Of a stretch of 64,000 bases of DNA, positions 1 through 64,000 are shown in pieces. Each line of letters opens with the position of its first letter. Positions within the stretch are counted from its first letter, which is position 1. The notes beneath the pieces are model-generated. The model was not told the DNA's origin and did no database searches. It was given only the letters and a program-made list of their open reading frames with translations. The DNA is taken from contig NZ_LT629732.1 of NCBI RefSeq assembly GCF_900104745.1, positions 868,001-932,000 of the forward strand. The letters are read 5' to 3'. Both the position numbers and the translations under genes were made by a program. The stretch comes from Actinopolymorpha singaporensis (GTDB lineage Bacteria; Actinomycetota; Actinomycetes; Propionibacteriales; Actinopolymorphaceae).

Positions 1-757
1 AGCCGACGGGGTAGGACACCGGAACTCCCGGCCGGACCCGCGGGCTGTACGCCGCGACGACGGTGGCCCCGCCGGCGCGGGTGGAGTCGAGGAACACCTT
101 CCCGGCCCGGTCCTCGCGGATGAACGCGGTGGTCGCCACGGCCGGATCGAGCCGTTCGGCCCGCACCGCGAGCGCCCGGGTCGCGGCGGCGACGTCCCAG
201 ACGTCCTGCCCCGTGGTGAGCGGGACGACCACGTGCAGGCCCTTGGCGCCGCTGGTCTTCACCGCGCCGGCCAGGCCGGCGTCGGCCAGCGCCTGCCGGA
301 CCAGCTTCGCCGCCGCGACGGCCAGCCCGAACCCCGCGGCGAGGTCCTCGCCCTCCGGCGGGTCGATGTCGAGGATGAGCACGGTCGGATGGGTGACGCT
401 GTCTGCGCGGGACAGCGTGGGGTGGAACTCGATGGCGCGCTGGTTGCCGAACCACAGCAGCGTCCGGCGGTCGTCGCACAGCGCGTACCGGATCTCCCGC
501 TTGGACGCCTCGGCCCACACCGAGACGCTGGGGACCCACGACGGGGTGTATTTCGGGAGGTTCTTCTGCATGAACGGCTGCTGCCCGCGCAGCACCCGCA
601 CCACCGACAGCGGCCGGCCGGCGAGCTCGGCGATGATCCGGTCACCGATCGCGTCGAGGTAGTCGACCAGGTCGCGCTTCGTCGCCCCGGCGCCGTCGAA
701 CAGCGGCTGGTCGAGGTTGGTCAGCGACACACCGTCGCGCGTCTCCTCCGACGTCAT
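1..757 (-). CDS. LigD-type DNA polymerase/primase domain protein (3' end cut by window edge)
   Basis: The frame runs from an ATG at 757 down to the window edge without a stop, so about 252 residues are seen and the C-terminus is missing. Seen: an N-terminal region with LDQPLFDGAGATKRDLVDYL, then RPLSVVRVLRG and QPFMQKNLPKYTPSW. The acidic metal-binding motif LILDIDPPEG follows near residue 125, then TSGAKGLHVVVPL and RAGKVFLDSTRAGGATVVAA. This order is that of the polymerase (PolDom, archaeo-eukaryotic primase) domain of LigD. That domain fills gaps at double-strand breaks in Ku-dependent end joining and prefers ribonucleotides. A ligase domain is not seen; many actinomycetes carry the polymerase domain as a separate gene. 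It lies 40 bases after the sigma gene on the same strand. Confidence 0.9.
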   Translation of the reverse strand, partial: MTSEETRDGVSLTNLDQPLFDGAGATKRDLVDYLDAIGDRIIAELAGRPLSVVRVLRGQQPFMQKNLPKYTPSWVPSVSVWAEASKREIRYALCDDRRTLLWFGNQRAIEFHPTLSRADSVTHPTVLILDIDPPEGEDLAAGFGLAVAAAKLVRQALADAGLAGAVKTSGAKGLHVVVPLTTGQDVWDVAAATRALAVRAERLDPAVATTAFIREDRAGKVFLDSTRAGGATVVAAYSPRVRPGVPVSYPVG

Positions 758-797
758 GACCGCAGCGTAGGCGACCCCGCCGACATCGCGGTGCAGG

Positions 798-2039
798 TCA
801 CGCCTCGACGTCGGCCAGTCGTGCGGCCCGGGCGCGGAGGTATCGCTGCCGGGGAAGGCTGGACGTACGGTCCGCGGCGGCGAGGTAGGCCGCCCGGGCG
901 CCTGCCGGATCGCCGTCGCGTTCCAGCAGGTGTCCCCGGACCGCGTGCAGCCGGTGGTCCTGCGCCAGTCGTTCGTCGGACTCCAGCGCACCGACCAGGG
1001 CGAGACCGGCCCGGGGACCGTCCACCATGGCCACCGCGACGGCGTGGTTGAGCGCGACCACCGGGTTGCCGGAGATACCGCGCAGCAGGCCGTACAACGC
1101 CGCGATCTGCGGCCAGTCGGTTTCCTCGGCGCTGGGCGCCTCGTCGTGCAGCGCGGCGATCGCGGCCTGCAGTTGGTACGGGCCGGCGTGGCCGCGGGGC
1201 AACGCGGCGGTGACCAGGCGCACCCCCTCGGCGATCTGGGCGGCCTCCCAGCGGCCGCGGTCCTGTTCGTCCATCGGGACGAGCTCGCCGTCCGGCCCCA
1301 CCCGGGCGGCCCGCCGGGCGTCGGTGAGCAGCATGAGCGCGAGCAGCCCGGCCACCTCGCCGTCGTCGGGCAGCAGCCGGTGCACCATCCGGGTCAGCCG
1401 GATCGCCTCCGTGGCGAGTTCGACGCGGTGCAGGTTGGGTCCGGACGTACTCGCGTACCCCTCATTGAAAATCAGGTAGAGCACGTGCAGGACGGCGGCC
1501 AGCCGGTCGTCGCGTGCGGCCCCGGCCGGGATGCCGAACGCGACACCGCTGTCGCGGACGCGTTGTTTGGCCCGGCCGATCCGGCGGGCCATCGTCTGTT
1601 CGGAGACGAGGAACGCCCGGGCCACCTCGGCCGTGGTCAGCCCGCCGACGGCGCGCAACGTCAACGCGATCTGCCCCTCCGCCGACAGCGCCGGATGACA
1701 GCACATGAACAGCAGGATCAGCGAGTCGTCGGTGTCGGACGCGGGCCGGTCGGCGGGCGGTGCCAGCCACTGGTCGGGCAGCACCCAGGAGGCGACGGCG
1801 TCCTCACGCCGCCGCCGGGCCTGCTCGTTGCGGAGGAGGTCGGTGAGCCGCCGGGCGGCGACGGTGACCAGCCAGGCACGCGGGTCGTCCGGCACGCCGT
1901 CGACCGGCCACCGGGTGGCGGCGGCCAGCAGGGCCTCCTGGGTGGCGTCCTCGGCAGTGTCGAAGTGGCCGTACCTGCGTACGACCGCGCCGAGGACCCG
2001 CGGCGCCAGGGTGCGCAGCAGGTCCTCGACCTCGGTCAC
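798..2039 (-). CDS. ECF RNA polymerase sigma factor with C-terminal extension (ECF42-like)
   Basis: 413 residues. Sigma region 2 is at about residues 10-75 (HFDTAEDATQEALLAA, then DDPRAWLVTVAARRLTD). Region 4 is at about 110-165 (LSAEGQIALTLRAVGGLTTA, then FLVSEQTMARRIGRAKQRVR). A helical C-terminal part of about 230 residues follows, with NEGYASTSG and LNHAVAVAMVDGPRAGLAL. That extension and the length are typical of the ECF42 group, whose genes sit next to DGPF (YCII-like) proteins as here. The GTG start at 2039 is 3 bases after the stop of the DGPF gene, so translation is probably coupled. No anti-sigma gene is seen; in this group the C-terminal extension is reported to be needed for activity. 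Confidence 0.92.
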   Translation of the reverse strand: MTEVEDLLRTLAPRVLGAVVRRYGHFDTAEDATQEALLAAATRWPVDGVPDDPRAWLVTVAARRLTDLLRNEQARRRREDAVASWVLPDQWLAPPADRPASDTDDSLILLFMCCHPALSAEGQIALTLRAVGGLTTAEVARAFLVSEQTMARRIGRAKQRVRDSGVAFGIPAGAARDDRLAAVLHVLYLIFNEGYASTSGPNLHRVELATEAIRLTRMVHRLLPDDGEVAGLLALMLLTDARRAARVGPDGELVPMDEQDRGRWEAAQIAEGVRLVTAALPRGHAGPYQLQAAIAALHDEAPSAEETDWPQIAALYGLLRGISGNPVVALNHAVAVAMVDGPRAGLALVGALESDERLAQDHRLHAVRGHLLERDGDPAGARAAYLAAADRTSSLPRQRYLRARAARLADVEA

Positions 2040-2042
2040 CGC

Positions 2043-2459
2043 TCACGCCTCCAGCTCGGACCTGGACTCCACCACCGGCCGGACGTCGGCGTACGCGGTG
2101 GCCCGGACGGACTCGGGTCCCGGGCAGTCGGCCAGCCGGGCGGCGAGCTCGGTCGCCCGGTCGAAGCTGTCGCACTCCACGATCCAGTAACCGGCGAGCA
2201 CCTCCTGGGTCTCGGCGTACGGCCCGTCGGTCACCACCGGCCGGCCGTCCTTCGACCCCAGCCGCCGCGTGTGCACAGGCGCGTCCAGGCCACGCGTCTC
2301 GACCAGCTCACCGGACTCGGCGAGGTCGGCGTTGAACTTCTCCATGAACGCACCCATCGCGGCGAAATCCTCCTCCGACCAGGCCGGCTTCTCCCCGCCC
2401 TTGCCGGCCATGCCGTCGTAGTCCTGCTGTGAGGCGTACGTCAGGATCATGTACTTCAC
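2043..2459 (-). CDS. DGPF/YCII-domain protein paired with the ECF sigma factor
   Basis: 138 residues, one YCII-related domain. It starts MKYMILTYASQQDYDG and carries VVTDGPYAETQEVLAGYWIV, in which DGPY stands for the family's DGPF motif. The GTG start at 2459 has a GAGGGAG ribosome site 6-7 bases upstream. It is the first gene of a pair with the sigma factor, 3 bases apart. Members of this family are usual partners and likely targets of ECF42 sigma factors; their chemistry is unknown. I infer it is part of the response the sigma factor controls. Confidence 0.88.
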   Translation of the reverse strand: MKYMILTYASQQDYDGMAGKGGEKPAWSEEDFAAMGAFMEKFNADLAESGELVETRGLDAPVHTRRLGSKDGRPVVTDGPYAETQEVLAGYWIVECDSFDRATELAARLADCPGPESVRATAYADVRPVVESRSELEA

Positions 2460-2644
2460 GGGTTCACTCCCTCTCGGCGTGGCGCCGGTGTTCGGCGCCG
2501 CTCACCCAGGACGTCGAGGCCGGCGCGGCCGGCCGGACACTCACCGACCAGGATCGCGCACTGATTCTCCGGGAGTTTTCCCCGGCCATTTCCCGGCCAG
2601 TACGGTGTGGCGTGAGGGAGAAACCGGACACGGGGAGGCGACCC

Positions 2645-2974
2645 ATGATCTTCATCACCGCGAGGTTCCGCGTACGGCCCGAGGACGCCGACCGGTGGCC
2701 CGAGATCGTCGCCGACTTCACCGAGGCCACGCGCAGCGAGCCCGGCTGCCTGTGGTTCGACTGGTCGCGCAGCCTGGACGACCCGACGGAGTACGTCCTG
2801 GTCGAGGCGTTCCGCGACGACGACGCGGGAGCGGCACACGTGCAGTCGGCGCACTTCCAGGAGGCGCGCCGGACGTTGCCGCCCCACCTCGCCCAGACGC
2901 CGCGCATCGTCAACGTCAAGACGCCGGGGGACGACTGGTCCGAACTCGGCGAGATGGCCGTGTCCGGGGAGTAG
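2645..2974 (+). CDS. antibiotic biosynthesis monooxygenase (ABM) domain protein
   Basis: 109 residues from ATG 2645, chosen because GGGGAGG lies 7 bases before it; an in-frame reading further upstream has no such site. The fold is seen as IFITARFRVRPEDADRWPEI, then EPGCLWFDWSRSLDDPTEYV, LVEAFRDDDAGAAH and SAHFQ. These match the dimeric ferredoxin-like ABM/YgiN family of small cofactor-free quinol-type monooxygenases. The substrate cannot be told. It is divergent from the sigma/DGPF operon, with about 185 bases between starts. Confidence 0.85.
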   Translation: MIFITARFRVRPEDADRWPEIVADFTEATRSEPGCLWFDWSRSLDDPTEYVLVEAFRDDDAGAAHVQSAHFQEARRTLPPHLAQTPRIVNVKTPGDDWSELGEMAVSGE

Positions 2975-3033
2975 CCCGGGCGCAGTAAGGCCGGCGTGCG
3001 GTTGGTGAGCCGGCAGGCGAACTCATCGGTGGC

Positions 3034-4611
3034 TCATGCGCTGCCCTGACCCTCCGCGCCCTCGTCCTCCGCGTCCTGGTCCTGGTGGGCGTTCACCGTG
3101 GCCTGCGGGTCGCGCGGCTGGAGCGGGCTGGTCGCCGGACCGGTGAGGACGGCGCCGTCGGGATCGAACCTCGACCCGTGGCAGTTGCAGTCCCAGCTGG
3201 TCTCGGCCGCGTTCCAGTGCAGCCGGCAGCCCATGTGCGAGCAGGTGGGTCGTACGCCGTGCAGGTTGCCGGCCGGGTCGCGGTAGACGCCCATCGCCTG
3301 ACCGCCCACCCGGATCAGCCCACCGGTGCCCGGGAGCACCTGGTCGAGCGTCCGCGACTCCGGCGTACCGAGGTACCCGCCGACGAACTCCTTGCCCACG
3401 TGCAGGTTGTCGGTGACCGTCTTGACGACTCCGCGTACGTCGCCGATCCGGCGGGCGTCGAACGCCGACGCCCACGGGTTGGAACGGCCGGACATGGCGT
3501 CGACCAGCATCATCGCGGCGGCGGATCCGTTGCTCAGGCCCCACTTCCCGAAGCCGGTGGCCACCAAGATCGCGTGGTGGCCGGGCGCGGCTCCGACGTA
3601 CGGGATGTGGTCGGGGGTGGTGAAGTCCTGCGCGGACCAGGTGTACTCCACGTCCTCGACGTCGAACGTCGCCCGCGTCCACTCCACCAGGTCGCGGACC
3701 TGTTCCTCGGTGTCGACATCCGACGCCCCGGTCTCGTGGCCGTTGCCGACGACGATGATGCCGTTCGGGCCGGGGTCCAGCCACGGCCGCGTCGACCGGG
3801 TGGGCTGGTCGACCGACAGAGTCATCGCGGTCGGTGCGGGCCCACGCAGCCGCGCGGCCAGGCCGTACGACCGCTGCGGGCGCGTGCGCGCGAAGTAGCC
3901 GCCGATCATGCCCAGCGGCAGCAGGGTCGCCATCACCACGTGCCTGGCCCGGACCACACCGGAGGAGGTGGTCACCGTGACCACGCGGTCGCGCCCCTCG
4001 GACACGTCGGTGACCCGGGTGTCCTCGTGGATGCCGGCACCCGCCTCGGCCGCGGCGGCCGCCACGCCGCGCAGGTAGCGGACCGGGTGGAAGTGCAGTT
4101 GGTCGTCGAAGCGTACGGCGGCCGCGACGTTGAAAGGCTGCTCGGCGGTGTCGGCCATGCCGGCCGCGATTCCGACCTTGGTGGCCGCGGCGACCTCGGC
4201 CTCGAGTTCACCGACCCGGCCCTCGTCCAGGGTGTAGGCGTAGGACGGTGCCCGGGTCAGCCGGCAGTCGATGCCGGACCGCTCCACGAGGTCGGTCACC
4301 AGCTCCATCCCGGCCGCGTTGGCCGCGGCGTACTGCCCGGCGGCGGTCCAGCCGTGCCGCTTGGCGAGTTCGGCGTAGATCAGGCCGTGTTGCGTGGTGA
4401 CCTTGGCCGTGGTGTGCCCGGACGAGCCGGCGGTGAGCCGTCGGGCTTCGAGTACGACGGTCTGCAGGCCCGCGCGCTGGGCGAGCAGGGCGGTGGTGAG
4501 GCCGACCAGCCCGCCGCCGACCACCGCGACATCGACGTCCAGGTCGGTGTCCAGGGCCGGGTAGGTCGGCCCCTCCGGTCCGGTGAACCACACACTGGCA
4601 TGTCTGGTCAT
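3034..4611 (-). CDS. FAD-dependent oxidoreductase with C-terminal Rieske [2Fe-2S] domain
   Basis: 525 residues. The N-terminus has a dinucleotide-binding motif, DVDVAVVGGGLVGLTTALLA, followed by EARRLTAGSSGHTTAKVT, as in DAO/glycine-oxidase-like flavoproteins. The last about 80 residues are a Rieske domain: CSHMGC near residue 457 and CNCHGSRFDPDG near 476 supply the two Cys and two His ligands. This arrangement (DadA-like flavoprotein plus Rieske) is common in actinomycetes and the substrate is generally unknown. The ATG at 4611 is preceded by GAGGAG. The tail DQDAEDEGAEGQGSA is low-complexity and acidic. It is a single gene, with about 90 bases to the next gene upstream. Confidence 0.9.
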   Translation of the reverse strand: MTRHASVWFTGPEGPTYPALDTDLDVDVAVVGGGLVGLTTALLAQRAGLQTVVLEARRLTAGSSGHTTAKVTTQHGLIYAELAKRHGWTAAGQYAAANAAGMELVTDLVERSGIDCRLTRAPSYAYTLDEGRVGELEAEVAAATKVGIAAGMADTAEQPFNVAAAVRFDDQLHFHPVRYLRGVAAAAAEAGAGIHEDTRVTDVSEGRDRVVTVTTSSGVVRARHVVMATLLPLGMIGGYFARTRPQRSYGLAARLRGPAPTAMTLSVDQPTRSTRPWLDPGPNGIIVVGNGHETGASDVDTEEQVRDLVEWTRATFDVEDVEYTWSAQDFTTPDHIPYVGAAPGHHAILVATGFGKWGLSNGSAAAMMLVDAMSGRSNPWASAFDARRIGDVRGVVKTVTDNLHVGKEFVGGYLGTPESRTLDQVLPGTGGLIRVGGQAMGVYRDPAGNLHGVRPTCSHMGCRLHWNAAETSWDCNCHGSRFDPDGAVLTGPATSPLQPRDPQATVNAHQDQDAEDEGAEGQGSA

Positions 4612-4702
4612 CTCGTCCTACTCCTCGCGCATTGCTCCCGCGCACCGACGTCCCTTGTGTAGGGCGCTCCTACCCGGGGTGGGGAACGACATGCTCTAGG
4701 AG

Positions 4703-5128
4703 TCACTCCGCGCCGAGGGCACGGACCACCTCGGCCAGTACGCCCTGCCAGTGTTCGCGGCGGCAAGCCCGGTGCGCCGCATCGGTGAGGCGTTCCTCGT
4801 GGAACCGCAGCACCGCGCCGTTCGCGACGGGCGTGACGGTGACCTGCCTCGTCGTTGCCGACGCTGCCCCGGGAACCCGGTGGGTCACCCGGATCCTCGT
4901 TCCCTCGTGATAGCCGCGGACCTCTCCGGTCGCACCGTCGGCAGTGGTGTAGCCGGCGCCGCGGGTCGGCTCGACCCGCGCGCCCTTCCCGAGCCACAGC
5001 GCGAGTCCCCGCGGGGAGGTGAGGAAGCGCCAGAGGTGGTCCGGCGGGAGCCGGAGAGTACGGGAAACGCCGATCTGGAAGCCGGCATCCTTCGTCTGCC
5101 CGGTCACCCGGTGAGGCGTGGGGGTCAT
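4703..5128 (-). CDS. SRPBCC/AHSA1-type domain protein
   Basis: 141 residues from ATG 5128. The start region FQIGVSRTLRLPPDHLWRFL and the later GEVRGYHEGTRIRVTHRVPG and LRFHEERLTDAAHRACRREH fit the START-like/AHSA1 fold (hydrophobic ligand cavity, stress-related). The ATGA overlap with the CGNR gene upstream shows they form an operon. Its function is probably in a small-molecule response run by that regulator; the ligand is unknown. Confidence 0.82.
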   Translation of the reverse strand: MTPTPHRVTGQTKDAGFQIGVSRTLRLPPDHLWRFLTSPRGLALWLGKGARVEPTRGAGYTTADGATGEVRGYHEGTRIRVTHRVPGAASATTRQVTVTPVANGAVLRFHEERLTDAAHRACRREHWQGVLAEVVRALGAE

Positions 5129-5808
5129 GGCGACGGCACCTCCTCCGGCTCGTGCGTCCCCTTCTTGTCCTTCGGATCGCGACGGGCACGATGCGCCCGG
5201 AGCTTGTGACGGTTTCCGCAGCGTTCCATCGAGCACCACCGCCGGCGGCCCGGCCGCGAGGTGTCCACGAAGATCAGTTGGCAGTTGTGCGCGTCGCACT
5301 CCCGGATCCGGTCGGCGAACGGGCCGGTCAGCAGGTCGATCGCGTCCCGGGCGACGGTCGAGACCACCTGCTCGGCGTCGGCGGGGAGTTGCCAGTCGCG
5401 CGTTCCGTCGGCGCCGATCAGCGGCGCGAGGGGCGGGCGGGCCGCAGCGCGGTTGACCTCGGCCAGGTCGGCGTCGGTCGGGGTCAGGTCGGCGTCCTCC
5501 CCCGCGTCCTCGCCGACCTCTTCGCCTGTCCCGTGAGCCGCATCGTGGATCAGGCGCCACAGTGCGTCGCGTACCCCGCGAGCGGACGCCAGCGCCTCGG
5601 CGGTGACGTCCACCTGGGCGGGGTCGAGGTGGAGCCGGGAGGCCGCCAGCCAGGTGCGCAGGTCGTCCGGCCGGTTGAGCGTCTCCCACCTCGCCAACCG
5701 CCCGGGCCCGCCGGTCACCAGGAACTCCAGGCACAGCGCGCCCGGGTCGAAGATCCACCGGGCGCCGTCGCGGGAGTGCATGGGCAGACCGGTTGCGTGG
5801 GTAGACAC
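5125..5808 (-). CDS. CGNR zinc-finger domain protein (ABATE/CGNR regulator)
   Basis: 227 residues if the GTG at 5808 is used; an ATG at 5850 in the same frame would add 14 residues but would overlap the divergent gene's ribosome site. The N-terminal part (LCLEFLVTGGPGRLARWETL, then RPDDLRTWLAASRL) is the ABATE stress domain. The C-terminus holds RECDAHNCQLIFVDTSRPG and RRWCSMERCGNRHKLRAH, the zinc-binding CGNR finger thought to bind DNA. A long acidic insert (GEEVGEDAGEDADLTPTD) lies in the middle. It is the first gene of an operon with the SRPBCC gene and is divergent from a VOC gene. Confidence 0.87.
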   Translation of the reverse strand: MSTHATGLPMHSRDGARWIFDPGALCLEFLVTGGPGRLARWETLNRPDDLRTWLAASRLHLDPAQVDVTAEALASARGVRDALWRLIHDAAHGTGEEVGEDAGEDADLTPTDADLAEVNRAAARPPLAPLIGADGTRDWQLPADAEQVVSTVARDAIDLLTGPFADRIRECDAHNCQLIFVDTSRPGRRRWCSMERCGNRHKLRAHRARRDPKDKKGTHEPEEVPSP

Positions 5809-5828
5809 GTAACCACTATAACTGGTGT
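5793..5828 (+). promoter_or_regulatory. candidate promoter of the VOC gene with operator-like inverted repeat
   Basis: TTGCGT at 5793-5798 and CTATAA at 5816-5821 are 17 bases apart and could drive the VOC gene at 5849. The stretch ACCACTATAACTGGT at 5812-5826 has ACCA/TGGT arms and covers the -10 box. A regulator made from the divergent CGNR gene could bind here. Assigned by eye, no experiment. Confidence 0.35.
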
Positions 5829-5848
5829 CAACTTCATCGGGAGGACTC

Positions 5849-6298
5849 ATGGCCCTGCACTGGAAGCTCGTCGTCGACTGCGCGGAGCCGCTGCGACTGG
5901 CCGATTTCTGGGCGTTCGCCCTCGGCTACGACGTGGAGGACCACTCCGCTCTGATCGACCGACTGCTCGGCGCGGGGGTCGTCACCGAGGCGCAGTACGT
6001 CGAGGTGGACGGCCGCAAGGCGTGGGTGCACGCCGCCGCCGTACGCCACCCGGACGACCCGGTGGACGATTCGACCGGGGTGGGCCTGGGCCGGCGGCTG
6101 TTGTTCCAGGCCGTTCCGGACCCGACGCCGGGCAAGAACAAGTTGCACCTCGACGTGCACGCCGAGCCCGGGCACCGCGACGACGAGGTGTCCCGGCTGC
6201 AGGAGCGCGGCGCGAAGGTGCTGCAGGTGGTGTCGGAGCCCGGGACCGACCACGTTGTCATGACCGACCCGGAGGGCAACGTCTTCTGCGTCCAGTAG
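5849..6298 (+). CDS. VOC family protein (glyoxalase-like)
   Basis: 149 residues from ATG 5849, chosen for the GGGAGG site 4-5 bases before it. It begins ALHWKLVVDCAEPLRLADFW and ends DHVVMTDPEGNVFCVQ, the two beta-alpha-beta-beta-beta ends of a VOC fold. The middle holds LLFQAVPDPTPGKNKLHLDV. The subfamily is the glyoxalase-like domain type, often encoded near small regulators; the substrate is unknown. It is a paralogue of the gene at 36901-37356, which shares the L-V-DCA-P-RL--FW opening and the KNK/R-HLDL block. Confidence 0.85.
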   Translation: MALHWKLVVDCAEPLRLADFWAFALGYDVEDHSALIDRLLGAGVVTEAQYVEVDGRKAWVHAAAVRHPDDPVDDSTGVGLGRRLLFQAVPDPTPGKNKLHLDVHAEPGHRDDEVSRLQERGAKVLQVVSEPGTDHVVMTDPEGNVFCVQ

Positions 6299-6326
6299 TG
6301 TCGCTTCCCAGGCATTACGGCGTCCC

Positions 6327-6374
6327 CGGCGTCAAGCCCACCTTGCCGATCGGTGTCAAGACTGCCTTGCCGGC
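6327..6374. repeat. 24-base imperfect tandem repeat
   Basis: Two adjacent 24-base units (6327-6350 and 6351-6374) match at 18 of 24 positions, sharing GTCAAG and CCTTGCCG. They lie in the 82-base gap between two convergent genes. No function is evident. Confidence 0.6.
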
Positions 6375-6380
6375 GCGGTG

Positions 6381-7319
6381 TCAGGGATGCCGCGTGTCCA
6401 GCCGGGCGGCGTCGGACTCCTGCGGTACGAGCACGACCAGCGCGTTGCGTTGCACGCTGAACTCCTGCGGGGTGGTCGCCACCACCTCACCGTCGACGTT
6501 GATCGCCTGGTCGGGCTCGGCGTGCAGGTTCAGCCGGCGCGTGGTCACGTGCACGACGTTCTGGTGCCGGACGACGCTTCCGTTCCGCAGCAGCCGAGCG
6601 ATGCTGAGATGGTCCCGGACACGCCCCGCCGGGATGGCGTACACGTCCAGGGTGTTGTCATCGATGCCTGCGGTGGGCGAGACGACGTTGCCGCCGCCGT
6701 AGTGCCGGCCGTTGCCCACCGCGACCTGGAGCAGGTCGTCGAACTCCATCGGCGCGTGGTCGCCGTCCGGGAACTCCAGCCGGGCCCGGAACGGCTGGTG
6801 CGCGCGGTAGGCACGGACCGCCGCCAGGGGGTACGCCAAGGGTCCCAGCCGGCTCTTCAGCCTGGGTGTGAGCGCCCGGGTGACGCCGACGGACAGCCCG
6901 ATCGACGCCACGTTGACGAAGTGGTTGTCGCCGATCCGGCCGAGGTCGACGTCGACCACCTTGCCGTGCGCGATCGTCTCACACGCGCCCGCGAGGCCGA
7001 ACGGGATCCGGAGCGTACGGGCGAAGTCGTTCGCCGTGCCCAGCGGGAGCACGCCGAGGGCGACCCGGCGGGGCGCGAGGTGGTCGACGGCCGTACTCAA
7101 GGTGCCGTCCCCGCCGCCGACGACGACCAGATCGTGGTGATCAGCGACCTCGGCGACGACCTCCGGCAGCCGCGCGCCGTCGGTGACCTGGTACCACTCA
7201 CCGAGCGGCACGCCGAGGTCGTCCAGCCGCCCGCGGACCTCCTCGAACGCCGCGGCTCCGCTCCGCGACCCGGAGTTCACCACCAGCGCGACCCGATCGA
7301 ACCGCTTCTCTCCTGCCAT
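6381..7319 (-). CDS. diacylglycerol/lipid kinase family protein (YegS-like)
   Basis: 312 residues. The DAGK catalytic domain opens with RVALVVNSGSRSG, followed by LVVVGGGDGTLSTAVDHLA, which holds the GGGDGT nucleotide loop. VLPLGTANDFARTLRIP and, near the C-terminus, AINVDGEVVATTPQEFSVQ follow. These are the signature blocks of soluble bacterial lipid kinases (YegS/BmrU/DgkB group), which phosphorylate diacylglycerol, phosphatidylglycerol or sphingoid-type lipids at the inner membrane. The length is normal. It stands alone, with a divergent Gfo/Idh gene upstream. Confidence 0.92.
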   Translation of the reverse strand: MAGEKRFDRVALVVNSGSRSGAAAFEEVRGRLDDLGVPLGEWYQVTDGARLPEVVAEVADHHDLVVVGGGDGTLSTAVDHLAPRRVALGVLPLGTANDFARTLRIPFGLAGACETIAHGKVVDVDLGRIGDNHFVNVASIGLSVGVTRALTPRLKSRLGPLAYPLAAVRAYRAHQPFRARLEFPDGDHAPMEFDDLLQVAVGNGRHYGGGNVVSPTAGIDDNTLDVYAIPAGRVRDHLSIARLLRNGSVVRHQNVVHVTTRRLNLHAEPDQAINVDGEVVATTPQEFSVQRNALVVLVPQESDAARLDTRHP

Positions 7320-7510
7320 CGGGCCAGGCTATGCGGGCTCCTTGAACGGGACCTGAGAGCCTTCGGAGCGCGGGCCGGATCGGATCACTGGCCGTCACAG
7401 GCCGCCGGCTTGGCCGGCACCCACCCGGGGCGGCAGGCTGGCTGCGGCGGATCGGCGACAGACCGGCCGTACCGAGAGTCGAACGTGACGGGCACGACGG
7501 AGGGACTGGC

Positions 7511-8551
7511 ATGGCGGACGCACCGCTTCGGGTCGGGATCATCGGACTGGGCAGGAGCGGGTGGAACATCCATGCCGACGCGATCGCCGACCACGAGGGG
7601 TTCGAGCTGGCCGCGGTCGCCGACCCGGTGGAGGAGCGGCGGCAGGAGGCCGAGGAACGCTTCGGCTGCGCGGCCCACGCCGAGCCGAAGGGGGTGATCG
7701 GCACAGACGGCCTGGACGTCGTCGTCGTGGCCACGCCCTCCCACACCCACGTCCCCCTCACCGTCGCCGCGCTCGAGGCCGGAAGCCACGTCGTCGTGGA
7801 GAAGCCGATGGCCGCGTCGGTGGCGGAGATGGACGAGCTGATCGCCGTCGCCGACCGGGCCGGCCGGGTGCTCACCTGCTACCTGCCGCGCCGGCTGGAC
7901 GTCGACTTCGACTTCGTCCGGGAGTTACTGGCCTCGGACCTGCTGGGCAGGCTGGTTCTGCTCCGGCGTTCGGTGCACCGCTTCCAGCGGCGGGCCGACT
8001 GGCAGATGCTTCGCAAGTTCGGCGGCGGCGAACTCTCCAACACCGTCCCACACGTACTCGACCAGGTTCTGCTGCTGCTGGAGGAGGAACCGACCGAGGT
8101 GTACGCAGACCTGCGGCACACGGTCGGCCAGGGCGACGCCGAGGATCATGTCAAGCTGATCTTGCGGGGGCAGAACATCCCGCTGGCCGAGGTCGAGTCC
8201 AGTCTGTGCATGGCGATTCCCCAGCCGGCCTGGCAGATCACGGGCACCACCGGAGCGCTGGTCGGCGACGGGCGTACCTTCACCATCCGGTGGTTCGACG
8301 CGGCCGCCGCGAACGCACCGCACCTGGACGAGGGGCCGGCGGCGGGCCGGAGGTACGGCAGTGGCGAGACGATCGACTGGCAGGAGGAGGTCCGCACGCT
8401 GGGCCGCGGCACCAGGTCGGCCGCGTTGAGGTACTACGACCGGCTGGAGGCGACCCTGCGGGCGGGTGCGGATCTGTTCGTCACGCCGGAGAGCGTGCGG
8501 CGGCAGATCGGGATCATCGAGGAGGCCCGCCGCCAGACCGGCTACGCCTGA
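7511..8551 (+). CDS. Gfo/Idh/MocA family oxidoreductase
   Basis: 346 residues. The Rossmann start RVGIIGLGRSGWNIHADAIA and the EKPMAASVAEMDELI block (with the catalytic Lys) are intact. The C-terminal alpha/beta domain holds GGGELSNTVPHVLDQVLLLL, where His may serve in catalysis. Family members are NAD(P)-dependent dehydrogenases of sugars, inositols or related alcohols; the substrate is not predictable. The ATG is preceded by GGAGGG. Sequence after the stop is a rearrangement scar, so any original downstream partner is lost. Confidence 0.9.
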   Translation: MADAPLRVGIIGLGRSGWNIHADAIADHEGFELAAVADPVEERRQEAEERFGCAAHAEPKGVIGTDGLDVVVVATPSHTHVPLTVAALEAGSHVVVEKPMAASVAEMDELIAVADRAGRVLTCYLPRRLDVDFDFVRELLASDLLGRLVLLRRSVHRFQRRADWQMLRKFGGGELSNTVPHVLDQVLLLLEEEPTEVYADLRHTVGQGDAEDHVKLILRGQNIPLAEVESSLCMAIPQPAWQITGTTGALVGDGRTFTIRWFDAAAANAPHLDEGPAAGRRYGSGETIDWQEEVRTLGRGTRSAALRYYDRLEATLRAGADLFVTPESVRRQIGIIEEARRQTGYA

Positions 8552-8564
8552 CCCGCTGGCGTTC

Positions 8565-8702
8565 TCAACTCCAAACCGGCATGGCCTCCACCACTTTCCT
8601 GGCAGCGTCGATGACCGCCTTGACCTTTGGGAGAGTCTCGGCGATCTCTTGTGGGGTTACCGGCGGGACTCCCTCGTCGGCTGGTGGCGGCCGGGATCCC
8701 AT
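8565..8702 (-). pseudogene. C-terminal remnant of an unidentified protein
   Basis: On the minus strand a frame ends at 8565 with TPQEIAETLPKVKAVIDAAR and then KVVEAMPVWS. It reads like the natural helical C-terminus of a folded protein, but continues upstream only to an ATG at 8702, where the sequence already codes for GH51 on the other strand. I do not recognise the parent family. Most likely it is a leftover of a deleted gene, joined to the truncated GH51 gene. Confidence 0.45.
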
Positions 8703-9682
8703 GGCAGCAGGAGGAGTGGACCCGCCCGTTGCTGGAGCAGGCGGGAAACCTCGTCGACTACGTTTCGCTGCACCTTTACGGAGCGAGCACGCACCTGTTC
8801 TCGCCGGCGTCCGGCGACGACGACTACGACGCGGTGGTGGCGCAGCCGACGTACTTCGAGCAGCGCATCCAGGACTACTCCCACCTCGTCGCCGACCTGG
8901 CCGTGAAGGCAGGTGTCAACCGGCCGTTGGCACTGGCGCTGGACGAGTGGAACATCCGGCATCTGGAGCCCGCGAGCTGGCCCGAGCCGCTGCCCTCCGA
9001 CGACGGCGGGGTCGTACCACGTGACGTCGCCGTTCCGGACGAGCCACCGACGAACCTCCGGGTCAACCGCTGGAGTCCCCGCACGCTCGCGGACGCGTTG
9101 TTCTACGCCGGGGTGTTCCACACCCTGCACCGCGGCGCCGGCCTGCCCGTGCCGCCGACGATGGCGAACACGGTCAACCTGGTCAACGCGAACGGCCTCG
9201 TCGTCGCCCGACCCGGCGGCGCGGTGAAGTCCGCGTCCTACCACGTGTGGGACCTTTACCAGGACTCCCTGGGCAGCCGGGCGCTCGCGACCCAGGTCGA
9301 CGGCCCGGCCCGGTCCGCGGCCGTACGCCAGGGCGACGAACGCGAGCGCGGCGGCCTGCACACCACGCGTCCCGCCGTCGTCGCCTACCTCGACGTGACC
9401 GCGACCCTCACCGGGGACCGGCGCTCCCTGCGCGTCGCGGTCATCAACCGGCACCGGTCGGCGCCGATCCGGGCACGGATCGTCCTGGACGGCAGGGGGG
9501 AAGTGTTGCCGCCCACCGCGGACGTGCGCGATCTCGGCGCCGACGTCGACGACGTACTCGCCGGCAACAGCCTGAGCAACCCCGACAACGTGAGCGTCCG
9601 CCGGCGCGGCCGGGTGGACGTGCCGTCCGGTGAGTTCGAGTTCCCGCCCCACTCGGTGACCGTCCTGTCCTTCGGTCTCTGA
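8675..9682 (+). pseudogene. alpha-L-arabinofuranosidase (GH51), N-terminally truncated
   Basis: About 336 residues of the C-terminal part of a GH51 protein, whose full length is normally about 500. Seen: VDYVSLHLYGASTHLFSP, then LALALDEWNIRHLEPASWPE (the Glu of DEWN is the usual nucleophile). Next come RVNRWSPRTLADALFYAGVF, MANTVNLVNANGLVV and a beta-sandwich end (PSGEFEFPPHSVTVLSFGL). The first half of the barrel, including the acid/base Glu of the GNE motif, is missing. Homology begins near 8675 with RRLVAAGIPWQQEEW, with no start codon or ribosome site to fit. The 3' end is intact, so a deletion of the front is likely. Confidence 0.85.
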
Positions 9683-9742
9683 GTTCGGCAGCCGGGACGG
9701 GCTGTCGGCGGCGACGTGCTCTGATCGGCCTTTACGAAACCA

Positions 9743-9771
9743 TTACACGAACCCACCGCCTGCCTTACGAT
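9743..9771 (+). promoter_or_regulatory. candidate promoter of the secreted PPC-like gene
   Basis: TTACAC (9743-9748) and TACGAT (9766-9771) are 17 bases apart in an unusually A/T-rich patch of this intergenic region. Transcription would start near 9778, giving a leader of about 57 bases before ATG 9835. Confidence 0.4.
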
Positions 9772-9834
9772 CTTCGCCACCGGACGGCAGCGGGCGTCGC
9801 CGGGTGCGTCACAGGCTTCGTAGCGGGGGGACAG

Positions 9835-11196
9835 ATGAAGAGGTTCGGCCGAGTCGCGGGCGTCGCCGCGTTCGCCGTGGTCGCGAGCGGAATGGCGGTC
9901 TCCTCCGCCACCGCGGCACCACCGACCACGCAGACGTCCTTCCAGGCAGGGCTGCAGTGCTCGGGGACCACCACGACCGGCGAGCAGGTGTTCGTCACCG
10001 CGGGCGCATCCTCCGACTTCGGCGACTTCGCATACGTGGCGGTCGGCCCGGACGAGGCTCCGGTCCTGAGCGGGTACGGCACCGGCAGCTGGAACGACGG
10101 CGCGCCCGCCTACCCCCTGGACGTCTACGACGCCGAGGGTGAGCCTGTCGGCAGCGGCGCGTTCACGGCGACGACGACGGTCACGGCGCAGGTCGAGACC
10201 GACGGACGCAACGACAACGGCAACCAGCACGTGAAGTCGCACACCGTCGCCTCCACCCTGGCCGTGAGGCCGACGCTCGACCTGCCCCGCTACACCATCC
10301 AGTCGCTCGACTGCACCGGCACGTCCACGCTCGTCACGTACCGCGCCAACTCACCGGCGGCGACCATGCGTTCGCAGCGGCAACTGTTCGACTCCGCGCG
10401 CTGTGAGGGCAACGCGGTGGTCGGCTTGTTCGGCCCCGCCGAGGGTGAGTACTACCTCTCCGTGGAGGTCGAGCACGAGGGCCGTCAGTACAACCTGTTC
10501 GGCCCAGTCGAGCCGGCGGAGGAGTTCGTGGCGACGCTTCCGCTGCGCGACTCCGAGACCGCCGAGGTGGTCGCGGACATTCCCGTCACGGTGACGGCGC
10601 GGCCCACCGGGGAGACCACCACCGGCGTTCTGCGTACGTCCAAGGCACGCGTGGTGCAGAAGGCCACGCCGTACGCGGTGAACGCGCAGGCGGAGCTGCC
10701 CTGGGGTTCGGTCGACGCCACGTGTGAGCACCTGGAGATCCTCACTCGTGAGCACATCAGCGCGTCGCAGGGCCCCAAGCCCGGCGGCCCCGCACCGAGC
10801 AACGACACCCTCGCGACCGCGTCCACGTTGACCGCGGGCTCGACGGTCCGCGACTCCAGTCGCGGCGCCGCCGAGGAGGCCGAGGCCGACCTGCCGTGCG
10901 CGGACGGGCCGGTGGGCCGCACTCTGTGGTACGCCGTCCAGGGGACCGGTGGGACGCTTCACCTCGACACCGCCCGCAGCGACTTCGACACCGTGCTCGC
11001 CGTCTACACCGCCACCGCCGACGGGCTCGAGCCCGTCGCGTGCGGCGACGACGACGGCCCCGGCTTCCCGCTGCCGCGCACCACCCTCCAGGCCCGGGTC
11101 GATCTGCCCACGTCCGCCGGAACGACGTACTACGTCCAGGTGGGCGGACTGTACGGCGACTACGGCCGCCTGGCCCTGACCGCGACCGCCGGCTGA
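9835..11196 (+). CDS. secreted protein with C-terminal PPC-like domain, function unknown
   Basis: 453 residues. Residues 1-28 are a Sec signal peptide (KRFGRVAGVAAFAVVASG, cleavage near ATAAPP). Residues about 30-310 are a Thr/Val/Glu-rich beta region with scattered Cys that I do not recognise. Residues about 325-453 resemble a bacterial pre-peptidase (PPC) domain: SNDTLATASTLTAGSTV, then TLWYAVQGTGGTLHLDTA, FDTVLAVYTATADGLEPVAC and GTTYYVQVGGLYGDYGRL. PPC domains usually hang on secreted proteases, but no protease motif is seen here. It appears monocistronic and is probably released outside the cell. Confidence 0.8.
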   Translation: MKRFGRVAGVAAFAVVASGMAVSSATAAPPTTQTSFQAGLQCSGTTTTGEQVFVTAGASSDFGDFAYVAVGPDEAPVLSGYGTGSWNDGAPAYPLDVYDAEGEPVGSGAFTATTTVTAQVETDGRNDNGNQHVKSHTVASTLAVRPTLDLPRYTIQSLDCTGTSTLVTYRANSPAATMRSQRQLFDSARCEGNAVVGLFGPAEGEYYLSVEVEHEGRQYNLFGPVEPAEEFVATLPLRDSETAEVVADIPVTVTARPTGETTTGVLRTSKARVVQKATPYAVNAQAELPWGSVDATCEHLEILTREHISASQGPKPGGPAPSNDTLATASTLTAGSTVRDSSRGAAEEAEADLPCADGPVGRTLWYAVQGTGGTLHLDTARSDFDTVLAVYTATADGLEPVACGDDDGPGFPLPRTTLQARVDLPTSAGTTYYVQVGGLYGDYGRLALTATAG

Positions 11197-11200
11197 CACC

Positions 11201-11320
11201 GTGACCGGCGGCGTCACCGTTCCGGTGCCCGACCCGTTCGGCAACCTCCTCGTCATGGTGGACCTGTCCAAGGGCTTGTACGTCACGGACGAGGCCGGCT
11301 CGGTCACCGGCATCGCCTGA
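11201..11320 (+). pseudogene. VOC family C-terminal remnant
   Basis: 39 codons plus stop: GGVTVPVPDPFGNLLVMVDL, then SKGLYVTDEAGSVTGIA. The P-D-P-F-G-N block followed by a hydrophobic strand is the end of a glyoxalase/VOC domain; the rest of the gene is absent. It begins 4 bases after the PPC-protein stop. The rest of 11197-11512 holds only the leader of the APC gene. Confidence 0.7.
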
Positions 11321-11512
11321 GCTTGGACGTACCGAGCATTGCGTGGGCGGACGCCCGATTCGCCCGGCTCGCCCGATTCCGCCCGGCCCCGCCGGTGTGC
11401 TCCCGATGACACCGGGACGACGCGATCGCGTCTCGCGGTGGACCGGGCTCTCCTACTGTGAGGTGAAGCCCTCCTCGACGTGCGCTCGACGGCGGCGAGA
11501 CAGGAGCACGCC

Positions 11513-13474
11513 GTGGCCGAACCCAGCAACGCCGGTCCCTCGCCGGTTTCGCGACGTTTGCGTCAGTGGCTGCTGGAGGGGATGCCCCGCCGGTCCCAGC
11601 GGCTGGCGGCGTTCAGCGAACCGGGTGGTGACTCACATCCACGCAGCCCCTGGTGGAAGGTGATGTGCCTGACCGGTCTGGACTACTTCTCCACGCTCGG
11701 ATACCAGCCCGGAATCGCGGTGCTCGCCGCCGGCCTGCTCTCGCCGCTGGCCACGGTCGTGCTGGTGATGGTGACCCTCTTCGGCGCGCTGCCGGTCTAC
11801 CGCCGGGTGGCGCGGGAAAGCCCGCACGGCATGGGGTCGATCGCGATGCTCGAACACCTGCTGCCGTTCTGGAGGGGCAAGCTGTTCGTCCTGACGTTGC
11901 TGGGGTTCGCGGCCACCGACTTCGTCATCACCATGACCCTGTCCGCCGCGGACGCCACCGAGCACGTCATCGAGAACCCGCACGTACCGGCGGCGTTCGG
12001 CAACCACAAGGTCGGAGTCACCCTGGTGTTCCTGGCCGTCCTCGGAGCGGTCTTCCTGAAGGGGTTCAAGGAGGCGATCGGGGTGGCGGTGGCCCTGGTC
12101 GCGGTGTACCTGACGTTGAACGCCGTCGTCGTCACCGTCGGCCTGTGGCACGTGCTCACCGCTCCGCACGTCGTCGCCGACTGGAGCCTCGCGCTGACCA
12201 CCCAGCACGGTGGCGTGTTCTTGATGATCGGCCTTGCGTTGCTGGTGTTTCCCAAGCTGGCGCTGGGCCTGTCGGGGTTCGAGACCGGCGTCGCCGTCAT
12301 GCCGCACATCGAGGGTGATCCCGCCGACACCGAGGAACGCCCGACCGGCCGCATCCGGGGCACCCGCAAACTCCTCACCACCGCCGCGCTGATCATGAGC
12401 GTCTTCCTGATCACGAGCAGCATCGTCACCACACTGCTCATTCCGGCCAGGGACTTCCAGCCCGGGCAACCCGCGTACGGCCGGGCGCTCGCCTACCTCG
12501 CACACAAGTACCTCGGCAGCGGGTTCGGCAGCGTGTACGACCTGTCGACGGTGGCGATCCTGTGGTTCGCCGGGGCGTCGGCGATGGCCGGGCTGCTGAA
12601 CCTCCTGCCGCGTTACCTTCCGAGATACGGCATGGCACCGCACTGGGCACAGGCCGCCCGGCCGATGGTGCTGGTGCTCACCGGTGTGGCGTTCCTCATC
12701 ACCTGGATCTTCCGGGCGGACGTGAACGCGCAGGGCGGGGCGTACGCGACCGGCGTACTCGTCCTGATCACCTCGGCCGCCGTCGCGGTGACCATCGCCG
12801 CCCGGCGTGCCCGCGAACACCACTGGACCGCGGCGTTCGGCGTGATCGCGGCCGTCCTCGTCTACACGACCCTGGCCAACATCGCCGAACGCCCCGACGG
12901 AGTGAAGATCGGCGTGTGCTTCATCGCCGCCATCATCGCGGTCTCGTTGCTGTCCCGCTCCTACCGTGCCTTCGAACTGCGGGTCACCGAGGTCACCCTC
13001 GACGAAACCGCGGAGCGGTTCGTCCGTGACTGCGCCCGCCGCCGGGTGCGGCTGGTTGCGAACGAACCCGGCGAGGGTGACGTCGCGGAGTACCGCGAGA
13101 AGATCCGCCAGATGCGCGCGGACGGCGACGTCCCCGTCGAGGATGACATCATCTTCGCCGAGGTCGTCGTCCGTGACCCGTCGGAGTTCGAGTCCAGTCT
13201 GAACGTGCACGGCCTGGTGATGCACGGGAAGTACCGCGTGCTGCGGATGGAAAGTTCCACGGTGCCCAACGCCCTGGCCGCCCTGCTCCTCGACGTCCGC
13301 GACCGCACCGGGAGTCGCCCGCACATCCACTTCGAATGGACCGAGGGCAACCCGCTCACCAACCTGGCGAGGTTCCTCCTCATCGGTGTGGGCGAGGTCG
13401 CGCCGGTCACCCGGGAGGTCCTGCGTGAGGCGGAGCCCGACCCCGCCCGGCGCCCGCACGTCCACGTGGGCTGA
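11513..13474 (+). CDS. APC-superfamily permease with cytoplasmic C-terminal domain (possible K+ or amino-acid transporter)
   Basis: 653 residues from GTG 11513, chosen for AGGAG 6 bases upstream. A basic N-terminus is followed by about twelve membrane segments (residues about 45-490), starting [20 protein letters not shown] and including [20 protein letters not shown] and [20 protein letters not shown]. The last about 150 residues are soluble ([20 protein letters not shown], then [18 protein letters not shown]). The layout is like KimA-type potassium importers, and it lies just before kdp, so K+ transport is plausible. Amino-acid transport cannot be excluded. No c-di-AMP (ydaO) riboswitch was recognised upstream. 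Confidence 0.8.
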
Positions 13475-13557
13475 GCCGTCAAGAACGTGTCAGGATCGCC
13501 CGCGATCCCGTACGGACGCCGTTAAGACGCAGCCGGCGAAGGGCATCGGTCCGCTTG

Positions 13558-13587
13558 AGTGGGTTCGGGTCGGTCCGAGCACCCACT
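13558..13587 (+). promoter_or_regulatory. hairpin in the kdp leader
   Basis: AGTGGGT (13558-13564) pairs with ACCCACT (13581-13587), and TCGG (13565-13568) with CCGA (13575-13578). This leaves a 2-base bulge and a 6-base loop. There is no T-run, so it is not a classical terminator for the APC gene. It lies 26 bases before the first small kdp-leading gene and may be a leader element or protein site. Confidence 0.4.
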
Positions 13588-13613
13588 GAGAGCTCGGCAG
13601 AGAAGGGTACCCC

Positions 13614-13697
13614 GTGAGTGACCTGTTGTTCATCGCCCTGACGATCACCGCGTTCTGCGCCGTCGTCGGTGTCCTCAAGGGGGCGGCGAAGCTGTGA
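13614..13697 (+). CDS. 27-residue membrane peptide leading the kdp operon
   Basis: GTG start with GAGAAGG 8 bases upstream. The product is [20 protein letters not shown] then LKGAAKL: one membrane helix with a basic end. The stop overlaps the kdpF start (GTGA), so it is translationally coupled to kdp. Short peptides of this kind before kdpF occur in actinomycete kdp loci, but I know of no assigned function. A role as an extra KdpF-like stabilising subunit is an inference. Alternative: a coupling leader peptide. Confidence 0.7.
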
Positions 13698-13783
13698 ACG
13701 CCGCCAACCTGGTCGGCCTCGTTCTCGCGGTCGCCCTGGTCGTCTACCTGCTCCTCGCCCTCGTCCGGCCGGAGAAGTTCTGA
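13694..13783 (+). CDS. kdpF: KdpF small subunit of the K+-transporting ATPase
   Basis: 29 residues: [20 protein letters not shown] then RPEKF. One membrane helix ending in the typical R-P-E-K/R-F. In known systems KdpF stabilises the KdpFABC complex by a lipid-like packing between subunits. Start GTG overlaps the previous stop; its own TGA overlaps the kdpA ATG (TGATG). Confidence 0.88.
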
Positions 13784-15440
13784 TGTCCCCGGAGCTCACC
13801 GCCGTTCTCCTCGTCGCAACGCTGGTCGTCGCATACGTCGTCGTGCACCGTCCGCTCGGCGACTACATGGCCCGGGTCTACCAGAGCGACCATCACCTGA
13901 AGGTCGAACGCCTCGTCTACCGCGTACTGCGGATCGACCCCGACACCGACCAGCGGTGGACCAGTTACGCCACGAGCGTGCTGGCGTTCTCCCTGGTGTC
14001 GGTGCTGTTCCTGTACGCGATGCAACGGCTGCAGAGCCGGCTTCCGTTGTCGGTGGGCATGAAGCCGGTGCCACCGGACGGCGCGTTCAACACCGCGGTG
14101 TCGTTCGTCACCAACACCAACTGGCAGTGGTACTCCGGTGAGTCGACGATGAGCTACCTCACCCAGATGGCCGGCCTCACCGTGCAGAACTTCGCGTCCG
14201 CGGCGGTCGGTATGGCGGTGGCGATCGCCCTCGTCCGCGGCTTCGTCCGGCACGGCACCGGTCAGCTGGGCAACTTCTGGGTCGACCTCGTCCGCGGCAC
14301 GCTGCGCATCCTGCTGCCCCTCGCGTTCGTCGCCGCGATCGTCCTGCTGGCCAACGGAGTGATCCAGAACCTGAGCGACCCGACGACGGTGCACACGCTG
14401 GCCGGGTCGACCCAGCACCTGCCCGGCGGCGCCATCGCTTCCCAGGAAGCGATCAAGGACCTCGGCACCAACGGCGGCGGCCCCTTCAACGCCAACGACG
14501 CGCACCCCTTCGAGAACCCCACCGGCTTCACCAATCTGCTGATCGTCTTCCTGCTCACGGTGATTCCGTTCTCGCTGCCGGCGACGTTCGGCCGGATGGC
14601 CGGAAACCTCAGGCAGGGCTACACGATCGTGGCGGTGATGGGTCTGATCTGGCTGGGCTTCATCGTGGCCTGCTACGCCGCGGAGTTCGCCCACCCGGGT
14701 GCAGCCCTGCAACTCGCGGGCGGGGCGATGGAGGGCAAGGAAACCCGGTTCGGGGTCTCGTCCTCGCCGGCCTTCGCGGTGTCCACGACGCTGACGTCGA
14801 CCGGCTCGGTCAACTCCATGCACGACTCCTTCTCCGCACTCGGCGGCGGGGTGACGATCCTCGCCATGTTGCTCGGGGAGGTCGCACCCGGTGGTGTCGG
14901 TTCCGGGCTGTACGGACTGCTCGTGCTCGCGGTGGTCGCGGTGTTCGTCGCCGGGCTGATGGTCGGGCGTACGCCGGAGTACCTGGGCAAGAAGATCCGC
15001 GCCCGGGAGATGAAGCTGGTCGCGCTCTACATCCTGACCATGCCGCTGCTGGTCCTGGTCGGCACCGGGCTCGCGCTGGGGTTGGCCACCGGCCGCTCGT
15101 CCATCCTCAACCCGGGCGCGCACGGCCTGTCGGAGGTGCTGTACGCGTTCGCCTCCGCGGCCAACAACAACGGCTCGGCGTTCGCCGGCCTCACCGCGGG
15201 TACGCCGTTCTACGACATCGCCCTGGGCCTGTGCATGTTGTTCGGGCGGTTCGTCCCCATCGTGTTCGTGCTGGCGCTGGCAGGCTCGCTGGCCCGACAG
15301 AAACCGGTACCGGAGACAGCCGGAACGTTGCGGACCAACTCGCCGCTGTTCGTGGGCATGCTCACCGGCGTCACCCTGATCGTCACCGCCCTGACGTTCT
15401 TCCCTGCTCTGGCCCTCGGTCCCCTCGCGGAAGGCCTGTC

Positions 15441-15444
<4 letters not shown>
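13783..15444 (+). CDS. kdpA: K+-transporting ATPase channel subunit KdpA
   Basis: 553 residues, normal length. The ten-helix channel subunit starts [20 protein letters not shown]. Selectivity-loop repeats are seen as [60 protein letters not shown] and [15 protein letters not shown], each with the filter-like Gly or Asn residues of the K+-channel-related family. It selects K+ and passes it to KdpB for ATP-driven uptake. The stop overlaps kdpB (ATGA). Confidence 0.98.
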
Positions 15445-17575
<2,131 letters not shown>

Positions 17576-17579
<4 letters not shown>

Positions 17580-18193
17580 CCGCCGTGGACGCAACCATCC
17601 GTCAGCTCGGCCCCGCACTTCGGGCCCTGCTCGTCCTGACCGTGATCACCGGTGTGCTCTACCCGCTGGCCGTGTGGGGAGTCGGCCAGGTCGCCTTCCG
17701 CGACCAGGCCGCCGGCTCGCTCGTCCACCGCGACGGCCGGGTCGTCGGCTCCCGCCTGATCGGGCAGGAGTTCACCGGGCCGCGCTGGTTCCACTCCCGT
17801 CCGTCGGCCACCGGCGACACGCCGTACGACGCGACGAACAGCTACGGCTCCAACCTCGGCCCCACCAACCCCGAGCTGGTGAAGGTGGTGGGTGAGCGCA
17901 GGGCCCAGGTGGCGAAGGAGAACGGGGTCGCCGAGTCGGCGGTGCCACCGGACGCGGTCACCGCCGGCGGCAGCGGGCTCGACCCGCACATCTCCCCCGC
18001 TTACGCGCAGGTGCAGCTGTCCCGCGTGGCCCGCGCCAACCACCTCGCACCGGGCCAGGTCGCCAGGTTGGTCGAGGAGCACACCGACCGGCCCTCGCTG
18101 GGCTTCCTCGGCGAGCCCGGTGTCAACGTGGTCGGCGTCAACCTCGCCTTGCGCGACCTGGTTCACCACCAGCAGCGGACCCGAACGCGGTAG
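17576..18193 (+). CDS. kdpC: K+-transporting ATPase subunit KdpC
   Basis: 205 residues from GTG 17576, which overlaps the kdpB stop (GTGA). One N-terminal membrane helix ([20 protein letters not shown]) is followed by a periplasm-facing type domain. Diagnostic blocks are [36 protein letters not shown] and [20 protein letters not shown]. KdpC has been proposed to assist ligand binding or assembly of the pump. Confidence 0.97.
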
Positions 18194-18196
18194 CCG

Positions 18197-20764
18197 ATGG
18201 CGCGCGGGATGTTCCGGGTCTACCTCGGCGCGGCGCCGGGGGTGGGCAAGACGTACGCCATGCTCGGTGAGGGGCACCGGCGCGCCGACCGTGGCACGGA
18301 CGTGGTGGTCGGCTTCGTCGAGTGCCACGGACGGGTCCTGACCGAGCAACTCGTGGCCGGGCTGGAGGTCGTGCCGAGACGCACGATCGAGTACCGCGGC
18401 CGGACGTTCACCGAGATGGACGTGGACGCGATCATCCGCCGCCGGCCCGAGCAGGTGCTCGTCGACGAGATCGCGCACACCAACGTCCCCGGCTCCCGGA
18501 ACGCCAAACGCTGGCAGGACGTCGAGGAGTTGCTGGACGCGGGCATCGACGTGATCACCACGGTCAACATCCAGCACCTGGAATCCCTCAACGACGTGGT
18601 GGAGGCGATCACCGGGGTGAGGCAGCGGGAGACGATCCCGGACGAGGTGGTCCGTCGCGCGGACCAGATCGAGCTGCGGGACATGTCGCCGGAGGCGCTG
18701 CGCCGCCGCCTCGCGCACGGCAACGTCTACCCGCCGGAGAAGGTCGACGCGGCACTCGCCAACTACTTCCGGGCCGGTAACCTCACCGCGCTTCGGGAGC
18801 TCGCGCTGCTGTGGCTGGCCGACCGGGTGGACGAGGGTCTCGCGCGCTATCGCGCCGAGCACGACATCACCGCGGCGTGGCCGGCTCGCGAACGCGTCGT
18901 CGTCGCACTCACCGGTGGGCCTGAGGGCGAGACCGTGCTGCGTCGGGCGGCACGGATCGCCGCGCGTGGTGCCGGCGGTGAGCTGCTCGCCGTGCACGTG
19001 GCGAGTGGCGACGGCCTGGCCGCCGCGCCGCCACAGACCCTCGCCCGGCTGCGCGCCCTGGTGGAGAGCCTGGGTGGTACGTACCACCAGGTGGTCGGTG
19101 ACGACGTGCCCACCGCGCTGCTCGACTTCGCCTCCGGTGTCAACGCCACCCAGCTCGTGCTGGGGAGCAGCCGGCGCAACCGCTTCCAGCACCTTTTCCG
19201 GCCGGACGTGGCGACGGTCCTGACCCCGCGGTCGGGCGACATCGACGTCCACCTGGTCACCCACGAGCAGATCGGCAAGGGCCGGTTGCAGACGTCGCGT
19301 ACGCCACTGAGCAGGCGGCGCATCATCGGCAGCTGGATCCTGGCGCTGGTCGGGCCTCCGGTGCTGACCCTGCTGCTGACGGCGACCAGGGACGCGCACA
19401 CGCTCACCCTCCAGGTGCTGTTGTTCCTCGCCCTCGCGGTGGCGAACGCCCTCGTCGGCGGGATCGCACCGGCGGCGGTGTCGGCGGTGCTGGGCTCGTT
19501 GCTGCTGAACTACTTCTTCACCCCGCCGTTGCACACCCTCACGATCAACGAGAGCCAGAACGTCGTCGCGCTGGTGATCTTCGTGGTCATCGCCGTCGCG
19601 GTCGCGATCGTCGTCGACCTGGCGGCACGGCGGTCCAGTCAGGCGGCCCGGGCCAAAGCCGAGGCGGCCACGTTGTCCACCCTTGCCGGCAACGCGTTGC
19701 GTGGTTCGGACGCGCTGGAGTCCCTGCTGGGGCAGGCGCGGGAGACGTTCGGGATGGCCTCGGCGGCACTGCTCGAACGCGGGCCCGCCGACGGCATCGA
19801 CGACCAGTGGAAGGTGCTGGGCAGCGTGGGAACCGACCCGGCCCGCGCCCCTGCGGAGGCGGACGCGGACGCGGCGGTGACCGACTCGCTGGTGCTGGCC
19901 CTGACCGGGCGGGTGCTTCCGGCCTCGGATCGCCGGGTGCTGGAGGCGTTCGCCGAGTACCTCGCCGTCGTCCTGGAACGCCGGCGGCTGGCCGAACAGG
20001 CCGGCCGGGCAGGAAAGCTCGCCGAGGGCAACCGCATCCGGACCGCGCTGCTCGCCGCCGTCTCCCACGACCTGCGCACCCCGCTGGCCGCGGTGAAGGC
20101 CGCGGTGAGCAGCCTGCGCCAGACCGACGTCGAACTGTCGGAGGAGGACCAGGCCGAACTCCTCGCCGGCATCGAGGAGTCCGCCGACCGGCTGGACCGG
20201 CTGGTCGCGAACCTGCTCGACATGAGCCGGATCCAGGCGGAGGCGGTCCGCCCGATGCTGCGTGACGTGAGCCTGGACGAGGTGGTCCCGGCCGCGCTGA
20301 TCGGCGTACCACCGCGCTCTGTCAAGGTGGTCTTGCCGGAGGACCTGCCGGCAGTCCGCGTGGACACCGGGCTGGTCGAACGCGCGGTCGCCAACGTCGT
20401 CGAGAACGCCGTACGCCACAACCCGCCCGGAGAGCCCGTGCTGCTGACGGCCAGCGCCCTGCGCGACCAGGTGGAGATCCGCGTCGCCGACCGCGGGCCG
20501 GGCGTTCCCGACGAGTCCAAGGACCACATCTTCGAGCCGTTCCAGCGGCTCGGTGACGCGCCCGCCGGAACCGGCGTCGGGCTGGGGCTGGCGGTGGCAC
20601 GCGGGTTCGCCGAGGCCAACGGTGGCACTCTGTATGCGGAGGACACCCCCGCCGGAGGGCTCACCATGGTGCTGACACTGCCTGCCGCCGAGGCCGGCAG
20701 CGGCGCCGGAACTCCTCCGGGGACGACGTACGGCTCGGGAGACACGGACAGGACGGCACCGTGA
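18197..20764 (+). CDS. kdpD: osmosensitive K+ sensor histidine kinase KdpD
   Basis: 855 residues. The N-terminal KdpD domain has a Walker A-like YLGAAPGVGKTYAMLGEGHR (about residues 9-28) and VLVDEIAHTNVPGSRNAKRW. A USP-like domain follows at about 230-360, a four-helix DUF4118 membrane unit at about 375-490, then a short GAF-like linker. HisKA has phospho-acceptor H624 in AAVSHDLRTPLAAVKAAV. The ATPase part has VENAVRHNPPGEPV and DRGPGVPDESKDHIFEPF. It senses K+ limitation and phosphorylates KdpE. It lies 3 bases after kdpC; the stop overlaps kdpE (GTGA). Confidence 0.97.
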   Translation: MARGMFRVYLGAAPGVGKTYAMLGEGHRRADRGTDVVVGFVECHGRVLTEQLVAGLEVVPRRTIEYRGRTFTEMDVDAIIRRRPEQVLVDEIAHTNVPGSRNAKRWQDVEELLDAGIDVITTVNIQHLESLNDVVEAITGVRQRETIPDEVVRRADQIELRDMSPEALRRRLAHGNVYPPEKVDAALANYFRAGNLTALRELALLWLADRVDEGLARYRAEHDITAAWPARERVVVALTGGPEGETVLRRAARIAARGAGGELLAVHVASGDGLAAAPPQTLARLRALVESLGGTYHQVVGDDVPTALLDFASGVNATQLVLGSSRRNRFQHLFRPDVATVLTPRSGDIDVHLVTHEQIGKGRLQTSRTPLSRRRIIGSWILALVGPPVLTLLLTATRDAHTLTLQVLLFLALAVANALVGGIAPAAVSAVLGSLLLNYFFTPPLHTLTINESQNVVALVIFVVIAVAVAIVVDLAARRSSQAARAKAEAATLSTLAGNALRGSDALESLLGQARETFGMASAALLERGPADGIDDQWKVLGSVGTDPARAPAEADADAAVTDSLVLALTGRVLPASDRRVLEAFAEYLAVVLERRRLAEQAGRAGKLAEGNRIRTALLAAVSHDLRTPLAAVKAAVSSLRQTDVELSEEDQAELLAGIEESADRLDRLVANLLDMSRIQAEAVRPMLRDVSLDEVVPAALIGVPPRSVKVVLPEDLPAVRVDTGLVERAVANVVENAVRHNPPGEPVLLTASALRDQVEIRVADRGPGVPDESKDHIFEPFQRLGDAPAGTGVGLGLAVARGFAEANGGTLYAEDTPAGGLTMVLTLPAAEAGSGAGTPPGTTYGSGDTDRTAP

Positions 20765-21450
20765 GCAACCCCAAGGTTCGGCTGCTGGTCGTCGAGGACG
20801 ACCCCCAGCTGGCCCGTGCGCTCGCGATCAACCTGCGGGCCAGGGAGTACGACGTGGACGTGGTGGCCGAGGGGCGAGCCGCGCTCGACGTCGCCGCCCG
20901 CCGCCATCCGCAGCTGGTCGTCCTCGACCTCGGCCTGCCGGACATGGACGGCGTCGACGTGATCCGCGGGCTGCGCGGCTGGACGCAGGTGCCGATCCTC
21001 GTCCTGTCCGCGCGGCAGTCGTCCACCGAGAAGGTCACCGCCCTGGACGCGGGCGCCGACGACTATGTGACGAAGCCGTTCGGCATGGACGAGTTGCTGG
21101 CCCGGCTGCGAGCCGCCGTCCGCCGCGGGCAGCCCGGGCCGGACGGCGAACCCGTGGTGACCACCGAGGCGTTCACCGTGGATCTGGCCGCCAAGCGGGT
21201 GATCCGCGACGGCAAGGAGGTACGCCTCACGCCGACCGAATGGCACCTGCTGGAGACCCTGGTGCGCTCGCCCGACCGGCTGATCGGCCAACGCCAGCTG
21301 CTCCAGGAGGTGTGGGGTCCGGAGTACGCCACCGAGACCAACTACCTGCGCGTCTTCATGGCGCAGTTGCGACGCAAGCTCGAACGCCAACCGGCCGCGC
21401 CGCGCCACCTGATCACCGAGCCGGGCCGGGGCTACCGCTTCGTGCCCTGA
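20761..21450 (+). CDS. kdpE: DNA-binding response regulator KdpE
   Basis: 229 residues, OmpR class. In the receiver domain, the acidic pair is in LLVVEDDPQL, the phosphorylated Asp is about D56 in LVVLDLGLPDMDG, and Lys is in YVTKPFG. The C-terminal winged helix carries VRLTPTEWHLLETLVRSPDR and TNYLRVFMAQLRRKLERQP. Its 3' end overlaps the convergent dehydrogenase gene by 19 bases. It should activate kdp, probably from a promoter in 13475-13613. Confidence 0.96.
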   Translation: MSNPKVRLLVVEDDPQLARALAINLRAREYDVDVVAEGRAALDVAARRHPQLVVLDLGLPDMDGVDVIRGLRGWTQVPILVLSARQSSTEKVTALDAGADDYVTKPFGMDELLARLRAAVRRGQPGPDGEPVVTTEAFTVDLAAKRVIRDGKEVRLTPTEWHLLETLVRSPDRLIGQRQLLQEVWGPEYATETNYLRVFMAQLRRKLERQPAAPRHLITEPGRGYRFVP

Positions 21451-22460
21451 CCGGACACCACCCGGCCGACGAGTTCGGGCTCGGCGGCCAGCAGCCGGCG
21501 TGGCGGCAGACCGGCGGCGATCGCCTCCAGGTCGTCGACCACCATCTCGCCGATGTCCCACATTCCCTCGCGCACCGACCCGGCCCGGTGCGCGGAAAGC
21601 ACCGCGCCGCGAGCGCGGCGGATCGGATGGTCGGGCGCGAGCGGTTCGTCGGGGAACACGTCGATCGCGGCGCGGAACCGCCCGGCCAGGACGAGTTCGG
21701 TCAACGCGTCGAAGTCGACCACGTGTGCCCGGCTGACCAGCACCACAACGGCGTCGGGCCGAACGCGTTCGAGCAGGTCCCGCGACAGCAACGCGCGGTT
21801 CTCGCTGCTCGGCGCGGCCAGGACGAAGACGAACCGTGACGCCTCCAGCAGCTCTGTCAACGACACCGGCTCCACACCCTGGCGGCGCAGGAAACCGTCG
21901 GCCAGCCACGGGTCGTACGCCCGGATCCTCACGCCGAACGGCGCCAGCAACGGCTGCAGGCTCCGCGCGAGCGCGCCGTACCCGATGAACCCGACCGGCT
22001 GGTCGTACAGCATGAAGGTGGTCGCGTTGCCGGCGTGCAGCCACCGCTCGTCACCGGCCCGCATCGCGGCGTCGCCGGCGGCGATCTCCCGGCACGACGC
22101 GAGTGCCAGACCCAGTGCCATCTCGGCCACCTGCCGCCCGAACGCCGGCGCCGCCGACAGCACGCGGATCCCGCGCGCCCGACATGCCTGGTAGTCCAGG
22201 GCGTTCGGGAACGCGCCGGAGACGCTGATCACCGCGCGCAGGTGGGGCGTCTCGTCGGGCAGCGGTCCGTAACGCCATTCCGAGCACACCACCGCCGTCG
22301 CCTCGGACAGCTCCCTGCGGGCGTCCTCGGCCGGCATCGGCTCGTCGCGTCCCCACACCACGTCGGCGGTGGCGTGCAGGCGCTCCAGGTCGGCGGCGGA
22401 GAAGATCTCCGTCATCTTCCGGAAGTGCGGGTCGAGAAGCACTTTCGCCTTGTCCGGCAA
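21432..22460 (-). CDS. D-isomer-specific 2-hydroxyacid dehydrogenase family protein
   Basis: 342 residues from TTG 22460, chosen because GGGAGGGAG lies 6 bases upstream. The NAD-binding loop is VGFIGYGALARSLQPLLAPF. Catalytic Arg is in VLVSRAHVVDFDAL, Glu in VFPDEPLAPDHPI and His in LSAHRAGSV. The family reduces 2-keto acids or oxidises D-2-hydroxy acids (glycerate, phosphoglycerate, lactate types); the substrate is not resolved. It converges on kdpE with a 19-base overlap and no terminator between them. Confidence 0.9.
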   Translation of the reverse strand: MPDKAKVLLDPHFRKMTEIFSAADLERLHATADVVWGRDEPMPAEDARRELSEATAVVCSEWRYGPLPDETPHLRAVISVSGAFPNALDYQACRARGIRVLSAAPAFGRQVAEMALGLALASCREIAAGDAAMRAGDERWLHAGNATTFMLYDQPVGFIGYGALARSLQPLLAPFGVRIRAYDPWLADGFLRRQGVEPVSLTELLEASRFVFVLAAPSSENRALLSRDLLERVRPDAVVVLVSRAHVVDFDALTELVLAGRFRAAIDVFPDEPLAPDHPIRRARGAVLSAHRAGSVREGMWDIGEMVVDDLEAIAAGLPPRRLLAAEPELVGRVVSGQGTKR

Positions 22461-22627
22461 GGGTTTCTCCCTCCCAGCCCGGCGCGTGCCGCTGGGTGCT
22501 CGGTCGTACGCCGGGGATCTTCGCGGGACTCCCTGGCACGGTAGCGTGTCCGGCACGCCGGGCGCACCGGGCGCACCGGCCGGCAGGGCCGCCACTTCGC
22601 CAACCCCGGTCCGAGGGAGGACACGTG

Positions 22628-23671
22628 ATGTCGACGCCGGGCGTGAGCCGCGATCTCGCGATGGTGCGGGACGCACTCGGTCTGTCCCCCGAGGCGGTGC
22701 GCTGGTTGTCCGAACGCGAGCACGCGGGATCCCGGGTCGGCGCGGACGGCCCGGTGCTGCCCGACGACGAGACCGCCGACCGCCTGCTCACCCGGCTCGG
22801 AGCGGACCCGCGCGACCGCGCGGACACGCTGGCGGCTCGCCCCGCCCCCGAGCGGGACACGGCACTGTGGTGGGTGCTCGACCGGATGTACCGCCACCAG
22901 CTGTCCGTACTCGGGGAGTGTCTTCCGATCGAGGGCCTGCCCGGATGGCCGGCACTGCCCGCGAGCACCGGACCGGTCGGCGCGCACCTGTATGTCTGGC
23001 TGTATCTCGCCGTACTGCCGAAGGTGGTTGCCTACCACGCCGAGCGGGGCATCCCCGAGGAGGTGAGCTGGGCGAGCCTGGGGGTCGGCCAGGGCATGCG
23101 GGCCCACCGGAGCTTCACCGGGCACAGCGGGCTGAGCCTGTTCAGCACGTGGACTCCGCAGGTGCACCTGCGCGGGGCGCAGTTCTCGTTCGGGCGGCTG
23201 GAGTTCAACCGCGGTGCGGTGTCGTTCGGCAACGGCGCCTGCGGGTACGCCGTCGCGGTGCACATCCCGGCGACCGGGCGGCTGGACGCCGACGCGTGCG
23301 ACCGGTCGCTGGCCCAGGCCCGGGACTTCTTCGGGCGGTACTTCCCCGAGGAGCCGGTGGCGTTCTTCACCTGCCGGTCCTGGCTGCTCGACCCGCAGCT
23401 CGGCGAGTACCTCCCACCGGCGTCCAACATCGTGCGCTTCCAGCAACGGTTCCGCCTGTTGCCGTTCCTGCGCGGGACCGACGAGGGCGACGCCGACCAC
23501 GTGGTGCTCGGCTACGTCTTCGAACGCTCCGCACCCGGCGCGGAGGTCACCGCCGACCTGCTCGACGAGCTCCCGCAGGACTCGACCCTGCGGCGTGCCT
23601 ACGTCACCCACCTGCGCGCCGGGCGGCACTGGCACGAACGCACCGGCTGGCTCCCCTTCCACGAGGCCTGA
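22628..23671 (+). CDS. acyltransferase-domain protein (DUF5596/GNAT_C type)
   Basis: 347 residues from ATG 22628 (a GTG directly before it is also possible; GAGGGAGGAC precedes both). The N-terminal half is helical, with RDALGLSPEAVRWLSER. The C-terminal half carries LSLFSTWTPQVHLRGAQFSF, GRLEFNRGAVSFGNGACGYA and AVHIPATGRLDADACDRSLA. These resemble the actinomycete family with an N-terminal DUF5596-like and a C-terminal GNAT-like acyltransferase domain, whose substrate is unknown. It stands alone; its stop is 7 bases from the convergent glycosidase-like gene. Confidence 0.75.
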   Translation: MSTPGVSRDLAMVRDALGLSPEAVRWLSEREHAGSRVGADGPVLPDDETADRLLTRLGADPRDRADTLAARPAPERDTALWWVLDRMYRHQLSVLGECLPIEGLPGWPALPASTGPVGAHLYVWLYLAVLPKVVAYHAERGIPEEVSWASLGVGQGMRAHRSFTGHSGLSLFSTWTPQVHLRGAQFSFGRLEFNRGAVSFGNGACGYAVAVHIPATGRLDADACDRSLAQARDFFGRYFPEEPVAFFTCRSWLLDPQLGEYLPPASNIVRFQQRFRLLPFLRGTDEGDADHVVLGYVFERSAPGAEVTADLLDELPQDSTLRRAYVTHLRAGRHWHERTGWLPFHEA

Positions 23672-23678
23672 GCGCCGG

Positions 23679-25664
23679 TCACCGGGATGCGGGTCGGAGC
23701 CGGTAGAGAACCGCCGCGCCCGCGTCGAGGTTCGCGGTCAGCCGCAGCCGGTCCTGGTCGACGTACGTCCCGATCCTGGGGTCGAACCTCGCGACATTCC
23801 CGACCGCCGCCGGGTCGAGCTCGACCTGGCTCACGCACCGCTCGGAGTGCGAACGGTTCGCGATCAGCAGCCAGCGGGTGCCGGTCCGCTCGGCGTCGAC
23901 GAACCTGCCGAGGACGACCGCGCCGCCCTGCACCGACTTCACCACCTCGTCCGGGGTCCACGCGGTCGCACCGGCCGGCAGCGGGTCGTCGTGGGCGTGG
24001 GTCACCGACTCCGACACCAGCGGCTTGAGCTCACGCCCGACCGGGGCGAGCCAGCGCAGGTTGATGTTCTTCGCCGCGTCGTAGCGGTCGGTGCGTTTGC
24101 CGTCGACAGTGATCAGCGCGGGCTGGAACCCTTCTCCGCGCGCCGGGTCGGGCGTCCAGTAGGTGAAGTACTGAATGCCCTTGGCCCCGTAGGCGAGACT
24201 GACGTTGATCTGCCACAGCAGTTCGGCCGGGGTCGGCTGGCGGCGGTTGCCGTACGCACCGGTCTGGATGAAGATCCACGTCGGCAGGCCGGCCCGCAGC
24301 CCTTCCTCGCGGATGATCTTCCAGTTGAGGAAGTAGCCCGGGTCGTCGGTGCCGTCGGCCATCAGCGGGTAGCGGTCGAAGGAGAGCAACACCGGCTTGA
24401 CGACATCGACGAACTGCCGCACGTAGTTCGGGTCGTTGGAGGGCAGCAGGTTGATGTACGGCAGGGCGTTCGGGTCGAGCTCCCGGGTGATCCGCACGAG
24501 GTGGGCGAGCGTCTCGAACCTGTCCGGTGAGGGTTCGTCGTAGATGTCGAGCCCCGCGAACGCCGGAGAACCGCCGGCGTTGGGCGGGTTCCAGGCTTCG
24601 AGATTGCCGGAGAAGTCGTCTGTCAACACCACCTTGCCGTCGGCCGTGGTGACCTTCACGTTGTCGAAGAGTGCGGATTCCGGCCCGGCCTCGCGGAACC
24701 CGACCCGGCCGCGGGCGTACGTCGCATCGGTCGTGGTGTCGACCACGGTGCCGTTGATCGACGTGGTGATGGTGTCGCCCGCGACCTTCGTCTCGACGTG
24801 GTACCACGTGCCGTCGGTGACCGCGGTCGTGAGCGGTACGGGCCTGACCCAGGCGGGGCTGCCGTTCACGAACAGCACCTTGGTCAGATAGCCGGGCGCC
24901 GCCGGGGTGGTGTAGGCGGAGTTGGACAGCAGCCAGACGTAGGCGTTGGCCGGGTCCTGCGCGCGAAACGCCCACCCTGCCTGGGCGTACTTCCCGCCGC
25001 CACCGGTCTGCCGGGGCGCCACGTCGAACGCGAACGTGTAGTCCGACCAGTCCGCACCCTCGCGGGACAGCCCGGCGCTGCCGCTGCCCGTGCCGCCGTT
25101 CTGCAGCAACCGGCCGTCCCGGACCTCCCAGAAGCTGCGCGGGCGGTACGTGTCCAGCACCTGCCGCAGCTTCGTCTCCGCCTGCTCCGGAGTGAGGGTG
25201 AAGTCCCCGCCCTCGGAGGAGACGCGGAAGTCGTTGCGCATCCACCGCACGGTCGCGTCGTCGACGACGAGGGTGAGCCCCACCTGGTCGGCGATGCCGA
25301 GCGCGTACTTCTGGATGTAGGCGTCGGCCCACAGGTAGTTGTTGCTGTGGGTGTAGGTGAATCCTGCGTCCTTGATCTCCTGGTAGCGCGCGAGCGTGGT
25401 CTGCAGGGGCGGTGGTGGCCACCACAGTCCGATCGGGAACTCCCGGCCGCCGACCAGGGGCAGGTGGGCGAGATCCTCCGGGGTGATCGCCGGCGCCGCG
25501 GCCGCTCGGGTCGCCTCGGCCGCCCGGGTCGTCGCCGCCTCGCCGGTCTCGGCCGCTGCCGGGACGGCTCCCCCTGCGATCGGCGCGGTGGCGGCGATCG
25601 CGCCCGCCCCCATCGCCTTCAGCAGCGTCCGCCGGTCAGGGTGCGTGGTGCGTTCGTCGTGCAT
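23679..25664 (-). CDS. Tat-exported glycosidase-like protein with inserted lectin-like domain
   Basis: 661 residues from ATG 25664 (GGGGGAG five bases upstream). A Tat signal, HPDRRTLLKAMGAGAIAATA, is followed by an Ala/Thr linker to about residue 60. A barrel-like segment then starts REFPIGLWWPPPPLQTTLAR. At about residues 165-305 a concanavalin/DUF1080-like domain interrupts it (WSDYTFAFDVAPRQTGGGGK, ATYARGRVGFREAGPESALF, VVLTDDFSGNLEAWN). The barrel resumes with FAGLDIYDEPSPDRFETLAH, where DEP holds a likely catalytic Glu, and PALITVDGKRTDRYDA. I infer an extracellular glycoside hydrolase; the family is not assigned. The GntR-type regulator lies upstream on the same strand. Confidence 0.72.
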   Translation of the reverse strand: MHDERTTHPDRRTLLKAMGAGAIAATAPIAGGAVPAAAETGEAATTRAAEATRAAAAPAITPEDLAHLPLVGGREFPIGLWWPPPPLQTTLARYQEIKDAGFTYTHSNNYLWADAYIQKYALGIADQVGLTLVVDDATVRWMRNDFRVSSEGGDFTLTPEQAETKLRQVLDTYRPRSFWEVRDGRLLQNGGTGSGSAGLSREGADWSDYTFAFDVAPRQTGGGGKYAQAGWAFRAQDPANAYVWLLSNSAYTTPAAPGYLTKVLFVNGSPAWVRPVPLTTAVTDGTWYHVETKVAGDTITTSINGTVVDTTTDATYARGRVGFREAGPESALFDNVKVTTADGKVVLTDDFSGNLEAWNPPNAGGSPAFAGLDIYDEPSPDRFETLAHLVRITRELDPNALPYINLLPSNDPNYVRQFVDVVKPVLLSFDRYPLMADGTDDPGYFLNWKIIREEGLRAGLPTWIFIQTGAYGNRRQPTPAELLWQINVSLAYGAKGIQYFTYWTPDPARGEGFQPALITVDGKRTDRYDAAKNINLRWLAPVGRELKPLVSESVTHAHDDPLPAGATAWTPDEVVKSVQGGAVVLGRFVDAERTGTRWLLIANRSHSERCVSQVELDPAAVGNVARFDPRIGTYVDQDRLRLTANLDAGAAVLYRLRPASR

Positions 25665-25824
25665 ACGTTCTCCCCCAGGAAAGCGTCGGTGACGAAACGA
25701 AACGTGTGAACCCCGCTCGAACTCCGCGGCCCCACGGTGCTGCACCGTGCCAGGTAGTGCCCAAATGCTCCGGGTTGGCACCCGGGACTTCAAGCCATGT
25801 GTACAGATTCGGCCCCGGCAACCA

Positions 25825-25862
25825 TCGTTGGGCGGCACGCGACTCGTTGGGCGGCACGCGAC
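25825..25862. repeat. 19-base perfect tandem duplication
   Basis: The unit TCGTTGGGCGGCACGCGAC occurs twice in a row (25825-25843 and 25844-25862). It lies in the 240-base gap between the regulator stop (25905) and the start of the Tat glycosidase-like gene (25664), where that gene's promoter should be. The rest of the gap shows no gene. Confidence 0.8.
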
Positions 25863-25904
25863 GGGCGGCCATGAGAATCTCCATCGCGGCGGTGATCCTG
25901 GCCG

Positions 25905-27032
25905 TTACGGAGCCACCAGCTCGAACGGGACGGTGGACCGGCGGGGTACGTCCTCGCCGTTCAGTTGGGCGACGAGAAGGTCGACCGCTCGCCGCCCCAT
26001 CTCCTGCTGGCCCTGCCTGATGTGGGGGAACGAGGCGGCAGCCGCCCGCGACCAGGGCGAGTCGAAGCAGGCGACCAGGTAGCGAGCCGGATCCCAGCGG
26101 CCCACCTCCGCCAGCACCTCCCGCACCAAGACGGCCAGGTTGTACTCGCAGACGACGAACCCCGTCACGGCGGGTTCGCGGTCGAGGAACGCGCGGATCG
26201 CGGCCCGGTCGGCCCCCGCCTCCCCGTCCGAGCCCGGTTCGGGAAGGGTGCTCTGCAGACCGGTGAAGCAACGCTCGGCGGAGGCCGGCGCGCCACGTTC
26301 GTGCAACGCGGATCGGTAACCCTGGATGCGTTCCTCGATGCTGGTGGTGTTCTCGACCGGTGGTGAGACGAACGCGACCTCGGTGTGCCCCTGCTCCAGC
26401 ACGAACTCCGTCAGCGCCCGGCACGCGGCCACGTTGTCGGTGTGTACAGCGCACGCCGGGATGCCGGGCAGGTAGCGGTCCACCAGCACCAGCGGGGAGC
26501 CGTCCAGGACGAGCCGGACGAGGCTCGCGTTGTAGAACTCCCCGTGCACCGGGAAGACGATCATGCCGTCCACTGTCCCGCCGGCGAGTGCGCGGATCGC
26601 GCTCTCCTCGACCTGCTGGCTGTCGCGGGTACGCCGCACGAGGAGGTGGTAGCCGTGCTCGGCGGCCCGCTCCTCGATGGCACACATCAGGTCCAGGCCG
26701 TACGTCTCGGACGCGTCGGGCAGCAGCAGCGCCAGGCATCCCGTACCTCCGGCGCGTTCACCGACGGCCGGCACCGACGGGCTCTCCTCTTCGCGTACGG
26801 CGTCCAGGCGTCGTGCGTCGGTGGACACGAACGACCCCTTGCCGCGGCGGCGGTCGACCACCCCGGCATCGGCAAGCATCCGCAGCGCCCGCTTGGAGGT
26901 GATGCGGCTGACCCCGAACCGATCTGCCAGCTCGGTCTCCGACGGCACCCGGTCGCCGGGGCGCAGCCGGCTCTCCGCGATCTCCTCCAGCACGAACTCG
27001 TAGAGGCGTTCGTACAGGAAGTGTTCGGGCAC
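25905..27032 (-). CDS. GntR-type HTH regulator with LacI-type sugar-binding domain
   Basis: 375 residues from GTG 27032, chosen for GGAG 6 bases upstream; an ATG at 27062 would add ten residues but has no ribosome site. The winged helix is at about residues 5-70 (RLRPGDRVPSETELADRFGV, then SRITSKRALRMLADAGVVDR). The rest is a periplasmic-binding-protein-like effector domain as in AraR: GCLALLLPDASETYGLDLMC, VDGMIVFPVHGEFYNASLVR, LVLVDRYLPGIPACAVHTDN and PHIRQGQQEMGRRAVDLLVA. It should be released from DNA by a sugar. The divergent GH76 gene and the downstream glycosidase-like gene are the obvious targets. Confidence 0.9.
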   Translation of the reverse strand: MPEHFLYERLYEFVLEEIAESRLRPGDRVPSETELADRFGVSRITSKRALRMLADAGVVDRRRGKGSFVSTDARRLDAVREEESPSVPAVGERAGGTGCLALLLPDASETYGLDLMCAIEERAAEHGYHLLVRRTRDSQQVEESAIRALAGGTVDGMIVFPVHGEFYNASLVRLVLDGSPLVLVDRYLPGIPACAVHTDNVAACRALTEFVLEQGHTEVAFVSPPVENTTSIEERIQGYRSALHERGAPASAERCFTGLQSTLPEPGSDGEAGADRAAIRAFLDREPAVTGFVVCEYNLAVLVREVLAEVGRWDPARYLVACFDSPWSRAAAASFPHIRQGQQEMGRRAVDLLVAQLNGEDVPRRSTVPFELVAP

Positions 27033-27052
27033 CAGAGTCTCCAGACCTCGGC

Positions 27053-27193
27053 TGCATACCATTTGTGGGCCACCGACATACCAACCCCGACCGGCGGCCT
27101 CTCGGCCTCAATCCTCCACTACACAAGGAGGATCGGCGACGAGGTGGCGATGACCGCATACGGACGAAAGCAGCCGTTGACTTGTTGGTATAT
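27053..27193. promoter_or_regulatory. candidate operators shared by the GntR regulator and GH76 promoters
   Basis: A TGGTATR motif occurs three times between the divergent genes: GTTGGTATGT (minus strand, 27085-27076), AATGGTATGC (minus strand, 27062-27053) and GTTGGTATAT (plus strand, 27184-27193). The first and third face each other, one near each gene. On the minus strand TTGGTA and TGGTAT are 17 bases apart and could be a promoter for the regulator. On the plus strand TTGACT at 27177 precedes the third copy. Confidence 0.4.
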
Positions 27194-27246
27194 CCAGTGC
27201 ACGTTGAGTCCCGTGCCCAGGCGGCACATCGACTCGGAGGTTTCCC

Positions 27247-28446
27247 GTGAGCCAGCACTTCAGCACCCCGTCGCGACGTGCCGTCCTACTCGGCGGAGTG
27301 GCCGCGGCCACTACCGCAGCGGTCGGCGCGGTGTCCACCACTCCCGCGTACGCCGGCACTGTGTCGACGGCGAACCTGAGCCGCTACGCGCGCCGCGCGC
27401 AGGCCAGCTACGCCGCGTTGCAGCGGTACTTCTACGACCCGAAGACCTCGCTCTACCTGGAGGAGTACCCGCACGCAGGCGGCAACCCGTACTCCTATGT
27501 CTGGCCCTTCTCCCAGGCGATGGTCGCGACCCAGGACATGGCCGGGCTTCCCGGAGTGGGTGCGAGGTATGCCGCCGACGTGGCGGACCGGTTCACGGCG
27601 GTGGAGAAGTACTGGAACGACCAGACCGACCCGCCCGGCTACGACTCCTACCTTCGTCCGCCGCTCGGCCAGGGCGGTGACAAGTTCTACGACGACAACG
27701 AGTGGATCGGCCTGGCCGACCTGCAGCATCACCTGATGACGCCGGGCGGGCACGCGCCCTCCATGCGTCGCGCGGCACAGATTTTCGACCTGGTGGTGTT
27801 CGGCTGGGACGACGACCCGACGCACCCGTGTCCCGGCGGGGTCTTCTGGACACAGGCACCCTGGAGCCATGACCGCAACACCGTCTCCAACGCGCCCGGT
27901 GCCGAGGTGGGCCTCCGCCTGTACCTCATCACCAGGCAGCCGCGCTACCTCGAGTGGTCCACCCGGATGTACGACTGGACGCGGACCTACATGCTGGCAC
28001 CGAACGGTCTGTACTGGGACCACGTCGATCTCGCCGGCAACATCCAGAAGACGCAGTGGTCCTACAACCAGGGCGTCATGATCGGTGCCGGCGTCCTGCT
28101 GCACCGCGCGACCGGTAGCGGCGAGTACCTCGACCAGGCCGAGGACACCGCGAAGAAGGCACTCGCGTTCTACGCCGAGAACGAGCGCTACTTCACCCAG
28201 CCCGCGCGGTTCCACGCGATCTTCTTCGCCAACCTGCTGCAGCTGTCGACACTTCGCCCGGACCCGGCGTACCGCGAGGCGATGCAGTGGTACGCCGACC
28301 AGTCGTACCAGCGGTTCCGCGACCCGAAGACCGGTCTCTACAGGTTCGAGGGCGCCAACCCGGTCACCCTGCTGGAGCAGTCGGGCATGGTGCGCATCGA
28401 GGCGATGCTCGGCTGGTCGCCCGCCAACTACGGCAAGCTGACCTGA
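27247..28446 (+). CDS. Tat-exported glycoside hydrolase family 76 protein
   Basis: 399 residues from GTG 27247 (GGAGG six bases upstream). The Tat signal is in TPSRRAVLLGGVAAATTAAV, with cleavage near AYAG. The (alpha/alpha)6-type domain has the diagnostic neighbouring acids D149/D150 in KFYDDNEWIGLADLQ. GGVFWTQAPWSHDRNTVSNA, WDHVDLAGNIQKTQWSYNQG and YRFEGANPVTLLEQSGMVRI follow. GH76 enzymes cleave alpha-1,6-mannan (yeast and mycobacterial mannans). It is divergent from the GntR-type regulator, which is probably its repressor. Confidence 0.9.
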   Translation: MSQHFSTPSRRAVLLGGVAAATTAAVGAVSTTPAYAGTVSTANLSRYARRAQASYAALQRYFYDPKTSLYLEEYPHAGGNPYSYVWPFSQAMVATQDMAGLPGVGARYAADVADRFTAVEKYWNDQTDPPGYDSYLRPPLGQGGDKFYDDNEWIGLADLQHHLMTPGGHAPSMRRAAQIFDLVVFGWDDDPTHPCPGGVFWTQAPWSHDRNTVSNAPGAEVGLRLYLITRQPRYLEWSTRMYDWTRTYMLAPNGLYWDHVDLAGNIQKTQWSYNQGVMIGAGVLLHRATGSGEYLDQAEDTAKKALAFYAENERYFTQPARFHAIFFANLLQLSTLRPDPAYREAMQWYADQSYQRFRDPKTGLYRFEGANPVTLLEQSGMVRIEAMLGWSPANYGKLT

Positions 28447-28470
28447 GGACCGGGCCGGCTCCCGACCGCC

Positions 28471-28508
28471 CGGCCGGGGCGCACGAGCAGTTCCGTGCGC
28501 CCCGGCCG
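28471..28508 (+). terminator. hairpin terminator after GH76
   Basis: A 15-base perfect stem (28471-28485 with 28494-28508, arms CGGCCGGGGCGCACG and its complement) and an 8-base loop start 25 bases after the GH76 stop. There is no T-run, as is usual in high-GC actinomycetes. Confidence 0.75.
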
Positions 28509-28519
28509 TGCAGTGTCGA

Positions 28520-28690
28520 TCAGGAGTTGGCGAACCGCTCGTAGTTGCCGCGGCCACGTTCACGGCCGAAGGCGATGTTGTTGACGGTCACCCGTGCGCG
28601 GCGGTCAGGGCAGAAGTTCGGCGAGTTGTCGTCCCGTACGTACGTCGTGGCGTTCCACCTGCCGCGGCGGCCGCACCTGAGCGAACGGCC
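28520..28690 (-). pseudogene. C-terminal remnant of an unidentified protein
   Basis: A minus-strand frame ends at 28520 with GRWNATTYVRDDNSPNFCPD, RRARVTVNNIAFGRERGRGN and YERFANS. The composition (beta-type residues, one Cys, Asn/Arg-rich) is unlike random reading of this GC content, yet the frame has no start. It abuts the 3' end of the RNA-ligase-like gene. I do not recognise the family; perhaps a secreted or carbohydrate-related protein. Confidence 0.4.
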
Positions 28691-28693
28691 GGC

Positions 28694-29263
28694 TCAGCGT
28701 CGGCCGAGGGGGAGTTCTGCGATGGTGTGCCACGAACCCGGCTCGGACGATCCGCAGATGACGTGCGCCGTGGCCACCTCCGTACTGATCGGAAGGTGGC
28801 CACGCACGAGCTCCGCGGCCCGGCGGAGTTCGGCTGTCGGAGCACCGTCGCCGACGGTCAGGTGCGGCACCACCTCGGCGTGGACCCCGCCGTACGGCGG
28901 GTACTCCGGGAAGCGTTCGCACACCGCGATGATCAACTCGGCGAACGCCCGGGCAGGCTCGGGGGACAGCCACACCACCTGGTCCCCGAACCACTCGACA
29001 CTCGTGAAACGAGCCCGGAAGGACGGAACCGTGCGGACCGCCTCGCCCGCCTTGGCCAGCACCCTTGCATCGATCAGGGCCGGAGGGACGAACGGGTAGA
29101 GGACCGTCACGTGCGCGGGCACTCCCTCGGCGGCGGCTGGGTCCAGCCGTGACCGGAGGTGCCCCACGGCAGGCTCCGCCTCGGGCACCGGCACGATCAC
29201 CGCGCTCTCCGGCGGCAGCCGAGTCGGTGGCAGCTGAGTCGGCGGCAGCTGAGTCGGTGGCAT
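28694..29263 (-). CDS. 2'-5' RNA ligase superfamily protein
   Basis: 189 residues. Both catalytic H-x-T/S motifs of the 2H phosphoesterase fold are seen: HVTVLYPF (about residue 51) and HLTVGDG (about 135). Members open or join 2',5'-linked or cyclic phosphodiesters; the biological substrate here is unknown. The first 18 residues are a QLPPT repeat coded by a 15-base tandem repeat, and the ATG at 29263 lacks a ribosome site. The true start may therefore be further in, e.g. a GTG near ESAVIVPV. Divergent from the phosphatase gene with 17 bases between starts. Confidence 0.83.
   Translation of the reverse strand: MPPTQLPPTQLPPTRLPPESAVIVPVPEAEPAVGHLRSRLDPAAAEGVPAHVTVLYPFVPPALIDARVLAKAGEAVRTVPSFRARFTSVEWFGDQVVWLSPEPARAFAELIIAVCERFPEYPPYGGVHAEVVPHLTVGDGAPTAELRRAAELVRGHLPISTEVATAHVICGSSEPGSWHTIAELPLGRR
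29211..29262. repeat. 15-base tandem repeat at the 5' end of the RNA ligase-like gene
   Basis: Three and a half units of GGCGGCAGCTGAGTC (one or two base differences) run from 29211 to 29262. They code for the repeated Q/R-L-P-P-T at the protein's N-terminus, or are non-coding if a later start is used. Confidence 0.75.
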
Positions 29264-29280
29264 GTGGGGAGTATGAATCG

Positions 29281-29973
29281 GTGAGCCTGATCTTCGCCCG
29301 CCACGGGGAGAGCCACGCGAACCTGCTGAACGTCTTCGCCAACCGCGAGCCGAGTCACCCGCTGACCGACCGCGGGCGCGAGCAGGCAGTCGCGCTCGCG
29401 CGTCGGCTGGCGGGCCGGACCATAGTGGGCCGGCCCATGGGGGACCGGACCTCGGGGGACCACTTCACGGTGGGCCGCATCCACACGAGCCCGTTGCTGC
29501 GGGCCGTGCAGACGGCGCGGATCCTGGGTCACGAACTCGGTGTGCCCGTCGTCGTCTCCGACGCGCTGCGCGAGTACGACGTCGGCTCGTACGAGGGAAG
29601 CGGCGATCCCGCGCACTGGCGTGAGTACGACGAGGTGCTGGAGGCCTGGCTGGTGCGCAACGAGGCAGACCGCCGGGTGGGCGGGGGCGAGAACCTGCAC
29701 GAGATCCGGGCGCGGTTCCGGTCGTTCGTCGACGAGTTGGGCACCCGGGCGGGTAACACGGTCCTGGTCGGGCACGGCGGGTTGTATCGCTGCGCACTTC
29801 CCGGCGTACTCTCGAACGTCACCCCGCGCTGGGCCCTCGCGCATCCGCTCGCCAACACCGAGACGGTGACGGCGCGGCCGCATCGGGGCAGGCTGGTCGC
29901 CGTCGCGTGGGGAGACCTCGACGTCGGACCGGACGGCGTACTCGACGAACTCCGGCCACCCGACGGCTCGTGA
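29281..29973 (+). CDS. histidine phosphatase family protein
   Basis: 230 residues from GTG 29281 with GGGGAG 9 bases upstream. The phospho-acceptor motif is LIFARHGESHANLLNVF. IHTSPLLRAVQTARILG, LREYDVGSYEGS and VLVGHGGLYRC (second catalytic His) follow in the order of the phosphoglycerate-mutase-like branch 1. It removes phosphate from a small molecule or sugar; the substrate is not known. Monocistronic. Confidence 0.9.
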   Translation: MSLIFARHGESHANLLNVFANREPSHPLTDRGREQAVALARRLAGRTIVGRPMGDRTSGDHFTVGRIHTSPLLRAVQTARILGHELGVPVVVSDALREYDVGSYEGSGDPAHWREYDEVLEAWLVRNEADRRVGGGENLHEIRARFRSFVDELGTRAGNTVLVGHGGLYRCALPGVLSNVTPRWALAHPLANTETVTARPHRGRLVAVAWGDLDVGPDGVLDELRPPDGS

Positions 29974-29984
29974 TCAGCCCAGGC

Positions 29985-30103
29985 GGGCGAGTTCCGTGCG
30001 CGCGGGTGACGGCCCGGACCGCCTCGCTGTGGCCGGACGCCGCGCCCGCCTCGCGTTCGGCACCGGCGATGGCGAAGAACGGCACGTACGCGATGCCCCG
30101 CTC
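29985..30103 (-). pseudogene. aldo/keto reductase C-terminal remnant
   Basis: The minus-strand frame reads ERGIAYVPFFAIAGAEREAG then AASGHSEAVRAVTRAHG. This resembles the stretch of aldo/keto reductases in which a helper strand (GIAYVPFFP-like) is followed by a helix with AVRAVARAHG. No catalytic Tyr/Lys part is left. The fragment sits in the 222-base gap before the GH3 pseudogene. Confidence 0.5.
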
Positions 30104-30195
30104 CTCTCGAGGTGCGGATGTGCGCGGGGCTGTGGGTGGGCGGGGTTACAGTGCCATGCACGACGGCCCCAGCCCACGGCTCCCAGGGAGCCACC

Positions 30196-32735
30196 ATGTC
30201 CGAGTCGTACGGTTCCTTCCCGCCCGTGCTCGGCGAGCTCACCCTGGCGGAGAAGGCCGCGCTGGTCAGCGGTTCGGACTTCTGGCACACCACACCGGTG
30301 GAGCGGCTGGGCGTCCCGGCGATCATGGTCTCCGACGGCCCGCACGGCCTGCGCACCCAGCTGTCCGAGGCCGATCACGTGGGCCTGTCCGGTAGCGTCC
30401 CCGCGACGTGCTTCCCACCGGCGGCGGGCCTCGCCAGCTCATGGAACACCCGGCTGATCGAGACCGTGGGCCGAGCGCTCGGCACCGAGGCGCGCCGATG
30501 GGGCGTGTCCGTCGTCCTCGGCCCCGGCGTCAACATCAAGCGGTCGCCGTTGTGCGGTCGCAACTTCGAGTACTACTCCGAGGATCCCTTCCTCGCGGGC
30601 CGGCTCGGCGCGGCCCTCGTCCGCGGCGTGCAGAGCCAAGGCGGCGGCACGTCGGTGAAGCACTTCGCCGCCAACAACCAGGAGGACGACCGGCTCCGGG
30701 TGAGCGCCGAGGTGGACGAGCGCACCCTCCGCGAGATCTACCTGCCGGCGTTCGAGCACATCGTGCGCACCGAGCAGCCGTGGACCGTGATGTGTGCGTA
30801 CAACAAGGTCAACGGGACGTACGCCTCGGAGCACCGCTGGCTGCTGACGACGGTGCTGCGGGAGGAGTGGGGATTCGCCGGGCTGGTCGTCTCCGACTGG
30901 GGCGCGGTGCACGACCGGGTGCGCGCGCTCGAGGCCGGGCTGGACCTGGAGATGCCGCCGAACCTCGAGCTGAGCCCGGCCGCGGTGGTCGCCGCGGTAC
31001 GCGAGGGACGGCTGGCGGAGTCCGTGCTCGACGACGCGGTGGGCCGGGTGCTGGCACTGGTCGGCCGGTCCGCGAACGGTGAGGTCACGTTCGACGAGGA
31101 CGAACACCGCCGGGTGGCCCACCTCGCCGCACTGGAGTCCGCGGTTCTTTTGAAGAACGAACACGGCGCACTGCCCTTACGGCCGGAGGTGGGCGCCACG
31201 GTCGCGGTCGTCGGCGAACTCGCCCGGACACCGCGCTTCCAGGGCGGGGGGCAGCTCCGAGGTCAACCCGACCCGGGTGGACGTACCGGTCGAGGAGCTG
31301 CGCGACCGGCTCGGCCCGGACGTCGAGGTCGTCTTCGCGGCGGGATACGGCCTCGGCGGCGACGCGGACGGGGCCGATGCCGACGGGCCGGGGGACGAGG
31401 ACGCGCGGCTGCGGGCAGAGGCCGTGCGAGTGGCCCGCGCCGCCGACCGGGTGGTGGTGTTCTTCGGCCTGCCGGCCGCCGAGGAGTCCGAGGGCTTCGA
31501 CCGTACGCACCTGGACCTGCCGGCCGGCCAGCTGAGGCTCCTGGCGGCGCTGCGGGAGTCGACCGACCACCCGCTGACCGTGGTGCTGTCCAACGGCTCC
31601 GCCGTGCGCACCTCCACCTGGGACGGCGACGCCGACGCGATCCTGGAGAGCTGGCTGTCCGGACAGGCCGCGGGCGGCGCCGTCGCCGACCTCCTCACCG
31701 GCCGGGCCAACCCGTCGGGGAAGCTGGCCGAGACGATTCCCATACGCCTGGAGGACAACTCGTCGTTCCTCAACTTCCCCGGCGACAGCGGCGTGGTGCG
31801 GTACAGCGAAGGTGTGTTCGTCGGCTACCGCGGCCACGACCGCTCCGCGCAGGAGGTCAGCTACCCGTTCGGGCACGGCCTGTCGTACACCACGTTCGAC
31901 GTCGGCGGCCTGTCGGTGCGCACCAGCGGCTCCGTGGCCGGTGACGACCTGGCGGTCGAGGTGTCGGTGACCGTGAGGAACACCGGCCCGGTCGCGGGCG
32001 CGGAGGTCGTCCAGGTCTACGTACGGGACCCGGAGTGCTCGGTCGACCGGCCGGTGCGGGAGCTGAAGGGATTCGCCAAGGTCGCGCTGGAGCCCGGCGA
32101 GGGCCGTACGGCCACGATGACGCTGGACCGGCGGGCGTTCGCGTACTGGTCGATCCGCCACCACGACTGGGTGGTCGAGGCGGGCGACTTCGAGGTCGCG
32201 GTCGGCACGTCCTAACGCGACCTGCGCGCGACCACCACGATCCGGCTCGACGCCCCCTCGATCGCCCTGCCGCTGACCGGCGACTCCACCCTGGCCGTCG
32301 GCCGGCCCGCTCGCAACCGCCGCCGAGGGTGGCCGCGGCCGCAGGCCGGCGGGTGCGCCTGACGGCCGGCGCAGCCGGCGCGCAGATCGACGCCGCGGCC
32401 TGTTCGGCGCCGGCGTGCCGGCGCCGCGATGGGGCGCCGCGGGTACCCGCTGGCCGGCCCGCAGGCCGGCGTCACCTCGGCGCGGCCCGGACCCTGCGGC
32501 CGGCGTGAGCGTTCGCCGGCCCCCCGCGCCGACCTGCTGCACGGGCCCGCTGCGGGCCGACCCGCAGGGGACCGAACTCCTGCAGAGCCTCGACCTGCCG
32601 ATCCTGCGCGACGCGGGGTTCGTCCGGGTGGTCGGCACGATGCCGATGAGCACACTGGCCTCCTTCCCCGGTCTCGGGCTCGACCACGCCAGCCTCACCG
32701 GCCTGGTGACCCGCCTCGACCGTGCCACTGGGTGA
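30196..32735 (+). pseudogene. GH3 beta-glucosidase broken by frameshifts and a stop
   Basis: ATG 30196 has AGGGAG upstream. The N-terminal catalytic barrel reads well: VPAIMVSDGPHGLRTQ, NIKRSPLCGRNFEYYSEDPF, VKHFAANNQ and the nucleophile D234 in LVVSDWGAVHDRV. A run of six G (31246-31251, one too many) shifts the frame after VVGELARTPRFQGGG. The reading resumes in another frame from SSEVNPTRVDVPVEELRD through the second domain and the FnIII domain to VAVGTS, then an in-frame TAA at 32213-32215. The same frame continues RDLRATTTIRL before decaying. A third frame holds the probable tail (GTELLQSLDLPILRDAG, TMPMSTLASFPGLGLDHASL). Three lesions argue for real decay. Confidence 0.82.
32320..32530. 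repeat. GCCGGC-rich palindromic stretch inside the GH3 pseudogene
   Basis: About 200 bases dense in GCCGGC and CGCAGGCCGGC. It includes a 9-base perfect inverted repeat with a 2-base centre at 32406-32425 (GGCGCCGGC-GT-GCCGGCGCC) and two copies of CCGCAGGCCGGC. No protein similarity can be read here in any frame, although the GH3 tail resumes just after it. Confidence 0.6.
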
Positions 32736-32790
32736 CGACCGGGGCGACGCCTTCGTCGGGTTCTCCTTCGTCGGGGGTGCTGGCCGCTAG

Positions 32791-32842
32791 GGTCTGTCCG
32801 CAGGACAGACCGCGAAGGTCTGTCCGCAGGACAGACCGCGAA
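32791..32842. repeat. two identical 26-base hairpin units before a VOC gene
   Basis: Perfect tandem copies at 32791-32816 and 32817-32842. Each unit has arms GGTCTGTCC and GGACAGACC around a GCA loop, followed by GCGAA. The second ends 21 bases before the ATG of the VOC gene. They could be paired operators, RNA hairpins or a terminator of decayed upstream genes. Confidence 0.85.
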
Positions 32843-32863
32843 GGCCGGAATCAAGGAGGATCC

Positions 32864-33271
32864 ATGGCCTCTCGACTCAACCCCTACATCAGCTTCCCCG
32901 GCAACGCCCGGGAAGCCATGGAGTTCTACAAGCAGGTCTTCGGTGGCAATCTCACCATGAGCACCTTCGGTGAGTTCGGTACGCCGGACGCAGCGGGCGC
33001 CGACAAGATCATGCACGCCATGTTGGAGACCGACAACGGCTTCACCCTGATGGGCGCGGACAACCCTCCTGGCATGGAGCACCAGCCGGGTAACAACATC
33101 ACGGTGAGCCTGAGTGGAGACGACGCCGACACCCTGCGTGGCTACTGGCAGCAGCTGTCCGACGGAGGCCATGTGGCGGTCCCCTTGGAGAAGCAGATGT
33201 GGGGCGACGAGTTCGGCATGTGCACCGACCGGTTCGGCATTCCGTGGATGGTCAACATCGCCGGTGGCTGA
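32864..33271 (+). CDS. VOC family protein (PhnB/3-demethylubiquinone-methyltransferase-like)
   Basis: 135 residues from ATG 32864, preceded by AAGGAGG. It starts LNPYISFPGNAREAMEFYKQ and has VFGGNLTMSTFGEFG, ADKIMHAMLETDNGFTLMGA and DEFGMCTDRFGIPWMVNIAG. These are the blocks of PhnB-like dimeric VOC proteins. The chemical role is unknown. The paired hairpin repeat lies directly upstream. Confidence 0.9.
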   Translation: MASRLNPYISFPGNAREAMEFYKQVFGGNLTMSTFGEFGTPDAAGADKIMHAMLETDNGFTLMGADNPPGMEHQPGNNITVSLSGDDADTLRGYWQQLSDGGHVAVPLEKQMWGDEFGMCTDRFGIPWMVNIAGG

Positions 33272-33343
33272 TCGACCACCAGTGGCGAAAGCCGGCCGAA
33301 ACGCGGTTGCCGGTTGTCGACCGGTCCAGCACAATCCTCCGCG

Positions 33344-34150
33344 ATGAGCCACAGCGAAGGAACCAACCAGGCGGCCACAGAGTCCGGCGAGTCCGGACCG
33401 GACCGCCCGGTGGCGCTGGTCACCGGCGTCGGCCGGACCGTCGGCATCGGCGCGGGCATCGCCCGCCAACTCGCCGAATCGGGCTGGGACATCGCGTTCA
33501 CGTACTGGACTCCCTACGACCAGCGCATGTCGTGGGGCGCCGAGGCCGGCGCGACGCACGCGATCAGCGACGACCTCGCTGGGCGCGGTGCGGCCACGGC
33601 GGCCATCGAGGCCGACCTGTCCGACCCGGACGCTCCGGCAGCGGTGTTCGACGAGGCCGAGAGCCGGCTGGGTGGCGTCACCGCCCTGGTGATGTGCCAC
33701 TGCGAGTCCGTCGACTCCGGGTTGCTCGACACCACCGTCGAGAGCTTCGACCGGCACTTCGCGGTCAACGCGCGCGCCACCTGGCTGCTGATCCGGGAGT
33801 ACGGACGGCGCTTCGCCGGGGTGCCCGGCACCGGCCGGATCGTGAGTCTGACCAGCGACCACACGGTCGGCAACCTGCCCTACGGCGCGAGCAAGGGCGC
33901 ACTGGACCGGATCACGCTGGCCGCTGCCCACGAGTTCGCCCACCTCGGCGTCACCGCCAACGTCGTCAATCCCGGCCCGGTGGACACCGGCTGGATGAGT
34001 GACGAACTGCGGGCGGCCTGCGTCACGCAGACGCCGCTCGGCCGACTCGGCACGCCCCAGGACACGGCGAATCTCGTCGAGTTCCTCTGCTCGCCGCGCG
34101 GGCAGTGGGTCAACGGCCAACTGCTGCTGAGCAACGGCGGATCCGCCTAG
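33344..34150 (+). CDS. short-chain dehydrogenase/reductase (SDR)
   Basis: 268 residues from ATG 33344. The cofactor loop is ALVTGVGRTVGIGAGIARQL, a 3-oxoacyl-reductase-like variant of TGxxxGxG. Catalytic residues are Ser in IVSLTSDHTVG and Tyr/Lys in YGASKGAL. The C-terminus VNGQLLLSNGGSA is typical of the classical SDR class. A Ser/Glu-rich N-terminal extension of about 22 residues comes before the fold. The ribosome site is weak. Substrate unknown. It follows the VOC gene by 72 bases and may share its transcript. Confidence 0.88.
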   Translation: MSHSEGTNQAATESGESGPDRPVALVTGVGRTVGIGAGIARQLAESGWDIAFTYWTPYDQRMSWGAEAGATHAISDDLAGRGAATAAIEADLSDPDAPAAVFDEAESRLGGVTALVMCHCESVDSGLLDTTVESFDRHFAVNARATWLLIREYGRRFAGVPGTGRIVSLTSDHTVGNLPYGASKGALDRITLAAAHEFAHLGVTANVVNPGPVDTGWMSDELRAACVTQTPLGRLGTPQDTANLVEFLCSPRGQWVNGQLLLSNGGSA

Positions 34151-34223
34151 CGCGCCTCCCCCCTACAGGTGTGGCGCGTCCGGTGGGGAGTGACGGTGCC
34201 GCCGGCGGCGTGGTCCCGCGGCG

Positions 34224-34434
34224 GGCGACCGGGACGTCGCGGTCCACGGCGCGTACACCGCGACGCGGGCGCTTCAGGCGGGCGTGCTGGATGAGCTGCA
34301 GATCCACCAGGTCCCGGTGCTGTCCGCGCCGGTCGTCGACTGTTCGACGTGGTGCCGTCGCGGATCGAGCTGGGATTGTTCGGGCGATCGACACACCGGA
34401 CGCCACCCACGTCCGCTATCGCGTCCGTCGTTGA
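34224..34434 (+). pseudogene. dihydrofolate-reductase-family (RibD_C) remnant with two frameshifts
   Basis: Frame one reads GDRDVAVHGAYTATRALQAG then VLDELQIHQVPVLSAPVV. Frame two continues with LFDVVPSRIELGLFGR. Frame three ends IDTPDATHVRYRVRR and a stop at 34434. Put together this is the C-terminal half of an RibD_C-like reductase. The N-terminal half is not found in 34151-34223. The end overlaps the 3' end of the convergent HAD gene. Confidence 0.78.
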
Positions 34435-35159
34435 ACCAGTCGGTGCGGTGCGGGCTGGCGGGCGGTCGACGACCGTTCGCCGAGCTGGCGGGCCAGGTCG
34501 GCCAGGTCGTCGGCGTACACGTCGAACCGGTCCGACGGCGAGGGCGGGTCGCCGACGGGGCGGGCGACGTAGGCGGTGCGCAGGCCGAGCCGCTGCGCAC
34601 CCCGCAGGTCCCAGGCATGCGCGGCCACCATCAGCAGCCGCTCCGGGGGCCGACCGGAGACGGTGACGGCCACCTGGTAGACCGCCGGGTTCGGCTTGTA
34701 GGTGTGGGCGTCCTCGGCGGACAAGGCCTGGTGCCAGCGCAGTCCGGCGTGTGCGTTGAGTTCCAGCAGCGCCGTACGGCTCGCGTTTGACAGCCCGACC
34801 AGCGCAAACCGCTCGGCGAGCGCGGCAAGCCCCGCCACGGTGTCGGGCCACGGCGGAAGCCGGCGACCCGACCGGGCCAGTCTCGCCACCGCGGCCGGGT
34901 CCTCGACTCCGGCTGTGTCGGCGACCAGCCGGGCGGCCTCCTCGTCGAGGACCTCGGTGGTGACGTAGGCCCGGTCGCCGTCGAGCACCCGCCGCTGTTC
35001 GCGTTCGATGTGCTGCTGCCACTGCGCCAGGAGCTGCTCGAGCCTGGAGTCCTCCAGCGACGGGTCGAGCTCACCGATTCCCGCGCGGAGACCGGCAGGC
35101 TCGTCGACGAGCGTGCCGAGTACGTCGAACACGAGGGCGTCGATCTCCAGTTCAGCCAT
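34416..35159 (-). CDS. HAD family hydrolase (2-haloacid dehalogenase-like)
   Basis: 247 residues from ATG 35159. HAD motif I is in IDALVFDVLGTLVDEPAG, motif II in LVGLSNASRTALLE and Lys in YKPNPAVYQ. A late acidic region holds MVAAHAWDLRGAQRLGLRTA, the pattern of type II haloacid dehalogenases. The last about 20 residues (STARQPAPHRLVQRRTR) lie close to or over the convergent DHFR remnant and look like read-through, so the original stop may be lost. It removes halide or phosphate from a small molecule; the substrate is unknown. Confidence 0.87.
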   Translation of the reverse strand: MAELEIDALVFDVLGTLVDEPAGLRAGIGELDPSLEDSRLEQLLAQWQQHIEREQRRVLDGDRAYVTTEVLDEEAARLVADTAGVEDPAAVARLARSGRRLPPWPDTVAGLAALAERFALVGLSNASRTALLELNAHAGLRWHQALSAEDAHTYKPNPAVYQVAVTVSGRPPERLLMVAAHAWDLRGAQRLGLRTAYVARPVGDPPSPSDRFDVYADDLADLARQLGERSSTARQPAPHRLVQRRTR

Positions 35160-35257
35160 GACCCCGACCCTAGAAGCCGCTCTGGCCAATCCGGCCACCG
35201 AAGCTTCGAAGTAGTCTGACGGGAACCGCCGAACCCATCGCTGGTAGGAGCTCTTCG

Positions 35258-36097
35258 GTGCCTGAACTGGAGCACTCGTCACTGGCCACAGCATCTGATC
35301 GTCCGAGCATGGCTCGCCCGCGCCGGGCGGTGGGCGCAGGGCTGTGCATCCTCGCACTGGGCGCCTGTGCGATCGTTCCCCTCCGTCCGGAGGACCCCAC
35401 GCGTTCTGGTGTCTTGGTTGCGGCCGCGGCAGTGGTGATCGGGGCAGCAGTTCTCCTGCGGTCCGCGGAGGCGATCCGCACATCGCTCTTCATCGGTCCA
35501 CTCCTCGGCTGCTTCGCGATCGGCGCGCTCGGCGATCTACCTCCCGCCGTCACCACCGTTCTGGTGAGTGTGCTTCCTTTGACGTGTCTACTACTCGTCG
35601 GCCGAAGTGCCGCACTGCATCCGGCGGCTCATTGGCTGAGGCCGGGAGTCGTGACGCGGGAGGCCCCGTGGCTCGGTCTGGCCACCGTGCTGCTCAGTGG
35701 GGCGGCCCTCACGGTGTGGGCACTCGTGGTGCGCCCCGAACCCGCCGAGTACCTTCGTGAACTACAGCGGCTTCCACTGTGGCTGGCTATCTTGGGCATC
35801 GCTGGATTCGCCGTGGTCAATCCGGTGTGGGAGGAGTTGCTCTTCCGGGGGGTGCTGCTGAGCGAACTTGCCGCTGTGTGGGGCGCCCGGGCGGGGGTCG
35901 TTCTGCAAGCAGCGCTGTTCGGGGTGGCGCACTTCGCAGGCTTTCCATCCGGTGTGGTGGGCATGATCATGGCGGGAAGCTGGGGATTCGCCCTGGGGGT
36001 GATGCGCTTACGCAGCGGCGGGGTTCTCATTCCTTACCTGGTTCATGTGGCCGCCAATCTGGTGATCGGAACAGTTGCAGTCCTGGTCCTGCGCTGA
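35258..36097 (+). CDS. CPBP family intramembrane metalloprotease (CAAX/Abi type)
   Basis: 279 residues from GTG 35258 with GGAG upstream. About seven or eight membrane segments. Catalytic motifs are in WEELLFRGVLLSEL (EE-x3-R, about residue 191), LFGVAHFAGFPSG and LVHVAANL. These are the motifs of the Rce1-like CPBP family, which includes bacteriocin-immunity proteins and proteases of unknown substrate. The sequence is less GC-extreme than its neighbours. Divergent from the HAD gene. Confidence 0.88.
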   Translation: MPELEHSSLATASDRPSMARPRRAVGAGLCILALGACAIVPLRPEDPTRSGVLVAAAAVVIGAAVLLRSAEAIRTSLFIGPLLGCFAIGALGDLPPAVTTVLVSVLPLTCLLLVGRSAALHPAAHWLRPGVVTREAPWLGLATVLLSGAALTVWALVVRPEPAEYLRELQRLPLWLAILGIAGFAVVNPVWEELLFRGVLLSELAAVWGARAGVVLQAALFGVAHFAGFPSGVVGMIMAGSWGFALGVMRLRSGGVLIPYLVHVAANLVIGTVAVLVLR

Positions 36098-36191
36098 GCA
36101 CAAACTTCGGCTGCTCGGAGACCGCAGACGAAAGCGAGCGGCCAACCGGCGCGGGTGGGCGGGTCGCAGCGCAAGGCCGTAGGGTCGCGCC

Positions 36192-36854
36192 ATGACCAGG
36201 CTGTTGGTGTTCTCGCGTACGGCCGGATACCGGCACGAGTCCATCGAGGCGGGGGTCGCCGCGCTGCGCGACCTCGCCGCGGAGGCGTCGGTCCACCTCG
36301 ACCACACCGAGTCCGGTGACGCGTTCACGTCCGCCAACCTGAGCGGGTACGCGGCGGTGGTCTGGCTGCAGACCTCCGGGACCGGTCTGCTGGACGCCGC
36401 CCAGCGGCAGGCGTACGAGGAGTTCACCGCGGACGGCGGAGGTTTCGCCGGGATCCACGTGGCTTCGGACGCCGAGCGCGACTGGCCTCTCTACGGCCGA
36501 CTTGTCGGCGCCCGCTTCACCTCCCACCCACGGGAGCTGCAGACCGCGCGCATCCAGGTCGAACGCACCGACGACCCCTCCACCAAGCCGTTGCCCACGC
36601 CGTGGTCCTGGCACGAGGAGTGGTACGCGTTCGACACCAACCCGCGGGGAAGCGTCGAGATCCTGGCCACCGTGAACGAGGACGACTACGACGTCGGCTC
36701 CTCCGGCATGGGGCCCGACCACCCGATCTGCTGGCGAACCGAGGTGGGCCGGGCGAAGGCGTGGTACACCTCGCTCGGGCACCTGCCCGTGGCGTACGAG
36801 GACGAGACGTTCCGCGCCCACCTGTGGGGCGGGGTCTCCAGCGTCCTGCGCTGA
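36192..36854 (+). CDS. ThuA domain protein
   Basis: 220 residues, one ThuA (class I glutamine-amidotransferase-like) domain: RLLVFSRTAGYRHESIEAGV, YAAVVWLQTSGTGLLDAAQR, GGGFAGIHVASDAERDWPLY and GRAKAWYTSLGHLPVAYEDE. ThuA proteins take part in trehalose or related disaccharide use (3-keto-sugar routes) together with Gfo/Idh dehydrogenases, of which four lie in this window. Monocistronic here; the following VOC gene starts 46 bases later. Confidence 0.9.
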   Translation: MTRLLVFSRTAGYRHESIEAGVAALRDLAAEASVHLDHTESGDAFTSANLSGYAAVVWLQTSGTGLLDAAQRQAYEEFTADGGGFAGIHVASDAERDWPLYGRLVGARFTSHPRELQTARIQVERTDDPSTKPLPTPWSWHEEWYAFDTNPRGSVEILATVNEDDYDVGSSGMGPDHPICWRTEVGRAKAWYTSLGHLPVAYEDETFRAHLWGGVSSVLR

Positions 36855-36900
36855 CCATGGTCCAGCCGGGGATGTCGGAGTTCTCTGTCAGGCTCCGGCC

Positions 36901-37356
36901 ATGGAACTCACGCTGCAACTGGTGATCGACTGTGCCGACCCGCAGAGACTGGTGGCGTTCTGGAGCGAGGCTCTGGGTTACGTACCCGAGCCTCCACCCG
37001 GTAGCCATGCGACGTGGCGGGAGTACTGGGCAGCCATGGGGGTGCCCGAGGAGGAGCTGCCCCCGGGTGCGGGCGACACCCCCGAGTCGATCGTCGATCC
37101 GGCAGGACGAGGGCCCCGGGTGTGGTTCCAGCAGGTACCGGAACGCAAGGCCGCCAAGAACCGCATCCACCTCGACCTGAAGGTCGGCGGCGGGCGCGAC
37201 GTCCCGCTGGCGGTCCGCAGGCAGCGGGTGAGCACCACGGTCGAGAGGCTGGTCGAAGCCGGCGCCACCGTACTTCGGGTCACGGACGAGCCGGGCATGG
37301 GGCACTACGCCGTCCTGCTGCAGGACCCGGAAGGCAACGAGTTCGACGTTGTCTAG
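36901..37356 (+). CDS. VOC family protein (glyoxalase-like)
   Basis: 151 residues: MELTLQLVIDCADPQRLVAF, VWFQQVPERKAAKNRIHLDL and GHYAVLLQDPEGNEFDVV. Same subfamily as the gene at 5849-6298. The function is unknown; possibly a small-molecule or drug-binding protein. It converges on a MarR regulator gene. Confidence 0.87.
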   Translation: MELTLQLVIDCADPQRLVAFWSEALGYVPEPPPGSHATWREYWAAMGVPEEELPPGAGDTPESIVDPAGRGPRVWFQQVPERKAAKNRIHLDLKVGGGRDVPLAVRRQRVSTTVERLVEAGATVLRVTDEPGMGHYAVLLQDPEGNEFDVV

Positions 37357-37369
37357 GTCGACAACCACG

Positions 37370-37840
37370 CTAGGCCGTGATGACGGCCCGGATGGCGTCG
37401 TCCAGCCCGGCGAGCACGTCCCGTACGCCCTCGGCGGCATCCCGGCCGCCGAGTTCGGCGTTCAGTGCGGCCACCACCTTCCGCATCCTCGGCCGGCAGT
37501 CCTCCAGGCGCGCTCGGCCCGCCTCGGTCAGCGCGACGACGTGGGAACGCCCGTCGCGATCACTGCGGGTGCGGGCGATGTCGCCGCGGCGGTCCATCGC
37601 GGCGAGGTAGCCCGACAGTGTGGGCAACGGCAGTCCGAGCGTGCGGCCGAGCTCACTCGGGGTCTGGTCACGTTGCCCGAGCTGTCCGTACACCGCGTAC
37701 TGCGCGGGCGTCACGCCGGTCGGCTCCAGCGCCGCCGCGAGCAGGCCGCCGAGGTGCTGGTGCAGCACGAACAGGTCGAGGACGACGTTGCCGCCGCGCT
37801 GTTCCAGAACGCGCCGCCGCCCGGTCCGGCGCTCACTCAC
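37370..37840 (-). CDS. MarR family transcriptional regulator
   Basis: 156 residues from GTG 37840. Winged helix: TPSELGRTLGLPLPTLSGYL, AAMDRRGDIARTRSDRDGRS and HVVALTEAGRARLEDC. The start overlaps the stop of the SMP-30-like gene (GTGAGTGA), so the two are one operon. It may control that gene or another close target such as the VOC gene at 36901. Confidence 0.9.
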   Translation of the reverse strand: MSERRTGRRRVLEQRGGNVVLDLFVLHQHLGGLLAAALEPTGVTPAQYAVYGQLGQRDQTPSELGRTLGLPLPTLSGYLAAMDRRGDIARTRSDRDGRSHVVALTEAGRARLEDCRPRMRKVVAALNAELGGRDAAEGVRDVLAGLDDAIRAVITA

Positions 37841-38810
37841 CGCAGGCGGGATCGGAGACCGTGCTCACCGTGTAGGGCGGCTGCCCCGACCGGTGGTCAC
37901 CCTGGCTGTTCACCACGTACAGCCGGCACCGGTGGCGGGCGAGCGTGGTGGGGAGGTCGAACGCCTGTCCGTCGGCGTCGGTCAGGATCTTGTGGGTGAC
38001 GGTGCCCGATCGCAGGTCGGGATCGAGGTCAGCGACGTAGACGCCGTTGGGGGCGCCGTAGTTGAGCACCGCGTACAGCCGGCGGCCGGCCAGCACCATG
38101 CCGTCGGCGCCGAAACTTTGGTCGCCGAGATCGAGCTGTTCGACGGTGCGGGTGGCGACGTCGATCCGCCAGACCGCCTCGGTGCCGTTCGAGGCCACCA
38201 GCACCGTGTCACCAGCCGCGTCGGCCACGATGCCGTTCAGCAGCCAGTACTGCGCCGGGAACTGCGGGAACGCCGACCGGATGTCAACCCAGGGTTGCAG
38301 TGGTCCGGGCCGCCCGTGCCGGAGCTGCGCGCGGTAGACGATCGGGTTGGCCCAGTCGGTGACATACACGGCGTCGGCGGTGATGGCCAGGTCGTTCAGG
38401 TCGGCAGGTCCCAGCGGACCGTCCGGCGCGGTGCGTGTGGCCAGCAGCCGGCCGGTACGCGAGTGCACGGTCAGGGTGCCGGCGCCGACCGACCACACCC
38501 GCCCCGCCGTGTCGGTGTGCACGCCGCGCGAACTCGGCCGGTCCACGGCGCCGACGGCGAACGGATGCATCGACGGCGTGCGCACGTCTCCCGCGAACAG
38601 CGCGCCGGTGGCGTCCGACGTCACGTACATGCGGCCGTCCCGGTGCACGGCGATGCCCTCCGGCACCATGCCGGGCTCCGCGGACACGACGTAGGTGTCC
38701 GGCAGCCGCGGCGGAGCCTCCCGTGTGGCCGCCTCGGCCGGTGGCGCCGCGAGCCCCACCGTCAACGCAACCACGGACGCTGTGACCCACAGCGGAAATC
38801 GCCTTGCCAT
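37833..38810 (-). CDS. secreted SMP-30/gluconolactonase-like beta-propeller protein
   Basis: 325 residues from ATG 38810. Signal peptide: ARRFPLWVTASVVALTVGLA, cleavage near AEAATRE. Propeller repeats are seen, for instance VPEGIAVHRDGRMYVTSDAT, GPADLNDLAITADAVYVTDW, WLLNGIVADAAGDTVLVASN and FGADGMVLAGRRLYAVLNYG. The NGI and DGM blocks are where SMP-30 proteins bind metal. It may be a lactonase or a binding protein outside the membrane. First gene of the operon with the MarR gene. Confidence 0.85.
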   Translation of the reverse strand: MARRFPLWVTASVVALTVGLAAPPAEAATREAPPRLPDTYVVSAEPGMVPEGIAVHRDGRMYVTSDATGALFAGDVRTPSMHPFAVGAVDRPSSRGVHTDTAGRVWSVGAGTLTVHSRTGRLLATRTAPDGPLGPADLNDLAITADAVYVTDWANPIVYRAQLRHGRPGPLQPWVDIRSAFPQFPAQYWLLNGIVADAAGDTVLVASNGTEAVWRIDVATRTVEQLDLGDQSFGADGMVLAGRRLYAVLNYGAPNGVYVADLDPDLRSGTVTHKILTDADGQAFDLPTTLARHRCRLYVVNSQGDHRSGQPPYTVSTVSDPACGE

Positions 38811-38893
38811 GCGGGACTCCGTTCGCCACGACCACGGACCAGCCACACCGAACAAGTTCGAGGTCGAAGTAGTTTCGGAGCAGCATGGCGGAC

Positions 38894-40174
38894 TCACACG
38901 GCTGCGCGCAACCCCTCGTCGGACTCATCGGGCACCTCGGGTACCTCGGCCGTCGAGGTGAAGGTCCGCAGGCTCCGGTTGGTGGCGGCGACCCCCGCCA
39001 CTCCGGCCACACACATCACCCCGCCCACGACGAGGGCGAACGTCGCCGAGGTCAGGTCGCCCACGAGGCCGCCCCGGAAGTTGCCCACGTCGGGCCCGGA
39101 AGCCCCGATGACATGCTCGACGGCGCTGACCCGACCGCGGTGGGAGTCGGGGGTCGCGAGCTGCACGATCGATCCACGCGAGATCACCGAGAAGGTGTCC
39201 GCCGCGCCGGCCACCGCCAGGCAGCCGAGCCCGAGCCAGAGATACGGCGCGAGCCCGAACCCCGCCAGGCCCACGCCCCACACCCCCGCGGTCACCAGCA
39301 TCACCACGCCCGGCCGGCCGGACCGCGTGACGCGCCCCGACACCGCCCCCGCACACACCCCGCCCACCGCGATCGCGGTGAAGAACAGCCCCAGCGTCTC
39401 CGGCCGGCCACCGAACCGCTCGGAGTTGACCACCGGGAACAACGCGACCGGCATGGCCAGCACGGTGGCGAAGACGTCGGTGAGGAACGCGCCACCCAAC
39501 GCCGGCCTGCTCGCGACGAACCGCCAGCCCTCCCAGACGGTACGGATGCCGGGGCGAGCGGCGGTGCCCACCGGTCGCATCGCCGGCAACCCACGCACGC
39601 CGTACAGCGCGGCGAGGAAGGCGACCGCGTCCACCAGGTAACAGACGCCCACCCCGGCGTGCGCGATGACCAGGCCGCCCAGCGCCGGCCCACCGAGCAT
39701 GGCGAGCTGGAAGCTGACATGGAACAACGCCACACCTGCGGTCACCTGTTCGGTGGGCAGCAACCGCGGGACGAAGGTACGCCGCGCCGGCGCGCCCAGC
39801 GCACCACCCGCGCTCTGCGCCGCCACGAGGACCAGCAGGACGGCGTATGAACGCAGTTCGGTGAACGCCTGCACCGCCAGCAGCCCGGCGAGCACCAGCT
39901 GCACGGCGGTCGTGACCAGGACGAGGCGGCGGCGGTCGCACGCGTCCGCCAGCGACCCGCCGACCAGTCCGAACACCACCATCGGCACGGCCTGGACGAG
40001 GCCGAGCAGCCCGACGGCCGCCGGACTGCCGGTCAGCTCCCACATTTGGTAGAGCACCGCCACCATGGTCAGCTGCCCGCCGAGCCGGGACAGCGTGGTG
40101 CCCACCCACAGGCGGCGGAACGCTGGACTGGACCGCAGCGGCCGGGTGTCCAGGAACCCGTCGAAGAAGCTCAC
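38894..40174 (-). CDS. MFS transporter (MFS_3/EntS-like)
   Basis: 426 residues from GTG 40174. About twelve membrane segments starting SSPAFRRLWVGTTLSRLGGQ. The A-motif loop GGSLADACDRRRLVL follows, then APARRTFVPRLLPTEQVTAG and ATPDSHRGRVSAVEHVIGAS, the typical blocks of the EntS/MFS_3 exporter branch. The start overlaps the MarR stop (GTGA), so a drug or metabolite exporter controlled by that regulator is likely. Confidence 0.92.
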   Translation of the reverse strand: MSFFDGFLDTRPLRSSPAFRRLWVGTTLSRLGGQLTMVAVLYQMWELTGSPAAVGLLGLVQAVPMVVFGLVGGSLADACDRRRLVLVTTAVQLVLAGLLAVQAFTELRSYAVLLVLVAAQSAGGALGAPARRTFVPRLLPTEQVTAGVALFHVSFQLAMLGGPALGGLVIAHAGVGVCYLVDAVAFLAALYGVRGLPAMRPVGTAARPGIRTVWEGWRFVASRPALGGAFLTDVFATVLAMPVALFPVVNSERFGGRPETLGLFFTAIAVGGVCAGAVSGRVTRSGRPGVVMLVTAGVWGVGLAGFGLAPYLWLGLGCLAVAGAADTFSVISRGSIVQLATPDSHRGRVSAVEHVIGASGPDVGNFRGGLVGDLTSATFALVVGGVMCVAGVAGVAATNRSLRTFTSTAEVPEVPDESDEGLRAAV

Positions 40175-40722
40175 GGCGCGCCGTCCCCGTCGTCCAGGTG
40201 CGCCGCGATCCGGTCCCTGAACGACCGCCGGGCGAGCGCGGCCTCCAGGTCGCGGACCACCTGGCTCAGCGCGTACGGAATCTCGGCCTCGAGGTCGGCG
40301 ACGGCGCGCTCGGTGGCCCGCCACTCCGCCTCGAGGAACGGCAGCACCTCACGGGCGCGCGGTGTCACCGCCACCTCGCGGGTACGGGCGTCGGCGCCCG
40401 GAGTGCTGCGGACGAACCCCTCCCGGCGCAACGCCGCGACCGTCTGGCTCATCGCGGAGTGACTGACGCCGAGCGCGTCGGAGAGCGCCCGGATGGTCAT
40501 CGGGCCCTCCCGGCCGAGCCGGATCAGCGGCCTGGTGAACCGCGGCCGGATCCCGGTCACGCCCCGCTCGGCGTACAGCGCGGCGATCTCGTCGTCCATC
40601 GCGGCCAGCAGAAGGTGCAGCGGCCGCCAGTGGCTCACTTCGGTGGGGTCGGGGCGCTGCCGGCCAGATGGTGGCCGGGCAGGCTTTCGGGCGCGGTCGT
40701 CCGCGGCCGCTGGAGGGACCAT
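40171..40722 (-). CDS. MarR family transcriptional regulator of the MFS operon
   Basis: 183 residues from ATG 40722. A disordered basic N-terminus of about 30 residues is followed by the winged helix: REGPMTIRALSDALGVSHSA, MSQTVAALRREGFVRSTPGA and DARTREVAVTPRAREVLPFL. First gene of the operon with the MFS transporter. A near-palindromic A/T-rich site in its promoter suggests autorepression. Confidence 0.92.
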   Translation of the reverse strand: MVPPAAADDRARKPARPPSGRQRPDPTEVSHWRPLHLLLAAMDDEIAALYAERGVTGIRPRFTRPLIRLGREGPMTIRALSDALGVSHSAMSQTVAALRREGFVRSTPGADARTREVAVTPRAREVLPFLEAEWRATERAVADLEAEIPYALSQVVRDLEAALARRSFRDRIAAHLDDGDGAP

Positions 40723-40731
40723 GCCCGGAAC

Positions 40732-40749
40732 TATAACAGCGCTTATATA
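40732..40749 (-). promoter_or_regulatory. candidate MarR operator within a promoter
   Basis: TATAACAGCGCTTATATA matches its own complement at 14 of 18 positions and is by far the most A/T-rich piece nearby. On the minus strand CTGACC and TTATAG flank it with 18 bases between, a possible promoter for the MarR-MFS operon. Confidence 0.5.
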
Positions 40750-40756
40750 CCTCGGG

Positions 40757-41724
40757 TCAGCGTTTGCGGGCGAGCGTCACCCCGTCCCGTACGGGCAACA
40801 TCACCGACTCGACCCGCTCGTCGTCGCGGACCAGCTCGTTCACCCGGCGGATAGCCGTAACGGCCTCGTCTCGAAACGCCGGGTCGAACGTCCGCCCGCC
40901 CCGGAAGACGTTGTCCAGCACCACCAGCCCGCCGGAGGTGAGTCGGGGCACGATCTCCTCGTAGTACGCCGGGTAGTTGTCCTTGTCCGCGTCCACGAAC
41001 GCGAAGTCGAACGCCGGCTCGTTCGGCAGTGCCCGCAGGGTGTCCAGCGCCGGCCCGATGCGCAGGTCGATCCGGTCGGCCACGCCCGCTCGCTGCCAGT
41101 ACTCCCTCGCCACCGAGGTCCACTCCTCGCTCACGTCGCAGGCGAGCAGCCGTCCGTCCGCGGGCAGCGCACGGGCGACGCACAAGGAGGAGTATCCGGT
41201 GAACACGCCGAGCTCGAGCGCGGTGCGGTGCGGGCACCGGCCAGCCGGACCAGCATGCTCAGCAGGGCGCCCTCGTCGTGCGCGATCTGCATCCCGGCCG
41301 CGTGGCCGGCCACCTCCCTGGTCCGTACGACGAGTTCGGTGAGCAGGTCGTCCGGCGGGGTGCAGTGCGTCTCGAGATAGTCGACGACGACGGGCTGGAC
41401 GAGCTCCAGGGCGTCGCCGTCGGCCGGCTCCGTCCACTCGACCCGAAGCTCCTCCTGGGTGGCGAAGCGCACGAGATGGCGGGCCACGACGTCCTGGATG
41501 CGGGCGAGCGCGTCCGCGTCGACGGCGGTGGCGATCAGGCCGAGATGGGCGGGGCCTGGCGTCAGCACGCACTGCCCGCGCTCGAGCGCGATCACGCCGC
41601 GGCCGTCAGCGCCGACTTCCGCGGTGGCCAGCTCCGCGGTGGCCAGCTGGCCGAGGTGGGAGACCAACTGCTTGACGTAGCGGTCGGGACGTTCTGTCGC
41701 GACCTCCGCTGTGGAGATGGGCAT
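40757..41724 (-). pseudogene. DUF2218-SAM O-methyltransferase fusion, frameshifted by a 5-base duplication
   Basis: From ATG 41724 the first about 100 residues are a DUF2218 domain: PISTAEVATERPDRYVKQLV, ALARIQDVVARHLVRFATQE and ELRVEWTEP. They run straight into an O-methyltransferase start (VDYLETHCTPPDDLLTELVV, AAGMQIAHDEGALLSMLVRL, AGART). There GCGGT is doubled (41220-41229) and the frame shifts. In the new frame the methyltransferase goes on without a gap: ALELGVFTGYSSLCVARALP, FDFAFVDADKDNYPAYYEEI and LVVLDNVFRGGRTFD, ending VMLPVRDGVTLARKR. Taking out the five bases gives one protein of about 320 residues. Either the gene is switched off by slippage, or the base call is wrong. Confidence 0.8.
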
Positions 41725-41799
41725 CGGGATCAGCAAGCTCCTCGGGTGGGTTGCGAAGTGGCCGCCGCTACCACCCTAGGGCTGCCTGGTGACCTGCTC

Positions 41800-43422
41800 C
41801 TACAACGCGACGAGCGACATCTGGTCGACCTGCAGCCAGGCGTCCGCACCCGCTCCCCAGAAGCCGGCGAAGACCTCGATGTCGGCGTTGTCGCCGGGGT
41901 TGAAGTCCACGCTCACCTTCGTGTAGGCGGCCAGGTGCCCGAACGACGTCCGGGCGATCTCGCCGCGCCGGCCGCGTACGCCCAGAGCGCCGTCCGGTAC
42001 GTCACGTTCGGAGGACCGCACCCAGGCGGTGAGCCGGTACAGGCGGTTCGGCCGCACCACGACGGCCTGGGTGAGGGCGTTCCACCCCTGTGCCGCGCGC
42101 ACGTACCCGTTGTTCTTCCCGGCGTACGACTGCTGGCCGTCGCGGTCGATGCCGCCCTGGCCACAGAGGAACCACGGCACCCGCACCTGTCGGTCGGGCT
42201 GTTCCTCGAAGCCCGGGTCACTGAGCAGGTTGGCGGTGTCCACGGCCCGGTCGAGCGTGGTGCGCATGAGGAAGACGTTGTACGGGCCCCACTGCGACAT
42301 CGCGAAGTAGAGCTCCCGGTCACCGGAGGCCGCCGACCACGGATGCATGAACGGCGCGTACAGCGCGGGATATTCACCACCCTCGCCGCCGCGGACTACC
42401 ACCCGTGCGCCGCTCCAGGGGCCGGTGATGTCCGGTGCCTCGCGCATGACGATCGCGGCGCGGTACTCGTCGAGGTACATCATCAGCCACCGGCCGAGAT
42501 ACGCGTTGTACAGCACGGACATCTCACCCGACGGCGCCGCCACGACGGGGACGGCGTCGGCCTCCCGGGCGGTCCAGGCGCGCGCGTTCCAGTACCTCCA
42601 GGCGCCCATGTCGAGCACCCGCGCCTCCGGGACGCGGGCCAGCCTGATGTCGTACAGCCGGCCGCTGCCGGTGCCGAACAGGTACACGAACCCTTCGTGG
42701 CGTACCAGCGAACCCAACTGGAAGCCGCGTCCCCACAAGGGCGCGGAGTTCTGCCAGCGGACGTCGCTCTTGGTCCAGGTCTGCCCGTTGTCGTCGGAGT
42801 ACGCGATGCCGCCGTAGTTGGTGTTCCAGGGACCCCAGTGGTTCTGGGAGAAGTAGTGCAGGAACTGCCGGTCTCCGACGCTGACGCCGGAGTTGGGGAT
42901 GACGGTGATCTCGTCGTTGTCGATCTTCTTCGACGCGAGGAGTTCCTTGGCGTGCCCCGGCCGGTCCACCACCATGTCGTCGAAGGTCATCCCGTCGGAC
43001 AGGTCGTGGTCGGACGACCGCGCGAGGACGTTGGACCGCCAGTCCTGGCCGAACTGCCCGCCGCCGACCTGCCCCTCCCCGAAGGTGTCGCCGAACGCCA
43101 TCAGCACCTGACCCGAACCGTTGTCCCACATCGCGCCGAGATCGGTACCCATCACCTGGTAGCGGGTGTCGGTGTGGTTGACGGAGTCGGGACCGGTCAG
43201 TTTGGCGACCTTCTCCGCGAGCGTCGGGCCCGGCACGCTCGGCCCGGGGGCCAGCATCGGCACCGCCGCGCCGACGGACCTCGGTGCCGGCTGGCCGTGG
43301 CCGCTGCCCGGGTTGTCGTTGGTGCTGCCGTTCGGGCCCTCGGCCCTGGCGGCCTGTGGTCCGGCCACGGCGGCCAGTGGACCCGCCAGCGCGGCTGTGG
43401 TGAGGAGTGTCCTGCGTCGCAT
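41800..43422 (-). CDS. secreted DUF4185 domain protein with C-terminal carbohydrate-binding-like domain
   Basis: 540 residues. The N-terminus RRRTLLTTAALAGPLAAVAG is a Tat/Sec signal ending near ARAEG. DUF4185 (five-bladed propeller, glycosidase-like) covers about residues 70-385: YQVMGTDLGAMWDNGSGQVL, MAFGDTFGEG, FGQDWRSNVLARSSDHDL and YLGRWLMMYLDEYRAAIV. From about 395 a beta-sandwich (LLSDPGFEEQPDRQVRVPWF, RLYRLTAWVRSSERDVPDGA) resembles CBM-like domains. DUF4185 proteins of Actinobacteria include endo-arabinanases acting on D-arabinan, so a cell-wall or plant glycan is a fair guess. A LacI-type operator lies in its promoter. Confidence 0.82.
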   Translation of the reverse strand: MRRRTLLTTAALAGPLAAVAGPQAARAEGPNGSTNDNPGSGHGQPAPRSVGAAVPMLAPGPSVPGPTLAEKVAKLTGPDSVNHTDTRYQVMGTDLGAMWDNGSGQVLMAFGDTFGEGQVGGGQFGQDWRSNVLARSSDHDLSDGMTFDDMVVDRPGHAKELLASKKIDNDEITVIPNSGVSVGDRQFLHYFSQNHWGPWNTNYGGIAYSDDNGQTWTKSDVRWQNSAPLWGRGFQLGSLVRHEGFVYLFGTGSGRLYDIRLARVPEARVLDMGAWRYWNARAWTAREADAVPVVAAPSGEMSVLYNAYLGRWLMMYLDEYRAAIVMREAPDITGPWSGARVVVRGGEGGEYPALYAPFMHPWSAASGDRELYFAMSQWGPYNVFLMRTTLDRAVDTANLLSDPGFEEQPDRQVRVPWFLCGQGGIDRDGQQSYAGKNNGYVRAAQGWNALTQAVVVRPNRLYRLTAWVRSSERDVPDGALGVRGRRGEIARTSFGHLAAYTKVSVDFNPGDNADIEVFAGFWGAGADAWLQVDQMSLVAL

Positions 43423-43452
43423 AGCCCGGCTCCCGTTCCCGATCAGCGGCCA

Positions 43453-43505
43453 GAAATCGATTTCACATTGGCCGGAGGCTAGGAGCCGCCTCGGGACGCC
43501 GTCAA
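43453..43505 (-). promoter_or_regulatory. promoter with LacI-type operator for the DUF4185 gene
   Basis: On the minus strand TTGACG (43505-43500) and TAGCCT (43481-43476) are 18 bases apart. The perfect 12-base palindrome GAAATCGATTTC (43453-43464) sits just after the expected start of transcription. It fits the general LacI-family operator GAAA-N-CG-N-TTTC. No LacI gene is in the window. Confidence 0.55.
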
Positions 43506-43553
43506 CGAACCGCCATCCGCTGACCGCACCCGGTCACGCCGGGTTCCCTTCGT

Positions 43554-43603
43554 GAAGTGTGGAGACCTACGGGGGTCCCAGGCCCCGTAGGTCTCCACAC
43601 TTC
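43554..43603 (-). terminator. long perfect inverted repeat, probable terminator
   Basis: A 21-base perfect stem (43554-43574 with 43583-43603) and an 8-base loop GTCCCAGG. It lies between the stop of the Gfo/Idh operon (43680) and the promoter of DUF4185, both on the minus strand. The length and perfection exceed a normal terminator here. Confidence 0.65.
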
Positions 43604-43679
43604 GCCGCGCACACTGATTCGGACGAGTACCCGCTCGATGTCGACGGATCCGTACGTGCGTATGCCTGGCCCTGGCCGG

Positions 43680-44798
43680 TCAGGAGCGGGCCCAGGGTTG
43701 GCGGGTGGTGCGGATCCGCGTCCCCGACGCCACGGCTTCGGAGACGACCAGCCCGAGGTAGTGGTCCTGGCAGGCGTCCGCCAGCGAGTAACCACCCGAT
43801 GCCTGCCCACCGGAGTGAATCCGCGCGGCCAACCGGGTCAGGCAGGTGGCGATCGCGATCTCCTCGTCGGGCATCCTCGCCGGCGCGTACGGGTTGGCGT
43901 ACACGCGGCGCTCTCCCGCGTACAGCGCCCGGAGGTGGAATCCCTCCAGGTCGCCGCCGAGTCCGGTCTGCTGACGCGTGAACGACGTCTGCACGGGCGC
44001 GGACGGGTCGGGCAGGTGGGTGAGCCGGTCGTCGACGACCTCGCCACGTTCGCCGCGTACGACGATCCGGTTGCCGAGAATCGGGTGGAACCACTGCCCG
44101 GCGGTGAAGTCGTAGACGCCGAGCCGGTCGCCGAAGTCCAGCGTCGCGATCACCTGACCGGCGTCCACCAGCTCCTCCCGGACGGGCCAGCCGTCGCGGT
44201 CGGGACCGCGCTGGAGGCGGTTGGTGAACGCGGTTCCGGCCACCTCCGCGTCGGCGAACCCGACGTCCAGCAACGTACGCAGCACCGCGATCGCGTGGTA
44301 GGTCTGGGTGGCCGACAGGTGGGCGGAGGTCACCTTGCCGAGCAGGCCCGAACGGCACACCTCCACCCGCGCGGCGTACTCCGGAAGGAACGGATACTGC
44401 TCGGCGACCTCCACGATCGCGGTGTCGCCGACCTCGTCCCACAGCGCGCGCATTCCGTCCAGGTCGGGCGCCGGCGGCGTCTCGCTCAGCACCGGAACAC
44501 CGCGCCGGGCCAGCTCCACCACGATGCCGGGGTTCGCCGCCCACGACACCGAGGTGACCACGAAGTCGGGGCCTGCGTCGTCGAGCAGCGCGTCCACCGA
44601 GTCGAACGTCGGTACGCCGAAACGTTCCCGGAGTTCCTTCGCGCGTTCGGGCCTGCGGGCGACCACGCCGGCCACGCCGAAGCGGTCGGGCAACGCGGCG
44701 GCGATCCGGAGGTAGAACTCCGTTCGCCAGCCGCTGCCGACCACGCCGAAGACGGTTCTCGAGGTGCTTGCGTTGGTCATCGCGGTCATGGTGGTCAT
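43680..44798 (-). CDS. Gfo/Idh/MocA family oxidoreductase with altered EKP motif
   Basis: 372 residues. The Rossmann start RTVFGVVGSGWRTEFYLRIA and the later IVVRGERGEVVDDRLTHLPD fit the family. At the place of the usual E-K-P motif the sequence is VLSETPPAPDLDGM, so the Lys is replaced by Thr. The protein may bind the cofactor but work differently, or it may be a non-catalytic partner. The start overlaps the stop of the second Gfo/Idh gene (ATGA): one operon. Alternative starts exist at the ATGs just after the first, in MTTMTAMTN. Confidence 0.88.
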   Translation of the reverse strand: MTTMTAMTNASTSRTVFGVVGSGWRTEFYLRIAAALPDRFGVAGVVARRPERAKELRERFGVPTFDSVDALLDDAGPDFVVTSVSWAANPGIVVELARRGVPVLSETPPAPDLDGMRALWDEVGDTAIVEVAEQYPFLPEYAARVEVCRSGLLGKVTSAHLSATQTYHAIAVLRTLLDVGFADAEVAGTAFTNRLQRGPDRDGWPVREELVDAGQVIATLDFGDRLGVYDFTAGQWFHPILGNRIVVRGERGEVVDDRLTHLPDPSAPVQTSFTRQQTGLGGDLEGFHLRALYAGERRVYANPYAPARMPDEEIAIATCLTRLAARIHSGGQASGGYSLADACQDHYLGLVVSEAVASGTRIRTTRQPWARS

Positions 44799-45904
44799 CG
44801 TGCCTCCAGTCGGCGCCCGTCGCGACCGCCGCCCTCACCGGGATACGGCGTACCCGGATCCCAGTCCGACGCCCCGGGCGGCACGAACTCCGACAGCGGG
44901 AACGTGACCACACAACGGTGCCGATGCGAGAGGTACGCCGCCTCGCACAACTCCAGCGCCCGCAGCGAGGTGTCGGCGACCGTGTAGTCCGGCCTGTGGT
45001 CCGGGCCGCCCTCGTCGATCTGGCGGGCCAGCTCCTCCAGGTGCACCTGGTGCGGCGACCGGTCGGCGTCGGGGATCGGTCCCACGTCGGCGGGACCGGA
45101 CCGCGCGACGATCCGGTAGCCGTTCTCCCACCCCCAGAACTCCACCAGCCCCTCGGTGCCCACGACGCGGAACAGGGTGTCCTTGCCGGGCCGGCTCTGC
45201 GCCACATAGTCGCCGCTGTGCAGCACGACCCGGGCGCCGCCGAGCGTCCAGGCGTACGTCACCGCCTCGGTCTCCACCCGCATGCCGTCGCGGAACGTCC
45301 GGCTCGAGGTGTCGCATGTCGCCAGTACGCCGGCGAACGGATCGGAGCCCAGGAGGTTGACGGCGTACTGGAACCAGTGGATGCCGGCGTTGATGATGTC
45401 CCAGCCGGCACACTCGATCTCCACCAGCCGCACTTCGCCGATGTCCCCTGCCCGCACCCGGCGCAGGATCTCCAGCGAGGTCGGCCGGGCGACGAGCCCG
45501 TGTGGGACGGCGAGCGGCGTCCCGCTCCCGGTCACCGCATCGAGGATGCGCCGGCCTGCCGCGGCCGTGTCGCCGAGCGGCTTCTCCACCAGCAGGCCCC
45601 GCGGACGGTTCGCCAGCGCGGCCAGCGCGATCTCCTCATGAGTCGGGGCGTACGTCGACACGCAGACGACGTCGATCGCGCCGTCGGTTCCGGCGGCCGC
45701 GGACGCGTCGGCGAGAAGCTCGCGATAGTCGGCGTAGGTGCGGATCCCCGGGTGGTCGGCGGCGAGCTTGTCCCGGACGTCGGGCCGCAGGTCGCACGCC
45801 GCCACCAACCGGAACCGCTCCGAGGCGGCGAGCGCGCGGACGCTGAGCATCCCGCCGGTCCCGCATCCGATCACCGCGGCGGAGTACACCGGTCGGTCGT
45901 TCAT
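44795..45904 (-). CDS. Gfo/Idh/MocA family oxidoreductase
   Basis: 369 residues. Rossmann loop: YSAAVIGCGTGGMLSVRALA. Catalytic Lys is in GLLVEKPLGDTAAAG. C-terminal domain: GWDIINAGIHWFQYAVNLLG, with His in the usual catalytic position. GAGGGAG precedes the ATG. It is the first gene of a two-gene operon with another Gfo/Idh protein; the pair probably oxidises a sugar or cyclitol. Confidence 0.92.
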   Translation of the reverse strand: MNDRPVYSAAVIGCGTGGMLSVRALAASERFRLVAACDLRPDVRDKLAADHPGIRTYADYRELLADASAAAGTDGAIDVVCVSTYAPTHEEIALAALANRPRGLLVEKPLGDTAAAGRRILDAVTGSGTPLAVPHGLVARPTSLEILRRVRAGDIGEVRLVEIECAGWDIINAGIHWFQYAVNLLGSDPFAGVLATCDTSSRTFRDGMRVETEAVTYAWTLGGARVVLHSGDYVAQSRPGKDTLFRVVGTEGLVEFWGWENGYRIVARSGPADVGPIPDADRSPHQVHLEELARQIDEGGPDHRPDYTVADTSLRALELCEAAYLSHRHRCVVTFPLSEFVPPGASDWDPGTPYPGEGGGRDGRRLEAR

Positions 45905-46213
45905 CGCGTCTCCCTCACCGCCGGACCTTCGGGGGCCCGCCGTACGTACGTCGACGATCCATGCGTACGCCAGCCTGCCAACGAGCTCCGTGCCGAGGGG
46001 CGCCGCGACCGCAACCGGCCCGGTCGACCGGCGAACCGGCGGCTACGGCCACCGCCAGATGACCGATAGCGGTCAGACCGCGGGCGTGACCCGGCTCGGG
46101 TTCGTGCGTTACCGCAGTAGTGCCGGGTCCGCCGCGGGCCTGATGGTTTCCCCCGTACCGCCGGGCTCGCGGGGGCTCGGCACGCTCAAGGAACCGATCG
46201 GAAGGCTGACCAG
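45905..46213. other. 309-base intergenic region between divergent operons
   Basis: No gene seen. It holds the ribosome site of the Gfo/Idh operon, a CGTACGTACG palindrome near 45940, and TGACCG-ATAG-CGGTCA at 46060-46075. The last is a 6-base inverted repeat that could be an operator for either side. No promoter stands out. Confidence 0.5.
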
Positions 46214-47218
46214 ATGCAGCGCCTCGTCAAGAGCCTGGTCGCCGGATGGCTGGCCGTTCTCGTGCTCGCGCAGGCAGCGGTACTCGTGTTCGTGTGGTGG
46301 ATCTTCATCCGTACGCCGCACGGCCAGGTGCTGGACGCGAGCGTTCTCCGGGCGAGCGGCATGGGCCGGGCCCAGGCCGACGGGCTCGTCACCGTCGTCC
46401 TCGACGCCGTCTCGCTGGCGTCCCTGGTGGTGGCGACGGCCGTTGTCGCGTTCATCGCGCTCGTCCGCCGTCGGATCCGGCTGGCACTGGTCGCCACCGT
46501 CCTCGTCGCAGGTGCGAACCTCACCTGCCAGGTGCTCAAGGACTACGTGATCGACCGGCCCGACCTCGGGATCGCCGGCACCAACATCGGTGCGCCCAAC
46601 AGCATGCCGAGCGGGCACGTGACGGTCGCCGCGTCCATCGCCGTCGCCGCCATGCTGGTCCTTCCGCCCCGGCTGCGTGGCCTGGCCGCCATCCTCGGCG
46701 CCGTCTACACCGCGCTCACCGGGATCGCCACGTTGTCAGCCGGGTGGCACCGGCCGAGCGACGCCCTGGCGGCGCTTCTCATCGTAGGAATCTGGGCCGC
46801 CGCGGCGGGTTACCTGCTCGTCCTGGGTCAACGGCACGAACCCGTTCGCGAGCCTTCCAACCCCCACCACCGCACGGTGGCCGGCCTCGCCCTGGTGGGC
46901 GGGGCGTTCCTGGTGGTCGCGGTCCTCGCCATCGGACTCGCCGACCGGGGCGGGCTGACCCCGCCGGTCGACCTGAGCCCGGGCCAGCTTGCCGGGGCTT
47001 ACGTCGGCGGCGTGAGCGGTGTCGCCGGGGCGACCTGTCTGGCACTGGCGCTGGTGCTGTCGACGTTGCACCGCGTCGTCCCCGACCTCGACCGGCCGGG
47101 TCTGGTCGAGACCCTCGTGGAGAACCTGCGTGCCCCGGCGACTCCCTCGTCCGGTGCGGCTTCCCCGGCCGTCGCGGCCTCCTCGACGGCGGAGACCGCG
47201 ACGAACCAGGAGAACTGA
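46214..47218 (+). CDS. phosphatase PAP2 family membrane protein
   Basis: 334 residues with about eight membrane segments. The phosphatase motifs are in order: KDYVIDRPDLG (K-x6-R-P, about residue 108), NSMPSGHVTVAAS (PSGH, about 131) and LSAGWHRPSDALAALL (about 176, where the usual first Ser-Arg is replaced by Leu-Ser). The C-terminal tail is Ala/Ser/Thr-rich. It removes phosphate from lipid phosphates such as phosphatidic acid or undecaprenyl diphosphate at the membrane. Monocistronic. Confidence 0.9.
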   Translation: MQRLVKSLVAGWLAVLVLAQAAVLVFVWWIFIRTPHGQVLDASVLRASGMGRAQADGLVTVVLDAVSLASLVVATAVVAFIALVRRRIRLALVATVLVAGANLTCQVLKDYVIDRPDLGIAGTNIGAPNSMPSGHVTVAASIAVAAMLVLPPRLRGLAAILGAVYTALTGIATLSAGWHRPSDALAALLIVGIWAAAAGYLLVLGQRHEPVREPSNPHHRTVAGLALVGGAFLVVAVLAIGLADRGGLTPPVDLSPGQLAGAYVGGVSGVAGATCLALALVLSTLHRVVPDLDRPGLVETLVENLRAPATPSSGAASPAVAASSTAETATNQEN

Positions 47219-47248
47219 ACGGGAAAACGCCGGAGAACCTGACCCGAC

Positions 47249-47410
47249 CTAACCCAGCCGCAGCGCGGGAAGCAGCGCGAACAACAGGCCGAGTCCGAAC
47301 AGGACCACCGCCGCTATTCGCGCGATACGGCTACTCCCACCGCGCAGGAAATGAGCGAGCGCTCCGGCGAACAAACCACCAAACAAAAACACGACCAGCG
47401 TCTGACTCAT
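47249..47410 (-). CDS. 53-residue two-helix membrane protein, function unknown
   Basis: From ATG 47410: SQTLVVFLFGGLFAGALAHF, a basic loop LRGGSSRIAR, then IAAVVLFGLGLLFALLPALR and LG before TAG at 47249. Two hydrophobic helices with a basic loop are clear, and the codon use (third-base G/C, coding-like) supports a real gene. GTGGGA lies near the start. It converges on the PAP2 gene (31 bases between stops). I do not recognise the family. Confidence 0.6.
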   Translation of the reverse strand: MSQTLVVFLFGGLFAGALAHFLRGGSSRIARIAAVVLFGLGLLFALLPALRLG

Positions 47411-47499
47411 CTACGTCCCACTTTCCGGATATGCACATTGAAACAACGGAGTCGACGCCTTCCCGAGAAACCGCCGGCCACCGGAAAGAGGCTCGGACC

Positions 47500-47727
47500 T
47501 CACCCGTCCGCCACGGACCGTGAACCGATGACTTCCCTTGCGTGGCGAGCGAAACTCACGCCCTGCGACTTCAGGTGACGCTCTGCTCGCCGCGCTTCCG
47601 CAACTCCACGCTCGAATGCCGCACGCGCTTCTTCGGAATCATCCCAGGTGTCGTATCCGTCGAACTCGTGCGGCGCCCGCCCGAGGCGTTCGTCCACCAA
47701 CCGGTCGTACAACGGCGTGTCACTCAT
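47500..47727 (-). CDS. small hypothetical charged protein
   Basis: 75 residues from ATG 47727, preceded by AAGGAG 9 bases away. Sequence: SDTPLYDRLVDERLGRAPHE, FDGYDTWDDSEEARAAFERG and VAEARRAERHLKSQGVSFAR. It is highly charged and helical and has no Cys or membrane segment. I do not recognise it; it resembles short actinomycete regulators or structural proteins only in composition. Confidence 0.55.
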   Translation of the reverse strand: MSDTPLYDRLVDERLGRAPHEFDGYDTWDDSEEARAAFERGVAEARRAERHLKSQGVSFARHAREVIGSRSVADG

Positions 47728-47946
47728 CGGTCCTGCTCCTTGACCCCAAAGGGCTCGGTCAAAGGTCCGCTTTCCGGATCGGAACAGGTTAGCGATATCG
47801 GCGTCGGCGCGCACGACAAGGCCCGCCCGGGCAATTTCCGGCCTCGCGTACGTCCGTGTTCGCCGGCGTTCCGGAGCTGGCCGCCGCGGTGGCGTTGCGC
47901 CGGCGGGGTTGCGCCGGCTGTGTTTGCGAAAAGGGGCCGCCCTCGT

Positions 47947-48681
47947 TCAGTCGGTGGAGCTCAACGCACGGAACTCGGCGACCCGGTCCGGCAGGCCGGT
48001 GGGCAGCGTCGCCCGGCCGTAGATCCACAGCAACAGGTCGGCGACCGCGCCGGAGACGGTGACCGCGCCGTGTGCGCCCGGGGTCCACGTCAGCGCCGCG
48101 GCGGGGTCGGTCTGGGAAACCGTCCAGGAGCGGTCGATGTCGGTGGCGGTGAGCACGAGGGGACCGGACAGCGAACGGTCCAACCGCGCGACGTCGTCGG
48201 CGTCGGCCAGGGAGCAGGAGAGGAACTCCTCCACCGCGTCGGCCGCCACCTCCGGTCGCACCGTCCACGTCGTCCCGGCCGCGTTCGCCGCGTCCCAGTG
48301 GTGCACTGCGGCCTCCTGCACCTGGTGGCGGGTGATGAAGCCGATGTCCTGACGGCCGGGGAACCAGGTCCACACCGGTGCGTCCTGGTCGGCCCTGCCG
48401 AGCACGTCGACCAGCTCGGCGGCACCCCGCTCGAACGTGGCGACCAGCTCCGACCGGTCCGCACGCGCCGGACGCCTGGACTCCTCCGGCGGCGCGGTCA
48501 GCCGCTCGGCCGCGATCGTCCGCCAGAACCAGTGCACCTCGGTCAGGTGCGCCACGAGGTCGGCGACGTCCCACTCGGGACAGTGCTCGACCCGGGCGTC
48601 CAGGTTGTCGCGGACGGCGGCGGCGAAGCCGGTGGAGTGTTCGGCGATGGCGGCCAGGCAGGCGTCGGTGGAGAGCGTCAT
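47947..48681 (-). CDS. maleylpyruvate isomerase family mycothiol-dependent-type enzyme
   Basis: 244 residues from ATG 48681. N-terminal DinB-like domain: EHCPEWDVADLVAHLTEVHW and FWRTIAAERL, later FITRHQVQEAAVHHWDAANA. The conserved His residues for metal binding are seen. C-terminal domain: WTPGAHGAVTVSGAVADLLL and WIYGRATLP. Family members use mycothiol, the thiol of Actinobacteria, for isomerisation or transfer; the substrate is unknown. Divergent from the reductase gene. Confidence 0.9.
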   Translation of the reverse strand: MTLSTDACLAAIAEHSTGFAAAVRDNLDARVEHCPEWDVADLVAHLTEVHWFWRTIAAERLTAPPEESRRPARADRSELVATFERGAAELVDVLGRADQDAPVWTWFPGRQDIGFITRHQVQEAAVHHWDAANAAGTTWTVRPEVAADAVEEFLSCSLADADDVARLDRSLSGPLVLTATDIDRSWTVSQTDPAAALTWTPGAHGAVTVSGAVADLLLWIYGRATLPTGLPDRVAEFRALSSTD

Positions 48682-48879
48682 GGCGCCACACACTAGAGGC
48701 CGGCCCGGACCGGCGGCTCGGCACTTCTCCGGAGGATCTCTCCGGACGGATGTCGAATCCGGCCGGTCCGGATCGAAGGGTGGGTGAAAGCCGCCGGGCA
48801 CGGCGTCACTCCCATGACACCGACAGGGCACCGACCTCACGCCCGGTGACCGCCACGTTCATCGAAGAAGGAGATCGCC

Positions 48880-49521
48880 ATGAAGCTCACCGTGCACACG
48901 TTCCTCACCGTCGACGGCGTCATGCAGGGCCCCGGAGGTGTCGAGGAGGACCCCAGCGGCGGTTTCACCCGCGGCGGCTGGCTGGTCCCCCACGCCGACC
49001 AGGACATGGGCAAGATCGTCGACGGCTGGTTCGCCCGCGCCGAGGCGATCCTGCTGGGACGTACCACGTTCGTGATGATGCGTGACTTCTGGAAGCAGAT
49101 CACCGACCCGGACAACCCTGCCGCGACCGCACTCAACGGGCTGCCCAAGTACCTCGTGTCGAACACCGTCACCGAGCCGGACTGGAACGACACCACCGTG
49201 CTGTCGGGGGACGGCGTACTGGCCGAGATCGCCCGGCTGAAGGAGCGACCGGGCGGGGAGCTCCAGGTACACGGCAGCTGCAGGCTCGCCCGTACGCTGC
49301 ACGAGGCCGGCCTGGTGGACGAGTACCGCCTGCTGACGTTTCCGGTCGCCGTCGGCGCCGGCAAACGCCTGTTCACCGCCGAGGCTCCGGCCACCGGCTT
49401 CCGTCTCGTGGAGTCCGCCTCGACGAGCGCCGGTGCCACGTACGCCGCGCTCGCTCCCACACCGTTCACCACCGGCGGGATCCAGGCAGTCGACGGCAAG
49501 GAGCAGCTCGTCGAAGGCTAG
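48880..49521 (+). CDS. dihydrofolate reductase family protein (RibD_C)
   Basis: 213 residues from ATG 48880 (AAGGAG upstream). LTVHTFLTVDGVMQGPGGVE, AEAILLGRTTFVMMRDFWKQ, QVHGSCRLARTLHEAGLVDE and PVAVGAGKRLF fit the RibD_C/YyaP-like reductase group. It is the intact relative of the remnant at 34224-34434. The NADPH-dependent substrate is not known. Confidence 0.9.
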   Translation: MKLTVHTFLTVDGVMQGPGGVEEDPSGGFTRGGWLVPHADQDMGKIVDGWFARAEAILLGRTTFVMMRDFWKQITDPDNPAATALNGLPKYLVSNTVTEPDWNDTTVLSGDGVLAEIARLKERPGGELQVHGSCRLARTLHEAGLVDEYRLLTFPVAVGAGKRLFTAEAPATGFRLVESASTSAGATYAALAPTPFTTGGIQAVDGKEQLVEG

Positions 49522-49586
49522 ACGTGTCGAGCCCCGCACCGGAACGTCGTCAACCCGGGGGCCGATGACGGCCGGCGACGGCAACC

Positions 49587-50489
49587 TCAGGGCCGGGTGC
49601 CGGCCTCCCCCGCGGTGACCTGGCTCGCGGTCCGGCCGAGGAGGTCGACGAACCGGTACCCGTGAGCGGCGTACCAGTCGATGATCCGGGGCAGTGCCGC
49701 GACGGTGTTGCCGCGGTAGGAGGAGACCTTCGACTCGTCCTCGTGGGACGCCTTGGCGGCATGCATCAAGACGATCGGGTGCCGGCGGTCGTCGGCGGCC
49801 GGCGAAGTGGCTCGGGCGACGATCCTCGTCACCGCGGCAGGGTCGGCGTACCCGGGCTGGGCCCAGTCCCTCGCGTCCACCGACCACAGCACCGTCGACA
49901 TGCCCTCGCGGGCCGCGGTCTTCCGCACGTTGGTCAGGTAGCCGCCGGGCGGGCGGAAGAAGCAGGTCGGCCTGCCGGTCAGCCGCCGCTGCAGGGCGGA
50001 CGTACGGGCCAACTGGTCACGGAGGTAGGCGACGGTCCAGCCCGAGGTGGTTCGGGCAGGGTAGTCGTGGTCCCAGGTGTGGTTGCCGATGAGGAATCCC
50101 ATCGAGGCCACCTTCGCGACCGTGGCCGGGTCGGCGTCGTCGTGGGCGCCGGTGTCGAAGAACGTCGCGGTGACACCCTTGGTGCGCAGCACGTTCGCGA
50201 TGGCGAGCATCGCCGGACCAGGGCCGTCGTCGAAGGTGAGGGCGACGGTCATGCCCTTGCCCGGAGCCGACCTGATCACCTTGCGCGCCGGCGGTGGGCA
50301 GGTGGGGGCAGGTCGTGGGGCAGCGTGCGGCACAGCGTGCGGGGAAGAGTACGGCTGATGGCTGCCGGCCACCGGCGTCCCGGACTGCCGCGTACCTTCC
50401 GGCCGGTTCGGCGACGAAGCGCACGCGGTCAGCAGGAACCCGCCGGCCACCAGGGCCGTGGCGAGGGTCGACCACCGGGATCTCGACAT
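49587..50489 (-). CDS. polysaccharide deacetylase lipoprotein (NodB domain)
   Basis: 300 residues from ATG 50489. Lipoprotein signal: TLATALVAGGFLLTACASS, with the lipobox Cys at about residue 23. A Pro/Ala/His-rich linker is followed by a NodB domain: VALTFDDGPGPAMLAIANVL (catalytic Asp pair near 80), IGNHTWDHDYPART (metal His) and FFRPPGGYLTNVRKTAAREG. It removes N-acetyl groups from peptidoglycan or chitin-type polymers outside the membrane. Divergent from a TetR regulator. Confidence 0.93.
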   Translation of the reverse strand: MSRSRWSTLATALVAGGFLLTACASSPNRPEGTRQSGTPVAGSHQPYSSPHAVPHAAPRPAPTCPPPARKVIRSAPGKGMTVALTFDDGPGPAMLAIANVLRTKGVTATFFDTGAHDDADPATVAKVASMGFLIGNHTWDHDYPARTTSGWTVAYLRDQLARTSALQRRLTGRPTCFFRPPGGYLTNVRKTAAREGMSTVLWSVDARDWAQPGYADPAAVTRIVARATSPAADDRRHPIVLMHAAKASHEDESKVSSYRGNTVAALPRIIDWYAAHGYRFVDLLGRTASQVTAGEAGTRP

Positions 50490-50550
50490 GCTGCGAGCCT
50501 CCCCGCACGGGCCCAGCTTCACGCCGACACAATAATTTCGCGGTCCGCAA

Positions 50551-50569
50551 TCTTGCGCGCCACGCAAGA
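50551..50569. promoter_or_regulatory. TetR-type operator between divergent genes
   Basis: TCTTGCG (50551-50557) and CGCAAGA (50563-50569) form a perfect inverted repeat with five bases between. It is 7 bases before the TetR ATG and 61 bases from the deacetylase start, so both could be controlled from it. Confidence 0.6.
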
Positions 50570-50576
50570 ATTCGCC

Positions 50577-51215
50577 ATGCTGGTTCTCATGACGACCGGG
50601 GACGGTGCCCGCACCGGCTTGCGGGAACGCAAGAAGTACGAGACCCGCATCGCGCTGAGCTGGGCCGCCATCCGGCTCGCGGTCGAGCGCGGCTTCGACA
50701 ACGTACGAGTGGAGGACATCGCCGCCGAGGTCGGTGTTTCCCCTCGTACGTTCAACAACTACTTCACCGGCAAGGCCGAGGCGGTCGCCACCCGGCACCT
50801 CGACCGTGCCCGCCAGATCGCGGTGGAGCTGCGCGCCCGGCCGGCGTCGGAACCGCTGTGGGAGGCACTCGAACACGCCGTCGCGGCGCAGTTCACCCTG
50901 GGCCAGGACCGGGAGCGCAACGTCCCCGACGAGCAGTGGGCCACCGGGATCCGGCTGGTGCTCACCGAACCCGCCGTACGCGGCGAGCTGGCCCGGGTCG
51001 GCGCGGCCGTCGAGACGGAGTTGGCCGCGGCGATCGCCGACCGTACGGGCACCGACGTCGAGCACGACCTCTACCCGCGCCTGGTGGCCGCCGCGGTCGC
51101 AGCGGCGGTCCAGGTCGCGACGTTGCACTGGGTGCACACCGGCTCCCAGGGTCCGGTGGCACCGCTGCTCCAGGACACGATCCGTCAGCTCGCGGCGGGC
51201 CTGCCCGTTCCGTAG
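50577..51215 (+). CDS. TetR family transcriptional regulator
   Basis: 212 residues from ATG 50577; another ATG follows at 50589 and no good ribosome site precedes either. HTH domain: RKKYETRIALSWAAIRLAVE, RGFDNVRVEDIAAEVGVSPR and TFNNYFTGKAEAVATRHLDR. The ligand domain is helical. It lies 94 bases before a decayed membrane-protein gene, its most likely former target. Confidence 0.93.
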   Translation: MLVLMTTGDGARTGLRERKKYETRIALSWAAIRLAVERGFDNVRVEDIAAEVGVSPRTFNNYFTGKAEAVATRHLDRARQIAVELRARPASEPLWEALEHAVAAQFTLGQDRERNVPDEQWATGIRLVLTEPAVRGELARVGAAVETELAAAIADRTGTDVEHDLYPRLVAAAVAAAVQVATLHWVHTGSQGPVAPLLQDTIRQLAAGLPVP

Positions 51216-51309
51216 TCCGTTCACCTCGAAGAGGCTCACTTCCACGGATCTCGACGCCGAGGCCGACCCGGCCGGCGCCGCGCACACCCCTGTCCCCAGG
51301 AGGACCCTC

Positions 51310-52214
51310 ATGCGTCGCATCCTGCCCGCGATCGGGCTGTTCTTGCTGTCGCCGCTGGTCGCGGAGTACCTACTCGGCGACCTGCCCCTCACCGCGCTGT
51401 ACGCGCTCGTCATGCTCGCCCCGATGTACGGCGGCGCCGCCTTGCTGGTCCGTGAGGTCTGCCGGCGCTTCGGGTGGGGCTGGCCGAGCATCCTCACCCT
51501 GGCGCTGGCGTACAGCGTCGTGGAGTCGAGTCGATCGCTTGCGACCGGGGGGACGTCCCGTGGCTCGGCCGGATCGGCGTCACGGTCACCGCGATCCTCT
51601 GCGCGGCTGGTACGACTCTCAACTTCGCCCGGTCACGCGAGCCGAGCGGCTTCGCCGCCTCACCGACGCAGTTGCTCGTGAGCGCCCTGGTGGTGGTGGC
51701 TCTGGCCGGGCTGGCGGTCTTCCTCGGCCGCCGGACCCACCGCGCCCGACCCGAAATGCGCGACGCCGACGGGTGGGCCCCGCCGGCGCCGCTGCTGGGC
51801 CTGGCGTCCCTCGTCCTCACGTCGGCGTTCGTCACCGCGTGGTACGCCGGCCGGAACACCATCCCACCGTGGGTGTTGGCCGGACTCGTGGTTGCCGGCT
51901 ACGTCGTCGCCGTCGCACTCGTCGCCCACTGGTCGCGGCGGCTCCGTTGGACGCGGACGCACCAACTCGCACTCGCGGGCGGGGCGCTGCTCACCTACGC
52001 CTGGCACGGGTTCGTCACCAGGCCGTTCCTGCCCACCTCACCGGCAGTTCGGCTGACCAGCCACGTGGTGTTCGCAGCCGGCGCGGTCGTGGTGCTCGCG
52101 GTGGCCGCCGTACGCCTGCGCGCCGACCCCCGGGATCACCTGGCTCGTCCGGCCGCACGCCACTCCGGCGCGAGCACGGACCAGATCTCGATGTCGTGCC
52201 GCTCGCCTCGGTAG
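51310..52214 (+). pseudogene. multi-helix membrane protein with internal deletion and frame change
   Basis: ATG 51310 has a perfect AGGAGGA site. The first about 72 codons read MRRILPAIGLFLLSPLVAEY, ALVMLAPMYGGAALLVREVC and SILTLALAYSVVE. After 51528 the frame is nonsense. In another frame, from 51558, the protein resumes: GDVPWLGRIGVTVTAILCAA, TQLLVSALVVVALAGLAVFL and RTHQLALAGGALLTYAWHGF. The joint misses a part that I estimate at about 100 residues. It belongs to a family of actinomycete membrane proteins often next to TetR genes; function unknown. Confidence 0.72.
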
Positions 52215-52292
52215 GGGAAGCTCTCCCGCAGCACGCCCTCCCTGGTCATCCCGAGCCGCCGGGCCACGGCGACGCTGTCCGCCGACGGTGAC
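52136..52292 (-). pseudogene. GNAT acetyltransferase C-terminal remnant
   Basis: Minus-strand reading: SADSVAVARRLGMTREGVLR, ESFPYRGERHDIEIWSVLAP and EWRAAGRAR with stop at 52136. This is the last third of a RimJ/RimL-like N-acetyltransferase (the N-x-S-x-RVAEKLGM-x-x-EG block, followed by -RG--HD-E-WS-L). The N-terminal part is lost, replaced by the start of the ROK gene on the other strand. Confidence 0.75.
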
Positions 52293-52309
52293 GTTACGCT
52301 TCGCGGACC

Positions 52310-53488
52310 ATGGCAGCAGCGCGAGGGAATTCGGCCGACGGAGGTGACCTGTCCCGGCTGCGCCAGCTCAACGAGCGCGCGGTGCTGGCCGCCGTGCGCG
52401 CCGCGGGTGAGCTGCGGGTCGCACAGATCGTCGAGCGCAGCGGCCTGGGCCGCACCGCGGTGGAGGACGTGCTCGCCAGCCTGGTGGCCCGGCGGTGGCT
52501 GGTCGAGGAGCGACCGGCGGTACGCGGGCGCGGCCGGCCGGCACGCAGCTATCGTTTCCGCGCCGAGGCGGGGTACGTCGTGGGGCTGGACATCGGGGCG
52601 TACTCCATCCGGGCGGTGCTGGCCGACCTCGGCGGCCGGGTCCTGGCGACGGAACACCGCCGGGTGAGCCCGGACACCCGCCGGACAGCCCGGCTGGCCG
52701 CCGCCGACCGCACGGTCGCCGACTGTGCCCGTGGCGCGGGTGTCGCGGCATCCCGGATCTGGGCGGTGGGTGCGGGCACCACCGGACTGGTCGATTCCCA
52801 GGGAGTGGTCGTCCGGGTCAACGCCATTCCGGACTGGGCAGGAGTCGACCTGGCCGCACACTTTCGCCGGGCGGCGCGGCTGGTCGTGGTGGACAACGAC
52901 AGCCAGTTGGCCGCCCTCGCCGAACACCGGCGGGGCGTGGCGACGGACGTGTCGGACCTGGTTCTGCTGCACGCCGGTCGGCGTACCGGCCTGGCTCTTG
53001 TCCTCGACGGCACATTGCGCCGCGGTTTCCACGGTGCAGCCGCGGACCTGTCGACCCTGCCGACGCTGCACTGGGAACCGGCGATCGAGTACCTCCACCG
53101 CTGCCGCGCGGTGCCACCGGACGTGCCGCTCGCCGACCGTGCGGAGCGAGCCTTCGCCGCGGCCCGGGAGGGGCGCCGGACGGCGCTGACCGCGGTTCGC
53201 CGGTATGCGCGGGAGATGGCGGTCGCGGCCGCCACCGCGGTCGGCGTCGTGGACCCGCAGCTGGTGGTGCTGGGCGGCGCGTTCTCCCAGGCTTCCGACG
53301 TACTCCTCGAGCCACTCACCGAGGAGCTGACCCGGTTGTTTCCTCAGGGGCCGGAAGTACGCGCGTCCACGTTGGGACCGGAGTGCGTGGCGCTGGGAAG
53401 CGTCTGCCTCGCCCTGGACGCGTTGGACGAACGCCTGCTGGCCACAGCTCGTGGCGCGCTTCCGGTTCTGGCCGTCCGCAGCATCTGA
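52310..53488 (+). CDS. ROK family transcriptional regulator
   Basis: 392 residues. Winged helix at about 10-80: SRLRQLNERAVLAAVRAAGE, then RVAQIVERSGLGRTAVEDVL. The ROK fold starts YVVGLDIGAYSIRAVLADLG. It keeps the Asp of VVVDNDSQLAALAEH, but the zinc motif (C-x-C-G-x-x-G-C) is absent. It is therefore a sugar-sensing repressor rather than a kinase. Its targets are not obvious; no sugar operon is adjacent. Confidence 0.88.
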   Translation: MAAARGNSADGGDLSRLRQLNERAVLAAVRAAGELRVAQIVERSGLGRTAVEDVLASLVARRWLVEERPAVRGRGRPARSYRFRAEAGYVVGLDIGAYSIRAVLADLGGRVLATEHRRVSPDTRRTARLAAADRTVADCARGAGVAASRIWAVGAGTTGLVDSQGVVVRVNAIPDWAGVDLAAHFRRAARLVVVDNDSQLAALAEHRRGVATDVSDLVLLHAGRRTGLALVLDGTLRRGFHGAAADLSTLPTLHWEPAIEYLHRCRAVPPDVPLADRAERAFAAAREGRRTALTAVRRYAREMAVAAATAVGVVDPQLVVLGGAFSQASDVLLEPLTEELTRLFPQGPEVRASTLGPECVALGSVCLALDALDERLLATARGALPVLAVRSI

Positions 53489-53515
53489 CCGAACACCTCA
53501 ACCGTCGCCGGCGCG

Positions 53516-53544
53516 TTGACCGGCGTTCACCCGGTGCCAATAAT
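53516..53544 (+). promoter_or_regulatory. promoter of the 5'-nucleotidase gene
   Basis: TTGACC (53516-53521) and AATAAT (53539-53544) with a 17-base spacer. A start near 53551 leaves the ATG at 53562 without a ribosome site in the transcript. This supports the GTG at 53616 as the true start. Confidence 0.6.
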
Positions 53545-53615
53545 GTCGGAGCCAGGCAAAAATGATCTCCGGCGCCGCCCGGAAGGCCGGTGCAGCCCAG
53601 GAAGAAGGATCCCCA

Positions 53616-55412
53616 GTGGTCAGACGGATTCCACGTCGCACCTTTCTCACCGCCGCCGGTGCGATCGCCACCGCGACCGCCGTCGGTGACATCTCCTACG
53701 CCACGCCGGCCGCGGCCGAGGACGCTTCCGAGTACGTCGACGTCCAACTGCTGAACATCACCGACCTGCACGGCTACCTGCAGCCCACGACTCCGAGCCA
53801 GGGCAGCGTCATCACCGGCGCCGGTGGTGCGAAGGTGACCGTCGGCGGCGTGGGCTACATGGCCACCCACCTGAAGCGACTGCGGGAAGGGAAGAAGAAC
53901 TCCATCTTCTTCTCCTCCGGAGACAACTTCTCCGGCTGGCCGTTCGAGGTCGACGCGCACGCCAACGAGCCGACGATCGAGGCACTCAACGCGATGGGCC
54001 TGGATTTCAGCACCGTCGGCAACCACGAACTCGACCAGAGCGTCAGCTTCCTGGTCGACCACATGATGAACGGCGAGCCGTACCCCGTGTCCGGCCGGGA
54101 CGACAACTTCGTCGACTCCACCGGGCAGCGGTTCCAGGGCGCGAACTTCAAGTTCTACACGGCGAACATGGTGTGGGCCGACTCCGGGAAGACGATCCTC
54201 CCGCCGTACAACATCGAATGGGTCGACGCCGGCAACGGCCGCAAACTGCCGATCGCGTTCATCCACCTCACCCTGGTGGGCACAGAGGTCGGCTCGACGT
54301 CGTACCAGCCGAAGCTTCGGTCGCTGTCCGACCTCGACCAGGCGAACAAGCTCGCCGCCGAGCTCAAGGCCCGCGGTGTCAACGCGATCGTCATCAACAT
54401 CCACGACGGCGGCGTCGCAGGCAACGACTACAACGCCGGCAGCAACCCTTCAGGTCCGGTGTTCCAGCTCGCGGCCAAGGCCTCGCCCGACATCGCCGCC
54501 ATCGTCACCGGCCACTGGCACTGCCGGTTCAACATGATGGTGCCCGACCCGAGCGGCGTCCCGCGCCCGGTCGTCGAGGCCGGCAACCACGGATCGCTGA
54601 TCAACGAGATCAACCTCAAACTGGACCCGGACACCGGCGCGGTGATCCGCGAGCTGACCACCTCGACCAACCACGCCAACACCCGCGACGTGCCACTGGA
54701 CGAGGAACTGCAGGACATCGCCGACTACTGGACCGCGCAGGGCGCCAAGCGCTGGGCCACGCCGTTGGCCAGGACGACCGCCGACTTCACCCGCGTCCCG
54801 AACGCCAACGGCGAGTCCACGATGGGCAACCTGGCCGCCGACTTCGCCTACTGGGACGCACAGCAGAGCCGCGAGGGCCGGGCCGACCTCGCCCTGATCG
54901 CCACCAAGCCGGTCTCGGGTTCGGTCGCACTGACCGGAGACCTGCTGTACGGGAAGGGCTCCAACGCCGCGGACGAGGACGGCACGATCCTCTTCGGCGA
55001 GGCCTGGGGCGCGTTCGGGTACGGCAATCCGGTGTTGACAGTGACCATGCCCGGCACCATGGTGCACGCGGCGCTCGAGGCGCAGTGGGTCGAACAGGCC
55101 GACGGCACGGTGAAGTTCGCGCCGTTCGCGGTGTCCCGCAACGTGTTCTACTCCTTCGACACCTCCAAGCCGGTCGGGGAGCGCGTCGACCCCGCCGGTG
55201 TGCACATCAGCGGTCAGCCGCTGGACCTCCACCGTGCCTACCGGGTGGCGGCACTCGCCTACACCCTCATCGGCGGCGACGGCTACAAGGTCTTCCAGGG
55301 GTACACCGACCCGGTGCGCAACGACCGCGACCACGAGGGCTTCATCGCCTACCTCCGCGCACACCGCACGATCACTCCCGCTCCACTCAACCGGGCCCGG
55401 CCGGTGCGCTGA
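53616..55412 (+). CDS. Tat-exported bifunctional metallophosphatase/5'-nucleotidase
   Basis: 598 residues from GTG 53616 (AAGGA about 7 bases before it). The Tat signal is in RRIPRRTFLTAAGAIATATA. Calcineurin-like metal motifs: LLNITDLHGYLQ, FSSGDNFSGWPFE, GNHELDQ and VTGHWHCRFNM. The C-terminal 5'-nucleotidase domain (about 390-570) has NGESTMGNLAADFAYWDAQQ and LAYTLIGGDGYKVFQG. It releases phosphate from nucleotides or related esters outside the cell. Strong promoter upstream and hairpin terminator downstream: single-gene unit. Confidence 0.93.
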   Translation: MVRRIPRRTFLTAAGAIATATAVGDISYATPAAAEDASEYVDVQLLNITDLHGYLQPTTPSQGSVITGAGGAKVTVGGVGYMATHLKRLREGKKNSIFFSSGDNFSGWPFEVDAHANEPTIEALNAMGLDFSTVGNHELDQSVSFLVDHMMNGEPYPVSGRDDNFVDSTGQRFQGANFKFYTANMVWADSGKTILPPYNIEWVDAGNGRKLPIAFIHLTLVGTEVGSTSYQPKLRSLSDLDQANKLAAELKARGVNAIVINIHDGGVAGNDYNAGSNPSGPVFQLAAKASPDIAAIVTGHWHCRFNMMVPDPSGVPRPVVEAGNHGSLINEINLKLDPDTGAVIRELTTSTNHANTRDVPLDEELQDIADYWTAQGAKRWATPLARTTADFTRVPNANGESTMGNLAADFAYWDAQQSREGRADLALIATKPVSGSVALTGDLLYGKGSNAADEDGTILFGEAWGAFGYGNPVLTVTMPGTMVHAALEAQWVEQADGTVKFAPFAVSRNVFYSFDTSKPVGERVDPAGVHISGQPLDLHRAYRVAALAYTLIGGDGYKVFQGYTDPVRNDRDHEGFIAYLRAHRTITPAPLNRARPVR

Positions 55413-55432
55413 CGCGCCGGCCGTTCGACGTA

Positions 55433-55471
55433 CGGCCCGGCCGGACGCGGCGCTCGCGTCCGGCCGGGCCG
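55433..55471. terminator. bidirectional hairpin terminator
   Basis: A 17-base perfect stem (55433-55449 with 55455-55471) and the loop GCGCT lie between two convergent stops (55412 and 55495). It probably ends transcription from both sides. Confidence 0.85.
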
Positions 55472-55494
55472 AACCCGGCTGCCTCGATCCGGAG

Positions 55495-57960
55495 CTACCG
55501 GTGGCGTTCGCGGGCGCGGCGGTCCAGCGCCTCCAGCGCCTCGGCGAAGGGCCGTTCGAGCCAGGCGAGGTGGTTCGCCTCGCCGTGGTGGTGGGTGGTG
55601 AGGTCGTCCGGGCGGCGGATCGCGGTGTGGCGTACGTAATCGCGCGCGCCCTCCACGACCGTCCGGATGTAGTGCAGGCCGGCCGGGTCAGCCATGCCCC
55701 AGGGCCCGCCGCACGCGACGAACACCGGCGAGGTGTGCGCGAACACCCGGCGTCCCCACTCGTCCAGGTGGTGGTCGCTGCCGATGGCCCGGACCGCCAG
55801 CCAGGAGTGGCCGTCGACCCGGACCTCCTCGCTGAGATCGAGGGCGTGCTCGCCCCGCGCGGGCGCGGAGGCCACCACCTCGCCGTTGCACACGAGTTCC
55901 AGTCCCTGCAACGGGAAGATGCTGGTCACCCCGGCCTCGACGGTCACGGTGCCCGGCCCGGACAGTTCAACCGTGTCACCGGCCTGCCGGCCGTCCACGG
56001 CGAACCTGAGCAGCGGTCCGCCGGACAGGAACGTCCGGCCCTGCCGCACCGCACGGCACCAGCTCTCGTAGGTGAACTCCTCGTCCGGGTCCAGCCGGGC
56101 GTAGGTGCGGTACAGCCCGACCGGCACCGCGCTGGACATCTTGTCCGTTCCGCCGACCAGCGGCATGCGGTAGCCGGCGTTGAGGTAGCGGTAGTACTCC
56201 AGCAGCGCGTCGTCGCCGTGGGCGAGCATCTCCACCGCGTCCGCCCGCCCGGTGGTGACCAGCACGGCCGGCTCGCCGTTGGGGTTGGGGAAGTGCGCGG
56301 CGACGACGGTGCCGCCCTGGGCGTGGGTCCGGTCGGCCCAGTCGCTCAGGGTCGCGTCCAGCGCGCCGCCCAACTCCGCCTCGTCCGGGCCGTCGCTGGA
56401 CCACGGCATGACGGGTTCCTTCAGCCCCCACAGCAGCATGTGACCCAGCACGTGCTGGCGGTTCTCCTGCCCGACGTAGGTGAGGTAGTCGCCGCCGCCC
56501 CGCCCGTTCGCACCGTCGGCGCCGATCACCCGGCCGGTGAAGTCCTCGGTGTTGGTGAACAGCGCGCCCCACTGGGCCTGCAGGAGGTTGACCACCCGCA
56601 GGTCCTCGCCCTGCTGTTCGAGCTGTGCGCCGGCGGTGGACAGGAAGTGCACGTGGGAGTCACCGGACCACCAGCCGTCGGCCGCCAGATTGCTCGTACG
56701 CCGGATCCGCAGGGTGAGCTCCCGCTGCCCCCGCTCGATCCGCACGGTCTCCCGCAGCGGTTCGAACTCGAACCCGCGGGCGACGTCCACGACCACCTCT
56801 CCGCGCGGAAGCCAGCCCTGGCAGGTGCCGTCGACGTAGGCGAAGGTGCGCTGGCCGAGGAGCACGTCCCCGCCCACGTCGAGGTGCCAGCTGCCCATGT
56901 TCTGGTTGACGTGGTTGTGGTGGCCGTGCGGCTGGTACGGAACGCCTTCGGGAGAACGAAAGTGCACCCGGCACGGCACCGGGCGCCCGGTCGCGTCGTC
57001 GAGGATTTTCACGTGCACCCAGTTGCGGCCTGTTTCGGCGAGCTCCACGCGCACCCGGTCGTTCTCCGCATGGCCGTCGCGTTCGACGTCACCCCAGCGC
57101 ACCCGGCCGAGCTCCTCGCCCTTGCTGCCGACGACGAGGGTGGCCGACGGGAGAGCGGTGACCGAGGCGTGCGCGGGGCTGGTGGCGGGCGGCCAGTCAC
57201 CGGCGCCGTAGCCGGCTCGGTCGTTACCGGTAGGAATTGGCTGGGGGTAGGTCGCCACTCCCCGGTCGACGTCGAGGTCGAGCACGCCGTCACGCCCGGC
57301 CACGTCGTCGTCGGTGACCACCAGCCGGACCGGCCGTCCCGGCGTACGTACGAACGGATGCTCGTCGAGGTGCCCGAGGGTGACGCCACCGACGAGGAAC
57401 GGCAGGCCCCGGGGAATGATCTCCAGGCGTTCAATCACGGCGTCCGGCTGGGGGCTCTCCCACTGCCACAAGTAGAACGTCCTGGCCCAGCCCTTGTTGT
57501 GCTCGGTCATCCGGAAGCCGGCCATGCCCCAGCGGCCCTCGAACCGGGCCGCGTTGCTGTCCTGGGTGTCGCTGACCGCGAGGAACGGGTCCCGCCCCCA
57601 GGCGTGGCCGATGATCTGGATCTCGAAGCGTTCCCGGATCGGCACCTCGACGGTCCGCCCACCGGCCAGGTGGAAGACGTAGTCGGCGACGTGACTGCCG
57701 ACGCCGTGCCCGGCAGGTCCGCCCGGCTCCAGCAGCCGGTGCGCGACGACCACGTGCCGGGCCGCCTTGCCGATGTCGATCGACACCGGCTCGGAGGGCG
57801 CAACGAAGCAGCGGTCCTTCGCGGGAGTCTCGGATCCGACGAGGAACGGCAGGCCGCGCAAGGTCACCTTGCCGAGCGGGGGATCCTGGTCCTGGATGCC
57901 GAGGATTTCGACGCCTGCATTGCACACGGACTCGAGGGAAAGTGGTTCGTAGCCGGGCAT
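55495..57960 (-). CDS. CehA/McbA family metallohydrolase domain protein
   Basis: 821 residues from ATG 57960; a TTG at 58014 is also open but has no better site. The first about 430 residues are beta-rich (VGSHVADYVFHLAGGRTVEV, then AGYGAGDWPPATSPAHASVT). A PHP-type hydrolase domain begins ADGWWSGDSHVHFLSTAG (DxHxH). It goes on with AHAQGGTVVAAHFPNPN or its near form and with VGGTDKMSSAVPVGLYRTYA. McbA/CehA proteins hydrolyse carbamates or related esters. The substrate here is unknown and probably natural. It follows the ABC operon but is separated from it by a terminator. Confidence 0.82.
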   Translation of the reverse strand: MPGYEPLSLESVCNAGVEILGIQDQDPPLGKVTLRGLPFLVGSETPAKDRCFVAPSEPVSIDIGKAARHVVVAHRLLEPGGPAGHGVGSHVADYVFHLAGGRTVEVPIRERFEIQIIGHAWGRDPFLAVSDTQDSNAARFEGRWGMAGFRMTEHNKGWARTFYLWQWESPQPDAVIERLEIIPRGLPFLVGGVTLGHLDEHPFVRTPGRPVRLVVTDDDVAGRDGVLDLDVDRGVATYPQPIPTGNDRAGYGAGDWPPATSPAHASVTALPSATLVVGSKGEELGRVRWGDVERDGHAENDRVRVELAETGRNWVHVKILDDATGRPVPCRVHFRSPEGVPYQPHGHHNHVNQNMGSWHLDVGGDVLLGQRTFAYVDGTCQGWLPRGEVVVDVARGFEFEPLRETVRIERGQRELTLRIRRTSNLAADGWWSGDSHVHFLSTAGAQLEQQGEDLRVVNLLQAQWGALFTNTEDFTGRVIGADGANGRGGGDYLTYVGQENRQHVLGHMLLWGLKEPVMPWSSDGPDEAELGGALDATLSDWADRTHAQGGTVVAAHFPNPNGEPAVLVTTGRADAVEMLAHGDDALLEYYRYLNAGYRMPLVGGTDKMSSAVPVGLYRTYARLDPDEEFTYESWCRAVRQGRTFLSGGPLLRFAVDGRQAGDTVELSGPGTVTVEAGVTSIFPLQGLELVCNGEVVASAPARGEHALDLSEEVRVDGHSWLAVRAIGSDHHLDEWGRRVFAHTSPVFVACGGPWGMADPAGLHYIRTVVEGARDYVRHTAIRRPDDLTTHHHGEANHLAWLERPFAEALEALDRRARERHR

Positions 57961-57992
57961 TGCATGATCGTAGGCCCACTTCTCCCCCGCGT

Positions 57993-58007
57993 GACAAGAG
58001 TTTTGTC
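57993..58007. promoter_or_regulatory. inverted repeat before the CehA/McbA-type gene
   Basis: GACAAGAGTTTTGTC has GACAA/TTGTC arms around five bases and is 33 bases before the ATG. It could be an operator; its A/T content stands out from the surroundings. Confidence 0.35.
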
Positions 58008-58011
58008 CCTC

Positions 58012-58035
58012 CAAAAAGGGCCGATTCCCTTTTTG
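58012..58035 (-). terminator. terminator of the ABC exporter operon
   Basis: CAAAAAGGG (58012-58020) pairs with CCCTTTTTG (58027-58035) around CCGATT, 53 bases after the stop of the last permease gene. The T-run on the minus strand fits Rho-independent termination. A/T-rich stems are rare in this genome, so an operator is the alternative. Confidence 0.5.
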
Positions 58036-58087
58036 CGAACGAAGATTTGAACGCTACTTGTCGGCTTTGTGCCGCCCGCCCTGTTCC

Positions 58088-58930
58088 TCAGTGGCCGGGG
58101 CTGGAGTAGTGGCGTACCTGCCGATGGAAGAGCCGGACAGCGCCGGCGTACAACAGCAGGCCCGCCACCGGCGACGCGAGCGCCAGCCAGGTCGGCACGA
58201 ACAGGTCATTTGTCCGGCCCAGCAGGATGGCCGCCGGAAAGAACGCCGCGTACGCCAACGGCAGCACGAACGTCAGCAGGTAGCCGACCGCCCGCGGCAG
58301 CACGCTCAGCGGATACGGCCCGAACGTCACGAACACCCGGTCGGCCACGCCCAGCAGCGCAGAGGCGTCCAGCAGCCGGAACGTCGACGAGGCCAGCGCC
58401 AGCATCACCGCCGACTCCACGAACGCACTGCCCACCACGGCCGCCACGAGGTACGCGACCCAGCCGGCCGACCAGTCCACCGGCGCCGCCACCGCCGTCA
58501 CCGAGAGAACCACCACGCCGAACACGACGTCCCCGACGGCGGTGATCTGGAACCGCCGGGTCAGCAACTGGACCAGCGGGTCGACCGGCCGCAGCAGGTA
58601 TCGGTCGAACTCGCCTCGCCGTACGACGTCCTCGGTCATCCACAACTGCCCGGACAGCAGGCCGTGCAGGGCGTGCCCGGTGGAGCGGATGCCGTACACG
58701 AAGGCGACCTCGACGAAGCTCCACCCACCGATGCTGCCGAACGCGTGCACGATCACCCCGACGAAGACCAGCGACACCGCCTCGTAGAAGATCGCTCCGA
58801 CCGAGGTCAGCACGAAGTTGGCGCGGTACTGCGTCGCCGATGCCAGCCCGATGCGCACGAGAGTGGCGAACTGCCGCAGCATCGGTGGCGGGTTCGCCGT
58901 ACTGCCCGAGGGGCCGGTGAGGTCAGCCAC
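58088..58930 (-). CDS. ABC-2 type transporter permease (second subunit)
   Basis: 280 residues from GTG 58930, which overlaps the stop of the first permease by 8 bases. An ATG at 58882 would give MLRQFATLVRIGLASATQYR and is a possible alternative. Six membrane segments; RANFVLTSVGAIFYEAVSLV, TEDVVRRGEFDRYLLRPVDP and LLTFVLPLAYAAFFPA fit the ABC-2 family (COG3694-like). It forms the pore together with the other permease. Confidence 0.88.
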   Translation of the reverse strand: MADLTGPSGSTANPPPMLRQFATLVRIGLASATQYRANFVLTSVGAIFYEAVSLVFVGVIVHAFGSIGGWSFVEVAFVYGIRSTGHALHGLLSGQLWMTEDVVRRGEFDRYLLRPVDPLVQLLTRRFQITAVGDVVFGVVVLSVTAVAAPVDWSAGWVAYLVAAVVGSAFVESAVMLALASSTFRLLDASALLGVADRVFVTFGPYPLSVLPRAVGYLLTFVLPLAYAAFFPAAILLGRTNDLFVPTWLALASPVAGLLLYAGAVRLFHRQVRHYSSPGH

Positions 58931-59780
58931 CCTGCACCACCACCCGACGCCGAGCCCGCGACCACACCCACGCACACAGCCCACCCAGCACGACGATCCA
59001 CAGCACCTGCACGCCGAGCGCCGGCAGCAGGCCGCCGGGCGGGCGGCCGAAGTAGATCGCGAGCGGGGTGTACGCCGAGGCCTGGAACGGCAGGGCCCCG
59101 GCGACCGCCTGCAGCCAGCCAGGCATGAACCACAGCGGCAGGATCGCGCCCGACATGAAGGTGCGCACCACGAAGAACGTCATGTTGATCCCGCCCACCT
59201 CCATCGTCCAGAACGACGTCAGCGCCATCAGCATCGTGGTCAGCTGCGATACGGCGAAGGCGAGCAGCAGACTCACCGCGAACCACCCGGCCGCTCCCGG
59301 GTCCCTCGGTGGGGCGAGTCCGCCCACGACCAGGCCGGTGCCCAGGCCCACGGCGACCGTCGGCAACCCGGCAAGGACGGCGCCCGTCTGGAAGGCGAGG
59401 TTCTGCGTCAGCAGACCGATCGGCCGGGTCAGGTCCACCCCGATCAGCCCCTCGCGCACCCGGGACGCGATCGAGTGGTACGGCGAGGTGTTCAGGACAC
59501 CCGCGATCGTGAGGCCCAGGACGGCGTACCCGACCGCGGTGCGCACGTCCGCCCCGGCGACCTCACCGTCATGGCCGGCGTAGATCGCCCGCCACACCAC
59601 GCTGTAGAGCGCGATCTGGACCGCGACCGCCGGATAGCCGAGCATGATCGACGTCCGGTAGGCCCACGGTGTGAGCATGCCGATCCGCACCTGGCTCAGC
59701 ACGGGCCGCAGGTTGGGTCGCCGGACGAGCCGCACCACGGGCTGTACCACGGGCCGTACCACGGGCCACAGGCTGCTCAT
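58923..59780 (-). CDS. ABC-2 type transporter permease (first subunit)
   Basis: 285 residues from ATG 59780, overlapping the ATPase stop (ATGA). The N-terminus is a repeat, PVVRPVVQPVVRLVRRP, coded by 12-base repeats. The membrane part begins GMLTPWAYRTSIMLGYPAVA, with REGLIGVDLTRPIGLLTQNL and MSGAILPLWFMPGWLQAVAG. Family COG4587-like, paired with the permease after it. The cargo is not known. Confidence 0.88.
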   Translation of the reverse strand: MSSLWPVVRPVVQPVVRLVRRPNLRPVLSQVRIGMLTPWAYRTSIMLGYPAVAVQIALYSVVWRAIYAGHDGEVAGADVRTAVGYAVLGLTIAGVLNTSPYHSIASRVREGLIGVDLTRPIGLLTQNLAFQTGAVLAGLPTVAVGLGTGLVVGGLAPPRDPGAAGWFAVSLLLAFAVSQLTTMLMALTSFWTMEVGGINMTFFVVRTFMSGAILPLWFMPGWLQAVAGALPFQASAYTPLAIYFGRPPGGLLPALGVQVLWIVVLGGLCAWVWSRARRRVVVQGG

Positions 59781-60820
59781 GCGACGCTCTGCGGCAATGC
59801 GCGCTGGGTGTAGATCCGGCTGATGACCGCCTCCAGCCGCGGCTCGACGACGGACAGGTCCACGACGGCGTGTGCGGCGGTGACCGCCGCGATGACCTCC
59901 GGGGCCCTCACCTGGTCCGAACGGAACCGCAGGGTCACCACCGGTCCTTCCCGGGAGACCTGCTCCGCGCCGTCGACCACGATGTCCGCCGGCTCGGCCA
60001 GCGTGACGACGAGATCGCGGTAGGGGCCGTAGCGTGCCATCAACTCGGTGAGCGCGCCGTCGTACAGCACCCGGCCGTGGTCGATGAGAACGATCCGCCG
60101 GCACAGTCGTTCCACGTCCTCCAGATCGTGCGTGGTGAGGACGACGGTCGTGCCGTGTTCGGCGTTCACGTCGGCGACGAACTCCCGGATGCGTTCCTTG
60201 GCCACCACGTCCAGCCCTACTGTCGGCTCGTCGAGGAAGAGCAGCCGCGGCTGGTAGAGCATCGCGGCCGCGAGGTCACCGCGCATGCGCTGTCCCAGCG
60301 ACAGTTGGCGAACCGGCGCGTCGAGGAACTCCTCCATGTCGAGCAGGTCGACGAGCTCGTGCTGGCGCCGATCACCTTCCCGCCGGGGAACGCCGTAGAG
60401 GTCGCGGATCGCGCGGAACGACTCCCGCAGCGGCAGATCCCACCACAACTGGCTGCGCTGGCCGAACACCACGCCGATGTTGAGCGCGTTCGCCCGGCGT
60501 TCGCGCGACGGGTCGCGCCCGGCGACGGACAGGGTCCCGGCGGTCGGCGTGAGAATCCCGGTGAGCATCTTGATCGTCGTCGACTTACCGGCGCCGTTCG
60601 GACCGAGGTAGCCCACCAGCTCACCGCTGTGGATGTCGAACGAGACGTCGTCGACAGCCCGGATCATGTCGTGGTCGCCACGAAGATACGCGCGGAGTGC
60701 ACCGAGGCGGCCCTCACCGCGCTTCGCCCGGCGGAACTCCTTGACCAGCCCGGTCGCGCGTACGAGAGGGCGTTGGGAGTTTCCGGCGGTCGCATGCGGT
60801 GTGTTCGGCGGGAGAGACAC
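59777..60820 (-). CDS. ABC transporter ATP-binding protein
   Basis: 347 residues from GTG 60820 (AGGG upstream). Walker A: VGYLGPNGAGKSTTIKMLTG. Signature: LSLGQRMRGDLAAAM. Walker B: RLLFLDEPTVGLDVVAKERI. H-loop: VVLTTHDLEDVERL. The C-terminal domain is of the DrrA/ABC-2 type. With two permeases downstream it forms a full exporter, perhaps for a lipid, drug or polymer precursor. Confidence 0.96.
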   Translation of the reverse strand: MSLPPNTPHATAGNSQRPLVRATGLVKEFRRAKRGEGRLGALRAYLRGDHDMIRAVDDVSFDIHSGELVGYLGPNGAGKSTTIKMLTGILTPTAGTLSVAGRDPSRERRANALNIGVVFGQRSQLWWDLPLRESFRAIRDLYGVPRREGDRRQHELVDLLDMEEFLDAPVRQLSLGQRMRGDLAAAMLYQPRLLFLDEPTVGLDVVAKERIREFVADVNAEHGTTVVLTTHDLEDVERLCRRIVLIDHGRVLYDGALTELMARYGPYRDLVVTLAEPADIVVDGAEQVSREGPVVTLRFRSDQVRAPEVIAAVTAAHAVVDLSVVEPRLEAVISRIYTQRALPQSVA

Positions 60821-60993
60821 CGGCCACCCTGTCAGGCGTACCGGTGTCCGGCAAGCGCTTATCGGGCGGGTGATCCGCGCAACAGGGCATGGCTGAACGC
60901 AGTCTGCCGCGAGCGACAAGTCGGCCGGATGGGGGGTGTCACAGGGCCCCCTGCCGGGTGGCGAGGCATGCCCTGGAAGGCGCGGACACGCTT

Positions 60994-61009
60994 GTTCTAC
61001 CGGTAGAAC
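60994..61009. promoter_or_regulatory. 16-base perfect palindrome before the adenosine-deaminase-like gene
   Basis: GTTCTACCGGTAGAAC is a perfect palindrome 29 bases before the ATG at 61039, in the gap between the divergent ABC operon and this gene. A dimeric regulator is likely to bind here; no regulator gene is adjacent. Confidence 0.6.
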
Positions 61010-61038
61010 CCCCCGGCGCCGGCGCATAGCGTTCAGGC

Positions 61039-62109
61039 ATGGTGCTTCCTCCAGATCACCCGATCGCCGCCCTGCCGAAAGCAGACCTGCACGTACACCA
61101 GGAACCCACACCGCACCTCGACCGTGTCCTCGCACACCGCGAGGGCAGGCAGCTGTACGACTGGGCTGCGTGGCGACGGCGGCTGGTAGCGGAGTTCCCG
61201 CCCGGCCCGGATCGGCTGGCCCGGGTGGGCACCATGCGCCCGGTCCCCCTCGAGGTCGACGATGACGACGAACTGTTCGTCGCCCGCATCGCCGACGTGA
61301 TGTACGAGCACGCGCGCGCGGGAGGCTGTTACATCGAGGTGCGCTGCGGTGGTGACGTCGTGTTGCGTGACCGGTTCATGGAACTCTTCCGCCGGGCCGA
61401 ACGACAAGTCCAGGTTGACAGTCCTGCTCTGCGTGCCGAGGCACTGGCGATCGTGATGGTGGGCTCGGAGCCACCCCTGGCACTGGCAGCGAAGGTCGAC
61501 GGCTGCATCCGCCTGGCCGGTGAAGGGCTCGCCGGCGTGGACCTGATGTGCTTTCCGTACCGGTCGGAGGCGGACTGGTCCGTCGCGCATCGCCTGGCCG
61601 AGCGGTTCGCCGAAGCCGGTCTCGGTATCACCGCCCATGCCGGCGAACTGTCCACCGACAACATAGCTGCGGCTGCCGCCACCCCTGGGCTGACCCGGAT
61701 CGGGCACGGCATCCACGCCATCGAGAACCCGGCACTTGTCGAGCTGCTGATCGGACGCGACATCACCCTGGAGTGCGCCTTGTCCTGCAACGTGCTCTTC
61801 GGTGTGGTCCCGTCTCTGGCCGAACATCCCCTGGTGCGGTTGATCGACGCCGGAGTGAAGGTCACGCTGGCAACCGACGACCCGGTGCAGGTGGGTACGA
61901 CGATCGGTGCGGAGTACGAGGCCGCCGCTTCACTCGGACTCAGTCATGACCAACTGCTTCAGTTGACCCGCAACGCGATCGAGGCAGCCTTCACCACAGA
62001 CCGCCGTAGAAAAGACCTGCTTGCCGAACTCGACGCCGCCGCGATGTCCGCCGCGTCGTTCGACAACCGGTCGACCGGGCAGCCGCCGAATGTCGAGGTT
62101 GGCTCATGA
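61039..62109 (+). CDS. adenosine-deaminase-like metallohydrolase
   Basis: 356 residues. Zinc ligands are in KADLHVHQEPT (H18, H20), TAHAGELSTDN (His and catalytic Glu), RIGHGIHAIENPA and LATDDPVQVGTT (Asp pair). All catalytic residues of adenosine deaminase are present. However, the usual H-x-H-L-E/D-G is HQEPT here and the SCNVLFG loop replaces the common C-P-x-S-N. Substrate choice may therefore differ from adenosine. It could act on a modified nucleoside or amino-purine. Divergent from the exporter operon. Confidence 0.82.
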   Translation: MVLPPDHPIAALPKADLHVHQEPTPHLDRVLAHREGRQLYDWAAWRRRLVAEFPPGPDRLARVGTMRPVPLEVDDDDELFVARIADVMYEHARAGGCYIEVRCGGDVVLRDRFMELFRRAERQVQVDSPALRAEALAIVMVGSEPPLALAAKVDGCIRLAGEGLAGVDLMCFPYRSEADWSVAHRLAERFAEAGLGITAHAGELSTDNIAAAAATPGLTRIGHGIHAIENPALVELLIGRDITLECALSCNVLFGVVPSLAEHPLVRLIDAGVKVTLATDDPVQVGTTIGAEYEAAASLGLSHDQLLQLTRNAIEAAFTTDRRRKDLLAELDAAAMSAASFDNRSTGQPPNVEVGS

Positions 62110-62252
62110 CACCTCAACCGGCAGCGAGCCCCCAGCCGACAGTGCGGCCCGCCACGCTCAAGACCAACGGGAACGCCGAACGGCTGTACAGCCGGTTGGG
62201 CTTCCGCCGCCACGGTGAGCTCGGTGACGAGTACGTCATGACCACCGGGTGA
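62106..62252 (+). pseudogene. GNAT acetyltransferase C-terminal remnant
   Basis: 48 codons beginning at an ATG that overlaps the previous stop. The last part reads TLKTNGNAERLYSRLGFRRH then GELGDEYVMTTG, the end of a GNAT domain (N-x-x-A-x-x-L-Y-x-x-x-G-F block). The acetyl-CoA-binding core is missing. A functional short protein is unlikely. Confidence 0.7.
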
Positions 62253-62382
62253 GCGCCGTCGGGCAATCTCGGTGACCACACCGGCGCTGCCGGTCCGGCC
62301 GCGCCCGAACGTACCTGCTGGGGACGGCCGGATCCGGCAACAGGCGGGGCGCAGTCGCGCAAGGTGCGCCACGGTAGGGGTG

Positions 62383-63486
62383 GTGGACCACATCACGTAC
62401 CAGTTCGAGTACGACGAACGGATCCCGGTCGCCTTCATCGGTGCGGGCGGCCACTCCTACCGCAACGTCTACCCGTCCTTCCAGTACGCACCGGTCGACC
62501 TGTGCGCCGTCTGCGACCTCGACGGCGGACGGGCGGCGAAGTACGCCCGGCTGTTCGGGGCGCCGCGTTCCTACACCGACCACCACGAGATGCTCGAACG
62601 TGAACGACCGGTCGCGGTCTTCGTCGTGACGTCGTACAGCGAGGACGGCCGGGTCCAGGCGACCGACCTCGCCCTGGACTGCCTGCGGGCCGGCGCCCAC
62701 GTCTGGATGGAGAAGCCGACCGCCGCCTCGGTGGCGGAGATCAGCCGGCTCCGGAGGCAGTCCGCGGCGGCGGGCAGGTTCGTGATGACCGGGATGAAGA
62801 AGATCTTCACCCCGGCGATGGAACGCACGAAGGAGATCATCTCCTCAGCCGAGTTCGGCGAGGTGAGCTCGGTCAGCGTCCGCTACCCGCAAACCCTTCC
62901 GCCGTTCGAGAACCGCCGCGACCTGCGAGCGATGCGTGGTTTCCTCGACCACATCTACCACCCAGGCGCGGTTCTGCACCATCTGATGGGTGACGTGTGC
63001 GGGTTCGGCTACCAGTGGGAGCCGGTCTCCGGCGCAAGCACTGCCTCGCTGCGCTTCGCCTCCGGCGCGGTCGGGACGCTGCACCTGGCCGCCGGCAGTG
63101 CCGCGACCAGCCCGCTCGAACGTGTCGAGGTGGTGGGACAGGACGCCAACGTCGTGGTGGACAACGGCGTCCGGCTCACGTACTACCGCCGCGGCGCACG
63201 CCTGGACTACGGTCGTTCGCCCTCCTACGTCGTCGAGGAGGACCACGCCCCGCTGCACTGGGAACCGGAGTTCTCCCTGGGGCAGCTCTACAACAAGAAC
63301 CTCTTCTACCTCGGCTACGTGCCGGAGATCCTGCACTTCTGCGACAGCGTGCTGTCCGGAACGCCGCCGACCAAGGGCACGCTCGAGGACTCGCTCGCCG
63401 TCATGCGGCTCTTCGAGGCCTACCAGACCGTGCCCGCCGGAACTTTCGTCGACCTTGCACAGCCGAACGAGAACGGAGCAGCCTGA
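62383..63486 (+). CDS. Gfo/Idh/MocA family oxidoreductase
   Basis: 367 residues from GTG 62383; the GTG just before it (62380) is equally possible. Rossmann loop: IPVAFIGAGGHSYRNVYPSF. Catalytic Lys is in VWMEKPTAASVAEISRL. C-terminal domain: FLDHIYHPGAVLHHLMGDVC and YNKNLFYLGYVPEILHFCDS. It is followed without a gap (TGATG) by a cupin gene, so they form a sugar-modifying pair. Confidence 0.92.
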   Translation: MDHITYQFEYDERIPVAFIGAGGHSYRNVYPSFQYAPVDLCAVCDLDGGRAAKYARLFGAPRSYTDHHEMLERERPVAVFVVTSYSEDGRVQATDLALDCLRAGAHVWMEKPTAASVAEISRLRRQSAAAGRFVMTGMKKIFTPAMERTKEIISSAEFGEVSSVSVRYPQTLPPFENRRDLRAMRGFLDHIYHPGAVLHHLMGDVCGFGYQWEPVSGASTASLRFASGAVGTLHLAAGSAATSPLERVEVVGQDANVVVDNGVRLTYYRRGARLDYGRSPSYVVEEDHAPLHWEPEFSLGQLYNKNLFYLGYVPEILHFCDSVLSGTPPTKGTLEDSLAVMRLFEAYQTVPAGTFVDLAQPNENGAA

Positions 63487-63854
63487 TGCCGGACGTCGCC
63501 ACTGCCCTCGCCAACGTCACCGACCACGAGATCGAACAGACGCCCTGGGGACGCCTCGTCTGGATGGTGTCGGGCAGGCTCGGCAACTCCACCACGATGA
63601 CCGTGGGCAGGTGCTACATCGAGCCGGGTCTGCACAACCCCCGGCACTATCACCCCAACTGTGACGAGGTTCTGCACGTCCTGCGGGGCACGATCGAGCA
63701 CAGCTTCGACGACGAGACCGTACGAATGAACGCCGGGGACACCATCAGCATCCCGCAGGGCGTCCTCCACAACGCCCGCAACGTCGGCCCGGACACCGCC
63801 GTGTTCGTCATCTCCTTCTCCTCCCCCGATCGTCAGGTCGTCGGCGAGGACTGA
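63486..63854 (+). CDS. cupin domain protein
   Basis: 122 residues from ATG 63486, overlapping the previous stop. Cupin motif 1: NPRHYHPNCDEVLHVLRGT (H, H, E ligands). Motif 2: AGDTISIPQGVLHNARNVG. A small metal-binding barrel, perhaps an isomerase acting on the product of the Gfo/Idh enzyme before it. Nothing certain is seen in the next 70 bases. Confidence 0.9.
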   Translation: MPDVATALANVTDHEIEQTPWGRLVWMVSGRLGNSTTMTVGRCYIEPGLHNPRHYHPNCDEVLHVLRGTIEHSFDDETVRMNAGDTISIPQGVLHNARNVGPDTAVFVISFSSPDRQVVGED

Positions 63855-63924
63855 ACGCCACAAGGCCGCCACAGCACGGCGAGGTGCGGCAGCGGCCTCC
63901 GGCTCGGACGGCAGGTGGTGTTCT

Positions 63925-64000
63925 TCACGCCATTCCCGACACCACCGCCTCCTCGGTCGCCAGTCGTGCGCGGCCACCGGAGTTGGGCTGCCCCTCGCCG
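63925..64000 (-). CDS. possible C-terminus of a minus-strand gene running off the window
   Basis: A minus-strand frame open to the window edge ends GEGQPNSGGRARLATEEAVV then SGMA with TGA at 63925. This looks like a plausible protein end, but too little is seen to assign it. Confidence 0.2.
   Translation of the reverse strand, partial: GEGQPNSGGRARLATEEAVVSGMA

Follow-up and report, generated by a model that had tools for sequence, protein, structure and literature searches.

A probably recently broken two-domain O-methyltransferase gene of catechol type in Actinopolymorpha singaporensis, with DUF2218 as a putative substrate-handling accessory module

The two halves of the gene described here are each related to proteins that have been studied on their own. 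For the O-methyltransferase family PF01596, the reaction, the need for a metal and the metal ligands (Asp139, Asp165 and Asn166, together with Lys142) are given in the available text of PMC6543040. DUF2218 (PF09981), by comparison, is a family of no assigned function, and hence the value of a fusion partner as a clue. The only solved member that was found, PA4090 of Pseudomonas aeruginosa (2jpi), is a stand-alone domain, and on a P. aeruginosa plasmid a DUF2218 gene precedes hpaBC. Two further members have been noticed in the context of metal uptake: mllG is a DUF2218 gene within the methylolanthanin metallophore locus (PMC11317620, in the portion available), and VCA0233, again according to the part of the source that is available, belongs to the DUF2218 family and lies in a siderophore locus. 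A fusion of DUF2218 to a methyltransferase is not described in the available text of the DUF2218 literature that was searched, and protein databases may list it.

The window (the whole stretch of DNA that was analysed, 64,000 nucleotides of contig NZ_LT629732.1) carries one gene in which both domains are encoded, but in two different frames (Table 1). On balance, the sequence comparisons favour reading it as a recently broken two-domain O-methyltransferase of catechol type, in which DUF2218 would be an accessory module that binds or presents the substrate. The gene start at 41724 agrees with the MP... start of the homologues. Membership of DUF2218 is clear (81 bits against the PF09981 profile, with a curated cut-off of 29.1), and that of PF01596 likewise exceeds its cut-off (168.6 bits versus 22), but in one frame and from profile position 47: the open reading frame 40757-41572 on the minus strand matches Methyltransf_3 with an E-value of 1.4e-49 only from that position onwards. 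Neither frame has a stop codon in the stretch that the two share, 41131-41572. While 18 relatives have an uninterrupted PF01596 catalytic domain, the frame break lies inside this domain in the window copy, which by its sequence is thus a broken relative of the class I catechol O-methyltransferases and not a working member. The source genome contains one DUF2218 match and four PF01596 matches. Directly downstream, on the same strand, lie MarR-type and MFS genes (38894-40324 and 40171-40722), which may be transcribed together with the broken gene as one unit; in NCBIfam the MFS gene is matched best by the enterobactin exporter EntS (E 1.5e-63, which does not reach the curated cut-off).

Table 1. 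Positions in the window of the broken gene and of its parts
Feature	Position	Strand	Remarks
Whole broken gene, DUF2218 and O-methyltransferase	40757-41724	-	ATG at 41724, TGA stop at 40759-40757
DUF2218 domain (PF09981)	41434-41712	-	Residues 9-101 of ORF 41131-41736; Pfam E 8.6e-23
In-frame tandem duplication of 15 bp inside DUF2218	41618-41648	-	Five extra residues, LATAE repeated
Methyltransferase, first part, in the DUF2218 frame	41224-41388	-	ORF residues 117-171; intact-family profile E 5.2e-21
Period-5 tandem run GCGGTGCGGTGCGG (plus-strand reading), site of the frame change	41220-41233	-	14 nt, 2.8 copies
Methyltransferase, remainder, in the other frame	40763-41224	-	SAM motif I, metal ligands, C-terminus
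Out-of-frame tail added by the DUF2218 frame before its stop	41131-41219	-	ORF 41131-41736

The first-pass annotation had the frame change fall exactly at a doubled GCGGT, with DUF2218 running into the methyltransferase without a gap. The run itself is present (GCGGTGCGGT at 41220-41229, the period-5 match continuing to 41233) and the two frames do meet there, but the site is not at the domain junction: it falls within the methyltransferase, immediately ahead of SAM motif I (LELGVFTGYSS). In one and the same reading frame, DUF2218 extends to about residue 101 and the methyltransferase occupies the residues from about 117 to about 171. The gapless joining has to be given up, since a linker separates the domains in the intact homologues (residues 99-118, of low confidence in the predicted model), the intact two-domain enzyme having about 315 residues. 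Because the SAM-binding core and all that follows it are out of frame, no functional methyltransferase would be expected from the window copy; ribosomes starting at 41724 would produce DUF2218, followed by some 55-60 residues from the start of the methyltransferase and then a brief stretch of nonsense sequence. Most likely, judging from the reading frames, this copy no longer makes the enzyme.

That the two domains belong to a single gene was confirmed by looking at the same gene in relatives, 18 of which have a single unbroken frame for DUF2218 and the methyltransferase, and this rules out two separate genes as the state of the family. These relatives are made up of two members of the genus, nine named Actinomycete contigs and seven places from a survey of the class. 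More specifically, among the five other genomes of the genus, G002 and G005 have the fusion in one frame and three have no match; of eleven named contigs, nine have the fusion (Acrocarpospora, Rhizocola, two Nonomuraea, three Streptomyces, Kribbella and Kitasatospora) and two have DUF2218 alone; and the class survey, with DUF2218 in 42 of 394 genomes, yielded seven fusions among 40 places fetched, these being 40 of the 44 places listed outside the source genome (those of G362, G386, G377 and G110 were left out). A tree of the methyltransferase half places the window in one group (98/94, starred) together with two Nonomuraea loci, G002, G005 and L005. The last of these, 1042-1725 on the minus strand in another genus of the same family, is a methyltransferase without DUF2218 inside the fused clade, where DUF2218 was likely lost, to go by the tree; the enzyme there can therefore apparently do without it.

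The tandem at the break site is found in none of the 18 intact relatives, and the gene retains nearly all residues that are invariant in the relatives, namely 23 of 24 before the break and 58 of 59 after it; when relatives were left out singly as a control, they lost 0-3 and 0-4 such residues respectively (the first half of L082 being excluded). Counting changes specific to the window against those specific to its sister G005, with four outgroups in turn, gives 26 v 9, 19 v 7, 17 v 6 and 12 v 12 for the first half, and 8 v 8, 7 v 7, 11 v 5 and 5 v 10 for the second. The excess of window-specific changes in the DUF2218 half, seen with three of the four outgroups, is a possible sign of relaxed constraint. 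The 15-bp duplication in the same half is absent from all 17 comparable relatives (the L082 row being excluded), and a single gene therefore carries two tandem duplications, the period-5 run and this in-frame repeat.

Frame breaks were also searched for by codon usage in 464 kb, namely the 64-kb window plus 400 kb taken from elsewhere in the same genome. Seven candidate frame changes were obtained, with this gene scoring highest; the six others, judged by eye, are overlapping start and stop codons of neighbouring genes (TGATG, ATGA, GTGA, TTGA). The scan thus found no internal frame break elsewhere in the 464 kb, so the assembly is not generally frame-damaged. Period-5 runs of at least 14 nt occur four times in the 464 kb, with about one per 64 kb expected from second-order Markov shuffles. 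The tandem alone is therefore not rare, and what stands out is its coincidence with the sole internal frame break found by the scan. The lesion itself is ordinary. As far as sequence goes, the earlier proposal of a recent lesion is borne out by the retained invariant residues and by the lack of another break in the 464 kb, and the broken gene appears to be either a pseudogene of recent origin or the result of a rare error in the sequence. Slippage at the tandem would have broken the gene recently enough that no further decay is clear.

We infer such a recent slippage lesion as the cause, with a sequence error as its main rival. An error of sequencing or assembly, with the real gene intact, would agree with the lack of clear decay downstream, where a single invariant residue is missing, and with the intact copies in two genomes of the genus; it is nevertheless unlikely, as a clean tandem expansion is not the usual type of error, which is of the homopolymer kind, and as an assembly with no other internal break found by the scan in 464 kb does not look error-ridden. 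Much less credible is the phase-variable on/off switch through slippage of the 5-base unit that had been suggested at first. The tandem repeat does sit in the coding frame, but a contingency locus in which copy number varies among relatives is not what is seen, the tract being in 0 of 18; its 2.8 copies are short, contingency tracts usually being longer than this, and period-5 runs of this length are about as frequent as chance. The switch is rejected on the grounds of the missing tract in relatives and of the chance frequency of such runs. Least credible of all is programmed ribosomal frameshifting as the means of joining the two frames, for which the frames being open across 41131-41572 would at least leave room. 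No canonical slippery heptamer was seen by eye in the overlap of the reading frames, the z-score for RNA folding (-1.56) amounts to weak evidence, and a conserved frameshift is contradicted by the relatives, which, being 18 of 18 in one frame, need none; it is for this last reason that the reading is rejected.

By its sequence, the methyltransferase half is of the metal-dependent SafC/COMT type, the catechol type. Among solved structures, an intact homologue comes closest to SafC (5lhm; phmmer E 4.7e-58), which we take to be a catechol O-methyltransferase although the PDB title does not say so, and lower matches are titled catechol O-methyltransferase, from Streptomyces avermitilis (8c9s), Niastella koreensis (7cvu) and mammals. 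The expected metal ligands are in place, D238, K241, D264 and N265 being invariant in 9 of 9 aligned homologues and the motif being present in the second half of the window gene. There is thus a strong case, drawn from the family, that the intact protein would methylate a catechol-type hydroxyl with SAM and a divalent metal; in its catalytic half, a catechol-type substrate would be held on the metal and would receive the methyl group of SAM on one of its hydroxyls.

A search for further fusions of DUF2218 with methyltransferases, as had been proposed, brought to light a separate set in Alphaproteobacteria. Three plasmid loci of Agrobacterium and Ancylobacter (L117, L118 and L155) encode such proteins of 313-319 residues, with the domains in the same order as in the actinomycete fusion; however, their methyltransferase sits on a distant branch, nearest to unfused alphaproteobacterial enzymes (65-79% identity to those of Martelella, Rhizobium and others), and a PadR gene precedes them instead of a divergent ArsR-type gene. 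At two of the unfused alphaproteobacterial methyltransferases (L153 and L154) no DUF2218 is annotated. A single clade of all 22 fused rows is rejected (AU p 2.15e-5, in a tree of 55 rows, some long branches of which weaken exact placements), and by these phylogenetic results the two domains have been joined at least twice in evolution. When a domain joins the same kind of enzyme repeatedly, the clue is stronger than one fusion would provide, as a chance joining is unlikely to be repeated.

Several observations were made along the way. At L118 (7983-8924) and L155 (2545-3504) the publicly annotated gene is confined to the methyltransferase part (8355-8924 and 2890-3504, respectively), so that DUF2218 is missing from it. 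A subtype B tannase gene (L155, 238-1827) adjoins the PadR and DUF2218-methyltransferase genes, which fits polyphenol substrates. Other partners of DUF2218 were each seen in one genome as an open reading frame only: a Methyltransf_25 domain followed by DUF2218, which is a third type of methyltransferase and in reverse order (L108, 6720-8318), a DUF2218-GNAT frame (L088, 7958-8845) and an Ldh_2-DUF2218 frame (L087, 5562-8303). On a Streptomyces mirabilis plasmid (L123, 5263-6642), a methyltransferase gene is closely followed, in the same orientation, by a stand-alone DUF2218 gene.

The DUF2218 reading frame of the window matches 2jpi (phmmer, E 1.4e-10), and the predicted model of a homologue, L041 (pLDDT 95.0; a model of the homologue and not of the window protein), has the fold of 2jpi with a Z-score of 13.3. 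This fold we take to be TBP-like. The next matches of the model are C-terminal domains of PMM/PGM (Z up to 11.9), Roco COR (10.3), the N-terminal domain of human spermine synthase (3c6k; Z 9.7, with 93 residues aligned at an rmsd of 3.1) and TBP (9.6), in a search in which an absent match is not always informative. Across 73 sequences, one per locus, the best-kept residues of DUF2218 are a Thr, the pairs Arg-Tyr and Gln-Leu, two His and a final Trp (60-99%).

The neighbourhoods of stand-alone DUF2218 genes on plasmids give another type of evidence, in that 9 of 17 such genes have siderophore genes at a distance of about 6 kb or less, counted by eye, versus none of 20 control windows (12 kb each, cut from five stretches of 48 kb on five of these plasmids). 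The 17 loci were taken from the 60 listed among 138 matching records, chosen by organism and presence of annotation and not at random, and they are not independent because related species are among them. The first six gave two with siderophore genes, two with aromatic genes and two with neither; the eleven that were added after the pattern had been noticed gave seven, one and three. Four of the nine loci (L128, L129, L133, L134) have two IucA/IucC genes, an AMP-binding gene, DUF6005 and a gene of a sugar-phosphate isomerase family, a set that resembles the mll/rhodopetrobactin and asb sets; at a fifth, L135, DUF6005, a TonB receptor and siderophore ABC genes are near DUF2218. Neighbours linked to dihydroxy-aromatic compounds (hpaEDH, hpaBC, hmgA/hppD) occur at 3 of the 17 loci, but aromatic-degradation genes are not in excess there (3/17 versus 4/20 control windows), and a link of the family to aromatic degradation was accordingly discarded; 5 of the 17 loci have neither kind. 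Within the Actinomycetes, counting two neighbours a side, the 25 commonest families listed near fused genes (76 neighbours), and likewise those near stand-alone DUF2218 genes (131 neighbours), include none for siderophores. A general siderophore link of DUF2218 is thus not seen among the listed families of that class, and the link rests on Alphaproteobacteria and on published loci.

Taken together, the type of enzyme, the fusions (at least two) and the siderophore neighbours on plasmids are compatible with DUF2218 helping to bind or present the methyl acceptor, and we infer with moderate confidence that it positions or selects the substrate of the intact enzyme, which might be a free catechol or a catecholate chelate. 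This reading has to accommodate the fusion of DUF2218 to other domains as well, and the unfused enzyme at L005 within the fused clade. A dimerisation or stability domain, by analogy with spermine synthase, is a less likely role: the DUF2218 model resembles the N-terminal domain of 3c6k, and in that human enzyme the N-terminal domains form the dimer interface, its activity needing the dimer (PMC4207787, in the text available). The likeness is no proof of role, since a shared fold shows no function; PMM/PGM, Roco COR and TBP score as high or higher, and stand-alone DUF2218 in siderophore loci would be left unexplained. It is rather improbable that what DUF2218 recognises in petrobactin-like siderophores is not the catechol but their polyamine or the ferric chelate as a whole, given that neither the fusion to catechol-type methyltransferases nor the hpaBC and hpaEDH neighbours would then be explained, even though petrobactin clusters, and apparently those like them, carry polyamine parts and Leisingera has polyamine genes in the same cluster. 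Methylolanthanin, moreover, has a linker of spermidine type (PMC11317620, available portion).

The substrate-handling reading may be extended by the regulators found next to the fused genes. A divergent ArsR-type gene of one family is found beside 13 of 19 fused loci (L033-L040, L074, L082, L094, L096 and L103), including that of G002 and excluding the window and G005; in the source genome this family has distant matches elsewhere only (best 34% identity). In the alphaproteobacterial fusions, the gene overlaps the end of the PadR gene by one base in 3 of 3 cases. A dedicated winged-helix regulator beside the enzyme suggests induction by a substrate, and the intact copies with such neighbours could be inducible enzymes that mask or detoxify catechols. 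More tentatively, DUF2218 might be a widespread catechol-recognition module that acts alone in petrobactin-like loci and was fused, twice or more and beside a winged-helix regulator, into a self-targeting catechol-capping enzyme. If this were true, capped catechols could no longer bind metal or autoxidise. Given the recurrent fusion and the siderophore loci, the role of DUF2218 can be approached by simply asking whether it binds catechols and catecholate chelates.

Compared with described systems, the methyltransferase half is familiar. SafC of Myxococcus xanthus (5lhm/5log) has 46% identity over about 213 columns to the intact homologue L032 in a structure search, the pattern of metal ligands is shared with SafC and the class I catechol O-methyltransferases, and the spacing of Asp139/Lys142/Asp165/Asn166 in Rv0187, as given in the available part of its description, equals that of D238/K241/D264/N265 in the homologues. 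Unlike the window copy, which is broken, the chains of SafC, 8c9s, 7cvu and Rv0187 are of about 200-240 residues and have no DUF2218. The DUF2218 half likewise has relatives in the metallophore or catechol-siderophore loci of mllG, rhodopetrobactin and VCA0233; these are stand-alone proteins, for which the authors suggested regulation or transport, with no fusion mentioned in the available text of those reports. The fusion is a known class of enzyme with an added DUF2218, joined to it at least twice.
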